Positions 1 through 45,532 of a stretch of 45,532 bases of DNA are shown piece by piece. How positions within the stretch are numbered: position 1 is the stretch's first letter; each line of letters begins with the position of its first letter. The notes under the pieces are model-generated. The model did not search any database and was not told where the DNA came from. It saw nothing but the letters and a program-made list of their open reading frames with translations. A program made the position numbers and the translations under genes. This stretch comes from Chitinophagaceae bacterium (GTDB lineage: Bacteria > Bacteroidota > Bacteroidia > Chitinophagales > Chitinophagaceae): positions 1 to 45,532 of the forward strand of contig JACSRV010000112.1 of assembly GCA_014879545.1 (NCBI GenBank), in the 5' to 3' direction.

Positions 1-177
1 AAAACGCAGTATCATAAAACACTGTTTTGATGGTCCGCTTGATCGGATGTAACTTGTTATCGGTTTGATACGATCATACAATGAGATTGTTGTAAAACAC
101 CTCTGTCCACTGTAAACAAATTGCAGTACTAACAAAATGGCAGTAAACAAAAATCAGGATTATCTAACCAACGTGTA

Positions 178-213
178 AACCTATTTCAGGACGATGCAAC
201 CTATTTTAGGACG
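178..213. repeat. tandem direct repeat of AACCTATTTyAGGACG
   Basis: Two 16-base copies, 178-193 and 198-213, differ at one base (C or T) and are separated by four bases. The left copy is preceded by GTGTAA and the right copy followed by TTACAAC, so the block has a partial inverted character. Such arrays occur at insertion-sequence ends, but no transposase is present and the assignment is inference only. Confidence 0.6.
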
Positions 214-220
214 TTACAAC

Positions 221-270
221 TGCGCAGTTTTTGGGAAGCAGGTGAGAAGAAGTGCGCAGTTTTTGCGCAA
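221..270. repeat. TGCGCA-containing intergenic repeat, left copy
   Basis: The unit TGCGCAG followed by TTTTTGGGAAGCAGGTG (221-244) is followed by a second TGCGCAG with TTTTTGCGCAA (253-270). The first unit matches the reverse complement of the 43.8 kb element over 24 bases with one mismatch. TGCGCA is self-complementary and recurs at spacings of 32 and 11 bases, close to whole helical turns. The function is unknown. Confidence 0.6.
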
Positions 271-494
271 TTACGCCCGTCCGGAAAGCATTCGGGAGGA
301 AGCGATCCACACATCTGATGCCCAACCACCCATTGATTATCAATAAAAACCTGCGCAAAACGACAAAATGAAATAATATCAGGAAAAATTACGCACCAAC
401 GACCATATTTGTAGCAATCTCAACCAATACAAAAAGCCATAATCCGCACTCCTAATCCCCCCGCATCTTACTATTAATTATCTTGCAGCCTGAA

Positions 495-2615
495 ATGGAA
501 TACAAAAGGATATTGATCACAGCAGCACTACCCTATGCCAACGGGCCGGTGCACATTGGCCACCTCGCAGGATGCTACCTGCCGGCTGATATATATACAA
601 GGTATCAGCGCGCGCAAAAAAGAGATGTAAAATTTGTGTGTGGCAGCGACGAGCACGGTGTGCCCATCACCATCAGAGCTATGAAGGAAGGCGTGACGCC
701 TCAAGACGTGGTGGATAGATACAATGCTATCATCCGCAACAGCTTTGCCGATATGGGCATTTCCTTTGATATATACTCCCGCACTTCCAACAAAACCCAT
801 CACGAAACGTCACAGGCCTTCTTCAAAAAGCTCTATGACGATGGCGTTTTCGAAGAACGCGAGACCGAACAATACTACGACGAGGAAAAGAACACATTCC
901 TCGCCGACCGTTACATTGTAGGTACCTGTCCGGTTTGCAGCAATCCGAACGCCTACGGCGACCAGTGCGAAAAATGTGGCTCTACCCTATCTCCGGAGCA
1001 ACTTATAGATCCGCGTAGCGCCTTGAGCAGTGCTCCTTTGGTTAAAAAAACGACTAAACACTGGTACTTCCCACTCGATAAGTACGAAGGATGGCTGAAC
1101 GAATGGATCGTAGAAGGCAAAAAGGATAGTTGGAAATCGAACGTTTACGGGCAGTGCAAAAGCTGGATCGACAGCGGTCTGCAGGCACGCGCCATGACCC
1201 GCGATAGCAACTGGGGAGTACCGGTTCCATTGCCCGGCGCCGACGGAAAGGTGCTGTATGTATGGTTTGATGCCCCAATTGGTTACATCAGCGCCACCAA
1301 AGAACTCACCACTCAATGGGCCGATTATTGGTGTAGTGAAGATACCAAGCTGGTACACTTCATTGGAAAAGATAATATAGTATTCCATTGTATCATTTTC
1401 CCTTCAATGCTCAAGGCACACGGAGGTTTTGTTCTGCCCGAAAATGTACCGGCCAACGAATTCCTAAATATTGAGGGACAAAAGGTCTCTACATCAAGGA
1501 ACTGGGCGGTATGGGTCGATGAATATGTAAAAGACTTCCCCGGCCAGCAGGATATGCTACGTTATGTACTTTGTGCGAATGCTCCGGAATCGAAAGACAA
1601 TGACTTTACATGGAAGGACTTCCAGGACCGGATCAATAACGAGCTGGTATCCGTCTTCGGAAATTTCGTCAACCGCGCTTTTGTTCTGATGCACAAGCTA
1701 TGCGCCGGGCGGGTTCCAAAGTTGCACGAAGAGGTAATCGATGATGCCGACCGCGCACTCATTGCAGAGATCAAAGGTTCCGCTCAGAAGGTAGAAACTT
1801 GCCTCGAAGGCTACAAATTCAGGGACGGTCTTTTTGAAGTGATAGATCTGGCACGCAAGGCTAACAAGTACATGCAGGACAAACAGCCTTGGATCGTTGC
1901 GAAAACCCTCGATACAAAACCTGAAGACCAGAAACTCATCGACAACTGCCTGCACCTCTGCCTGCAATTGACGGCTAATCTTGCTATCCTCGCCAATCCA
2001 TTCCTGCCGTTCACATCTAAAAAAATGTGTGGTCTGATGAAAGTGGTTGACCGTATGCTGGAATGGGAAAATGCAGGCCGGATAGACCTGCTCAAATCAG
2101 GATACCCGCTACCGGCACCCGAACTGCTTTTCCGCAAGATAGAGGATGCAGAAGTGGCAGCACAGGTCGAAAAATTGCATGACAACCTTAAAAAAGCAAC
2201 GATGACAAGCGATAATTCAGGGAACAACAACGCGCAGCAGCCGGCTGAAGCTGCTACCGCTGAGGCGCCAAAATATTTGCCCCCAAAGCCGGAGATCACA
2301 ATCGACGATTTCGCCAAGATCGACCTGCGCGTGGCTACCATACTGAGCGCGGAAAAAGTAGAAAAAGCCGACAAGCTGCTTAAACTGGAACTGGACCTTG
2401 GTTACGAAAGGCGCACCGTCCTTTCCGGAATCGCACAACACTTCAAACCCGAAGATATTGTGGGCAAACAAGTGACCGTTGTTGCGAATCTTGCACCGCG
2501 CAAAATGAAAGGCATCGAAAGTAAAGGAATGATCCTGATGGCTCAGAACATGGACGGAGGACTGGTATTTGCAGCTCCGGTCGCTGCTGCCGACAACGGA
2601 GGCGAAGTGCGCTGA
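495..2615 (+). CDS. metG: methionyl-tRNA synthetase
   Basis: This cytoplasmic class I aminoacyl-tRNA synthetase charges initiator and elongator tRNA-Met with methionine at the cost of ATP. Numbered from ATG 495 (706 aa), the HIGH signature is at residues 20-23 in the context [12 protein letters not shown] four-cysteine zinc knuckle (C145, C148, C158, C161) sits in the CP domain. KVSTS at residues 330-334 is the KMSKS-loop equivalent. An anticodon-binding helical domain follows, and from about residue 600 a C-terminal Trbp111/EMAP-type tRNA-binding domain that normally drives dimerisation. The reading frame is also open from a TTG at 483, but ATG 495 places the family N-terminus ([14 protein letters not shown]) correctly. 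The gene stands alone and is followed by a strong terminator hairpin. Confidence 0.97.
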
Positions 2616-2651
2616 TATATTTTTGGATATCAAGGGACTAATGCCCGATTG

Positions 2652-2690
2652 AACAGAAAGGTAATATTATTGCCTTTCTGTTTATATTTT
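2652..2690 (+). terminator. rho-independent terminator of metG
   Basis: A 14-base-pair stem with one G-U pair (2652-2665 with 2669-2682), a three-base loop and a downstream T-rich tract lies 36 bases after the metG stop. It separates metG from the adhesin operon. Confidence 0.85.
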
Positions 2691-2812
2691 AAAAAGAAAC
2701 GCACCACAGCCTATCGGCTGAATTGCTCAGGCAGCCGGTCACGCTTTTTTACATGCGAGTAAAATCGTATATTGTAAACCCGTCTTCAAGATAGCCGGGA
2801 AAACCAGGAAAA

Positions 2813-5800
2813 ATGACACCCGCAACACAACTTACTCCAGGCCCTTTCCGCCGGCCGGTGGTACCTACCATCGAACAGGTATTTCGGTTGATGGGTGTGC
2901 TGGTATTGTTGTTGGTGTCTTTTTCAGCAACTGCCGTTACTTCATTATTCTCTGCAGACAAGGTAGCCGGTTGCGCCCCCCTGGTGGTAAATTTCACACC
3001 GGTCGATGCGCCGTGCAGCGGTTGTACATATTCATGGAACTTCGGCACAGGATCTCCGGTCACGGGTTATACGGCTTCGTCCAGTTTTCTCACTGCCGGT
3101 GTCCATGTTGTAACGCTCACGGTTACCAGCGGCGCGTTGTCGAGTAGCAGCACACGAACGATTACTGTCTACGCCAACCCTACGGTGAGCTTCACCACAA
3201 GTGACACTGCTATCTGCCCGGGCAAAAGCGCAACGTTCTCCAACACCAGCATAAACGGCGCATCAGGCCCGGCAACTATAAAATGGAGTCTTGGAGATGG
3301 AGACACAGCACTAGTGAGCCCCGTTACCCATACATATATGTTTCCGGGTTATTATAACGTAGCCTTGTCTGTCACCAACTCCAATGGCTGCACCACCACC
3401 CTCACCAAAACCACCCTGATACATGTTTTTACCCCACCGGTCATTAGCTTCACTCAAAACAAGACCACTGTCTGCGACCCTCCGGCATCGGTAACATTTA
3501 CCAACACGTCTACAGGCTCAGGACCGCTCACATACCTCTGGCGCTTCGGCGACAACACTACCTCCGGTGCTACCAGCCCGTCACACAGCTACTCCACCAA
3601 CGGCACTTATAGTGTCTTACTTAAGGTTACAGACGTACACGGCTGCCCCGACAGTGCTGTTGGCGGAACCGTTACCGTAGGCAGTGTCACGTCTGGATTC
3701 ACATTCAACGATACGGCATGTGTGAACGCACCTGTATCATTCACCAATACCAGTAGCACCCATACCTACAGACAATGGCTTTTTGGCGATGGAGCATCAT
3801 CGACAACTGTGGACGCAGTGCATACCTACACAGCTGCCGGAACCTATCAGGTGAAGCTGATAACCGGTTTCAGCCCTTGTATTGATACGCTAATGCAGGT
3901 CATGTACGTGATACCCGGCCCTACCGGATCATTCACCGCTACCCCCGCGCAGCCATGTGCTGCACCTGTTAGCATAACGTACACTTCTACAGCACTACCG
4001 GGCACAATTGTGAAATGGATGTTCGAAAAAACCGGATACCGCACAGGTAACAGTTATACCTATACCTACAAGGTCGACAGTATTGTCGACATTGAGATGG
4101 TTAAGATTCATCCTACGTTTGGATGCAGTGATACCATCCGTGTAAAAGACAGGTTGTATGATCACCTGTTCAACATCGACGTTGATCACGACCGGGGGTG
4201 CGCACCGTTGACCGTAAACTTTACAACTCAACATTTCACCACGCAGCCATTATGGTTACTGGCGCCTTACCCTTATCCGGTCGACTCAATTAAATGGACC
4301 ATGGGCGTACCAGGGGCCAAGGCCACAGGTGCCACCACAAGCTATACTTATACCGATACCGGCATTTACAGGGTATATGCCACCATGTACACACGAAACA
4401 ACTGTATCATTAAGGACTCAATCGATATACTTGTGGGCAACGTACCGGCCGCCACGTTTACGGCTGCACCACTACATGCCTGCAGGGAAGATACGATCAC
4501 CTTTACCGCAACGGTGACTTCGGGCGTGGTCGACTCATTTGTATGGGATTTCGGCGACTTCCTAACGTTCACTGATACCGCGGTAAAAAAACGCCCTTAC
4601 ACGTTGCCGGGCGAATTTACCGTGACGCTTACACCATGTTTCTACGGTTGCTGCGGTGACACATTCATCCGGCGCGACTATGTACTAATTGACTCCCCGA
4701 AGGCGGTCCTGTACTATAAGTTCAACTGTCCGATAGATCGTCAGGTATTGTTTTTCGACTCGTCTTTAGGCAACGACGTCCGAACATGGTATTTCGGCGA
4801 TGGCGACTCTTCAAGTGCCACCTACCCTGCCCACACCTATGCGTCACCCGGACAATTCCCGATAGAGTTGGTCGTCCGGAACACAATTGCAGGTTGTGTG
4901 GACCGACGGCGCGACACGATCAAAGTCGTTGACCCCCATCCTAATTTCACAGCGAACATTACCCAGTTATGCGAGCCGGATTCTGTAATTTTTCAGGCAC
5001 TCGATACCACCGGGACCCAATTATCATTCAAGTGGATCATTGAATCTACGTCAACGCCCTATAATAACCCACGAACATATAAACACGGATTTTCTTCACC
5101 GGGGCGCTACGATGTAACGATGGTGTCCTGGGATGAAAACGACTGCCTGGACACGATCAGAAAGCTGAATTACGTGGTTCTGGGCAAACCTATTGCCGGG
5201 TTTAAACCTTCAGCACCACAGGGGTGCGTTCCTTTTGCCGTCACTTTCACCGACACCAGTAAACAGGTCATTGGCCTGACGGCATCGACCTATAGGTGGG
5301 ACTTTGGCGACGGAGACACGGCCCTGACAACATCACCAACGTTTGGCCATACCTATACCGCCGTCGGAACTTACACAGTAACTGAAGTCGTTACGAATAA
5401 TATAAATTGCAAAGACACGATCACCGGAACTATAACTGTATTAGATGCAGCCCCCAATTTCAACGCTTCTCTGACGCACCCATGTATTGGTGCTCCTGTA
5501 TCGTTCAACAATACGACACTGGATATGGTGACCTGCAAATGGCAGTTTGGAGATGGAGATACTTCGTTACTCACAACACCAACCCACGCGTACAATGACA
5601 CCGGACGATACAATGTTTCTCTTACAGTCACCGACTCTCATGGCTGCACTGCAACTACCACGTTTATTAATTATATCACCACCACTAAGCCAACCGCACG
5701 ATTCACTGTCGTCGACTCTGTCTCAGTTTGTGTTCCGTTCCTCGCGCAGTTCTACAATGGCAGCGTAGGTGCATCAACGTATTCATGGAAATTTGGTGAT

Positions 5801-8497
5801 GGACACGAATCTGTGGTACCATCCCCAACCAACAATTACACTGTGGCTGGGATATATACAGCGCAACTGATTGTTGCTAACCAATGGGGATGCAAGGACA
5901 CTGCCATTCGTACTATGAAAGCCTATGGATACCCAGGAGGATTTACGTACATACCGAAGACCGGTTGTAGCCCGATGAATGTGCATTTCACTTCATCGCT
6001 GGAGAAAGTTCCGAGTATTACCTGGGACTTTGCCGATGGCGTCATTGTTACCACATCCGGCAGTGATACTATCAGCCATGTGTACACTACCCCGGGGGCA
6101 TATGTGCCAAAATTGATCCTTAGCGACAATGCAGGTTGTGTCGCGTCAAACATTGGTACCGATACGATCAAAGTAAGTGCAGTATTGGCAAAACTTGTTG
6201 CGTCGCCCGATACGATATGTCCGGGAGTTTATTTTTCATTGATCGATTCGTCCAGAAGTTATTTCTCACCCATCGTATCCCGCACCTGGATATATGACGC
6301 CCTCACCAGCACGACGCCTTCACCGATGCACATGTTTTCGTCATCAGGCACTTATGCTATTCATCTGGAGTCAAGAAATGGCTGGGGATGTGTAGGCGTT
6401 AAAGACACTGATATTATTGTGCCATTTGTAGCACCTATAACCGGTGATACAATTTTATGTACCGGTACTTCGACAACATTTTCGAGTACTACAAGCGGCG
6501 GCGCATGGAACAGCAGCGATCCTCTTAAATTGAGTATGGCTCCTTCATCTGGCATCGCAAATGCGCTCTCGGCGGGCACGGCTACCATTTCATACAGAGC
6601 ATTGGGTTGTCAGGTGGAAAGGACCATGACCGTCCAAACTACGCCGCCCGCTATTGGAGGTACTTATACAGTGTGCGCCGGAGCCAACACTGTGCTAACC
6701 AACACCATGACCGGAGGAAGCTGGATAAGCGGGAATAACACTGTAGCCACCGTGAATTCTCTTGGCACCGTTAGCGGAGTAAGTGCAGGAACCGTAACGA
6801 TCAGTTACAAAGTGGGAATTTGTTTTTCAACGGTGACTGTAACTGTCTCTGCCATGCCTTCAACTATTGGTGGAGACAAAGATATTTGCAGCGCATCTAC
6901 TACCCTGCTTACCAATACCCTGAGCGGTGGCAGCTGGAGTAGTTCGGACACCGGTATTGTAAAAGTAGACGACATCGGCACTGCAACGGGCGTGGTAGTT
7001 GGTACGGCAACCATTACCTACAACGCCAACGGGTGCATAGCAACAACCACCGTCACGGTGAATAATTCTATTCCCCCTATAACAGGACAATTGACTGTAT
7101 GTATAGGAAATAGCACAACGCTTACCAATGCCGGTATAGGCGGTACCTGGATCAGCGGAGACACAGCAATAGCGGCGATAACACCTGTCACGGGCATAGT
7201 TTCCGCCAAACAAGTGGGCACCTGCCTCATCACCTATTCGTTAGGTGGCGGATGCCGCGATACTGCGGAGTTAAGTGTGATTCCCCCGCCCGACCCCGGG
7301 ACCCTCTCCGGGCCCGACGCTGTTTGTATTGGCGATATTGTGGCGATAGCGCCGTCTATACCTGGGGGCACATGGTCTGCAGCCGGCACCCGAATATCCG
7401 TGATAGCAGGAAACGTCCGAGGCATCTCTTCCGGTTCAGACACGGTTATTTATACAATCACTGCTGCTTTCTGTGCTTCCCAAACAAAAATGCCAATATA
7501 TGTAAATCCGTTACCGGAAGCGGGTACCATAACCAATACAGGTCCGTATTGTGCAAATGCAACGGTGGTTCTTTCGACACAGCCTGTCAACAGTGGCGGA
7601 TGGTATAGTTTAAACTCCTCGATCGTAACCATCGACAGTGCTTCAGGTAGCGCTACTACTATTACCCCGGGAAAGGCTACTATTGTTTTTACCGCCGTTG
7701 ATACCAATGGATGTAAAAACAAAACATCGGCTGAGATGGAAGTTATCGTTCCGAACTTCACATTATACGAAAGTATTAACGACGTGAGTTGCTGGGGTGA
7801 TAGCAACGGCAGCATCACACTTACAGTGACCGGAACGCCCACGTTTGAGTACCTGTGGAGTAACGGAAAGACCACTCCCTTAATTACCGGCTTGCAACAA
7901 GGCACATATTCAGTATTGGTGACCCAACAACCCACCCAATGCAAAAAAGCAGGCAGTTATGTGGTAGCCATGCCAGATAGCCTTTGGGTAGATGCCACTG
8001 CGATTCCGGATACTTGCGCGCTCGCACGTGGCATGATAACTGCACTTCCGTTCGGTGGCGCACCACCTTACAATTACATTTGGACCAAGGGAACGACCAA
8101 CTATCCGGACCTTTCTATACTGACCGGTGCGACAAAGGGTATGTATCTGTTGACACTGAAAGACGCAAAGGGCTGCATAGACACAATATCAGTAAATGTA
8201 GAAGAAGGCCCTTGTAATGCCGTTGAGATATACGACGTAATAACACCCAATGGAGATGGGGTAAACGATTACTGGGTGATCAATGGCATTAAGGATTATC
8301 CCCGCAACATGGTGCAGATCTTTGACAAATGGGGGGATATAGTGTATGAAAAACAGGGATACAATAATGAATGGAGGGGACAAGGAAATAAAGGTGAATT
8401 GCCCGACGGCACTTACTACTACCTGGTGAAACTGAATGAACCGAATAAATTTGGAGGGCCGTCGGAATATGCGGGCGCAATATTGCTGAAACGATGA
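2813..8497 (+). CDS. giant PKD/Ig-like surface adhesin with type B T9SS sorting domain
   Basis: This is a 1894-residue secreted protein. A long basic leader ends in a hydrophobic stretch (about residues 26-43), consistent with a Sec signal peptide. About 14 PKD-like domains follow (to about residue 1205), recognisable by repeats such as W-x-FGDG and HxY-xxxGxY-xV; several are degenerate. Next come six bacterial Ig-like (BIG2-like) domains (about 1209-1645), each starting near a conserved Cys and containing GG-x-W, and two SprB-like repeats (about 1648-1800). The last 90 residues form a CHU_C/gliding-motility C-terminal domain with ITPNGDGVND and W-G-x-x-VYE, the type B T9SS tail. The ATG at 2813 is the only start that keeps the leader intact. 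The stop overlaps the start of the next gene (ATGA). Comparable proteins are exported through T9SS and act as surface adhesins or gliding filaments; the ligand is unknown. Confidence 0.93.
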   Translation: MTPATQLTPGPFRRPVVPTIEQVFRLMGVLVLLLVSFSATAVTSLFSADKVAGCAPLVVNFTPVDAPCSGCTYSWNFGTGSPVTGYTASSSFLTAGVHVVTLTVTSGALSSSSTRTITVYANPTVSFTTSDTAICPGKSATFSNTSINGASGPATIKWSLGDGDTALVSPVTHTYMFPGYYNVALSVTNSNGCTTTLTKTTLIHVFTPPVISFTQNKTTVCDPPASVTFTNTSTGSGPLTYLWRFGDNTTSGATSPSHSYSTNGTYSVLLKVTDVHGCPDSAVGGTVTVGSVTSGFTFNDTACVNAPVSFTNTSSTHTYRQWLFGDGASSTTVDAVHTYTAAGTYQVKLITGFSPCIDTLMQVMYVIPGPTGSFTATPAQPCAAPVSITYTSTALPGTIVKWMFEKTGYRTGNSYTYTYKVDSIVDIEMVKIHPTFGCSDTIRVKDRLYDHLFNIDVDHDRGCAPLTVNFTTQHFTTQPLWLLAPYPYPVDSIKWTMGVPGAKATGATTSYTYTDTGIYRVYATMYTRNNCIIKDSIDILVGNVPAATFTAAPLHACREDTITFTATVTSGVVDSFVWDFGDFLTFTDTAVKKRPYTLPGEFTVTLTPCFYGCCGDTFIRRDYVLIDSPKAVLYYKFNCPIDRQVLFFDSSLGNDVRTWYFGDGDSSSATYPAHTYASPGQFPIELVVRNTIAGCVDRRRDTIKVVDPHPNFTANITQLCEPDSVIFQALDTTGTQLSFKWIIESTSTPYNNPRTYKHGFSSPGRYDVTMVSWDENDCLDTIRKLNYVVLGKPIAGFKPSAPQGCVPFAVTFTDTSKQVIGLTASTYRWDFGDGDTALTTSPTFGHTYTAVGTYTVTEVVTNNINCKDTITGTITVLDAAPNFNASLTHPCIGAPVSFNNTTLDMVTCKWQFGDGDTSLLTTPTHAYNDTGRYNVSLTVTDSHGCTATTTFINYITTTKPTARFTVVDSVSVCVPFLAQFYNGSVGASTYSWKFGDGHESVVPSPTNNYTVAGIYTAQLIVANQWGCKDTAIRTMKAYGYPGGFTYIPKTGCSPMNVHFTSSLEKVPSITWDFADGVIVTTSGSDTISHVYTTPGAYVPKLILSDNAGCVASNIGTDTIKVSAVLAKLVASPDTICPGVYFSLIDSSRSYFSPIVSRTWIYDALTSTTPSPMHMFSSSGTYAIHLESRNGWGCVGVKDTDIIVPFVAPITGDTILCTGTSTTFSSTTSGGAWNSSDPLKLSMAPSSGIANALSAGTATISYRALGCQVERTMTVQTTPPAIGGTYTVCAGANTVLTNTMTGGSWISGNNTVATVNSLGTVSGVSAGTVTISYKVGICFSTVTVTVSAMPSTIGGDKDICSASTTLLTNTLSGGSWSSSDTGIVKVDDIGTATGVVVGTATITYNANGCIATTTVTVNNSIPPITGQLTVCIGNSTTLTNAGIGGTWISGDTAIAAITPVTGIVSAKQVGTCLITYSLGGGCRDTAELSVIPPPDPGTLSGPDAVCIGDIVAIAPSIPGGTWSAAGTRISVIAGNVRGISSGSDTVIYTITAAFCASQTKMPIYVNPLPEAGTITNTGPYCANATVVLSTQPVNSGGWYSLNSSIVTIDSASGSATTITPGKATIVFTAVDTNGCKNKTSAEMEVIVPNFTLYESINDVSCWGDSNGSITLTVTGTPTFEYLWSNGKTTPLITGLQQGTYSVLVTQQPTQCKKAGSYVVAMPDSLWVDATAIPDTCALARGMITALPFGGAPPYNYIWTKGTTNYPDLSILTGATKGMYLLTLKDAKGCIDTISVNVEEGPCNAVEIYDVITPNGDGVNDYWVINGIKDYPRNMVQIFDKWGDIVYEKQGYNNEWRGQGNKGELPDGTYYYLVKLNEPNKFGGPSEYAGAILLKR

Positions 8498-9438
8498 AGA
8501 AGCAGATAATATATAGCATCCTGGCGTTTATGCCACTTTTTGCCTCTGCGCAAAGCGATCCGCATGTGACCATGTTCATGTTTAACAAACTTCTGTACAA
8601 TCCCGGATATGCGGGCAGCAGAGACATGACATCTGTCAATGCTCAGTACCGCAACCAATGGGCGGGCATTCCCGGAGCACCAAAAACAATCAGCGTCACT
8701 GCGGATGGTCCAGCCGGCAGTTATATGTTACCGTTTCGCCATGTCGCTACCGGCATCAGTTTCATGAATGAGAAAGTTGGAATTGAAAACAATACAGCGA
8801 TCAAGGGTTATTATTCGTACCGGATCAAACTGGCAAAATCTATTTTGTCGCTCGGGCTTTCAGGCGGTGGCAGCTTCTACTCAGCTGCATACAGCAATCT
8901 TACACCTTTTCAACAAAACGACCAGAATCTAACCACTGATGTCAGAAATGCGTTCCTGCCAAATTTTGGTACCGGAGCATATTGGTGTACCGAAAAATAC
9001 TACCTGGGGCTCTCTGTCCCTTCGCTACTGGAGAACAAATACGATAAAAAGGGCACCCAGATCGCAAGGCAGGTTCGTGGCTACTACTTTTCCGCGGGTT
9101 ATGTGTATGAGTTAAATTCAGTGATCAAACTAAAACCGCAGATACTCGCGAGAATTGCCCGAAACAGTGACTATGGTTTACCATTCAATTGCGACATCAA
9201 CCTCTCGGCCATTGCCTACGACCGACTAATGATCGGTGCTACCTACCGCACAGATAAATCATTTTCTGCAATTGCTCATATCCAGGTAACACAGTTCATC
9301 AATATCGGTTATAGCTATGACTATTTACTCTCCGATATAGCGCCATACGCCAGAGGGGCACATGAATTTGTAGTTGGTTTCGATCTGGTACGCGACCGAC
9401 TAAAGTACACCACCCCTCGTTTCAGTAAATCATTCTAA
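8494..9438 (+). CDS. PorP/SprF family type IX secretion-associated outer-membrane protein
   Basis: This 314-residue protein has a signal peptide ending FASAQ and the characteristic start of the mature PorP/SprF family: FMFNKLLYNPGYAGS followed by AQYRNQW. The rest alternates short amphipathic strands, fitting an outer-membrane beta-barrel. Family members sit at the T9SS outer-membrane site and are needed for attachment of type B (CHU_C) cargo such as SprB. Its ATG overlaps the stop of the adhesin gene by four bases, so the two are translationally coupled and very likely dedicated to each other. Confidence 0.93.
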   Translation: MKKQIIYSILAFMPLFASAQSDPHVTMFMFNKLLYNPGYAGSRDMTSVNAQYRNQWAGIPGAPKTISVTADGPAGSYMLPFRHVATGISFMNEKVGIENNTAIKGYYSYRIKLAKSILSLGLSGGGSFYSAAYSNLTPFQQNDQNLTTDVRNAFLPNFGTGAYWCTEKYYLGLSVPSLLENKYDKKGTQIARQVRGYYFSAGYVYELNSVIKLKPQILARIARNSDYGLPFNCDINLSAIAYDRLMIGATYRTDKSFSAIAHIQVTQFINIGYSYDYLLSDIAPYARGAHEFVVGFDLVRDRLKYTTPRFSKSF

Positions 9439-9444
9439 GACCCC

Positions 9445-11493
9445 ATGACCGGTAGAAACATAGTGCTCTTATTGGTGTACTTTCAACTGTTCGCTGTTTC
9501 CTCGTATGCGCGTGGCAACAAAACCTCGCTGAAAGCAAACTACTATTATCATCACTATGCCTACCACGAAGCGATCCCTTATTTTGAAGAGCTTGTTTCT
9601 TCATCAGATGACCTTGAATCGTTAGCGAAACTCGCGGACTGTTATCGCCTGACGGGTAATGATGAAAAAGCGGCAGCTATCTACAACCGTGCCATCAACG
9701 CTGATACCTGTAAGCCCGAATGCTACATGAAATACGCACGCGTATTGATGAGACTGGGCCGGTATGAAACTGCAGTATTGGAGCTGAAATCATGCATTGA
9801 TAAGAACGGAAACGATACCCGCATAACAAAACTTATCACCACATGCGAACAAGCTGCAGAAAGATCGGCAAATGAGTTCCCGGCAGGTATCACTATATTT
9901 CAACCCTATAACTCTGACGGCGCCGACTTTGCCCCCACAATATGGAACGGGAATGTGGTGTTTACCTCAGACACAGTGGTCGGACTTAAAAAAGGGTCGG
10001 ACAAATGGACGGGGAATAATTATTTCAGTATTTACAAGGTAAGTTCCGACGGTGCCCGACCGACTGCAATTGAAAAGGTTCCCGGCCCTAAGGATATGTA
10101 CATCAAGCACCACATAGGGCCCTGTACATTTGCAAAAGGGGGGAAGGAAATGTACTATACCCGGTCGCGATATGCTGCCGGCTTTATAAAAGAAAAAGCA
10201 AAAGGAGGTGCAGATAGTTCTGTTTACCTTGAAATAATGATTGCAGGTGATTTTGATAGTTCCACACAAAAGTTCACATCAATAAAGCCGTTTAGACACA
10301 ATAGCGCCACCTATTCTGTGGCACATCCGGCCGTATCGCCTGACGGGAAACGACTAATATTCTCATCCGACAAACCCGGTGGCTTTGGCGGCCGGGATCT
10401 GTATATATGTACCAACGAGTACGGGAGTCTGTGGAGCGTTCCTATGCTGATCGATTCAGCTGTTAACACCGAAGGCGATGAAGTGTTCCCATGGTGGGCC
10501 GATGACAGCACACTTTATTTTTCGTCGGATGGCCACCGCGGTCTGGGCGGTTTGGATATTTACCGTGTGCAACTGAACAGGCAGGAAAACGAATGGACAA
10601 ATAGAGAGAATATGCCGCAGCCTTTGAATTCGTCTTATGACGACCTTTCTTTGGCGCTACCTGCTAATACCGGCAGCGGTTATTTCTCATCAGACAGACC
10701 GGCCAAAATGGGGGGGGATAATATATTTTACTATCGCCGCATGAAACTATACATGAAGGTGATAGTGGTTGATTCAGCCACCGGCAAACCGCTTGATGCT
10801 CACATTACCAGTAGCTCCGTAAAAACGGGGACAGACCGTACTCAACCTGCCGGAACTGCATTTGTGGAACGTTTGTGGCCGGATGCAGAGTATTTTGTGA
10901 GCGTAAGCAGAAAGTACTACAAACCTCAGTCCATATCCTTCGTTGCCACCTCCACAGTAGGCTCAGGCGAGACCGACACTATTTTTCAAAAGATTGCATT
11001 GGCTGCAATTGATAATAGCTGGGATTCCACGTTTGCCATAACAATTACAGAAACTGAGGGCGGCACCCGTCCGGGTATCATGGATAGCCCCGCCATCAGC
11101 AGTTTTGAGGTAAACAAAGTCTATGTGATCGGGTATTTTGACTTCAACTTCAGTAAGTTCTACTACAAAGCAGGGAAAGCTGATATTAATGTGGAAAAGC
11201 GAGTGGTGTTGGATACCTTGGCGAATATCCTGAGAAGAAATCCTACAATGGCCATACAGGTGCGTGCACACACTGATTGCCGCGGTACGGGTGAGTACAA
11301 TATGAAACTTTCAGTAGAACGGGCGGCATCGGTGGTGGAATACCTTCTGAAGAAAGGCATAGCATCCAACAGGCTTGAATACAAAGGTTTTGGAGAAACA
11401 ACACCCATAATCCCATGCCCTGATTGCCAGGCCTGCACAGAGGAACAGCATGCTCAAAACCGGGTACTAGAATTCAAAGTCTTAAAGATCTAG
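9445..11493 (+). CDS. OmpA-family protein with TPR and PD40 beta-propeller domains
   Basis: This is a 682-residue exported protein (signal peptide MTGRNIVLLLVYFQ to YARG). Domains in order: TPR-like helices (about 25-140), a WD40-like PD40 beta-propeller (about 150-430) with repeats such as PDGKRLIFSSDKPGGFGGRD and YFSSDGHRGLGGLDIY, a carboxypeptidase-regulatory-like beta domain (about 440-515), and a C-terminal OmpA domain (about 555-682). The OmpA domain carries the peptidoglycan-binding pattern HTDCRG, LSVERA and GFGE. The architecture matches the PorE/SprE-like OmpA partner found beside PorP/SprF genes. It starts six bases after the sprF-like stop, so it completes an adhesin/PorP-SprF/OmpA operon and probably anchors the export complex to peptidoglycan. 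A Cys-rich CPDCQAC segment near the C-terminus could be disulfide-bonded. Confidence 0.92.
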   Translation: MTGRNIVLLLVYFQLFAVSSYARGNKTSLKANYYYHHYAYHEAIPYFEELVSSSDDLESLAKLADCYRLTGNDEKAAAIYNRAINADTCKPECYMKYARVLMRLGRYETAVLELKSCIDKNGNDTRITKLITTCEQAAERSANEFPAGITIFQPYNSDGADFAPTIWNGNVVFTSDTVVGLKKGSDKWTGNNYFSIYKVSSDGARPTAIEKVPGPKDMYIKHHIGPCTFAKGGKEMYYTRSRYAAGFIKEKAKGGADSSVYLEIMIAGDFDSSTQKFTSIKPFRHNSATYSVAHPAVSPDGKRLIFSSDKPGGFGGRDLYICTNEYGSLWSVPMLIDSAVNTEGDEVFPWWADDSTLYFSSDGHRGLGGLDIYRVQLNRQENEWTNRENMPQPLNSSYDDLSLALPANTGSGYFSSDRPAKMGGDNIFYYRRMKLYMKVIVVDSATGKPLDAHITSSSVKTGTDRTQPAGTAFVERLWPDAEYFVSVSRKYYKPQSISFVATSTVGSGETDTIFQKIALAAIDNSWDSTFAITITETEGGTRPGIMDSPAISSFEVNKVYVIGYFDFNFSKFYYKAGKADINVEKRVVLDTLANILRRNPTMAIQVRAHTDCRGTGEYNMKLSVERAASVVEYLLKKGIASNRLEYKGFGETTPIIPCPDCQACTEEQHAQNRVLEFKVLKI

Positions 11494-11544
11494 AGGCGAT
11501 ATATCTGCAAAGGAAGTATATAATGTGAAAAAGAGAGATAAATT

Positions 11545-11575
11545 TTTGTATTTCAGAATGTAACGCCTATCTTTG
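11545..11575 (+). promoter_or_regulatory. promoter of rpsP (TTTG-N19-TATCTTTG)
   Basis: The -33 element TTTG (11545-11548) and the -7 element TATCTTTG (11568-11575) are separated by exactly 19 bases, the Bacteroidota consensus. Transcription should begin about seven bases downstream. The -7 box and the following 14 bases are identical to those of the tRNA-Arg promoter near 42.77 kb. Confidence 0.85.
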
Positions 11576-11619
11576 CAGTCCGAAAAATTATTGTTAACGC
11601 AAAATAATTTCTATTATTT

Positions 11620-12132
11620 ATGTCGGTAAAAATCCGTTTGCAGAGACATGGGTCGAAGAAGCGCCCATTCTACTTCATCGTAGCGGCTAGCACAACTGCT
11701 CCCCGCGATGGTAAATTCATTGAAAAACTGGGTACATACAACCCACTCACAGTTCCGGCTACAATCCGTATGAACCGTGAGCGTGCGCTCCACTGGTTGG
11801 ACAAAGGTGCACAGCCTACCAACACTTGCCGCAGGATCCTTTCTTTCAAAGGTGTTCTGTATCTGAAACACCTTATGCGTGGTGTATCTCTGGGTCTGTT
11901 CGATCAGCAGGCTGCTATGGAGAAATTCGAAAAGTGGAACGGAGAGCATGAAGAGCTGGTAGCTCGTCGTGAAGAAGCTCACCGTAAGCACAAAGCTGAC
12001 AAACGTCATGAGACAATGAAAGAGTCAGTTCGTAAAGTAGAAGAAAAGAACCTCGCTAAAGCTGCACAAGCTGAAACTTCTGACCAACCTGATGTTGTAG
12101 AAGGAGAAGCGTCTGAATCTGCTGAAGCATAA
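11620..12132 (+). CDS. rpsP: 30S ribosomal protein S16
   Basis: This is a structural protein of the small ribosomal subunit. The N-terminal 80 or so residues are canonical S16 ([18 protein letters not shown], then [12 protein letters not shown]). The protein then continues with a highly charged helical segment and an acidic tail, 170 aa in all against 80-90 for E. coli S16; long C-terminal extensions of this kind are usual in Bacteroidota. The leader after the promoter is about 35-40 bases, A/T-rich and without a clear Shine-Dalgarno site, as is common in the phylum. It is transcribed alone between its own promoter and a strong terminator. rimM, its partner in many bacteria, is not adjacent. 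Confidence 0.97.
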
Positions 12133-12148
12133 TTCTGATAATACTTAC

Positions 12149-12186
12149 AAATAGAAATAGCGACCATTTGGTCGCTATTTCTATTT
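12149..12186. terminator. strong hairpin terminator between rpsP and the convergent STN-protein gene
   Basis: A perfect 17-base-pair stem (12149-12165 with 12170-12186) closes an ATTT tetraloop, with A-rich left and T-rich right arms. It lies 16 bases after the rpsP stop and 14 bases past the end of the minus-strand gene, so it probably serves both directions. Confidence 0.88.
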
Positions 12187-12200
12187 TATACCATCAACCA

Positions 12201-13991
12201 TTAGAAATGCACTTGTATGCCACCCTTGTATCCTATACGCATTTCCATTTGCTGCGCCACTGCCATTCCTGAATATAGAATGTGCGTTTCTACCAGTGGG
12301 CCGTCAGGTTTGTAATTATAGAACGACACATTATAGCCTGCACCTGCAAATAGCTCAAACGCGCCAACCCTGATCGATGGCATAACGCGCACGCTGTACT
12401 CATTATAGAACAAACCACGGGCATCAGTAAGCGACACAGCCCCGATCTCATTGTTGATACGGAACTTGCGGTAGACCGGTAAATGAGCCCCAATTCCCGC
12501 TTCCAAACCGGCAAGCACTGAAGACCCTGAAACATTCCCACCCAAACCAAATATGCCATACAAAACCCTGCCACCTGAACGGAGTGTGACAAACGAATTC
12601 CCGTAATCGTCAACGGAAACCCCTAGCGCCTTTTCGCCCGACCGAATAATGTTGATGATGCCGATAGGATAGTCAGACGAGTCTGCTACATTGACAAAAC
12701 CTGCAACCTGTACTCCTTTTACACGACGAGCGATATTGATAAAACCTGCAACCTGAGCACCATCTACTTGATCTGCAATATTGATGAAACCGGCAGCCTG
12801 GGCGCCCCGCACCCTACCGGCAATGTTGATAAAACCAGATGCCTGAACGTTGGCTGTTTTAGCCCCATTCATAAAGCCTGCCGCTTGAACACCCCGCAGA
12901 GTGTCTGCGGCAACATTCATAAAACCCGAAGCCTGTACACCCTCAACTTTATCGGCTTTGTTCATGAATCCGGCAGTTTGTACACCCTGCAACCCTCCAA
13001 CAACAAAATTGCTGAAACCACTGGATTGAATGCCTTCAACGTTTCCGGCAACTACATTGAACACACCTGCAGCCTGTACATACTTAACATCGCGCTTATC
13101 GATATTGAACATACCGGCTACTTCCACACCATCTACCCCGGCTGTATATCCCCCCAATAAATTGAACGAGAATTTATTTTCAACCTGTCCGCTCATTTTA
13201 CCGTGCGTGCCAACGCCCGGTATAAAAGAAAACTGATATGGTTTATCTACAAAGAACTTACCCAGATTCAGGCTTTGGGTCTTTAGTTTAGATGAGATCA
13301 ATTTCCGACCAAACCATGATCGCCCAACTCCTGAAAATTGGGTAACCACCATATCCGGCAATGCATACGTCTCCGGCACAATCGTCAGAGACAGTTCCTG
13401 ATCATATCCTTTTATGAGTGACACACTCGTATCAACGTAAAACCCTTTACTAACAACGATTTCCGCCGATTGGTATTTCTCCCTGTCGCGAAGTTGAAGC
13501 GAAAAATGCCCTTCTTTATCCGTAATTGCAGATGCTAATTGTTGCCGCTCGAACACACTAACATCCGCCAGTGCGTCGCCTGTGTTTCCATCGGTAATAA
13601 ATCCGCTTATTGTGTACCATTTCTCTTTCTCAGGAGGTTGCAGGATGACGTATTTATCAGTCTCCACGTACCGAAACTGCTCCCCCAGCACACCATCCAA
13701 CACCTGTTTCACCGATTGTCCGTGTGCAGACACTGAAACAAGACTGTCTTTTCTGATGAGATTGCTATTGTACGAAAAGTAAAATCCACCTTGCCTGCCA
13801 ATGGCCTTCAGGACCTCGGCAAGCGGCTTTTTGCTCATTTCAATTGATACCTTGTTTTGCAGAAGACTCTTGGTCTGTCCTTTTAAGGTGCCGGTTACTG
13901 AAAAAAGTACAAGCAAGAGAAAGATCAACGTAGTGAAGCGCTGTCTGATTGGTGAACGGAAAAAAAAAGAGAAACGAAAATTTAAAGACAT
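12201..13991 (-). CDS. STN-domain and carboxypeptidase-regulatory-like protein with LA_2272-type surface repeats
   Basis: A 596-residue exported protein (from ATG 13991; the frame also opens upstream at a TTG at 14015). A hydrophobic signal segment ends near GTLKGQ. Then come an STN/secretin-TonB short N-terminal domain (about 38-110; VSIEMSKKPLAEVLKAIG), a CarboxypepD-regulatory-like beta domain (about 120-205), and about ten 15-16-residue repeats of the form G-V/A-Q-x-A/S-G-F-x-N. A beta-rich C-terminal part ends in Phe, as outer-membrane barrels do. There is no TonB-receptor plug or 22-strand barrel. It follows the sigma and FecR genes in the position where a FecA/SusC-type receptor normally lies, so its STN domain probably contacts FecR in the periplasm. 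The signal it senses is unknown. The repeat-family name is from memory; the repeats themselves are plain in the sequence. Confidence 0.85.
   Translation of the reverse strand: MSLNFRFSFFFRSPIRQRFTTLIFLLLVLFSVTGTLKGQTKSLLQNKVSIEMSKKPLAEVLKAIGRQGGFYFSYNSNLIRKDSLVSVSAHGQSVKQVLDGVLGEQFRYVETDKYVILQPPEKEKWYTISGFITDGNTGDALADVSVFERQQLASAITDKEGHFSLQLRDREKYQSAEIVVSKGFYVDTSVSLIKGYDQELSLTIVPETYALPDMVVTQFSGVGRSWFGRKLISSKLKTQSLNLGKFFVDKPYQFSFIPGVGTHGKMSGQVENKFSFNLLGGYTAGVDGVEVAGMFNIDKRDVKYVQAAGVFNVVAGNVEGIQSSGFSNFVVGGLQGVQTAGFMNKADKVEGVQASGFMNVAADTLRGVQAAGFMNGAKTANVQASGFINIAGRVRGAQAAGFINIADQVDGAQVAGFINIARRVKGVQVAGFVNVADSSDYPIGIINIIRSGEKALGVSVDDYGNSFVTLRSGGRVLYGIFGLGGNVSGSSVLAGLEAGIGAHLPVYRKFRINNEIGAVSLTDARGLFYNEYSVRVMPSIRVGAFELFAGAGYNVSFYNYKPDGPLVETHILYSGMAVAQQMEMRIGYKGGIQVHF
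12670..13150 (-). repeat. in-gene tandem repeats, about ten units of 45-48 bases
   Basis: The DNA encodes consecutive units such as GVQAAGFMN, VQASGFINIA, GAQAAGFINIA and GAQVAGFINIA. Units are 15 or 16 codons long and have diverged at the ends but not in the core AGF-x-N. The regular spacing fits a stack of beta-strands or a solenoid, or short barrel strands. Confidence 0.85.
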
Positions 13992-14070
13992 GTAGCGGCA
14001 GATAGCGATAAACAAAATTATTAATTTGTCAGCAAAAACTCATCCGGGTATCGGGTTGCACGGGAAGCTA

Positions 14071-15081
14071 TCATCGCTCTTTCAGCAACACCTTACCATC
14101 CCTACGTTCCACTACCATCTCGTTCCGGAAAGTCTTACCTATAACATCGATTATATTATCGAGAGATTCGTTTGGAAAGGTTGCCGATAGCGGTAGTGTC
14201 TGTAGCCTTGGGCTCTCAATTACAATCTGCGCATTATAAGCATCATTAAGCGTAGCGACCACCTTGTACAGCGGAACAGCATTGCAAACAAATTCATTAG
14301 TGCGGTAATAATTGTAGAGTTCATCGGTTACGCTTTCAGTGAGTGGTGTATCGTTGGCAGTAGTGACAGTGGTTTTTTGCCCTGGGTTCAAACGCACGGT
14401 GCGCTCCTTTTTGGTAACCTCCACAATACCTGTTTCCACGATCACCTCTGTAACATCCCGCCTGCTTTTTACGTTGAACGACGTGCCAACTACCCGCACA
14501 GAAGAGTTTCCGGCATCAATGATGAATGGGTGTGCCTTATCGGGGGTAATGTTGAAGAACGCCTCCCCCTTCAACGCAACAGACCTTGTTTTCCCATCGA
14601 AATGGGCCGGATATGAAAGTTCAGAATGTTTATTGAGTGTAACTACCGAACCGTCAGGCAAGGTGTAGATCATCACCTTATCATTAGTTTGAGCAAGAAT
14701 ATTACCACTATCCGATCCATTCCATGTGTACATGATCCAGGCGGCTCCCGCCATTACCACAAGCACTGCCGCTGCCTTTACCCATGACAACCCATGCAAT
14801 GGGATCTGTTTTGCCGTTCTTCTATCACTACCCTGACCTTTTCCTTCTTCTAGTGCAACCCGATCCATGAACCTTCCCCATGCATCATCGGCTTTCACGG
14901 TTGTATGCCCTTCCAGTTTCTTACTCTCGCTCCATATCAGGCTGAAGTCGTCAAAATACTTACGATTCTCCAGGCTTTCTGCAACCCAGTCTAGTACTGC
15001 ATCTACCTCATCTGTTGTAGCCTCTCCTGCCAGGTATTTCACCAGCATGTCGTCATACATATATTCTTTGTTCGTGCTCAC
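14071..15081 (-). CDS. FecR-family anti-sigma factor
   Basis: A 336-residue inner-membrane signal transducer. The cytoplasmic N-terminal part (residues 1-100) contains the KYLAGEAT and W-x-ES-x-EN-R patterns of Bacteroidota FecR proteins. One transmembrane helix spans residues 101-119 (VKAAAVLVVMAGAAWIMYTW). The periplasmic FecR domain (about 128-235) shows LPDGSVVTLNKHSEL, LKGEAFFNI and VVGTSFNV. A C-terminal DUF4974 (about 263-334) is the region that meets a partner's STN domain. The start shown is GTG 15081, 12 bases after the sigma-gene stop; ATG 15060 is an alternative. It probably holds the neighbouring ECF sigma factor inactive until signalled from the outer membrane. Confidence 0.93.
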   Translation of the reverse strand: MSTNKEYMYDDMLVKYLAGEATTDEVDAVLDWVAESLENRKYFDDFSLIWSESKKLEGHTTVKADDAWGRFMDRVALEEGKGQGSDRRTAKQIPLHGLSWVKAAAVLVVMAGAAWIMYTWNGSDSGNILAQTNDKVMIYTLPDGSVVTLNKHSELSYPAHFDGKTRSVALKGEAFFNITPDKAHPFIIDAGNSSVRVVGTSFNVKSRRDVTEVIVETGIVEVTKKERTVRLNPGQKTTVTTANDTPLTESVTDELYNYYRTNEFVCNAVPLYKVVATLNDAYNAQIVIESPRLQTLPLSATFPNESLDNIIDVIGKTFRNEMVVERRDGKVLLKER

Positions 15082-15093
15082 TGACTACAATTA

Positions 15094-15642
15094 TTAAAAG
15101 TTGAATAATAGAATTAATAGGATGGGTAGGTATTCAGCCAATTGGGTCCTCAAAATTTTCAATGCTTTGCCCATTTGATTCTCCACGGTTTTGACAGAAA
15201 GACCAAGCCTGTCGGCGATCTCCAGATATTTCAACTGTTCAAAACGGCTCATCTGAAATATAGTTCTGCATTGCTCAGGCAATGCGCGCAGCGCCTCATC
15301 GAGTTTTTCTTCCAGTTCTTTCAGCTTCAGCTTTTCTGCAGCATTATTCAAATTTTCCATAGTGCGTGCCATATGAACTCTATAGGCTGCCTTTACTTTC
15401 TCGTGTTTCACATGATTGAGACACTCATTGTAAACGCTACGATACAGGTAGCCGGCCATAGTACCTGAAATATCGAGCTGGTCTTTGTTCTTCCACAGCT
15501 TATAAAAAACATTCTGTACCATTTCTTCCGCCATCAATTCATCTCTGATGATCGTATAGGCATATCGATGCAACCCCTCAAAATGGGTTTTGAACGCATC
15601 TTCAATCATGCGCTTACTATCTATTATAGTTTCATTGATCAT
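15094..15642 (-). CDS. ECF-type RNA polymerase sigma-70 factor (Bacteroidetes family)
   Basis: A 182-residue alternative sigma factor. Region 2 (about residues 14-52) includes the sequence DELMAEEMVQNVFYKLW. Region 4 (about 118-164) includes LPEQCRTIFQMSRFEQLKY and a helix-turn-helix with LSVKTVENQMGKAL. A hydrophobic C-terminal tail (ILLILLFNF) is slightly unusual. The frame opens at TTG 15687, but a TATATTTG -7 box at 15666-15673 would start transcription inside that extension, so ATG 15642 is chosen. It heads the sigma/FecR/STN-repeat cluster and probably autoregulates it. Confidence 0.92.
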   Translation of the reverse strand: MINETIIDSKRMIEDAFKTHFEGLHRYAYTIIRDELMAEEMVQNVFYKLWKNKDQLDISGTMAGYLYRSVYNECLNHVKHEKVKAAYRVHMARTMENLNNAAEKLKLKELEEKLDEALRALPEQCRTIFQMSRFEQLKYLEIADRLGLSVKTVENQMGKALKILRTQLAEYLPILLILLFNF

Positions 15643-15665
15643 GTGAACTGTTTGGTAACCTTTCT

Positions 15666-15673
15666 CAAATATA
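15666..15673 (-). promoter_or_regulatory. -7 box of the sigma/FecR/STN cluster
   Basis: TATATTTG on the minus strand matches TAnnTTTG and lies 24 bases upstream of ATG 15642. No TTTG lies at the expected -33 position. That could mean dependence on an alternative sigma factor, possibly the one encoded here, or a chance match. Confidence 0.45.
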
Positions 15674-15843
15674 ATCGCTTCTTCCAAGCCTTTTATTTAG
15701 AAGAAGACAACTGTGAATGGAATTACCCCTATGACGTTTTGAAAAAAGATTAAGAATTCTTTTAGAGGGGTGATTGAAACGATCAAATTTGAATTCAAAA
15801 AATGAGGAAACAGAACCGCTGTTAATTGAAAATCAATTACTTA

Positions 15844-15876
15844 AAACAAAATCGCCCAGCCAAAACGGCCAGGCGA
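15844..15876 (-). terminator. terminator of the phosphoglucomutase gene
   Basis: Read on the minus strand, TCGCC/GGCGA and GCC/GGC pairs around a two-by-two mismatch form a stem (15852-15876), followed by a T-rich run (15850-15844). It lies about 20 bases past the stop of the mutase gene. Confidence 0.7.
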
Positions 15877-15896
15877 CAAATATGAATATTTACAGA

Positions 15897-17303
15897 CTAA
15901 GCAAGGATAGTTGCCTTAACATCGGTAAGGATGTCCAATGTTTCTTCTTTACTATTGCCTTCGGCATACACGCGCAGCAATGGTTCGGTACCCGATGCAC
16001 GAAGCATGATCCATCCGCCATTATCCAGGTGGTATTTTACACCATCAATTGTCTCAATGCGATTGAAACCATATTTTCCGAATTTGGTGTAACCACCATC
16101 GGCAGCCTTTTTAATGATAGCCTCTTTCTTTTCGTTTTCAATATGCAGGTCGTGCCTGTCGTATACAAACCGACCGATGATGTCATAAACCTCTTCACAA
16201 AGTTGTTTCAGCGTTTTACCGGTTTCGTTCATGTATTCATAAAGCGCAAGGCCATCGTAAATACCATCACGCTCCGGAATATGTCCTTTCACTGCAATAC
16301 CGCCACTTTCTTCTCCTCCAACCAGCACATCTTCATGCACCATTATCTCGCTTATGTACTTAAACCCAATCTGCGTCACCTCGATGGGCAGACCGTAGTG
16401 TGCACATAACTTCTTCACCCTATCGGTTACGGAAAATGCGATCACTACCTTACCATTCATACCCTTGTACTTGTGCAGATAGTTGATTAAAAGCAGAATG
16501 ATATTGTGTGCGTCAACGAAATTTCCGTCCTCGTCGTACAGACCAATACGATCAGCATCGCCATCAGTGGCAAGGCCAATTTTGATTTCAGGTGTTGTAG
16601 CCACAGTTTTTGCAAGTTCCTGAAGATTCTTGTCCAACGGCTCAGGTGCCTGACCATGGAAACCCGGATTGTCATCGCAGTGAATAAGTACAGCACCCGG
16701 TAGCAAGCGACGTATTACGTTCTGACCCGCGCCGTACATAGCATCATACGCTATCTTGAACGGCGACCTCGACAGTTTTTCAAAATCAAATTTCTCCTTC
16801 AGGTAGTCAACATACATGTCTTCCAACGCAATATATTCCAACATACCCTTCTCTTGCCATTGAGCAATTGACTGTGATGGCATTTCCACTTCGTCAGGAA
16901 TCATCGCCTCAACTGCTGCAATGTCATTCGGACTCGACGGACCACCGTGCGCGCCCTTCAATTTGTAACCATTATAAGTAGGAGGATTGTGTGAGGCTGT
17001 TATCACCACTCCCTGTTGTGCGTTGAGTTTCAACACACCCAGAGATATCATTGGAGTACTGATAAACCCATTGGCAAGCAAAACATTTACACCGTTGGCA
17101 CAAAGGACAGATGCTGCAGTCTCTGCAAACAACTTACCACCAAACCTGCAATCGTGGCCCACAACCACTACAGGCTTTTCGTGTTTTGAATGCAACCAAT
17201 CGGCAAGGCCCTTGCTTACGCGTGCCACATTATAAACAGTAAAATCTTTAGCGATGATGGCGCGCCAACCGTCTGTACCAAACTTTATCTTTTCAGTTGT
17301 CAT
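15897..17303 (-). CDS. phosphoglucomutase/phosphomannomutase family protein
   Basis: A 468-residue alpha-D-phosphohexomutase that moves phosphate between C1 and C6 of a hexose through a phosphoserine. Visible signatures: N-terminal FGTDGWRAIIAKDF; catalytic loop TASHNPPTYNG with the phosphoserine at S104; metal loop DGDADR at 247-252; sugar-specificity loop GGEESGG; and C-terminal phosphate-binding RASGTEPLLRVY. All key residues are present. Substrate (glucose, mannose or glucosamine phosphate) cannot be fixed from sequence. The ATG at 17303 lies 31 bases below a probable transcription start set by a -7 box. The gene has its own terminator and is divergent from the aldehyde dehydrogenase gene. 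Probable role: precursor supply for cell-surface polysaccharide and sugar nucleotides. Confidence 0.93.
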   Translation of the reverse strand: MTTEKIKFGTDGWRAIIAKDFTVYNVARVSKGLADWLHSKHEKPVVVVGHDCRFGGKLFAETAASVLCANGVNVLLANGFISTPMISLGVLKLNAQQGVVITASHNPPTYNGYKLKGAHGGPSSPNDIAAVEAMIPDEVEMPSQSIAQWQEKGMLEYIALEDMYVDYLKEKFDFEKLSRSPFKIAYDAMYGAGQNVIRRLLPGAVLIHCDDNPGFHGQAPEPLDKNLQELAKTVATTPEIKIGLATDGDADRIGLYDEDGNFVDAHNIILLLINYLHKYKGMNGKVVIAFSVTDRVKKLCAHYGLPIEVTQIGFKYISEIMVHEDVLVGGEESGGIAVKGHIPERDGIYDGLALYEYMNETGKTLKQLCEEVYDIIGRFVYDRHDLHIENEKKEAIIKKAADGGYTKFGKYGFNRIETIDGVKYHLDNGGWIMLRASGTEPLLRVYAEGNSKEETLDILTDVKATILA

Positions 17304-17340
17304 ATTATTCGGGAAAATGGAACGTTAAAATTACGATGCG

Positions 17341-17348
17341 CAAAAGTA
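17341..17348 (-). promoter_or_regulatory. -7 box of the phosphohexomutase gene
   Basis: TACTTTTG on the minus strand fits TAnnTTTG and lies 37 bases upstream of the mutase ATG. The tetramer 19 bases further upstream is only partly TTTG-like. Confidence 0.5.
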
Positions 17349-17402
17349 TGAAACGTTTTGTACCGTTCAGCTATCTAATTTTACTACATCAAACATCTGA
17401 GC

Positions 17403-18776
17403 ATGAGCACAATATTGGTTTCGATAGATCCGGCCACAGGCAAAGAACTGAAGAAATATAAGATACACGACGAAAAATATGTTGAAAAGGCACTTAAAAC
17501 ATCTGTATCAACCTTTGAAGAATGGCGTAGACTCCCATTTAGCAAACGGGCATCGGTATTGAAGAACATCGCCAAAGAGCTGCGTCAGCAGAAAGATGCA
17601 CTCGTGAAACTTGCTGCCAAAGAAATGGGTAAGCCTATGGCGCAGGGACACTACGAAGTGGAAAAATGTGCCAGCACACTTGAGTTTTATGCCAAAAATG
17701 GTGCTCAGTTCCTTGCAGACGAGGTAGTTGCCACCGATGCACGTAAGAGCTACGTGTCTTTTCAGCCATTGGGAACAGTACTGGCCATTATGCCGTGGAA
17801 CTTCCCATACTGGCAGGTGTTCCGGGCTTTTGCCCCCACGGTGATGGCTGGCAATGTGATGTTGCTGAAACACGCGTCTAATGTAAGTGGCTGTGCATTA
17901 GCCATAGAAAAATTGATACTGAAAGCAGGTGCTCCTAAAGGACTGCTGCAAACGTTGATCATTCCTTCCTCTCGGGTACAGTGCCTTATCGACGATTCGA
18001 GAGTGGCAGCGGTAACACTTACCGGCAGCACGGAAGCGGGTAGAAAAGTGGCAGCGGTTGCGGGCAGAAACCTCAAAAAGGCGGTGCTGGAACTTGGAGG
18101 CAGCGATCCATACGTGATCCTCGAAGACGCTGATATGAACACAGCAGTAGAAATTGCCGTCAGGGGCCGACTGGTTAATACTGGCCAAAGCTGCATTGCT
18201 GCAAAGCGATTTGTGGTAGCAAAATCAAGAAAAGTTGAGTTTGAAAGCAGATTCACGGAAGAGATGAAAAAAGCTACCTGGGGAGACCCGCTCAGCGGAA
18301 TTCACCGGATAGGACCGATGGCGCGTCACGACCTCCGTGATCAACTGCACCAACAGGTTGTGGATAGCATTGCAAAAGGAGCAAAACTGCTTTGTGGTGG
18401 CTTCATCCCCAACGAACCGGGAGCGTTCTACCCTCCTACCGTACTCACTAATGTAAAAAAAGGAATGCCGGCCTACGATGAAGAACTGTTTGGACCGGTA
18501 GCGGCAATAATTGAAGCGAAAACCGAAACCGATGCCATGCGAATAGCCAATGACACCGTTTTTGGACTGGGAGGCGGCATCATTTCGAACAATAGAAAAC
18601 ATGCTGAAATGCTGGCTGCAACAGAATTGCAGGCGGGGAATTGCTACGTGAACGACTTTGTTCATTCCGACCCCTTATTACCTTTCGGAGGGATCAAACA
18701 AAGCGGGTACGGGCGTGAGCTCAGCTCCTTTGGCATAAGGGAATTCGTGAATATAAAATCAGTATACATCAAATAA
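17403..18776 (+). CDS. NAD(P)-dependent succinate-semialdehyde dehydrogenase-type aldehyde dehydrogenase
   Basis: A 457-residue cytoplasmic ALDH that oxidises an aldehyde to the acid. It shows MPWNFPYWQVFR in the cofactor-binding part, LTGSTEAGRKVA, the general-base glutamate in LELGGSDPYV (about E230), the catalytic cysteine in GQSCIAAKR (about C264), and the C-terminal PFGGIKQSGYGREL. The compact length and NTGQSCIAAKR context resemble the Sad/YneI and GabD1 branch acting on succinate semialdehyde, but substrate is inferred. ATG 17403 is the natural start. It ends three bases before the convergent glycosyltransferase gene, with no terminator between. Confidence 0.9.
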   Translation: MSTILVSIDPATGKELKKYKIHDEKYVEKALKTSVSTFEEWRRLPFSKRASVLKNIAKELRQQKDALVKLAAKEMGKPMAQGHYEVEKCASTLEFYAKNGAQFLADEVVATDARKSYVSFQPLGTVLAIMPWNFPYWQVFRAFAPTVMAGNVMLLKHASNVSGCALAIEKLILKAGAPKGLLQTLIIPSSRVQCLIDDSRVAAVTLTGSTEAGRKVAAVAGRNLKKAVLELGGSDPYVILEDADMNTAVEIAVRGRLVNTGQSCIAAKRFVVAKSRKVEFESRFTEEMKKATWGDPLSGIHRIGPMARHDLRDQLHQQVVDSIAKGAKLLCGGFIPNEPGAFYPPTVLTNVKKGMPAYDEELFGPVAAIIEAKTETDAMRIANDTVFGLGGGIISNNRKHAEMLAATELQAGNCYVNDFVHSDPLLPFGGIKQSGYGRELSSFGIREFVNIKSVYIK

Positions 18777-18779
18777 AGG

Positions 18780-20003
18780 CTATTTGACCGAGCGGGACCT
18801 GATAAGGAAGTCAACTTCCTGGGTCACCATCTGCATATTGCGCGCCTGGTCGTACTTTTCAGCGATCAGTGTCTTTGCGTTCTCTGCAATTTTCATTGCT
18901 TCTGCTTTATTATTGATGCACCATTTGACTGCTTTTGCAAACTCGTGTGGCGAATCTGCTTTCAGATAGTGTTCCTGCGGGCGTGCTTCAATTCCTTTAA
19001 TCCCCTTAGTTGTTGAGATAATGATCTTACCAGCGGCCATCGCCTCCAAGATTTTCACCCTGATCCCGCCACCCGACCAGAGTGGCACTATCAGGATACG
19101 CTTATCTGCAATAAACGCCTCAGCATCCGGTACTTCTCCTGCACATGTAACTCCGTCTATGTTTATGTCGAGGAATTCCTTACTCATGTTCCGACCGGCA
19201 AAATAGAATCTAAACCCGGGAACGGCTTTTCTTATGGCAGGCCAAGCCTTACTCAAAAACCAACTAATCCCGTCCTTGTTGGGTTGCCAGTCCATGGCCC
19301 CGATGTGATAACCAGCCCACTCAGCTGTTTCATTACGCATCCACAGCTTAGAAGTATCTATACTAAACGGTGCTACTACCAGATCCGGCACCTCCTCCAG
19401 GCGCTTCACCAGGTGGGCGTCTTTTTCGGTGATCGCCAGCAACAGATCATAGTCCTTCCACGCAGCACGTTCATAATTGCGGACACGAGTGGCAAGGTTG
19501 TCGTAATAAAACGATTTCAGTCTGTTTTTGGTCTTTCCGGCAAGGCCCTGCCATATCTGATACTCCACATTGTGCATTCGTAGAATTGCGATCGCCGCAG
19601 AATATTTGTGTACAACGGGCAAGTACGCAGATAGGAAAACACTCTCGATCTGAACTGCTTCAGGAGAAAAAGAAACCAGCACATCCTTCAAAGCCTCCTT
19701 GAATTCTTCTTTATAAAACCGATCAACGTGTTCGGGCTGCCTACTGAAGAAGAAGTTTTTTAAAACCTGCTTCTTACTAATGGTGTTATCAATATCCACG
19801 ACAGTCAACCCCTCGAGGAAACCGAAAACTTCATTTATCTTCTCGTGTTTTACATAGTGTCTTGTTGTGTTCATCGAAAGCAGGTGTACCTGCCAGCCGG
19901 CCCGGTGATAACCATCTATCATAGAAAACATAGCCATATTGCCACCATCTTTGAGGGGATATGGAACACGGTTTGTAACAACAAGTATCTTGCGCGCCTG
20001 CAT
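18780..20003 (-). CDS. GT4-type glycosyltransferase
   Basis: A 407-residue GT-B-fold protein. The N-terminal Rossmann half begins KILVVTNRVPYPLKDGG, the usual acceptor-side glycine-rich loop. The C-terminal half holds the nucleotide-sugar pocket with WSGGGIRVKILEAMAAGK (about residues 310-328), the E-x7-E type motif, and a terminal helix. No membrane segment is evident, so it is a cytoplasmic or peripheral enzyme of surface-glycan or glycolipid synthesis. Donor and acceptor cannot be told. It is divergent from the formyltransferase gene (50-base gap), which may act in the same pathway. Confidence 0.9.
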   Translation of the reverse strand: MQARKILVVTNRVPYPLKDGGNMAMFSMIDGYHRAGWQVHLLSMNTTRHYVKHEKINEVFGFLEGLTVVDIDNTISKKQVLKNFFFSRQPEHVDRFYKEEFKEALKDVLVSFSPEAVQIESVFLSAYLPVVHKYSAAIAILRMHNVEYQIWQGLAGKTKNRLKSFYYDNLATRVRNYERAAWKDYDLLLAITEKDAHLVKRLEEVPDLVVAPFSIDTSKLWMRNETAEWAGYHIGAMDWQPNKDGISWFLSKAWPAIRKAVPGFRFYFAGRNMSKEFLDINIDGVTCAGEVPDAEAFIADKRILIVPLWSGGGIRVKILEAMAAGKIIISTTKGIKGIEARPQEHYLKADSPHEFAKAVKWCINNKAEAMKIAENAKTLIAEKYDQARNMQMVTQEVDFLIRSRSVK

Positions 20004-20053
20004 TTGAACGCTAATGTAGAATAAGTTTTTTAAAGTTATTTTTGTCTATTCTT

Positions 20054-20797
20054 ATGAAGACAGTCATTTTCCTCGGTTCAAAGCCCATCGGCTACGAATG
20101 CCTTTCTTATCTCATTGCCACAGCCGCCGAACTCGACCTGAAGGTCATCGGTGTTTTGACACAGTCAAGAAAGGAATTTGGTGGAGATCATGATCTTGCG
20201 GCAATAGCCATTTCCAATAACATTCCTGTATTTAATTCGCTTGCCGAACTGCCCGAGTGTGACTTTTTGTATTCTGTTCAGTACCACGAGATACTGAAGC
20301 AGGAGCATATCAACAAAGCGAGGAATCTAGCTGTAAACCTACACATGGCCCCACTGCCTGAATACAGAGGCAGCAACCAATTCAGTTTTGCAATAATAGA
20401 AGGGCGGTCAGAATTTGGCACAACTATCCACCAAATGGATACCAGGATAGACCATGGTGATATCCTTTTTCAGAAGCGCTTCCCTATAAAAGAGGACTGG
20501 TGGGTCGATGATCTTTACAACGCAACGTTTGATGCCTCCCTCAATCTGTTTCGCCAGACACTGAAACACCTGGTGACCGGAAACTACAAGCCGGTGCCGC
20601 AGCAGTCACTTCTGTCGAAATATGGCACAAGTCTGCACATGCGCAGCGAAATGGCAGAATTGAAGAAAATAGACCTTTCGTGGCCATCGGAAAAGATAGA
20701 AAGACACATCCGGGCCACGTCTATGCCGGGCTTTGAGCCACCATACTGCGTTATCGGCACCGAAAAAGTCTATTTCACCAGAAAACGGGAAGTTTAG
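20054..20797 (+). CDS. formyltransferase-family protein, probably acting on a sugar or other small amine
   Basis: A 247-residue protein made of the N10-formyltetrahydrofolate-dependent formyl-transfer domain plus a short tail. The catalytic triad of the family is present: N95 and H97 in VNLHMAPLPEYRG, and D133 in RIDHGDIL. It is much shorter than methionyl-tRNA formyltransferase (about 310 aa) and lacks the typical C-terminal OB-like domain, so tRNA-Met is an unlikely substrate. Sugar N-formyltransferases of surface glycans share this size, and the divergent neighbour is a glycosyltransferase; the substrate is inference. The frame opens at TTG 20042, but ATG 20054 is preferred; a TATTTTTG -7-like box at 20037-20044 sits just upstream, implying a very short leader. 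The last four bases overlap the convergent DUF983 gene. Confidence 0.82.
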   Translation: MKTVIFLGSKPIGYECLSYLIATAAELDLKVIGVLTQSRKEFGGDHDLAAIAISNNIPVFNSLAELPECDFLYSVQYHEILKQEHINKARNLAVNLHMAPLPEYRGSNQFSFAIIEGRSEFGTTIHQMDTRIDHGDILFQKRFPIKEDWWVDDLYNATFDASLNLFRQTLKHLVTGNYKPVPQQSLLSKYGTSLHMRSEMAELKKIDLSWPSEKIERHIRATSMPGFEPPYCVIGTEKVYFTRKREV

Positions 20798-21210
20798 CTC
20801 TTTTTCTCGTCGATCGTAACCCTGCGCGAATTACCAAAGCCTACATAAAGATACAAGTAGATCATTCTCGACAGGCGCATCAGGTAAGGCTGTGCTATCA
20901 GTACGACGACTGTACTTGTCAGCAAATAGTACCACACGCTTTTGTCTTTGTAGGAAAGTCCGAAGATAGGCCAGTACCAGCAGAGATTAAGGAAAAACAA
21001 TATCATTGTAAGCGCGTAGTTGATGCCTCCACCGTTATTACGCTCTGATTTGAACTTTTGCCCGCACACCTCGCACTCTTCTTTCAGTTCCACCAGCTGA
21101 TTCATCGGAAACATGCTCCTGTGAATAAAAACATGAGTCTTCCGGCAACTGGGACATTTCATTGTGAACATGGCCGGCAACATTCCTGGCCTTGATTGTT
21201 CCTTTCCCAT
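20794..21210 (-). CDS. DUF983 membrane protein
   Basis: A 138-residue protein of the DUF983 family (function unknown). Two zinc-ribbon-like pairs, CPSC (about 19-22) and CEVCG (about 46-50), are followed by the conserved K-F-x-x-E-R-N-x-G-G patch. Two transmembrane helices follow (about 62-82 and 94-113). ATG 21210 is the only sensible start. It converges on the formyltransferase gene with a four-base overlap and no terminator between them. Confidence 0.85.
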   Translation of the reverse strand: MGKEQSRPGMLPAMFTMKCPSCRKTHVFIHRSMFPMNQLVELKEECEVCGQKFKSERNNGGGINYALTMILFFLNLCWYWPIFGLSYKDKSVWYYLLTSTVVVLIAQPYLMRLSRMIYLYLYVGFGNSRRVTIDEKKS

Positions 21211-21388
21211 ACCGCAAAATTAATTTTTTTCCGGGCAAGTACCTGTTTAAGAATACCGACCTTACGCAATGCGGGTACAATGCTGTTCACAAGAACCAAA
21301 TTCACTGCTACCGGATCAGTTTATGATCGGGCATTTTTAACACTATGACTGATGTTTTTTGCCCTACATTTATGTCGGAAAGAAAACT

Positions 21389-24004
21389 ATGAGAATACAA
21401 CGTGCGGCGCCCGTAAATGAGCTTCTTGCCAAACTTATTTTCCTCATCCTGCCAACTTCTGTGGTGGGTTACTTCCTGTTGCAGCAGCTCAACGAGTACT
21501 ATACAATTCTACAGAATGACGCGTTCATGCAGGCTGTTTACCTGGGTTCAGGAATGGCACTGAGTGCATTATTCTACTCATTCAGGTTCCGATTCCTTCC
21601 TACGTTTACCTTACTCATACTGGCCATGTACACACTGTACACCGGTCTGGACAAATACGAGAGTGGCGAATTCGATGCGTTTTTTATTGCGAGGCAGTTT
21701 CAGGTTGCATGCATACTGTTTGGATCCGGCTGGCTAATGGGTTGGGGCTTCCTGCGTTTAAGATATTGGTCTGTGGTCATTGCGACACTGGCGCTGACCG
21801 GGTGTGTGCTTGTGATTGCAAAGGGCAATATCGAAACCGTACCCGGCTTGCTGCAAACATTTGCACCTGCGCTACTTTACAGCATCTACATAGTTTTTAC
21901 TTCAGAACAGATATATAACTATAAGGATAAGACAGCCCGTTTCTGGTGGTTTCTCAGCCGCCGTTTAGCAATCTTCCTGCTTATAGCATCAGCTTTTTTG
22001 GGAGGCATCATTTGGTGGCAAATGGGCGACATTCAAGCAACCGTTGACAACTACGGTGGCAAAGGTCAGCAGGGAAAGAACAGCATGCTCAATAAGAATA
22101 AAGACAATACGTTCGACCTCAAGGATTATTCGCGCCTGAGCGGTGCATTGGGACGAAGTAACGAATTGCTTTTTTGCGCGCATATCGACAACTTCTTTCC
22201 CAACACTGACGTTCCCAATCCGCTCTACCTAACTGCTTTCTATTACACCCGATTCGATACTGCTACTGAAACCTTCGAGCGAGACTCAACAATTCCATTC
22301 AACGACCTCTTTGAGCCTGACCCGTCAAAGATCCCGTTGTTCAATACCCGATACGATTCATCAGTGATCAGAAACAGCATGGGCGAAAAGTTGAGGCAGA
22401 CAGTAGAAGTGGAAATATACTGTAAGACCTTGTCTCCTTCCACCTACCTCGCTCCGAACGTCGGCTATTTCGTTCAACCCATTACCATAGAAAAAGATTT
22501 CAGAGATCAGTTCCGTTATGCCTATCGCACAAAGAGCTACGTTTCCGCTTTGAATAGCGCATATTTCATATACAACGTACAGAATCCTGAAGTAAAGAAG
22601 TTCCAGGAAATGCGGTTCGAGGTACTAAGAAAGATACCGGACTATGAGGGCGTAGACGGAAAATTCATGGCATACTATACCCGCATGCCGGCAGACAAGA
22701 AATTCAGCTCAATAAGCGAACTCGCACACAAAATAACCGACACAGCCCATACGCCCGTAGACAAGGTATTGGCAATACGCAATTACTTCCTTTCGAAAGA
22801 CGAGAACGGGAAAAGGCTGTACGAATACACAGACAACCCGGGAATTCCCGACCTGCCAAATGCATCAAAATTGATGTATTTCCTGAATGATAATCACAAA
22901 GGCTATTGTGCATATTTCGCCGGAGCAACACTATTTATGTTGCGTTCGCTGGGGATACCATCCCGCATTGCTGTGGGTTTCCTTACAGAAGAAAGGAGCG
23001 ACAAAAACAACGGATGGTATTGGTACTATGCCAATCAGGCGCACGCATGGGTGCAGGTGTATTTCCCGGGATATGGATGGCTCGATTTTGACACTACTGT
23101 GGGCAACGATGGCGAGAATCGCTCTACCCCTCAACCTGACGGCACCCCTCCTATGCAACCACCAAAGGCGTGGCTGGCTGCCGAAGGCGTAGTTGTGGAC
23201 GTGGACACCTTGAAAAAGGCGTTAAAGATGTCTCTAAAACAGTTTGTATTTCATGACAATGAATATAAACCCACCAAGGGCACTGAGATGACTTTGGACA
23301 TGAAGGTAGCGGTAGTTTACAAAGACAGTATTGCTATTCCGCTCAGGAACATAAAAGCGGGCGATATAGGCACTGCCGTATCCTACTCTGAAGATTTGAA
23401 ACGAATGGAAGTAAGGAGCGGAGAACGTGCCGATGATCTCGTAAAACGACTGCCTGCCTCCGTTCCCACAGACGAACTGTACCTGAAACGTACAGAACTG
23501 GCATCCAAGCAGGAAAAACAACAAACACAGGTGACAGAAACCGAAATACCTGTTAAAAAGGTCCTTTTGACGGCATTGTTCGCACTGGCAGCGATCATTC
23601 TTGCCCTGTTGGCAGTACCAGGTATTATCTGGAGATATTATTTGCTTCGCTTCCGTAATGCATATCCGGCAACAAACAAACCATATTGGGCTTTCCGCGC
23701 GGCAACATACTATCTCCACATGTGTGGCATTATACGCGGCTCGTTAACGCCATTGCAATATGCCCGGGATGTTGTTGACAGGGAAATGGGTACAGACATG
23801 ACCTCTTTCATGAATATATACTTGAAAAAGAAATACGCTAAACAGGAACTTACAATAAATGAGCAGCAGAAGGTCGGCCAATTCCTTACGCCATTCATCG
23901 CGTCTGTTCGGGGAAAGGTACCGGCATCAACCCGAATAATTGGTTTCATTAATCCTGTGCGTTGTGCTTCATTCTTTGTCAGCCCCGAAAACGAACAGGG
24001 ATAA
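21389..24004 (+). CDS. membrane-anchored transglutaminase-like protein (TgpA-type)
   Basis: An 871-residue protein. About six hydrophobic helices occupy residues 10-210, then a long periplasmic part with a transglutaminase core: catalytic Cys about 505 in GYCAYFAGA, His about 552 in QAHAWVQVYF, Asp about 568 in GWLDFD. One more membrane helix follows near 720, then a cytoplasmic DUF4129-like tail. All three catalytic residues are present, so it is probably an active cysteine hydrolase or crosslinker of the envelope. TgpA-type genes usually stand beside MoxR ATPase and DUF58 genes; here they do not. The frame opens at TTG 21359, but ATG 21389 begins a normal positively charged N-terminus. Confidence 0.87.
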   Translation: MRIQRAAPVNELLAKLIFLILPTSVVGYFLLQQLNEYYTILQNDAFMQAVYLGSGMALSALFYSFRFRFLPTFTLLILAMYTLYTGLDKYESGEFDAFFIARQFQVACILFGSGWLMGWGFLRLRYWSVVIATLALTGCVLVIAKGNIETVPGLLQTFAPALLYSIYIVFTSEQIYNYKDKTARFWWFLSRRLAIFLLIASAFLGGIIWWQMGDIQATVDNYGGKGQQGKNSMLNKNKDNTFDLKDYSRLSGALGRSNELLFCAHIDNFFPNTDVPNPLYLTAFYYTRFDTATETFERDSTIPFNDLFEPDPSKIPLFNTRYDSSVIRNSMGEKLRQTVEVEIYCKTLSPSTYLAPNVGYFVQPITIEKDFRDQFRYAYRTKSYVSALNSAYFIYNVQNPEVKKFQEMRFEVLRKIPDYEGVDGKFMAYYTRMPADKKFSSISELAHKITDTAHTPVDKVLAIRNYFLSKDENGKRLYEYTDNPGIPDLPNASKLMYFLNDNHKGYCAYFAGATLFMLRSLGIPSRIAVGFLTEERSDKNNGWYWYYANQAHAWVQVYFPGYGWLDFDTTVGNDGENRSTPQPDGTPPMQPPKAWLAAEGVVVDVDTLKKALKMSLKQFVFHDNEYKPTKGTEMTLDMKVAVVYKDSIAIPLRNIKAGDIGTAVSYSEDLKRMEVRSGERADDLVKRLPASVPTDELYLKRTELASKQEKQQTQVTETEIPVKKVLLTALFALAAIILALLAVPGIIWRYYLLRFRNAYPATNKPYWAFRAATYYLHMCGIIRGSLTPLQYARDVVDREMGTDMTSFMNIYLKKKYAKQELTINEQQKVGQFLTPFIASVRGKVPASTRIIGFINPVRCASFFVSPENEQG

Positions 24005-24129
24005 AATAGATGTGTAAGAAAGGTGGTGAAAAATAACGGCCTCTCTTTGCACTAAAATCGAACGGAAATTCGGCAAATTCGCTTGAAGTAAACACGGTTC
24101 ATGTCGCAAATTTTCACAAAACAATAGCA

Positions 24130-24160
24130 TTTGTTAGCCATAGGGTTATTCCTATCTTTG
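24130..24160 (+). promoter_or_regulatory. promoter of the TonB-receptor/TPR/barrel operon
   Basis: TTTG (24130-24133), a 19-base spacer and TATCTTTG (24153-24160) match the Bacteroidota consensus exactly. The leader to ATG 24231 is about 63 bases, with a long T-rich stretch directly before the gene. Confidence 0.85.
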
Positions 24161-24230
24161 TCACACGTTGAAATCCGTCTGTTAAGATGGCTGGAGCCGC
24201 TATTGTTTTTTATTTTTTAAACCAACTTAT

Positions 24231-26576
24231 ATGTTCAAAAGCACCGGCCTGATGGCTGCTTTTTTCCTTCTGTTACCCTTTCTTGCCACAGCGCAATCAT
24301 CTAACGGTACGATCAAAGGCTTCGTTTATGATAAAAAGACCGGAGAACCCATGATCTATACAAACGTTTCAGTCGTAAACGCAAAAACCGGCGTTCAGAC
24401 TGACGTGAACGGTTATTTCTCTATATCCCTGCCTGCCGGTAGCTACAGACTATTGGTAACCACTATTGGCTATGACAGCAGCGTAACGGATGTGAACCTA
24501 TTATCCGAGGCTATTGTAAGTAAGAAAATTCTCCTTACCCGTCAGGAAGTGGAACTGAAAGGTGTTGAAGTGTCGGGCAGAAAAACAGAAAAGATCACGC
24601 ACATCAACACTGGTGTTACAACTGTTACGCCCAGACAGTTAAAAATGCTGCCAAGTGCAGGCGGCGAACCTGACGTTGCTCAGTACCTACAGGTTATACC
24701 GGGAGTCGTTTTCACAGGCGACCAGGGAGGTCAGCTCTACATTCGTGGTGGCGCGCCGTCACAGGTGGGCATCTACCTCGACGGTGTGACGATCTACAAT
24801 CCCTTCCACTCTATTGGCCTGTTCTCTGTGTTCGAAACTGAGGCGATCAAAAACGTCGACGTGTATACTGCGGGATTCAATGCTCAATACGGCAACCGTA
24901 CTGCAGCTATTGTCGATGTGCATACTCGTGATGGCAACAAAAACAAACTTTCCGGTCTGGTATCAGCGTCACCTATCATGTCGCGCGTGATGCTTGAGGG
25001 ACCACTCGTAAAATCAAAAAAAGATAATGGATCAGGCGTTACCTTCCTGGTTACCGGCAAACAGAGTTATATCGACCAGACCACCAAGGCTATATACTCG
25101 GGCATGAGTGACCAACTGAAATACGGGCTGCCTTTCCAGTTCCGCGATCTGTATGGAAAGGTTACGTTTAATGGCGATAACGGCTCAAAACTGAATGTTT
25201 TCGGCTTCAGCTTTGACGACCGCGCCAACCTGCTCAATGACACTACCGGTGCAAAGGTGGCTGACTATAAGTGGAAAACAACCGGTGGTGGAGCCACCTT
25301 CGTAGTTTCTCCTTCAAACACATCAGCACTCATAGATGGTAAATTCGCTTATTCAAATTACGATATCTCGCTTGACAAGCTGAATGCCAACGTGAATGAC
25401 ACTACACCAAGCACAAGCAAAATAGGTGGATTTGAAGCTGCGATCAACTTCACTTATTTTCTTCAGGATTACAGCCAGCTCAAATACGGTGTTGAAGTGA
25501 ACGGCATCAACACATCACTCACCTACAAGATCGCCGATGGTGTTACCACTACTCAGGATCGCCAGAGTACCATCGCTTCTCTGTACTTTATGTACAGGCA
25601 CAACTTCAGTAGCAAGTTCATTTTTGAACCAAGCCTCAGGATGCAGTATTATTCTGAGATCAGTAAGTTCTCTCCCGAGCCACGACTGGGTATCAAGTAC
25701 AATATTTCAGAAAGTGTTCGCTTTAAGAGCGCCGCGGGTATCTACTCGCAAAACATCATGAGTACCAAATCAGACATCGACATCGTCAATCTGTTCACCG
25801 GCTTCCTCATGAGTCCTGACCAGCAGTATAAGAATGCCAACGGAGATTTTGTAAAGTCAACACTGCAAAAGTCTTATCACCTGGTGGCAGGTGTTGAAGT
25901 CGACGTTCAGCGCGTAGAACTGAACGCTGAACCTTGGGTAAAATATTTCCCGCAAGTAAATGAACTGAATAGAAATAAGAGCGCACTGGTAGCCGGCGAT
26001 CCCGACTTTGCAGCATCAAACGGAGTTGCTGGCGGCATTGACCTTTCTGCCAAATACAGTCACGACCGCGTGTATCTGTGGGTGGCTATGGGTTACCAAA
26101 AAGTTACATATACGGGCGTTGACTCGAAAGGCCAGAAACAGACTTACCCCACCCCGTTCGATACCCGTTACAACTCGAACGTGGTAGCATCATACACTGC
26201 GGGCAAGAAAAAGGACTGGGAACTATCTACCCGTTTCAATTTCAGGGCACCATTCCCGTTCACACAGACACAGGGATACTATGAGAATGCCAACATGACC
26301 AACCAGGGTATGGCAACCAATCCGCTGGTACAAAACGGAAATTATGGTGTTCTCTATTCAGATATCATCAATGGAGGTCGCCTTTCTTACTTCCATCGCC
26401 TTGACATATCTGCAAAGAAAAAATTCATCATCAGCGAACGTTCAAAACTTGAGGCTACTGCTGCTATTACAAACGTTTATAACAGGCAGAATATCTTCTA
26501 CGTTGACCGTATAACGAACGAAAAAAAATACCAGTTACCGTTCTTCCCGAGTGCCAATTTAACCTGGAGTTTCTAA
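24231..26576 (+). CDS. TonB-dependent receptor with carboxypeptidase-regulatory-like N-terminal domain
   Basis: A 781-residue outer-membrane receptor. The signal peptide ends ATAQS. A CarboxypepD_reg-like beta-sandwich (about 26-110; GTIKGFVYDKKTGEPMIYTN) is followed by a plug domain (about 125-235) with YLQVIPGVV, YIRGGAPSQVGIYLDGV and NAQYGNRTAAIVDV. The rest is beta-barrel strands ending NLTWSF, with the terminal Phe needed for Bam assembly. No STN domain and no SusD partner, so it is neither a FecA-type signal transducer nor a SusCD glycan importer. It is the first gene of a promoter-driven operon, ten bases before the TPR gene. Substrate unknown. Confidence 0.92.
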   Translation: MFKSTGLMAAFFLLLPFLATAQSSNGTIKGFVYDKKTGEPMIYTNVSVVNAKTGVQTDVNGYFSISLPAGSYRLLVTTIGYDSSVTDVNLLSEAIVSKKILLTRQEVELKGVEVSGRKTEKITHINTGVTTVTPRQLKMLPSAGGEPDVAQYLQVIPGVVFTGDQGGQLYIRGGAPSQVGIYLDGVTIYNPFHSIGLFSVFETEAIKNVDVYTAGFNAQYGNRTAAIVDVHTRDGNKNKLSGLVSASPIMSRVMLEGPLVKSKKDNGSGVTFLVTGKQSYIDQTTKAIYSGMSDQLKYGLPFQFRDLYGKVTFNGDNGSKLNVFGFSFDDRANLLNDTTGAKVADYKWKTTGGGATFVVSPSNTSALIDGKFAYSNYDISLDKLNANVNDTTPSTSKIGGFEAAINFTYFLQDYSQLKYGVEVNGINTSLTYKIADGVTTTQDRQSTIASLYFMYRHNFSSKFIFEPSLRMQYYSEISKFSPEPRLGIKYNISESVRFKSAAGIYSQNIMSTKSDIDIVNLFTGFLMSPDQQYKNANGDFVKSTLQKSYHLVAGVEVDVQRVELNAEPWVKYFPQVNELNRNKSALVAGDPDFAASNGVAGGIDLSAKYSHDRVYLWVAMGYQKVTYTGVDSKGQKQTYPTPFDTRYNSNVVASYTAGKKKDWELSTRFNFRAPFPFTQTQGYYENANMTNQGMATNPLVQNGNYGVLYSDIINGGRLSYFHRLDISAKKKFIISERSKLEATAAITNVYNRQNIFYVDRITNEKKYQLPFFPSANLTWSF

Positions 26577-26586
26577 AGATAACTAC

Positions 26587-29500
26587 ATGAAGTTGAACCG
26601 TAGAAAACCGTCATTCCGAACACTTACCTGCATCACAGCTACTGTTTTGCCCGTTTTGGTGCATGGTCAGGTGCATATATCGGCACAGCCCGAGAATTGC
26701 ATTCCTGCCCTTTCCACAGAATTGCATAAACAGGGACATCATGCTGTATCGGCCCAAACGGCAAGGCAGCTTCAGATTGCGGAAAATGCCCGGGTACAAC
26801 TAAATAATCCGGCCGATCTCGATCGGGCAGCCTATAACCGCGCCATGGCTGGACTTATAGCAGACCGTAAAGATGGAATAACGTATGCTGAAAAGATAAT
26901 GAATGAGACCCCCAATCCGGCATACAATCAACGGATCGGGTATGAACTTGCACATTACTTCTTTAAGAAAGACAAGTATGCTGAAGCCATCAAATACTAT
27001 GAGATGATGGGCATCCACAATCTTGACAACGACGAAACCGGAGATCAGAAATTTGAGTTGGCGTATTGCTACTTCAACAACAAACAGTTCGATAAGGCAA
27101 AACCTCTTTTTGCAGCAATAAAGAGCATTAAGGATAATAAGTACTACATGGCAGGTAATTATTACTATGGACTGCTGTGTTATAATGAGAACAAATACGA
27201 CGAGGCACTGTCTGCATTCGACGTTGTAAAGAACGACAAAGATTACCGTGCTGTTGTTCCCTATTACATTGCTGAGATCTACTATTTCAAGGGCGACAGG
27301 GCCACGGCTTTGGCGATGGCCGATACGCTGATCAACAAGAAAGAAAAAAGTTTCTACGACAAAGAACTCCATCTATTGGCCGCTCAATGCCATTTTGAAG
27401 CGCAGAAATACGCCGAAGCAAAACCATATTTCGACTACTACTACGAACACGCCGATAAGATCCGCAAGGAAGACCTCTACGAAATAGCTTACTGCCATTA
27501 CCGTCTCGACAACTGGAAGAGTGCAATTGTTAAGTTCAGGATGCTGAGTGATACCCGCGACTCCATGGGGCAGACTTCAATGTACCTCCTTGGCGATTGC
27601 TACCTGAAGACAGGCGACCGTGCAAGTGCGCGAAACGCATTCGGTATCTGCGCCGACATGAACTTCAATAAAAGTCTGCAGGAAGCCGCAATGATCCTGT
27701 ATGGTCGGCTGAGTTACGAAACAGGAAACACAGATGAAGCGCTGCGACAGTTAAAGACTTTGCTGGAGGTTTACCCGAATTCCGAGCATAAGGATGAAGC
27801 TCAGACTTTTCTTTCCGGCCTCACTATGAAGACGGGAAATTATGAAGAAGCACTCAACAGGCTGCAAAGTGTACGCACAAAAGACAACAACTACTGGAGC
27901 GTATACCAAAAAGCCGCTTACGGATATGGAGTGCAGCTGTACAGGAAGGGTGAAATGAAAAAAGCTGAAGAGTATTTTGCACTTTCGCTGCAGAATCCCC
28001 TCAATTCGGAATATGAACGTGCTGCCTATTTCTGGCGTGCCGAAGCGGCTTATCAGCTCCACCACTATACTGACGCGATTAACTATGCTCAGAACTTCAT
28101 CAGCCGTATGGGAAATATGGCAGTAATTGAACGTCTGAGTCCGCAATCCACCATACAACATGCCTACCTCACCATGGGCTATTCGGCCCTGGAGACAGGC
28201 AACTACATTGCCGCACAGGATTTCTTCAATCAGGCACAACTGGCGCGCTCGGGCGACAAACACACCGGCAACGTAGCGTTGCTGCTGGAAGCGGATGCCG
28301 TGTTCCTGCAAAAGAACTATACAAAGGCAATTTCATTATATGAGCGCATCATAGCCGGTGGTGGCACCGACGTTGATTACGCCAAATTCCAGAAAGCGAT
28401 CCTGCTGGGCCTTACCAACCGACAGAACGATAAGATCGCTTTGCTCCAGTCGCTCACCAAGGTAAAGCCTGCGTCGCTGTACGCTGGTAATGCGCAATAC
28501 GAGATCGCACTTACTCACATGGAGATGGAGCACTATAAAGATGCCCTGGCTGCCCTTAAAGTCATTACGGAATCGGAAAGTGACAAAGGTATCGCCCCCA
28601 AAGCATGGTTGAAGACGGCTTACATCTACCAACAGCAGAACGATAACAAAAAAGCTATTGAGGCATATCGCAAGATCGTCCTGAATTATCCCGGTGCCGA
28701 AGAAAGACTCCCGGCGCTGGACGCACTCAAGAACCTGTACATACAGACAAACCAGCCTGAGCAGTACACACAACTCTTGAAAGAAGGCAACCTTCCATCG
28801 TCTGATAATAGCATTCTGGACTCGACCTACTACTCAGCCGCTGAAGCACAATTTGCTGCAGAGAAATGGAACGACGCCCGTGATGGCTTTGCAAATTACC
28901 TGAACAATTATCCAAACGGGGTGTTTGCGACAAAAGCACACTTCTATCTGGGCGAGAGTAATTACAAGTTAAGAAAGAACGCGGAAGCGCTTACTGAATA
29001 TGAAGCAGTACTTGCCACGCCATGGAATGACTTCTCAGAAATCAGTGCACGCCGTGCTGCTAATATTGCTATGGACCTGCGAAAGTTTGAACAGGCATAC
29101 AAGATATTCACTGCCTTGCGCAACAATTCCACCGACGAATACGCCAACGAAACCATTTATCGTGGCTTAATGAAGAGCGGGTTCATGTTGGGCAAGCAGG
29201 ACGAGGCAGGCCGCTACGCCGATTCATTATTGGCAATGGGAGGCGTATCTACTGAAGCAGCTACAGACGCTAAATACGTGAAAGCCCGCTCATTGCAACT
29301 CTCCGACCGCGACAATGAGGCGATCGAGGCGTTCAAACAACTGGCAGGCAACAAAAGTGGCGATATTGCTGCTGAGTCGCGTTACAGGATCGCTGAAATC
29401 CTGCTGAAACAAGACAAACTCAAGGAGGCGGAAGAAGCAGCAAACGAGACAGTAAAACTATCGGCCGGTAACGACAATTGGGTTGGAAAAGCATACATCC

Positions 29501-29670
29501 TCCTAGCCGATGTACTGTTGAAACAAAAAGACTACTTCAACGCCAAGGCATTGCTGCAAAGTATTGTTAAGAACACCAAAGTTCAGGAACTGAAGGTGGA
29601 AGCCGCAAAAAAACTTGACGAAGTAAAGAAAGCTGAAAGAAGTTCAAGCAAATTATCTGACGAAAAATAG
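26587..29670 (+). CDS. large exported TPR-repeat protein
   Basis: A 1027-residue protein with an N-terminal signal segment (to about LVHGQ) followed almost entirely by TPR-like helical pairs. Clear units include YEMMGIHNLDNDETGDQKFE, the AYCYFNNKQFDKAKPLF unit, FYLGESNYKLRKNAEALTEY and YRIAEILLKQDKLKEAEEA. There is no enzymatic motif. It is probably a periplasmic scaffold, comparable in repeat type to YbgF/CpoB and BamD-like TPR proteins but far longer. It sits ten bases after the TonB receptor and seven bases before an outer-membrane barrel gene, so a joint complex is likely. Partners and role are inferred from the operon only. Confidence 0.87.
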   Translation: MKLNRRKPSFRTLTCITATVLPVLVHGQVHISAQPENCIPALSTELHKQGHHAVSAQTARQLQIAENARVQLNNPADLDRAAYNRAMAGLIADRKDGITYAEKIMNETPNPAYNQRIGYELAHYFFKKDKYAEAIKYYEMMGIHNLDNDETGDQKFELAYCYFNNKQFDKAKPLFAAIKSIKDNKYYMAGNYYYGLLCYNENKYDEALSAFDVVKNDKDYRAVVPYYIAEIYYFKGDRATALAMADTLINKKEKSFYDKELHLLAAQCHFEAQKYAEAKPYFDYYYEHADKIRKEDLYEIAYCHYRLDNWKSAIVKFRMLSDTRDSMGQTSMYLLGDCYLKTGDRASARNAFGICADMNFNKSLQEAAMILYGRLSYETGNTDEALRQLKTLLEVYPNSEHKDEAQTFLSGLTMKTGNYEEALNRLQSVRTKDNNYWSVYQKAAYGYGVQLYRKGEMKKAEEYFALSLQNPLNSEYERAAYFWRAEAAYQLHHYTDAINYAQNFISRMGNMAVIERLSPQSTIQHAYLTMGYSALETGNYIAAQDFFNQAQLARSGDKHTGNVALLLEADAVFLQKNYTKAISLYERIIAGGGTDVDYAKFQKAILLGLTNRQNDKIALLQSLTKVKPASLYAGNAQYEIALTHMEMEHYKDALAALKVITESESDKGIAPKAWLKTAYIYQQQNDNKKAIEAYRKIVLNYPGAEERLPALDALKNLYIQTNQPEQYTQLLKEGNLPSSDNSILDSTYYSAAEAQFAAEKWNDARDGFANYLNNYPNGVFATKAHFYLGESNYKLRKNAEALTEYEAVLATPWNDFSEISARRAANIAMDLRKFEQAYKIFTALRNNSTDEYANETIYRGLMKSGFMLGKQDEAGRYADSLLAMGGVSTEAATDAKYVKARSLQLSDRDNEAIEAFKQLAGNKSGDIAAESRYRIAEILLKQDKLKEAEEAANETVKLSAGNDNWVGKAYILLADVLLKQKDYFNAKALLQSIVKNTKVQELKVEAAKKLDEVKKAERSSSKLSDEK

Positions 29671-29677
29671 ATCACTT

Positions 29678-31309
29678 ATGAGGGTTAGACCTTTTATCAT
29701 ACTTGCTTCTGCGTTTAGTGGCTTTCAGGCCCATGCACAGCGCCTGGCTCCGGGTAGCGATACGGTCCTCAAAGGATCCACGATCGAGGTGATACAGTCA
29801 TATAAACCGAGGGTAAAACAAAGCCCCAAACCAGACTGGAAGCCTCAATTGCCACCAATGGACACGACGCGTCCGTCTTTTAAGACAGATGTGCCACAAC
29901 AAACACTATTCTATTCTTACTACTCACCACCACTACGCCCGTTGGCCTTAGGTAAGAATCTTAATGAGCTCCCATATCAGAACTACGTCACGACCGGTGG
30001 CGGCAATCTGTCTACCATCTATCTCGATGCCGGTATTGGCAGCATTAAGAAAGAAAACTACGAAACGGGCATCCACCTGCACCACATATCGCAGAAAGGA
30101 AACATCGTTCATCAGCAATCATCACTGTCCGGTGTTGAAGCAGCCGGTAGTCTCCACAACGAAAAGGGAGATTTCAATGCATCACTCTCCGGTTCACACA
30201 ATAGGTATTACCAATATGGCTACGACCATGTTCTTCATAATTACGGCGACGAAACAGTCGCTCAGGCTTACACGGCCGTTCGTTTGGAAGGAGACATGAT
30301 CAACCGCAAAGACACTTCCTCTCGCCTTGATTATCAACCCAGTATAAAGGCTACTTACTATGGAGCAAGGTTTAACTCCTCTGAAATAAGCGCAAGTTTT
30401 TACGCCCCGGTTGTGTATAAATTGAATAAGTCTCTGGATCTGAGGGCAAATGTTGCCGGTGCCATTGCCAGCTACAATACCGCCGGTGCAACAATTGCCA
30501 ATAATTATGTACTGGCTGCTCCGGGTGTGGGCATGCAGTTCAACGAGTACTACAGTGCACACGCGTTGGCTGGATTCGCGTACGGCAAAGGTGGAAGCAC
30601 CTACTTCCTACCCGATGCGGAAGTAGCCTTTACTATGCGCGATTATCTTTTCCGCCTCAGTATAGGGTACAAAGCCGACCTTAGGCAAAACACCTATGAA
30701 CAAATGACAATGGAAAATCCTTTTATGGTGAGCTCCTACCGCGTTGTTCAGACCAAACGAGATGAGATCTTCGCTGCAGTACAGGGCAGCCTCGGTAACC
30801 ACTTCAGTTATTCGGCCCGTGGCAGCTGGTGGAACTTCTTCGATCTGCCAACATTCTTAAATGACACCGGAGATAACCGCACGTTTTACGCATTGTACCA
30901 GAATGTAAAAGCCGTATCTGCACAGGCTTCAGCCCGCTATCAGGACGCCAACAAATGGTCGGCAGGTCTTACGGCAGAGTGGTATTATTTTTACAGCAGC
31001 ACCGATACTAAAGTATGGCATACGCCATCTGTCAACATTAAAGGCGACTTCCAGATGGCTGTTACCCGTAAACTTGATGTTTCTTTTTACGGTATAATGA
31101 TGGGAGGAATCAAAGCAAGAGATATAGCCGGCAACACGATCGATCTGAAAACAATTGCAGACATGGGCGTTGGTGCCGAATACAAACTTATCCCTCGCTT
31201 ATCCGCCTTTGTTCAATTCAATAATATATTGAACAGTAAATATCAGCGCTGGATGGGTTATCAAGTATATGGCTTCAATGTTTACGGCGGATTGCGATTG
31301 AAATTCTAA
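29678..31309 (+). CDS. outer-membrane beta-barrel protein of the TPR operon
   Basis: A 543-residue protein with a signal peptide ending AHAQ. A proline-rich periplasmic lead follows (VIQSYKPRVKQSPKPDWKP, then DVPQQTLFYSYYSPPLRPLA). Alternating amphipathic strands then run to a C-terminal GGLRLKF, typical of an outer-membrane barrel. The late segment (VGAEYKLIPRLSAFVQFNNI, then NSKYQRW) resembles the last strands of TonB-dependent receptors, but no plug domain is present, so any such annotation would be misleading. It starts seven bases after the TPR gene. I infer that it is the membrane partner of the TPR scaffold. Confidence 0.82.
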   Translation: MRVRPFIILASAFSGFQAHAQRLAPGSDTVLKGSTIEVIQSYKPRVKQSPKPDWKPQLPPMDTTRPSFKTDVPQQTLFYSYYSPPLRPLALGKNLNELPYQNYVTTGGGNLSTIYLDAGIGSIKKENYETGIHLHHISQKGNIVHQQSSLSGVEAAGSLHNEKGDFNASLSGSHNRYYQYGYDHVLHNYGDETVAQAYTAVRLEGDMINRKDTSSRLDYQPSIKATYYGARFNSSEISASFYAPVVYKLNKSLDLRANVAGAIASYNTAGATIANNYVLAAPGVGMQFNEYYSAHALAGFAYGKGGSTYFLPDAEVAFTMRDYLFRLSIGYKADLRQNTYEQMTMENPFMVSSYRVVQTKRDEIFAAVQGSLGNHFSYSARGSWWNFFDLPTFLNDTGDNRTFYALYQNVKAVSAQASARYQDANKWSAGLTAEWYYFYSSTDTKVWHTPSVNIKGDFQMAVTRKLDVSFYGIMMGGIKARDIAGNTIDLKTIADMGVGAEYKLIPRLSAFVQFNNILNSKYQRWMGYQVYGFNVYGGLRLKF

Positions 31310-31335
31310 AGAAAAATATTACTTTCATCGGATAA

Positions 31336-32250
31336 ATGGACATAGCAAAGTACATAGGATTATATCTACTCAAAAACCAATACTGTTACGTACACGGTAT
31401 TGGCAACATGGAACTGAAAAAAGTGCGTTCAACTCACGATGGTTCCGCCCTTACGCCGCCGTCATATGAAGTGCACGTCACACCCGGAGGTTCAATAGAC
31501 GATAATCTTGCTAATTTCATTGCTACAAACGAACAGGTAAGTATTTCTAAAGCAGCAAACACGCTCAGGGAATTCAGCATTCAGGTACGGAAGGATATTG
31601 CTGACGGAAAAGAGGTTGTTATTCCCAACATTGGCAAGTTTGTTGAAGAAGGAGGTAAGGTCAAGTTTATTACCGACGCTCACTTCAAATACACACCTGC
31701 AAGTCTGCCAACCATTAAGAACAGTAAACAACTGGACGAGCAGAATAGTAAACTTGCTCATAAACCATCTTATCCGCCACCTGCCAAAGCAGACTCCATC
31801 AACTGGAACATGGTTATTATTGTGGTGGTGCTTTTACTTATCCTTGGCGGAGCGGCTTACTTCATTTACGATTACACGAAAAGCACCGATACCGAGGCAA
31901 CTTCTGCTCCTGTGGTAGATACACCTGTACAACAACCCGCAGTTGTGCTGCCCGACACACTGGCAACACCAAAAACCGACACAGTTGACAGCGGCGCTGT
32001 CGCAATGGAGGTTGATTCAACAACAACGAGCGATTTCCGCATCATTATAGGTAATTACCATACCCGCGAGCGTGCTGAAAAACGCGTAAACAATCTAACT
32101 CTAAACGGCAACAAAGTTGAAATGGTTCAGCAAGACTCAACCAATTTCAATGTGATAACCAGGATCAACTGCCGGGTCATAGATACTGCGCATGTCAAGG
32201 ATTCGCTGAGAAGAATGTTTGGGTACGAACAGGTACGCATCGTCAAATAG
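31336..32250 (+). CDS. HU-CCDC81-type and SPOR-domain membrane protein
   Basis: A 304-residue protein with three parts. An N-terminal HU-like domain of the CCDC81-like prokaryotic type occupies about residues 1-115 (YIGLYLLKNQYCYVHGIGNM, VVIPNIGKFVEEGG). One transmembrane helix lies at about 157-178. A periplasmic Thr/Pro-rich linker leads to a C-terminal SPOR domain (about 230-303; FRIIIGNYHTRERAEKRVNNL). SPOR domains bind denuded septal peptidoglycan, so the protein probably marks the division site or new pole. The HU-like part faces the cytoplasm and may bind DNA or protein. It is the fourth gene of the operon, 26 bases after the barrel gene. Confidence 0.88.
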   Translation: MDIAKYIGLYLLKNQYCYVHGIGNMELKKVRSTHDGSALTPPSYEVHVTPGGSIDDNLANFIATNEQVSISKAANTLREFSIQVRKDIADGKEVVIPNIGKFVEEGGKVKFITDAHFKYTPASLPTIKNSKQLDEQNSKLAHKPSYPPPAKADSINWNMVIIVVVLLLILGGAAYFIYDYTKSTDTEATSAPVVDTPVQQPAVVLPDTLATPKTDTVDSGAVAMEVDSTTTSDFRIIIGNYHTRERAEKRVNNLTLNGNKVEMVQQDSTNFNVITRINCRVIDTAHVKDSLRRMFGYEQVRIVK

Positions 32251-32278
32251 ATTGCTTACAATCCACGCGGCTCCTGCT

Positions 32279-32950
32279 ATGAACAGACAGAATCTCAAAG
32301 TAATCATCACAGGAACCACCGGTATGGTCGGTGAAGGCGTGTTGCACGAATGTTTGAACAGTGCAGACATAGCAGAGGTACTGATCATCAACCGTAAGGC
32401 CTTAGGCCTCTCCCACCCCAAGCTAAATGAGATCATCCACGCTGATTTCTACAACATGGAACCGATCGCAGCACAACTGAGCGGGTATGATGCCTGTTTC
32501 TTCTGCTTAGGTGTATCATCTGTTGGAATGAAGGCAAACGAGTATTACAAGGCAACTTATACACTGACCTTGCACGTAGCTGGCATACTCAGCCGCGTAA
32601 ATACCGATATGACCTTCTGCTACGTATCGGGCGCAGGCACCGACGAGACTGAGTCAGGCAGGAGTGAATGGGCCAGGGTAAAGGGTAAAACAGAAAATGA
32701 TATTGCGAAGTTGCCCTTCCGTGAGACGTTCGCTTTCAGGCCGGGGTTCATAAAACCTACACAAGGACTTACCCGAACACACAACTTTTATAAGTACGTA
32801 AACTGGCTTTTCCCTATCGGTAGGGCTATTTATCCCAAGGCCTTCTGTACCATGAAAGAATTAGGTGTAGCTATGATCAATGTAGCAAAAAGCGGATACA
32901 GCAAACGCATCATAGAAGGCAACGATATTATCGCACTTGGCCGTCAGTAA
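32279..32950 (+). CDS. NAD(P)-binding Rossmann-fold (atypical SDR) protein
   Basis: A 223-residue protein of the NAD(P)H-binding/epimerase type. It has a glycine-rich cofactor loop near the N-terminus (VIITGTTGMVGEGVL), a FFCLGVSSVGM strand-loop, a YVSGAGTDE segment, and an SEWARVKGKTEND stretch in the position of the SDR Tyr-x3-Lys site but with no canonical YxxxK. That favours a non-catalytic or atypical reductase role. The frame runs back through the previous gene to TTG 32219; ATG 32279 is the natural start, 28 bases after the HU/SPOR stop, so co-transcription is likely. It abuts the convergent ispF with a five-base gap. Confidence 0.85.
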   Translation: MNRQNLKVIITGTTGMVGEGVLHECLNSADIAEVLIINRKALGLSHPKLNEIIHADFYNMEPIAAQLSGYDACFFCLGVSSVGMKANEYYKATYTLTLHVAGILSRVNTDMTFCYVSGAGTDETESGRSEWARVKGKTENDIAKLPFRETFAFRPGFIKPTQGLTRTHNFYKYVNWLFPIGRAIYPKAFCTMKELGVAMINVAKSGYSKRIIEGNDIIALGRQ

Positions 32951-32955
32951 GACGA

Positions 32956-33432
32956 TCAGGCCTTCTGCAACAATATGTTGGCAGTTGCAACAATTCCTTC
33001 CTCTCGTCCTATAAAACTGAGCTGCTCAGTGGTAGTTGCTTTGATAGAAACATCATCCGGAGAAATATCCAGGATGCCCGCTATGGTATTTCGCATATCA
33101 TCAACATACTTACGGATCTTAGGAGCCTGCAGCAATATGGTGCTGTCAATATTCACCAGCTTATAGCCTTTGTCCTGAACTAATTGGTACGATCGCTTTA
33201 GCAACAACTTGGAATCAATGCCTTTATATGCAGGATCGGTATCTGGGAAATGCTGGCCTATATCGCCAAGGCTCAACGCGCCCAACAAAGCGTCACATAT
33301 TGCGTGCAACAACACATCGGCATCAGAATGGCCCAGTGCGCCTTTAGCGTGCGGAATATGAATGCCACCCAACCAAAATTCACGTCCTTCTACCAACTTA
33401 TGGAAATCAATTCCCTGACCTATTCTGTACAT
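32956..33432 (-). CDS. ispF: 2-C-methyl-D-erythritol 2,4-cyclodiphosphate synthase
   Basis: This enzyme converts CDP-methylerythritol 2-phosphate to MEcPP and CMP in the non-mevalonate isoprenoid pathway. The 158-residue protein shows the zinc ligands D9 and H11 (GIDFH) and H43 (SDADVLLHAICDALLGA), the DIGQHFPDTDP loop, and the C-terminal KATTTEQLSFIGREEGIVA. The frame extends to TTG 33441, but ATG 33432 (MYRIGQGIDFH) fits the family. It lies 26 bases after the flavin-reductase gene and probably shares its transcript. Confidence 0.97.
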   Translation of the reverse strand: MYRIGQGIDFHKLVEGREFWLGGIHIPHAKGALGHSDADVLLHAICDALLGALSLGDIGQHFPDTDPAYKGIDSKLLLKRSYQLVQDKGYKLVNIDSTILLQAPKIRKYVDDMRNTIAGILDISPDDVSIKATTTEQLSFIGREEGIVATANILLQKA

Positions 33433-33458
33433 AAAAAACAAGTTATTTTTTTTTGGAT

Positions 33459-34337
33459 TTAAACAGCCAGCAATGCCTGCCAGGCCTTATCCAGTTCACC
33501 CGAATCAATTGACACCTTAGCATATCGGTGCAATGCCTCAACCATGCTATCCGGATCGCTCTTATACATATCAAGTATACCCTTGATTCGCTTATCATGA
33601 TTAGCAGAATCTATCGCCGGAATAGCCGTGCTGTTTCCAAGGATACCCAAGTGGTTCCCTGTAAGGATCTTACTATTCCTTACTGTTTCCGGCAAAGCAT
33701 CGATACCAACGCCCACAGCTACGTTAGGCTTTGGTACTTCAAACAATGCACTGCCCGACGCCCTGCAATAGTAATCGCCCCCCATGCGAGCAACCAGATC
33801 TATCTTGTTTGGGTCGATCTTTCCGTCGGCGTCAAGAATTGCGTCGTCAATATGCATACACAACACCTCACAGATCACCAGATTCCCTGCACCGCCTTCC
33901 TCGCCTGTTTCAACTATTTTCAACACCTTGCACTCCAACTGCACCGGCGACTCCTTAACCCTGAATGGTCCCACCATTTCAGATGGAATTGGGGTAAATC
34001 CTGCTTTCTCAAACTCGCTCACCCCTTTAGGAAACTCGCAGCTTGCCAGACTCATTTGCTGAACAATGTTGTAGTTCACCACATTGATAACTACCTCATT
34101 GGTTGCATAGGCGTTTTCCAGGGTATGCTTGATCGTATTATCGCGAACCCTGCGGGCGGGAGAAAAGATGACAATGGGTGGCTTTGAACCAAATACATTA
34201 AAGAAGCTGAACGGTGACAGATTGGGCCTGCCATCACGATCAATAGTACTGGCAAAACATATGGGGCGCGGAGCTATCGAACTAAGCAGATAGCTGTGCA
34301 ACAAGGCGGTCTTTATCTCTCCCGGAACGATCTTCAT
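33459..34337 (-). CDS. flavin reductase-family FMN-binding protein
   Basis: A 292-residue FMN-binding split-barrel protein. The family core is SIAPRPICFASTIDRDGRPN, LSPFSFFNVFGSKPP and NEVVINVVNYN, with a C-terminal helical tail beyond the usual domain. Relatives reduce flavin with NAD(P)H or act as flavoredoxins; the partner is not evident. ATG 34337 is the clear start. It is transcribed between htpG and ispF. Confidence 0.88.
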   Translation of the reverse strand: MKIVPGEIKTALLHSYLLSSIAPRPICFASTIDRDGRPNLSPFSFFNVFGSKPPIVIFSPARRVRDNTIKHTLENAYATNEVVINVVNYNIVQQMSLASCEFPKGVSEFEKAGFTPIPSEMVGPFRVKESPVQLECKVLKIVETGEEGGAGNLVICEVLCMHIDDAILDADGKIDPNKIDLVARMGGDYYCRASGSALFEVPKPNVAVGVGIDALPETVRNSKILTGNHLGILGNSTAIPAIDSANHDKRIKGILDMYKSDPDSMVEALHRYAKVSIDSGELDKAWQALLAV

Positions 34338-34372
34338 AAAAACATGGCTTTAATACAGCCTCTATATGTGCA

Positions 34373-34412
34373 AGATACGGGGATATATGCAACTGCACAA
34401 ACCCCCGTATCT
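34373..34412 (-). terminator. hairpin between htpG and the flavin-reductase gene
   Basis: AGATACGGGG (34373-34382) pairs with CCCCGTATCT (34403-34412) around a 20-base loop. On the minus strand, the direction of both neighbours, no U-run follows, so its action as a terminator is uncertain; it may be an attenuator or processing site. Confidence 0.35.
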
Positions 34413-34459
34413 GTTTTAAATTAGTGTTGTTGAACGAGTTTTTATCTCGGCCTCAATTA

Positions 34460-36352
34460 TCAGATCAGACTTACACTCCTGTTCACAAATTCAGTAAGGT
34501 CGGCTCCGGTGAGCATACCCTGAGAAAGCATCGCAAGATCGAATGCCTGTTTTGCCAATCTGCCCTGATCATCTCCACCCGCAGCCAGTATCTTGCTGAC
34601 GAGTTTGTGGTTGCTGTTAACGCTCACGTTATAGCTATCCGGAATGGATCCATAGAAACTCATTCCGCCACCCAACGCCGACATATCTTTCATCCGGCGC
34701 ATAAACTCGTCCATTGTTACCGTTACCGGCAATTCATCCGGCCCGAGTGCTTCCACTTTTACGGTCATGTTCGGCTTATTTATCGCCTGCTCGAAAATGG
34801 TCTTAACGTTGTTAGTTTGCTCCTCGTTCAGTATCGACTCTATCTTTTCCTCCTTTTCTATCAGCTTCTCCACTACATCAGCGTCAACACGTTTCATACT
34901 TATCTTCTCCAGTTTACGCTCCAGAGTATGGATGAAGTGAGTGTCTATCGGTGAGTTCATCAACAGTACGTCATAGCCCTTACGGTTGGCACTCTGTATA
35001 AAAGAATCCTGCTTGGCGGGATCATTAGTGTACAAGTACACAAGGTTACCGCTCTTGTCCTTTTGAAGCAGTTCGGTCTTCTCCTGATATTTGGAGAAAG
35101 TGAAGTGTTCGCTCTTGGTATTTGACAACAACACAAAATCCTTTGCCCTGTCATAGAACTTGTCTTCACTGATCATGCCATATTTCACAAACAAGCCTAT
35201 GTCAGCCCACTTACTTTCATAGCTTTTGCGGTCGGCCTTGAATAGTTCAGCAAGCTTGTCTGCTACTTTTTTGCTGATATGGCTGTTTATCTTCTTCACG
35301 TTTCCATCGGCTTGCAGGAAGCTACGAGAAACGTTCAATGGAATATCCGGTGAATCGATAACGCCATGCAAAAGCATCAGGAAGTCAGGAACTATATCTT
35401 TTACCTCGTCGGTGATGAACACCTGACGCGAGAAAAGTTTGATCTTATTGCGCTGGAACTCGAAGTCGTTTTTCACTTTCGGGAAGTACAGCACTCCCGT
35501 AAGCGTGAACGGATAGTCGACATTCAAATGGATCCAGAACAGAGGCTCCTCGCTCATTGGATACAATTCTCTGTAAAACTTCAGATAGTCCTCATCGGTA
35601 AGGTCCGCCGGAGCCTTGGTCCAGATAGGGGTAGTATCATTAATTATGTTATCTACCTCTACCTCCTTGGGCTTTTTGTCAGCACTCTCCTCGCCTTCTG
35701 CGGTAGCCTCTTCGTAATCATACTCCTTTTTTGTGCCGAACTTGATAGGCACAGACAGGAAGCGACAATATTTGTCAAGAATTGTCTGCAACTTATGCTC
35801 GTCCAAAAACTCGTCAGAATCAGCGTTTACATGCAGAATAATATCCGTTCCCCTCGTTGACCTTTTTCCCTCAGATATCTCAAACTCAGTACTGCCATCA
35901 CATATCCAACGGGCCGGAGCCGCACCATCCTGATAACTGAGCGTCTGGATCTCAACCTGATCTGCAACCATGAACGCAGAATAGAATCCGAGACCGAATT
36001 TACCGATCAGCTCATTGGCGTCTTTTGCATCCTTAAACTTCTCCACAAACTCCTCGGCACCCGAAAAAGCGATCTGATTGATATACTTCTTGATCTCGTC
36101 CGCCGTCATACCGATACCATTGTCTGATATCGTTATGGTGCGCGCCTCCTTATCAAACGCAACTTCAACAAGTGGCGCGCCGATCTCCCCCTGATACTGC
36201 CCCAATGAGGACAACCGCTTCACTTTCTGCACAGCGTCAACTGCGTTAGAAACGAGCTCGCGCAGGAAGATCTCATTATCAGAATAAAGGAACTTCTTGA
36301 TTATCGGAAAAATGTTCTCGGTATGGATGGAAATACTGCCTTTCTCTTGCAT
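34460..36352 (-). CDS. htpG: molecular chaperone HtpG (Hsp90)
   Basis: This ATP-dependent cytoplasmic chaperone has 630 residues, the normal HtpG length. The N-terminal GHKL ATPase shows FLRELVSNAVDA (catalytic E32, Mg-binding N36), DNGIGM (near residue 80) and GKFGLGFYSAFMVAD. Middle and C-terminal dimerisation domains follow. The frame stays open about 65 codons upstream, but MQEKGSISIHTENIF at ATG 36352 is the family start. The leader carries four TGACA/TGTCA motifs and a TAATTTTG -7-like box (36433-36440). No CIRCE element is seen. Confidence 0.97.
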   Translation of the reverse strand: MQEKGSISIHTENIFPIIKKFLYSDNEIFLRELVSNAVDAVQKVKRLSSLGQYQGEIGAPLVEVAFDKEARTITISDNGIGMTADEIKKYINQIAFSGAEEFVEKFKDAKDANELIGKFGLGFYSAFMVADQVEIQTLSYQDGAAPARWICDGSTEFEISEGKRSTRGTDIILHVNADSDEFLDEHKLQTILDKYCRFLSVPIKFGTKKEYDYEEATAEGEESADKKPKEVEVDNIINDTTPIWTKAPADLTDEDYLKFYRELYPMSEEPLFWIHLNVDYPFTLTGVLYFPKVKNDFEFQRNKIKLFSRQVFITDEVKDIVPDFLMLLHGVIDSPDIPLNVSRSFLQADGNVKKINSHISKKVADKLAELFKADRKSYESKWADIGLFVKYGMISEDKFYDRAKDFVLLSNTKSEHFTFSKYQEKTELLQKDKSGNLVYLYTNDPAKQDSFIQSANRKGYDVLLMNSPIDTHFIHTLERKLEKISMKRVDADVVEKLIEKEEKIESILNEEQTNNVKTIFEQAINKPNMTVKVEALGPDELPVTVTMDEFMRRMKDMSALGGGMSFYGSIPDSYNVSVNSNHKLVSKILAAGGDDQGRLAKQAFDLAMLSQGMLTGADLTEFVNRSVSLI

Positions 36353-36412
36353 ATATTTTGGATTTTTATTTTGTAATACAGTTAGCAACTTACATTCCAA
36401 TCCACAAAACGG

Positions 36413-36477
36413 TGACAGATTGTCAGAAAAAGCAAAATTAGCCGTCCTGTCAAATATCTGCATTGAAAAAAATGACA
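36413..36477. promoter_or_regulatory. cluster of TGACA/TGTCA motifs upstream of htpG
   Basis: TGACA (36413) and TGTCA (36421) form an inverted repeat with a three-base spacer. TGTCA (36448) and TGACA (36473) form a second, wider inverted pair. A possible -7 box, TAATTTTG on the minus strand, lies between the two pairs. The layout suggests an operator for stress control of htpG, but the regulator is unknown. Confidence 0.35.
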
Positions 36478-36511
36478 GAATTCCACCATCACATAGGACA
36501 TACCCGTAAAT

Positions 36512-36545
36512 AAAAAGACTGGTCGCACTAGATGTGCGACCAGTC
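36512..36545 (-). terminator. terminator of the phytase/PhoX-like gene
   Basis: A perfect 12-base-pair stem (36517-36528 with 36534-36545) with a TAGAT loop is followed on the minus strand by TTTTTATTTA. It lies 23 bases past the stop of the minus-strand gene. Confidence 0.88.
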
Positions 36546-36568
36546 ATATCACAAAAACTACAACCTGA

Positions 36569-39500
36569 TTAATGAATGATCACGAGTTTAACGTTTGAAG
36601 ACGAACCACCGTCTGTCACTCTTACGAAATAGATTCCGTCATTGAGCGCCGAGGTGTTCAATTCCATTGTGTGCTCACCTGAATTGAGTGTTTTTTCAAC
36701 AACCGGCATTACCTCACGACCACTGATATCAGTGACAGAAACTGTAATGGTTGCTTGTTCACGCAGAGATACTGCGATCATTGCTGAATTACCTGCAGGA
36801 TTCGGGAACACCTTCATTGATGTTGCTGATGCAAGCGCACCGATACCTGTTGTTGCAACACCGGTTCCGGCTACTGCAAAGTCATAGTTCGACTCATCGC
36901 CATCGGTGTTCACGATAGTGACCTTGCCTGTACGCACTCCTGCCGCAGTTGGCTTGAACTGTACAACAAATGCCTGGCTACCACCTACAGCCACGCTTAC
37001 AGGGAACGATGGTGCACCGTACAATGTGAATTCTGATGCGTTTGCACCCGTGAAGTTGATATCAGATACATTCAGAATACCCAATCCTTTGTTCTCGATC
37101 ATAAATGATTTCTGAACGTAGTTGTCAAGATTCACCGGACCAAAATCGGTAAAGTTGGCTGCGCCCGGTGTAGCATCGCCATCAGCAATGTCGACGCCAT
37201 TTCCTTTTACGTTGATTTCAGGAACACCCAGGGTTGTACCTTGTAACAGGAAGTTATAGGTAGCTTCATCAGCATCGTTGCTGAGTATATTCATAACGGC
37301 TGTGCGGGTACCAACAGTAGTCGCTGCAAACTGCACTGAAATGGTTACTGAATCATTAGGAGCAATTGACATAGGAATCGATGGAGCCACCACTACCGTA
37401 AACTCAGTCGCACCTGCGAAAGCAATGGAGGTCACATTCAACGGACCAACACCTTTGTTCTGGATCACGAAAGTTTTGATAACATTGGAACCAAGGTTCA
37501 ATGTGCCGAAGTCGGTATTATTGGTTGTACCTGCGGTAACATCGCCGTCAGCAATATTCACACCGTTTCCTTTTACGTTTATCTCAGGCATTGCAACACC
37601 TAAACCCTGTATTGCGAAATTGTATGGATTTTCGTCAACATCGTTGCTGGAGATGTTAAAAATAGCGGGCCTCACACCACCTGCCGTTGGAGAAAATCTT
37701 ACTGTAACGATCTGTGTGTCACCTGGTGCAATTGACAGAGGGAACGACGGACCACTCACTATCGAGAACTCAGCAGCCGAACTACCGCTGAATGACATAC
37801 CGGTAACTGTTAGTGCACCAAGGCCGGTATTCTGCACTACAAAATTGCGCGTGCTGTTCGAGCCTGTATTTACAGTACCGAAATCTGTATTGTTTGCCGT
37901 ACCCGCCGTAACATCACCATCTATTATAGATATTCCATTACCCTTTACGTTGATCTCCGGTAGATGTTGACCCATACCGCTAACTGCAAAATCAAAGTTT
38001 GCTTCATCGGCATCATTGGTCAACAGATTCATCGTTGCATTACGAACACCTCCTGTTGACGGAGTAAACGTTGCGGTAAGCGTATAACTGTTGCCGGCTG
38101 CTATCGTCAATGGGAATGAAGGCGCACCTGTCAATGAGAAGTTAGACGCAGCTGAACCAGTGAAATTAACACCTGATACAACCAAATTGCCATAACCGCT
38201 ATTCGTAACAACGAATGTATTGGCAGTACTATTGCCTACGATCACAGTGCCAAAATCTGTATTATCTGAAACGCCTGGTGTGATATCTCCATCAACAATT
38301 GCCGTACCGGCACCGGTAATATTAACCTCAGGCGAATCAACACCCACACCTGCGATAGAAACGTTGTACATCGCCTCAGTAATGTCGCTGTTCGCTATGT
38401 CCAGAGAAGCTACACGGGTACCGGCTGCAGACGGAGTGAAACGAACACTGATTGTCTGCGTACCACCTGCAGCTACTGTAAACGGAGTAACCGGAGCTCC
38501 TACGAATGCAAAGTCTGCACTATTTGTGCCGGAAATTGCAAGTGTATTAACTGTAAGAGCACCCGCACCCGTGTTTTTGATCACAAATGACTTTACAGTA
38601 TTAGTACCGGTATATACACTACCAAAATGGGTATTGTCTGATACTGACGGAGTATTATCACCATCTGCAATTGAAACGCTGTTTCCTGTTAGGTCTGCCT
38701 CAGGTGCTGAGTTGTACGTATCAGGATTGAACATCATCAACATCTGACCACCTTCCACCAATTCTCCACCTATCGGATAGTGCGCTTGATCCACCATCAG
38801 GAAATTGCCGGGTCCAAGTATCTTCTCCATGTCAATCATTCCAGACGCTTCTTCATCCTGAGTAAGATATTGGGTGCCACCAGCAAGGAATCGTGTAGAA
38901 TCATGCGAAGCGATCTGCTTCAGGTTTCCTGTAGCAATAGTGTACTGCCATATCTTTCCAAGGTGTGAGTTGTTGCCCACGTCTTCCTGCATAAATATGT
39001 GACCATAATTATCAATGGTCATGTTATCAAACATTTTCTGACCTTCAGTACCATTAAGAACCGCAGTGATAGTGCCACCCATCAGTGGTTTGCGGGCATC
39101 AGCAAACCTCAGGCGCCACAATCTGCTGGGGGCAGTAAACGAGTTAGTAGTCACGAAATAGAAATCATTCGGATTCTGAGGATCCCACGCACAGTCTTCC
39201 GGACGAAGGAAGTTGGTAACACCAGCTGTGTTGCTGGCGTTGTTTAGTGCGATACCGGTCATGTTCTGCACATTGCCGAGATCGGCCAATGCAAAACTAG
39301 TACCTGACGCGGGCACCGATGAACTTGACTCTGCTGTCATTCCGCTCACAGCAACACCGTACAGACGGCCATTTGTAAGACCTGCTTTCTCAACATCAGT
39401 ACCGGTTGTTGTTTTCGTACCAACATAAACATATACCTGACCAGGGGTAGCATCATCTGTACCTATCACCACTGTTGTATCGCTTGCCAACGGGCTTGCA

Positions 39501-41440
39501 ACCGAATTCTCCCAAGAGAATTTGCCCAAACGTGGCAATTCATAACTAGTACCTGCTGCTGTACCCGTAATAATATGAGCAAATGCCCTACCTTCTGAAC
39601 CAGACTCTTCGCCGTTCATAAATATGCGCTCCATAGTACCTTTTCCGGTTGCAGCGTTGTAGAACGCAGAAACTTCAGGAAGATCGGCAGAACAAAAGCG
39701 ACTCATTGCAGCGAGGATGGAAGTGAATGCCGAATTGTAGGTGATGTAGCTCGATGTCACAGGGTTCCACAAATTCACGTTCTGTATCAGATCAGAACCA
39801 CTCAACACTGCCAGATCCGACTTACGAACCTGCCATTTTGAAACAAATGTCCCCAACTGTCCATGTGCCCTTGCTATACCCGATGTGTTACCTATCTCGT
39901 GGTTTACAACCACTGTAAAAGTACCGTCGCCATTGTCAAACGCTCCTGCGCCATCCGGCAAACCACACATTCTGTATCCTCCTGCCGCCTCACCTACTGT
40001 AAGCATTGACGTCAGTGACACTCCCGGTGCAGCTGCAACAACATATGGGGTCTTTGAAGTTGACGGCCCTGTTACGCCCATAGACAATGCCATAGAAGGC
40101 GCCACCAATGACGATAACTTGTTAGCCCCCTGTAACTTGTAGCTGATCATATGGCTCAAATTTCCAGTCGCAGTGGCAATACCATTTTCCAATGGTGAAT
40201 ACTGGCCGTAATCGTTATCGTTACCTATTATAATAGTACTGTCATTTACTATTGCCAGACACTCTGTTTTTTCAAGTGTCGGATCCCAGCCGGTTCCGTT
40301 TATGTCCATAAACAGTGTCTTCTTCACAGGTACTATACCATTTGCAGCAAGTCCCGCTGAATCTACCAAAGCCTCAAGTGTTGAGCCACCATAAAGCGCA
40401 GAAGAAACAACTGAAGCAGCGCTTATGTTGATCTTGTACACTCGTTTCACATCAGTAGTTCCTCTCAAAGCAGCTTCAATCACCAGGAAAGTGGTGTCAT
40501 TGATCGCTGCCATATCTCCCATTTTCCAGTCGCGAAGGCGTATCTGATTAGAACCAGATGCACCAATGATACCGTCGTTCAGGTATACAAACATCCTCGT
40601 TGCGTTGGTAACAGGGTCTATCTCCAGTATCCTGTGCACACGGCTGTTCTCGCCAACCGTTTTGGTCGGGTACAACAGCGGGCTTTGAATGATCGCGTAT
40701 ACTTTTCCGTTAGGGGCAATTGTTATGCCTTCGAAACCACGGTTGTTCTTCCTGTATTTAAAGCAGGTATCTATCTGCACATCTATTGACTGTGCTCCTA
40801 CCTGACCGGCATATGGAGTATATCGCTTCTGTACGACACCGTTCTGATCCAGTTTCCAGATGGTCGGGCCACCCTCTTCACACAACCAGAAGTTGCCGCT
40901 TGCATCAACAGCTATACCTTCGCAATCGATACCCCAAATGTCCTTGGCCGTTGTTTTTGCGGCAAAATTCAAGCAGTTCTGCACAGTATCAGTGCTGGCA
41001 ACTTCCGTTGCAGTACTTCCAAAACCCGTTGGGTTGATGATGCCTGAAGCAGTTGTTCCGCCGGGACGTTTTATAGAGATCGTTTGCAATATCTGCACCG
41101 AATCACCGTTGAGGCGCACCCTGTGTATCTTGGGCGCATAGCTCGGGAACGAATAGATCTTGTCATACGTTGGTGCACAGCCTGATGGATTTGCATTGGC
41201 TGCGTCAATATTCACACCGCGGTCAGAACAAACCCAGAATTCCTTTCCGTTTGTGTTGGGAACGTAATAGGCTCCGGAAAAACCACCTTCCCTGAAATTG
41301 ATACCCTGGAAAGTACCTATCGGGGCGGAACTGTAGTTTTTATAGTCCTGCAAAATGGATATCTGCGCGTGCAGATCTCCGGCGGGCAGCAGTAGCCCGG
41401 CTGCAATAGCAGCCAACATTGTGTTGAGTTTTAGTTTCAT
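36569..41440 (-). CDS. secreted phytase-like/PhoX-like protein with choice-of-anchor-D repeats and T9SS tail
   Basis: A 1623-residue exported protein. After a signal peptide (to about DLHAQ) comes an esterase-like-activity-of-phytase domain (about 40-430; GIDCEGIAVDASGNFWLCEE, RGFEGITIAPNGKVY). A second catalytic-type region (about 438-905) resembles PhoX/DUF839 beta-propellers, with acidic patches in VVNHEIG, NGEESGSEGR, RPEDCAWDP and QEDVG. Five choice-of-anchor-D repeats of about 122 residues follow, then a type A T9SS sorting domain (about 1530-1623; KVFPNPAGNSAMI to a C-terminal SSNVKLVIIH). It is likely carried by T9SS to the surface or medium and may release phosphate from organic phosphates; activity is inferred from folds. 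ATG 41440 is preferred to GTG 41446. A TAGTTTTG -7 box lies upstream and a strong terminator downstream. Confidence 0.87.
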   Translation of the reverse strand: MKLKLNTMLAAIAAGLLLPAGDLHAQISILQDYKNYSSAPIGTFQGINFREGGFSGAYYVPNTNGKEFWVCSDRGVNIDAANANPSGCAPTYDKIYSFPSYAPKIHRVRLNGDSVQILQTISIKRPGGTTASGIINPTGFGSTATEVASTDTVQNCLNFAAKTTAKDIWGIDCEGIAVDASGNFWLCEEGGPTIWKLDQNGVVQKRYTPYAGQVGAQSIDVQIDTCFKYRKNNRGFEGITIAPNGKVYAIIQSPLLYPTKTVGENSRVHRILEIDPVTNATRMFVYLNDGIIGASGSNQIRLRDWKMGDMAAINDTTFLVIEAALRGTTDVKRVYKINISAASVVSSALYGGSTLEALVDSAGLAANGIVPVKKTLFMDINGTGWDPTLEKTECLAIVNDSTIIIGNDNDYGQYSPLENGIATATGNLSHMISYKLQGANKLSSLVAPSMALSMGVTGPSTSKTPYVVAAAPGVSLTSMLTVGEAAGGYRMCGLPDGAGAFDNGDGTFTVVVNHEIGNTSGIARAHGQLGTFVSKWQVRKSDLAVLSGSDLIQNVNLWNPVTSSYITYNSAFTSILAAMSRFCSADLPEVSAFYNAATGKGTMERIFMNGEESGSEGRAFAHIITGTAAGTSYELPRLGKFSWENSVASPLASDTTVVIGTDDATPGQVYVYVGTKTTTGTDVEKAGLTNGRLYGVAVSGMTAESSSSVPASGTSFALADLGNVQNMTGIALNNASNTAGVTNFLRPEDCAWDPQNPNDFYFVTTNSFTAPSRLWRLRFADARKPLMGGTITAVLNGTEGQKMFDNMTIDNYGHIFMQEDVGNNSHLGKIWQYTIATGNLKQIASHDSTRFLAGGTQYLTQDEEASGMIDMEKILGPGNFLMVDQAHYPIGGELVEGGQMLMMFNPDTYNSAPEADLTGNSVSIADGDNTPSVSDNTHFGSVYTGTNTVKSFVIKNTGAGALTVNTLAISGTNSADFAFVGAPVTPFTVAAGGTQTISVRFTPSAAGTRVASLDIANSDITEAMYNVSIAGVGVDSPEVNITGAGTAIVDGDITPGVSDNTDFGTVIVGNSTANTFVVTNSGYGNLVVSGVNFTGSAASNFSLTGAPSFPLTIAAGNSYTLTATFTPSTGGVRNATMNLLTNDADEANFDFAVSGMGQHLPEINVKGNGISIIDGDVTAGTANNTDFGTVNTGSNSTRNFVVQNTGLGALTVTGMSFSGSSAAEFSIVSGPSFPLSIAPGDTQIVTVRFSPTAGGVRPAIFNISSNDVDENPYNFAIQGLGVAMPEINVKGNGVNIADGDVTAGTTNNTDFGTLNLGSNVIKTFVIQNKGVGPLNVTSIAFAGATEFTVVVAPSIPMSIAPNDSVTISVQFAATTVGTRTAVMNILSNDADEATYNFLLQGTTLGVPEINVKGNGVDIADGDATPGAANFTDFGPVNLDNYVQKSFMIENKGLGILNVSDINFTGANASEFTLYGAPSFPVSVAVGGSQAFVVQFKPTAAGVRTGKVTIVNTDGDESNYDFAVAGTGVATTGIGALASATSMKVFPNPAGNSAMIAVSLREQATITVSVTDISGREVMPVVEKTLNSGEHTMELNTSALNDGIYFVRVTDGGSSSNVKLVIIH
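36855..38712 (-). repeat. five choice-of-anchor-D repeats within the phytase/PhoX-like gene
   Basis: Five units of about 370 bases encode domains that begin PEINVKG or a variant and contain I-x-DGD-x-T and N-x-T-DFG, later S-F-x-I-x-N-x-G-x-G-x-L. Units 3 to 5 are most alike (PEINVKGNG), pointing to recent duplication. They probably form an Ig-like stalk between the catalytic part and the T9SS tail. Confidence 0.85.
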
Positions 41441-41465
41441 ACGCACTTCTATTATAGATTTGCGA

Positions 41466-41473
41466 CAAAACTA
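41466..41473 (-). promoter_or_regulatory. -7 box of the phytase/PhoX-like gene
   Basis: TAGTTTTG on the minus strand fits TAnnTTTG and lies 25 bases upstream of ATG 41440. No TTTG lies 19 bases above it. No Pho-box-like direct repeat was recognised. Confidence 0.45.
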
Positions 41474-41561
41474 TCGGTACAGCATTGCCTTATCGTTACA
41501 CCCGGGTTACGACATTTTTACGCTAATGTGAACAGAATGAACGCTAATTGTTACCACAATA

Positions 41562-42131
41562 TCACCTAACCTCAATCCCATATTTGTACAACAGCCCCGG
41601 AAGACCTGCAAGTGAGAAGTGCGCTTTCTTCAATCTGTTACGCTCAGGGTCTATAGAATAATTGAACGCAGTGGTGAGGTCGGCGCCTTGAATATCTGTG
41701 TTATCAAATGTAGCTCCTAAGAAGTCGCAGTCTGTAAAACAGGCACCCTGCAAGTTTGCCTCAGTCATATCTGTATCACACATGCGACAATTCTGAAAAT
41801 GGGCACTCTTCATTTTGGTCTTGAAGAACGAAGAATTATCCAACACACAGTTGCTGAAATGCACCTTCAGCGCAAAATCGCTGCACAGATCAAAACGCAT
41901 ACCTAACATCTTACAATTGTCGAATGTTACGTCCTGAAATGCCGTTCCGTTCAGGTCGACAAGACTAAGATTGCAGCCCTTGAATTTGCACTCAATAAAG
42001 CGGATCCCGGCAAATGATAACCCTGAAAAGTCGCAGGAAACGAATTCGCTGCCGTCGTATTCGCGCAGCAACCCTGTTGACTTAAAGTCTGTTTTCTCAA
42101 AAGTCCGTCCTATACTATCGTCAATACTCAT
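41562..42131 (-). CDS. pentapeptide-repeat protein
   Basis: A 189-residue protein dominated by pentapeptide repeats of the A(D/N)LXX type from about residue 28 to 160 (CDFSGLSFAG, CKFKGCNLSLVDLNG, ANLQGACFTDCDFLGATF). These fold into a right-handed quadrilateral beta-helix. It resembles QNR/McbG-type cytoplasmic proteins in size and Cys content at the repeat positions, but gyrase protection is only a possibility. It starts 26 bases after rlmH and is probably co-transcribed with it. Confidence 0.9.
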   Translation of the reverse strand: MSIDDSIGRTFEKTDFKSTGLLREYDGSEFVSCDFSGLSFAGIRFIECKFKGCNLSLVDLNGTAFQDVTFDNCKMLGMRFDLCSDFALKVHFSNCVLDNSSFFKTKMKSAHFQNCRMCDTDMTEANLQGACFTDCDFLGATFDNTDIQGADLTTAFNYSIDPERNRLKKAHFSLAGLPGLLYKYGIEVR

Positions 42132-42157
42132 TTATGATCTCACATTTGCCATCACAC

Positions 42158-42631
42158 CTACACATGGTGATATGGCGAGTTATTCAATATGCTGAACGAC
42201 CGGTAAACCTGTTCAGCCACTATGAGCCGTACCAACTGATGAGGGAAAACCAGTCCCGACAAAGACCAGGTTTGTCTGGCCCGGCTCTTCACCTCTTCAC
42301 TCACACCAAAGGCTCCACCTATCAATATAACGAGGGTCTTTACACCCTGATTCATAAACTGTTGCATCTGCTGGCTCCACTGCACCGAATTCAAATGTTT
42401 GCCCCGCTCGTCCAGCAACACCAGGTAATGGTTGGTCGTAAGTCTTTTCAGGATCATCTCCTCCTCAACCTGTTTCGTGCGGGCCACATCCGTGGTCGCC
42501 ATTTTTTTGGGTGGCTGCAAAACAACCAGTTCTATGCTGTTCCACGGCTGGGTCTTCTTGAAATAGTAATTCACTCCTTCCTCAATAAATGAGTCATTTT
42601 CCTTACCTAAAGACCATATCTCTATATGCAT
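42158..42631 (-). CDS. rlmH: 23S rRNA (pseudouridine(1915)-N(3))-methyltransferase
   Basis: This SPOUT-fold enzyme methylates pseudouridine 1915 in helix 69 of 23S rRNA using S-adenosylmethionine. The 157-residue protein has the normal RlmH length. The knotted SAM site is visible as LDERGKHLNSVQW, LIGGAFGVSEEV and the C-terminal FPHQLVRLIVAEQVYRSFSI ending NNSPYHHV. ATG 42631 matches the family start; the frame continues 25 codons upstream. It is the first gene of a pair with the pentapeptide-repeat gene. Confidence 0.96.
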   Translation of the reverse strand: MHIEIWSLGKENDSFIEEGVNYYFKKTQPWNSIELVVLQPPKKMATTDVARTKQVEEEMILKRLTTNHYLVLLDERGKHLNSVQWSQQMQQFMNQGVKTLVILIGGAFGVSEEVKSRARQTWSLSGLVFPHQLVRLIVAEQVYRSFSILNNSPYHHV

Positions 42632-42743
42632 GCAACGTGATTGTGCTGTAAAAGTAGGCTTTCGCAAACAATGTCGCAGTTTGCACAACCTCATTGCCAG
42701 ATGCACAAACGGAAAAAATATCTGTCACCACAGAAAAAACTGT

Positions 42744-42774
42744 TTTGTAAAACAAAACTGTTCTCCTATCTTTG
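42744..42774 (+). promoter_or_regulatory. promoter of tRNA-Arg (TTTG-N19-TATCTTTG)
   Basis: TTTG (42744-42747) and TATCTTTG (42767-42774) lie 19 bases apart, matching the consensus. The mature tRNA starts 19 bases after the -7 box. The sequence from the -7 box onward is identical to that of rpsP for 20 bases. Confidence 0.88.
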
Positions 42775-42792
42775 CAGTCCGAAAAACGGAAT

Positions 42793-42869
42793 GGCCTTGT
42801 AGCTCAACTGAATAGAGCATTTGACTACGGATCAAAAGGTTTCAGGTTTGAATCCTGACAAGGTCACCA
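42793..42869 (+). tRNA. tRNA-Arg (anticodon ACG)
   Basis: All four arms fold. The acceptor GGCCTTG pairs with CAAGGTC (one G-U). The D arm GCTC pairs with GAGC. The anticodon arm TTTGA/TCAAA holds the loop CTACGGA, giving anticodon ACG (wobble A normally modified to inosine, reading CGN). The T arm TCAGG/CCTGA has loop TTTGAAT. The CCA end is encoded. It has its own promoter and terminator. Confidence 0.96.
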
Positions 42870-42879
42870 CTTAACGGAA

Positions 42880-42906
42880 AAAGGCTTCAGCAATGGAGCC
42901 TTTTTT
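42880..42906 (+). terminator. terminator of tRNA-Arg
   Basis: AAAGGCT (42880-42886) pairs with AGCCTTT (42897-42903) around a ten-base loop and runs into six T residues. It starts 11 bases after the tRNA CCA. Confidence 0.85.
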
Positions 42907-42964
42907 ATTTGCGGTATTTCATTCCTAACCGCTCATTGCTATATTTACCGCCCAAAATACCGCA

Positions 42965-43642
42965 ATGAAACTTATCCCGCTTCTCGCAATCCTGGCATTG
43001 GTCTCAATTACCTCAACTGCCAAGACACCATCACTGAAATGGCCTATCACATCATCTACCCCGACACGCCCGGCACTTGACTACGGCTCGAATGGCAGAG
43101 GCCTACATTACTTCACCTCGTTTGAAGGAGGTTACTCTACCGGCTCATCTACGTCGCCCACAGACACGGCTGAGGGTAGCGGGTTCTTCTTTACCGTGGA
43201 GCTGGGTGCCCGCTTTGAGATAAAAACCACTGAAACAAGGTATAACCTGTTCTCTTTGTCACTGGCCTATACTCAAGCACCTATGTCCAAATACAAGCTC
43301 GAGTTTGTATCGTTGCCGATCTCGTACATTAGTATTGGCACCGGTCGCAATGGTACATTCGGGACGTATTGGCAGGCCGGTGCAGCGCTGCGTTACACTC
43401 TTGGTGCCAATATGGGCAACCGGGATGTAAAAGCAGGCTTCAATACTTTTCTGGCCGATCCGTTCTTGAGCGTGGGTATCAGCGGACCGTTCAGGCTGCT
43501 GAACAAACGCCACGGTGACGAAATTGGTGGTGGCCGCTACCTGCTGGGGCCTTGCTTCAGCTACTCTGCGATGAACATGGTGAAAAACGGAGACATGCAC
43601 GGTTATATGCTTGGGCTACGCTATCAGTTATTCTTCATGTAA
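42965..43642 (+). CDS. small outer-membrane beta-barrel protein of unknown function
   Basis: A 225-residue exported protein. The signal peptide is MKLIPLLAILALVSITSTAK. The mature part alternates aromatic and glycine-rich strands (YFTSFEGGYSTG, FFFTVELGARFEI, YWQAGAALRYTLGANMG, MLGLRYQLFFM), typical of an 8- to 10-strand outer-membrane barrel. I do not recognise a family. It lies about 55 bases after the tRNA terminator, probably with its own promoter. Confidence 0.75.
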   Translation: MKLIPLLAILALVSITSTAKTPSLKWPITSSTPTRPALDYGSNGRGLHYFTSFEGGYSTGSSTSPTDTAEGSGFFFTVELGARFEIKTTETRYNLFSLSLAYTQAPMSKYKLEFVSLPISYISIGTGRNGTFGTYWQAGAALRYTLGANMGNRDVKAGFNTFLADPFLSVGISGPFRLLNKRHGDEIGGGRYLLGPCFSYSAMNMVKNGDMHGYMLGLRYQLFFM

Positions 43643-44297
43643 ATGCTGGCAAGGGTAAAACAGCTTCTCACTTCCCACTATTTTTCCTTCAATTAGCTAC
43701 TTTCGGGCCCGCGAAATCTAAGAAATTGATTTTCAACGTAATAAATGGAAAATCATAACGGTTTTGCTTCCAACCATACATTTTGTGGCAACCAAAACTG
43801 CGCACTTGCTTCCCAAAAACTGCGCACCTGCTTCCCAATTCCTGCGCAAACCTGCGCACTTAAAACATGAAAAATAATTGCATGCGACGCCGAAAAGTTC
43901 ATTTTCTTGATTCTTACAACAAGTTACGAATGCACTCAAACTTCGCCAAAAGAAATATCTATGATAGTGCGTATTGTGTAGTATCATAGAAATTTGCAGC
44001 ACTTTCACTGCCGTTGGACAAACAAACAATGTTTAGTAATACCGGTCAAAATAATCGGTACATTGGTATTATTGCGAGTATAACTTCCACACCATGCCTT
44101 GAAATTAATGTTATATGCACCTTGCAGAAATTGGGGCAAACAAAATATAGTTCAATAGCGTAACATCTGTTTTTATCCTTTGGGGAAAAAGCAATCATGC
44201 TTAATGCAAACCCACACATGCGGACAAAGGACATTCATCTTCATTATTCTTATCCTGTTTACTAACTACTTAATTAAAACACATAATATCAGAGCCG
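43643..44297. other. gene-free stretch with TGCGCA repeat array
   Basis: No ORF here has a plausible signal, domain or start. The notable content is the repeat array at 43799-43858. The rest is A/T-rich sequence without recognised RNA or mobile-element features. It marks the change from conserved genes to the accessory lipoprotein cluster. Confidence 0.55.
43799..43858. repeat. TGCGCA-containing intergenic repeat array, right copy
   Basis: TGCGCA starts at 43799, 43821, 43843 and 43853. The first three are exactly 22 bases apart and the last 10 bases on, so all four face one side of the helix. The intervening ACTTGCTTCCCAAAAAC and ACCTGCTTCCCAATTCC segments are related to each other and, inverted, to the element at 221-244. 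Function unknown; a multi-site protein-binding array or a mobile-element end are the best guesses. Confidence 0.65.
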
Positions 44298-44707
44298 CTA
44301 TGGGTAGGAAATCTCACCACCTGCATCATTTTGCAAATCCTTAACTGATATTTTCTTAAATGTGACAAAATTCTTTGTTCTCCTTACCTTGTCATAACCG
44401 TTGATTTGATAAGTATCCACATTAATTGCAAACAAAAGCAACGTATCCAAAGGAAGGCTTTCTATCCTATCCTATCCTTCCATTTCACTTCTGAAGACAT
44501 ATCTGTAAAAGCATTAGGTGCTAGTACACACAATTCACTGTTTTTCTCAGCTAAAGAAATATCGGGATATTCATACCCCAAGGCAAATGCAAGAGTATCT
44601 GGTGATTTGTTGGAAAGTTTCAGGAAGTAATTCCGTTCCAAAAATGGTAACTTCTCGCAAGATGCAAGACCGATGCAGACAAAAAATAGCATTCTAAAAA
44701 TTCTCAT
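44298..44707 (-). pseudogene. frameshifted small lipoprotein gene
   Basis: Read from ATG 44707, the product begins with a lipoprotein signal peptide (MRIFRMLFFVCIGLASC, lipobox LASC) and breaks at a TAG (44462-44464) after 81 residues, at a triple GGATA repeat. In another frame the next 50 or so codons read sensibly to a stop at 44298-44300. That C-terminal part ends EISYP and aligns in length and pattern (F at 4, DT at 9-10, G at 15, YP at the end) with the last 47 residues of the intact neighbour at 44846-45295. Removing one five-base unit joins the halves into one 134-residue protein (KDRI then ESLPLDT). It is therefore a frameshifted or switched-off member of the same family, unless the shift is a sequencing error. 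Confidence 0.8.
44463..44477 (-). repeat. pentanucleotide repeat (GGATA)3 at the frameshift
   Basis: Three tandem TATCC units on the plus strand (GGATA on the coding strand) lie exactly where the frame breaks. Two units give an open frame through the whole gene; three give a stop codon inside the repeat edge. Slipped-strand mispairing is the natural explanation, though three copies is short for a fast switch. Confidence 0.85.
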
Positions 44708-44845
44708 AACAATTCGTTTTTATCATAACCGCCAGACAGCCTCCATTGAAGGAGATGCAAACCAAAGTCACCAATAATTTTCTTTACTGTGTTTCTTTTT
44801 TGTGAACGTTCAAAAAAAATCTGTAGCAATAAATGTCATTTGGAT

Positions 44846-45295
44846 CTAAGGATAGGTTATCGTAAAGTTGTTTTTCTTCAAATATTCAAGATCCACTTTC
44901 ACCTTCTTCAGCAGTCCTCTATTAGTGCCACTAATCTGCTCCCACCCAATAGCTTTAACAGTATCGTGACTGAATATGAAGTAGTGATGTGGGTAACTTT
45001 CCATGTAGTAGTTTTCCCAACATTGGTATAATCCCGGACCGTGAATATCACTAGTTCCCGGAAATATAAGACCTCTATTTTCGTCAGGAAAGGCACCATT
45101 CCTCGAATAAATTGTATCCGGCGAGTCCTCTACTCTCAAGTTCACTGCCATCGCGGAATTATTCTGAATAATTAATTGATCGTGACTCCCCTCAGGACAA
45201 TTCTTATTTCTCCTGCAAGAAGACGCCTTGCATAAGAAAAAGATAAACACCAAAATGAGATACCGACCCATGTCAACAGTTCTCTTCTTAGTCAT
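44846..45295 (-). CDS. small lipoprotein, member of a tandem family
   Basis: A 149-residue protein from ATG 45295 (141 from ATG 45271; the frame also opens at TTG 45331). A hydrophobic leader YLILVFIFFLCKASSC ends in a lipobox-like ASSC, so it is probably lipid-anchored in the envelope. The mature part has no motif I recognise beyond the family pattern: a short I-x-N-x-S beta segment near the start, PDTIYS, and a C-terminal FIFSHDTVKAIGW with a final TITYP. It sits between a broken paralogue and a nearly identical partial paralogue, all on the minus strand, so the family has expanded locally. Function unknown. Confidence 0.75.
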   Translation of the reverse strand: MTKKRTVDMGRYLILVFIFFLCKASSCRRNKNCPEGSHDQLIIQNNSAMAVNLRVEDSPDTIYSRNGAFPDENRGLIFPGTSDIHGPGLYQCWENYYMESYPHHYFIFSHDTVKAIGWEQISGTNRGLLKKVKVDLEYLKKNNFTITYP

Positions 45296-45355
45296 AATTA
45301 TATAATTAGTAAGAGTTGAAAAAAAGACCAATGCATCGATGTATGTAGTTAGGTT

Positions 45356-45499
45356 CTAAGGATAGGTTATGGTAAAGTTGTTTTGCTTCAGATACTCAAG
45401 ATCCACTTTCACCTTCTTCAGCAGTCCTCTATTAGTGCCGCTAATCTGCTTCCACCCAATAGCTTTAACAGTATCGTGACTGAAAATGAAATAGCAATC
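45356..45499 (-). CDS. partial third member of the small lipoprotein family
   Basis: Only the last 47 codons and the stop (45356-45358) are present; the gene is cut by the end of the assembled sequence. The product, from DCYFIFSHDTVKAIGWKQI to TITYP, differs from the C-terminus of the 44846-45295 gene at only a few residues, making it a recent tandem duplicate. Its 5' end must lie outside this window. Confidence 0.85.
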   Translation of the reverse strand, partial: DCYFIFSHDTVKAIGWKQISGTNRGLLKKVKVDLEYLKQNNFTITYP

Positions 45500-45532
45500 C
45501 TGTCTCTTATACACATCTCCGAGCCCACGAGA
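45500..45532. other. Nextera/Tn5 transposase adapter sequence at the contig end (artefact)
   Basis: CTGTCTCTTATACACATCT is the 19-base Tn5 mosaic end used in Nextera libraries, and CCGAGCCCACGAGA continues into the matching read adapter. This is library sequence left at the contig end, not genome. The true sequence ends at 45499, and the partial gene there is cut by fragmentation, not by biology. Confidence 0.97.

Follow-up and report, generated by a model that had tools for sequence, protein, structure and literature searches.

What does a FecR-type anti-sigma factor respond to when the STN protein encoded in its operon is not a TonB-dependent receptor? The question is raised by an operon on the minus strand of the window (the whole stretch of 45,532 nucleotides analysed here), which encodes, in this order, an ECF sigma factor, a FecR-type anti-sigma factor, and a protein, P0001, that carries STN and carboxypeptidase-like domains ahead of a predicted beta-solenoid and a predicted 8-strand barrel (Table 1). 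The original prediction, made from the letters of the window, was that this triplet senses something other than TonB-imported nutrients, for example the state of the envelope or a surface ligand. In our analysis the triplet looks like a cell-surface signalling system that has a transducer of non-TonB type and a small regulon of its own.

Table 1. Operon features, with positions in the window.
Feature	Positions	Strand	Details
Promoter-like element TAGGGGTA-N13-TTGTC	15706..15731	-	18 bases ahead of the sigma gene's TTG start
ECF sigma factor	15094..15687	-	197 aa, TTG start
FecR-type anti-sigma factor	14071..15081	-	336 aa, GTG start
FecR_C domain (periplasmic end of FecR)	14125..14292	-	
STN / carboxypeptidase-like / beta-solenoid / 8-strand barrel protein (P0001)	12201..13991	-	596 aa
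STN domain	13638..13853	-	about residues 47-118 of P0001
Carboxypeptidase-regulatory-like domain	13380..13610	-	residues 128-204 of P0001
Repeat stretch	12642..13181	-	residues 271-450 of P0001; modelled as beta-solenoid
8-strand OmpA/NspA-like barrel (predicted)	12204..12635	-	residues 453-596 of P0001, C-terminal Phe

Domain architecture of the triplet

The assignment of an ECF sigma/FecR pair with an STN-repeat protein as its third gene is borne out by domain searches. The sigma factor scores 165.9 bits against TIGR02985 (cut-off 126.4), and the anti-sigma factor, which has a hydrophobic segment at about residues 98-116 by hydropathy, is over the cut-offs of PF04773 (63.6 bits) and PF16344, FecR_C (32.9 bits). 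This FecR_C domain is the single match to the model in the window's genome (87.5% complete), where TIGR02985 has 16 matches, two of them over the cut-off. The same genome contains a further sigma/FecR/STN-receptor-like locus, L193. The start of the sigma gene is probably the TTG at 15687 and not the ATG at 15642 that was first proposed, because the peptide LEEAIIF..GYQ ahead of the ATG is kept in relatives.

The features originally read in P0001 (STN, a carboxypeptidase-like domain, about ten AGF-x-N repeats and a C-terminal Phe) were all recovered, by Pfam, a regular expression and the translation. The STN match (PF07660, residues 72-119) reaches 19.5-19.6 bits, under the gathering score, and a scan of the window's genome with the Pfam STN model returned nothing at E<=0.001, the domain of P0001 being missed. 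CarbopepD_reg_2 (PF13715) is likewise under its gathering score (25.9 bits, E 1e-5). Among 15 aligned family members, STN is found in 13 (best E 1.6e-10) and CarbopepD_reg_2 in all (best E 4.7e-12), both at E<=0.01. In the AlphaFold2 model, the STN part has a pLDDT of 54-82 per ten-residue block, and the carboxypeptidase-like domain is modelled at low confidence (41-56).

Ten AGFxN repeats, spaced regularly at 14-16 residues and accompanied by one overlapping match, make up a stretch long enough for about 12 turns. AlphaFold2 gives the modelled solenoid a pLDDT of 84-95 at residues 301-450 and 60-80 at residues 271-300. Residues ~253-451 align to the solenoids of tapirin (Z 11.5, rmsd 3.5, 187 aligned) and the tailspike 6f7d (Z 9.8, rmsd 3.8, 208 aligned), on which ground we rejected a large barrel made of repeats; the comparison rows for LpxA and GlmU (rmsd 9-10) are poor superpositions. 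The repeats thus read as a beta-solenoid, chiefly on the strength of the model, as the structure comparisons probe this part thinly. Solenoid length varies from 172 to 258 residues, on which ground we rejected a strict ruler.

The barrel that follows superposes on 6x9z (VIA-align Z 15.1, rmsd 2.2, 111 aligned), the OprF N-domain (Z 14.8) and OmpA (Z 14.4). Soluble 8-strand barrels likewise rank high in this comparison. The repeat-barrel part modelled by itself gave the same comparison rows and again eight strands, although this second model is a part of P0001 and hence not independent of the whole-protein model. A full TonB-receptor barrel, the outcome named beforehand as speaking against the original prediction, was rejected on the eight strands of both AlphaFold2 models. 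The statement that P0001 has "no plug or receptor barrel" stands in that no Pfam plug or receptor domain was found up to E 1 and the barrel is not that of a TonB receptor, but it overlooked a barrel of another kind, by which P0001 is predicted to be anchored in the outer membrane. The whole-protein model has a mean pLDDT of 71.1 and a pTM of 0.47, and the position of the stalk relative to the barrel is therefore only predicted. Foldseek by itself gave no PDB match at E<=0.001, and a sequence search of the PDB gave 0 matches at E<=1.

Recurrence of the triplet and its promoter-like element

The search for conserved triplets that had been proposed as a check found them in 15 relatives. Of 30 relative loci compared, the triplet is complete in 15 (L032-L040 and L042-L047, counting L043, whose STN gene runs past the contig end), 12 have an STN-less paralogue only, and two, L041 and L049, have other architectures; L061 (G041), in which sigma, FecR and the start of STN are followed by the contig end, is excluded from triplet counts. 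The third position is occupied by a TonB receptor in none of the 15, nor in the window. In L049 the solenoid-barrel sits on a short, apparently membrane-anchored N-terminus and in L041 it is fused to a caspase-like domain, in both cases beside an ECF sigma factor, which tentatively suggests that the solenoid-barrel module has been brought under sigma control more than once.

We also compared 40 distant Bacteroidota regions, 17 with an STN-bearing solenoid-barrel protein and 23 with the STN-less form only. FecR adjoins the STN-bearing gene in 16/17 loci, as against 0/23 for the STN-less form (Fisher 2.7e-10), and the corresponding counts for sigma are 15/17 and 0/23. The exceptions are L156, without FecR and sigma in the region compared, and L147, with FecR but sigma undetected. 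Seven sister systems share the element and have a sigma factor 52.7-56.5% identical, but lack an STN-solenoid protein; in all seven, neither FecR nor FecR_C could be recognised in the anti-sigma factor. A coupling between STN and FecR is indicated by this co-occurrence in sequence.

The element ahead of the sigma gene has a fixed spacing, TRGGGGTA-N13-KTGTC, which the window matches exactly; it is found at this place in 14 of 16 triplet loci, L046 being without an exact element and L044 carrying one mismatch. The window's genome has three matches, all at module genes (none for the reversed-pattern control): they precede the triplet's sigma gene, the STN-less paralogue and the gene of a DUF2807 protein with, by eye, a lipoprotein-like signal. 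Across 14 triplet genomes, the element has 47 exact matches, of which 37 are at module genes (two of these assigned by eye, because the start of an overlong ORF runs over the element), and the control pattern has 6. Phylum-wide, the strict element occurs in 12/17 STN-solenoid genomes versus 17/377 others (1.1e-11); by this measure, nine of the 17 have it at the module, three away from the module only, and five are without it. Matches away from module genes, in L095, L098, L099, L102 and L112, fall within other genes or antisense to them and look like background. A generic FecI promoter was rejected as an identity for the element, given three element matches versus 16 TIGR02985 matches in the window's genome and no element at L193.

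Relation to known systems

The triplet shares with FecI-FecR-FecA a FecI-like ECF sigma factor, a membrane anti-sigma factor with FecR and FecR_C, and an STN-bearing partner in the operon, here placed in the outer membrane by a predicted barrel. It differs in having no TonB-dependent transporter as that partner: STN is carried by a plug and 22-strand receptor in FecA, and by a solenoid and 8-strand barrel in the triplet. Moreover, the triplet's sigma operon has the element ahead of it; in E. coli, by contrast, sigma-70 reads fecIR, according to an excerpt of PMC9249621. The closest precedent is PUMA3, the VreA-VreR-VreI system of Pseudomonas aeruginosa, in which, as excerpted, the sigma/anti-sigma pair has an STN protein other than a TonB receptor (PMC2729926). 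Both systems pair an STN protein lacking a receptor barrel with an ECF sigma factor and a FecR-like anti-sigma factor, but VreA is small and mostly soluble with a TolA-like end, while the triplet protein has a solenoid and, where a TolA/TonB-like C-terminal domain might be sought, a C-terminus modelled as an outer-membrane-type barrel. The element of its own ahead of the operon is a feature of the triplet.

Other resemblances concern single parts. The LA_2272 surface repeat (NF047436, cut-off 25 bits) is matched in part of the family: among seven STN-bearing relatives scanned, L148, L150, L144, L047 and L149 score 29.7-40, and L041 and L049 also pass, but no match was found in P0001 up to E 1, nor in L151 and L046. 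SusC/RagA TonB receptors share the CPD domain and, in some members, STN; P0001 is without their plug match and receptor barrel, and scores 17.3 bits against TIGR04056 (cut-off 368 bits), over 44 residues of its CPD part. Toastrack domains, including DUF2807, are tied to phage-shock envelope systems in the excerpted text of PMC11237479, and a DUF2807 protein also belongs to the triplet's putative regulon; the one here has the lipoprotein-like signal, whereas Toastrack is intracellular in that text. Among the matches listed, openly licensed PMC papers contained no description of the triplet, which does not imply absence from print, and no occurrence of LA_2272; none joined STN domain, FecR, anti-sigma and Bacteroidetes.

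Proposed mechanism and alternatives

We propose, with a probability of about 0.6, that the triplet is a FecI/FecR-type cell-surface-signalling operon with a transducer other than a TonB-dependent receptor. Both ends of an 8-strand outer-membrane barrel face the periplasm, so the solenoid, carboxypeptidase-like and STN domains would hang inward. The ~12-turn solenoid would then be a stalk in the periplasm that holds STN out to FecR, and STN, as co-occurrence and the pairs FoxA/FoxR and PupB/PupR suggest, would bind FecR_C, the anti-sigma factor's STN-like end. At rest, this binding would guard FecR, much as an STN domain shields the anti-sigma factor from proteolysis in the excerpted account of FoxA/FoxR (PMC11637429). 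When the stalk or the barrel senses a change, the likeliest input being a condition of the envelope or a partner that is either periplasmic or a lipoprotein, FecR would be exposed to proteolysis and the sigma factor freed. Judging by sequence association, the sigma factor would recognise TAGGGGTA-N13-TTGTC and turn on its own operon, with the STN-less solenoid-barrel paralogue, the DUF2807 lipoprotein and a TonB-receptor-like gene as further candidate targets; speculatively, the paralogue, having the same stalk and barrel, may compete for the input as negative feedback. A bolder version, which we offer tentatively and do not expect to hold in full, is a Bacteroidota-wide envelope monitor, in which a rigid solenoid on a nearly loop-free barrel gauges periplasmic geometry or load and reports via STN-FecR, the response including an STN-less decoy twin and a Toastrack-type lipoprotein.

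A TonB receptor never takes the third place, whether in the window or in the 15 triplet loci, which would fit an input other than a TonB-imported nutrient. Some relatives, however, have a CPD/plug TonB-receptor-like gene close to the module (~780-805 aa, with no STN found); it tempers the claim, and uptake-coupled sensing therefore has to be reckoned with. Its product could bind an imported ligand and hand the signal across to the STN-solenoid protein; a nutrient would then still be what the system senses. The gene adjoins the triplet in L039 and L040 and the module in 8/17 distant loci (in L147 as a partial match), and the element precedes it in G029, G035 and L039, the G035 protein being a weaker homologue (24.6% identity); its plug matches are weak (one at E 4.9e-4, under gathering, the other at E 3.8e-5, 24.6 bits versus 23.9). 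It was not seen, however, in the compared regions of the other 9/17 distant loci. Its counterpart in the window's genome adjoins the STN-less paralogue, on a contig other than the triplet's, and we consider this split transducer unlikely. An adjoining TonB receptor in relatives had been named as damaging to the original prediction if the repeat protein proved unrelated; a receptor-like gene does adjoin in some, and the repeat protein is related and carries STN.

A surface ligand, the other input first suggested, has lost ground. Its binding by the outer loops of the predicted outer-membrane barrel, with the solenoid as relay, could involve the long loop 4 (about residues 559-581, modelled at lower confidence), but the remaining three outer loops have 2-5 residues in the model and leave a small outer surface, and the part before the first strand should be periplasmic; we hold this to be quite improbable. 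The repeat protein might instead be an ordinary outer-membrane protein co-transcribed with sigma/FecR, another STN protein signalling to FecR. The 23/23 STN-less solenoid-barrel loci without sigma/FecR in the compared region, and the presence of L193, fit such a bystander, yet FecR stands next to the solenoid gene where its product carries STN and not where STN is missing (16/17 against 0/23), and the sole FecR_C found in the genome belongs to the triplet, which makes this very improbable.

The reading that we prefer, a FecI/FecR-type operon with a non-TonB transducer, bears on the relay itself. To our knowledge, STN-FecR signalling is known almost exclusively from TonB-dependent uptake; a conserved STN-FecR relay without an uptake barrel would make it a more general outer-to-inner channel of the envelope, for which the short promoter-like element supplies a ready list of candidate targets.

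The sigma/FecR/STN-repeat triplet and its relatives

The third gene of the window's triplet, which follows an ECF sigma factor and a FecR-type anti-sigma factor, was first read as encoding STN, a carboxypeptidase-like domain (CPD; Pfam CarbopepD_reg_2), about ten repeats and a C-terminal Phe. All are present, with STN (19.5 bits) and CPD (25.9 bits) below their Pfam gathering scores of 28.4 and 32.2. By regular expression, ten repeats recur every 14-16 residues, and one further match overlaps. The STN model has no match in the window's whole genome at E ≤ 0.001; among aligned family members at E ≤ 0.01, CPD is found in 15/15 and STN in 13/15. The sigma factor most likely starts at TTG 15687 rather than ATG 15642, since the peptide LEEAIIF..GYQ, upstream of the ATG, is conserved in relatives. 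Elsewhere in the window, a large repeat protein whose C-terminus appears gliding-motility-like precedes a PorP/SprF-like and an OmpA-like gene, a group that resembles a type IX secretion-linked cluster.

Features of the window discussed here
Feature	Position	Strand	Remarks
ECF sigma factor	15687-15094	minus	TIGR02985, 165.9 bits (cut-off 126.4)
FecR-type anti-sigma factor	15081-14071	minus	FecR and FecR_C, both over cut-off (Pfam)
STN-repeat protein	13991-12201	minus	third gene, after FecR
Large repeat protein, PorP/SprF-like gene, OmpA-like gene	2813-11493	plus	

A related-locus scan gave 10 loci, and a relatives search matched 24 of 60 genomes, the window's own counted; several contig records equal in length to contigs of these genomes were treated as duplicates and counted once. 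The triplet is conserved among these relatives: the whole set occurs in 15 of 30 relative loci (L032-L040, L042-L047), counting L043, whose STN gene is cut by a contig end. Neither these loci nor the window have a TonB receptor in the third position. Flanking genes vary, with one downstream gene common to L033-L036 and L038; the flanks of L032 are those of the window. An STN-less paralogue occurs alone in 12 loci (L048, L050-L060), two (L041, L049) differ in architecture, and L061 reaches a contig end too early for assignment. Judging by its closest named relatives, the window's organism lies near Flavipsychrobacter/Taibaiella (Chitinophagaceae).

A promoter-like element at the module genes

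Inspection of upstream regions revealed TAGGGGTA, then exactly 13 bases, then TTGTC. The pattern TRGGGGTA-N13-KTGTC has three matches in the window's genome (reversed-pattern control, 0), upstream of the sigma factor, the STN-less paralogue and a DUF2807 gene. The paralogue (element version TGGGGGTA) is followed on contig C28 by the DUF2807 gene and a TonB-receptor-like gene. Of 16 triplet loci, window counted, 14 have the element ahead of the sigma gene; the exact form is absent in L046, and L044 has one mismatch. Across the 14 triplet genomes among the 60, the window's own included, there are 47 exact matches versus 6 for the control, 37 of them at module genes (12 sigma, 13 STN-less paralogue, 10 DUF2807, 2 receptor-like; sites in L047 and L056 were assigned by eye, since the ORF there begins too early and runs into the element). 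The remaining 46 genomes have 22 versus 16. Beyond the searched pattern, 53 sites related by descent are skewed toward upstream TTT, A preceding TAGGGG, G preceding TTGTC and A/T-rich sequence after it. Phylum-wide, the strict element occurs in 12/17 genomes with an STN-solenoid protein versus 17/377 others (p 1.1e-11), three of the 12 (G224, G307, G429) having a match away from the module. The reversed control occurs in 1/17 and about 55/377 (read off the table), and therefore the element is not enriched outside the STN-solenoid genomes. From its position and co-occurrence, we infer that the element is the promoter of the triplet's sigma factor. An exact element also lies upstream of two small secreted-looking proteins of 138 and 196 aa (L110:2467-3687, genome G036), possibly further regulon members.

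Association of STN with FecR across the Bacteroidota

A solenoid-barrel profile matched 81 of 395 Bacteroidota genomes. We fetched 40 regions from 39 of these: all matches with a frame of at least 550 aa outside the window's genome and a selection of shorter ones. FecR adjoins the STN-bearing form in 16 of 17 regions (L143-L159) and a sigma factor in 15; L156 has neither within the fetched region, and L147 has FecR and no sigma factor found there. Ten of the 17 have a DUF2807 gene, nine the exact element and eight a TonB-receptor-like gene (a partial match in L147). The 23 regions with the STN-less form only (L160-L182) contain none of these five features (Fisher p, genome kinship ignored: FecR 2.7e-10, sigma 3.4e-9, element 8.9e-5, DUF2807 2.3e-5). 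In another Bacteroidota family (f43), STN-less proteins of 473-512 aa (L165, L167-L173, L176) share a repeated neighbourhood of small genes, alike by eye, without sigma or FecR.

Seven sigma factors 52.7-56.5% identical to the window's have the same element upstream (L093, L094, L096, L097, L103, L107, L108) in related genomes without an STN-solenoid protein; six of these genomes have no match to the window's STN-repeat protein, and in G015 the sole match is weak and falls in a frame of 1137 aa. Their anti-sigma factors match the window's FecR by local BLAST (E 1e-13 to 8e-22), and a Pfam search up to E 1 finds neither FecR nor FecR_C in any of the seven; both domains are found in all four triplet FecRs scanned, the window's among them. 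Absence of the STN partner coincides here with absence of the recognizable STN-binding half of the anti-sigma factor. In the three sister loci scanned, the third gene encodes a DUF1573 protein (L093, L094) or a thioredoxin-like protein (L107). The element also lies upstream of a DUF1573 gene in L101 and L104. By contrast, another sigma/FecR set in the window's genome (L193:1325-5447, contig C101) has an 858-aa STN-CPD receptor-like protein and no element.

Other architectures also occur. L049:6358-10019 encodes a DUF2807 protein, an ECF sigma factor and a protein of 749 aa. The N-terminus of this protein looks membrane-spanning by eye (the hydropathy cut-off did not flag it), and a long linker and a solenoid-barrel follow, possibly uniting anti-sigma factor and outer-membrane sensor in a single chain. 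On a Spirochaetes contig (L041:1686-5227), an ECF sigma factor and a protein of 266 aa containing a hydrophobic segment accompany a protein that joins a caspase domain (Peptidase_C14 46.9 bits) to the solenoid-barrel (LA_2272 repeat 58 bits), a different coupling of the solenoid-barrel to an ECF sigma factor. Among seven STN-bearing relatives scanned, five have repeats that score above the LA_2272 cut-off; the window protein is not matched.

Predicted fold and proposed signalling

An AlphaFold2 model of the whole protein, built on 12 sequences, has mean pLDDT 71.1 and pTM 0.47 (pLDDT 84-95 for residues 301-450, 54-82 for STN, 41-56 for CPD and lower in the linker after it). Residues 246-596 modelled alone reach 81.2 and 0.65, with barrel rows unchanged. 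Foldseek alone found nothing at E ≤ 0.001. By VIA-align, in which rows within Z 1 are tied, residues 450-596 align to 8-strand outer-membrane barrels (6x9z, Z 15.1, rmsd 2.2, 111 aligned; OprF N-domain, Z 14.8; OmpA, Z 14.4) and residues 253-451 to the solenoid of tapirin (Z 11.5, rmsd 3.5, 187 aligned). Because the soluble 8-strand barrels mFAP and streptavidin are in the same list, the predicted membrane insertion is argued from the outer-membrane rows, from the terminal Phe and from an N-terminus that resembles a signal peptide, with its hydrophobic window at residue 19. Both ends of known 8-strand barrels are on the periplasmic side, which would place STN, CPD and the solenoid in the periplasm. 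At the usual beta-solenoid rise of 4.8 angstrom per turn, the 180-residue repeat stretch, with about 12 turns, would form a stalk ~6 nm long. Outer loops 1-3 of the modelled barrel have 2-5 residues, and only loop 4 is long.

The system would work like cell-surface signalling, yet lacks one defining feature, the TonB-dependent transducer; VreA, a mostly soluble STN protein, is an earlier exception (PMC2729926). A solenoid with an 8-strand barrel, Bacteroidota-wide breadth and an element-defined regulon did not turn up among the papers listed or in the excerpts consulted.

The analysis shows gene content, its conservation, STN-FecR co-occurrence, element distribution and a predicted fold; the mechanism that follows is a proposal. 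STN would bind FecR_C and protect FecR. When the stalk or barrel changes, FecR would become open to proteases and the sigma factor would be released, as excerpts describe for FoxA-FoxR (PMC11637429) and for PupB-PupR and FecA-FecR (PMC9249621). TonB-linked, uptake-coupled sensing is a live alternative for the input, given the receptor-like gene in the sigma factor's presumed unit. We favour an envelope condition because of the nearly loop-free modelled barrel and the DUF2807 partner, a domain grouped in one excerpt with the Toastrack envelope-stress domains (PMC11237479). Once freed, the sigma factor would read its own operon and the unit of paralogue, DUF2807 lipoprotein and receptor-like gene.
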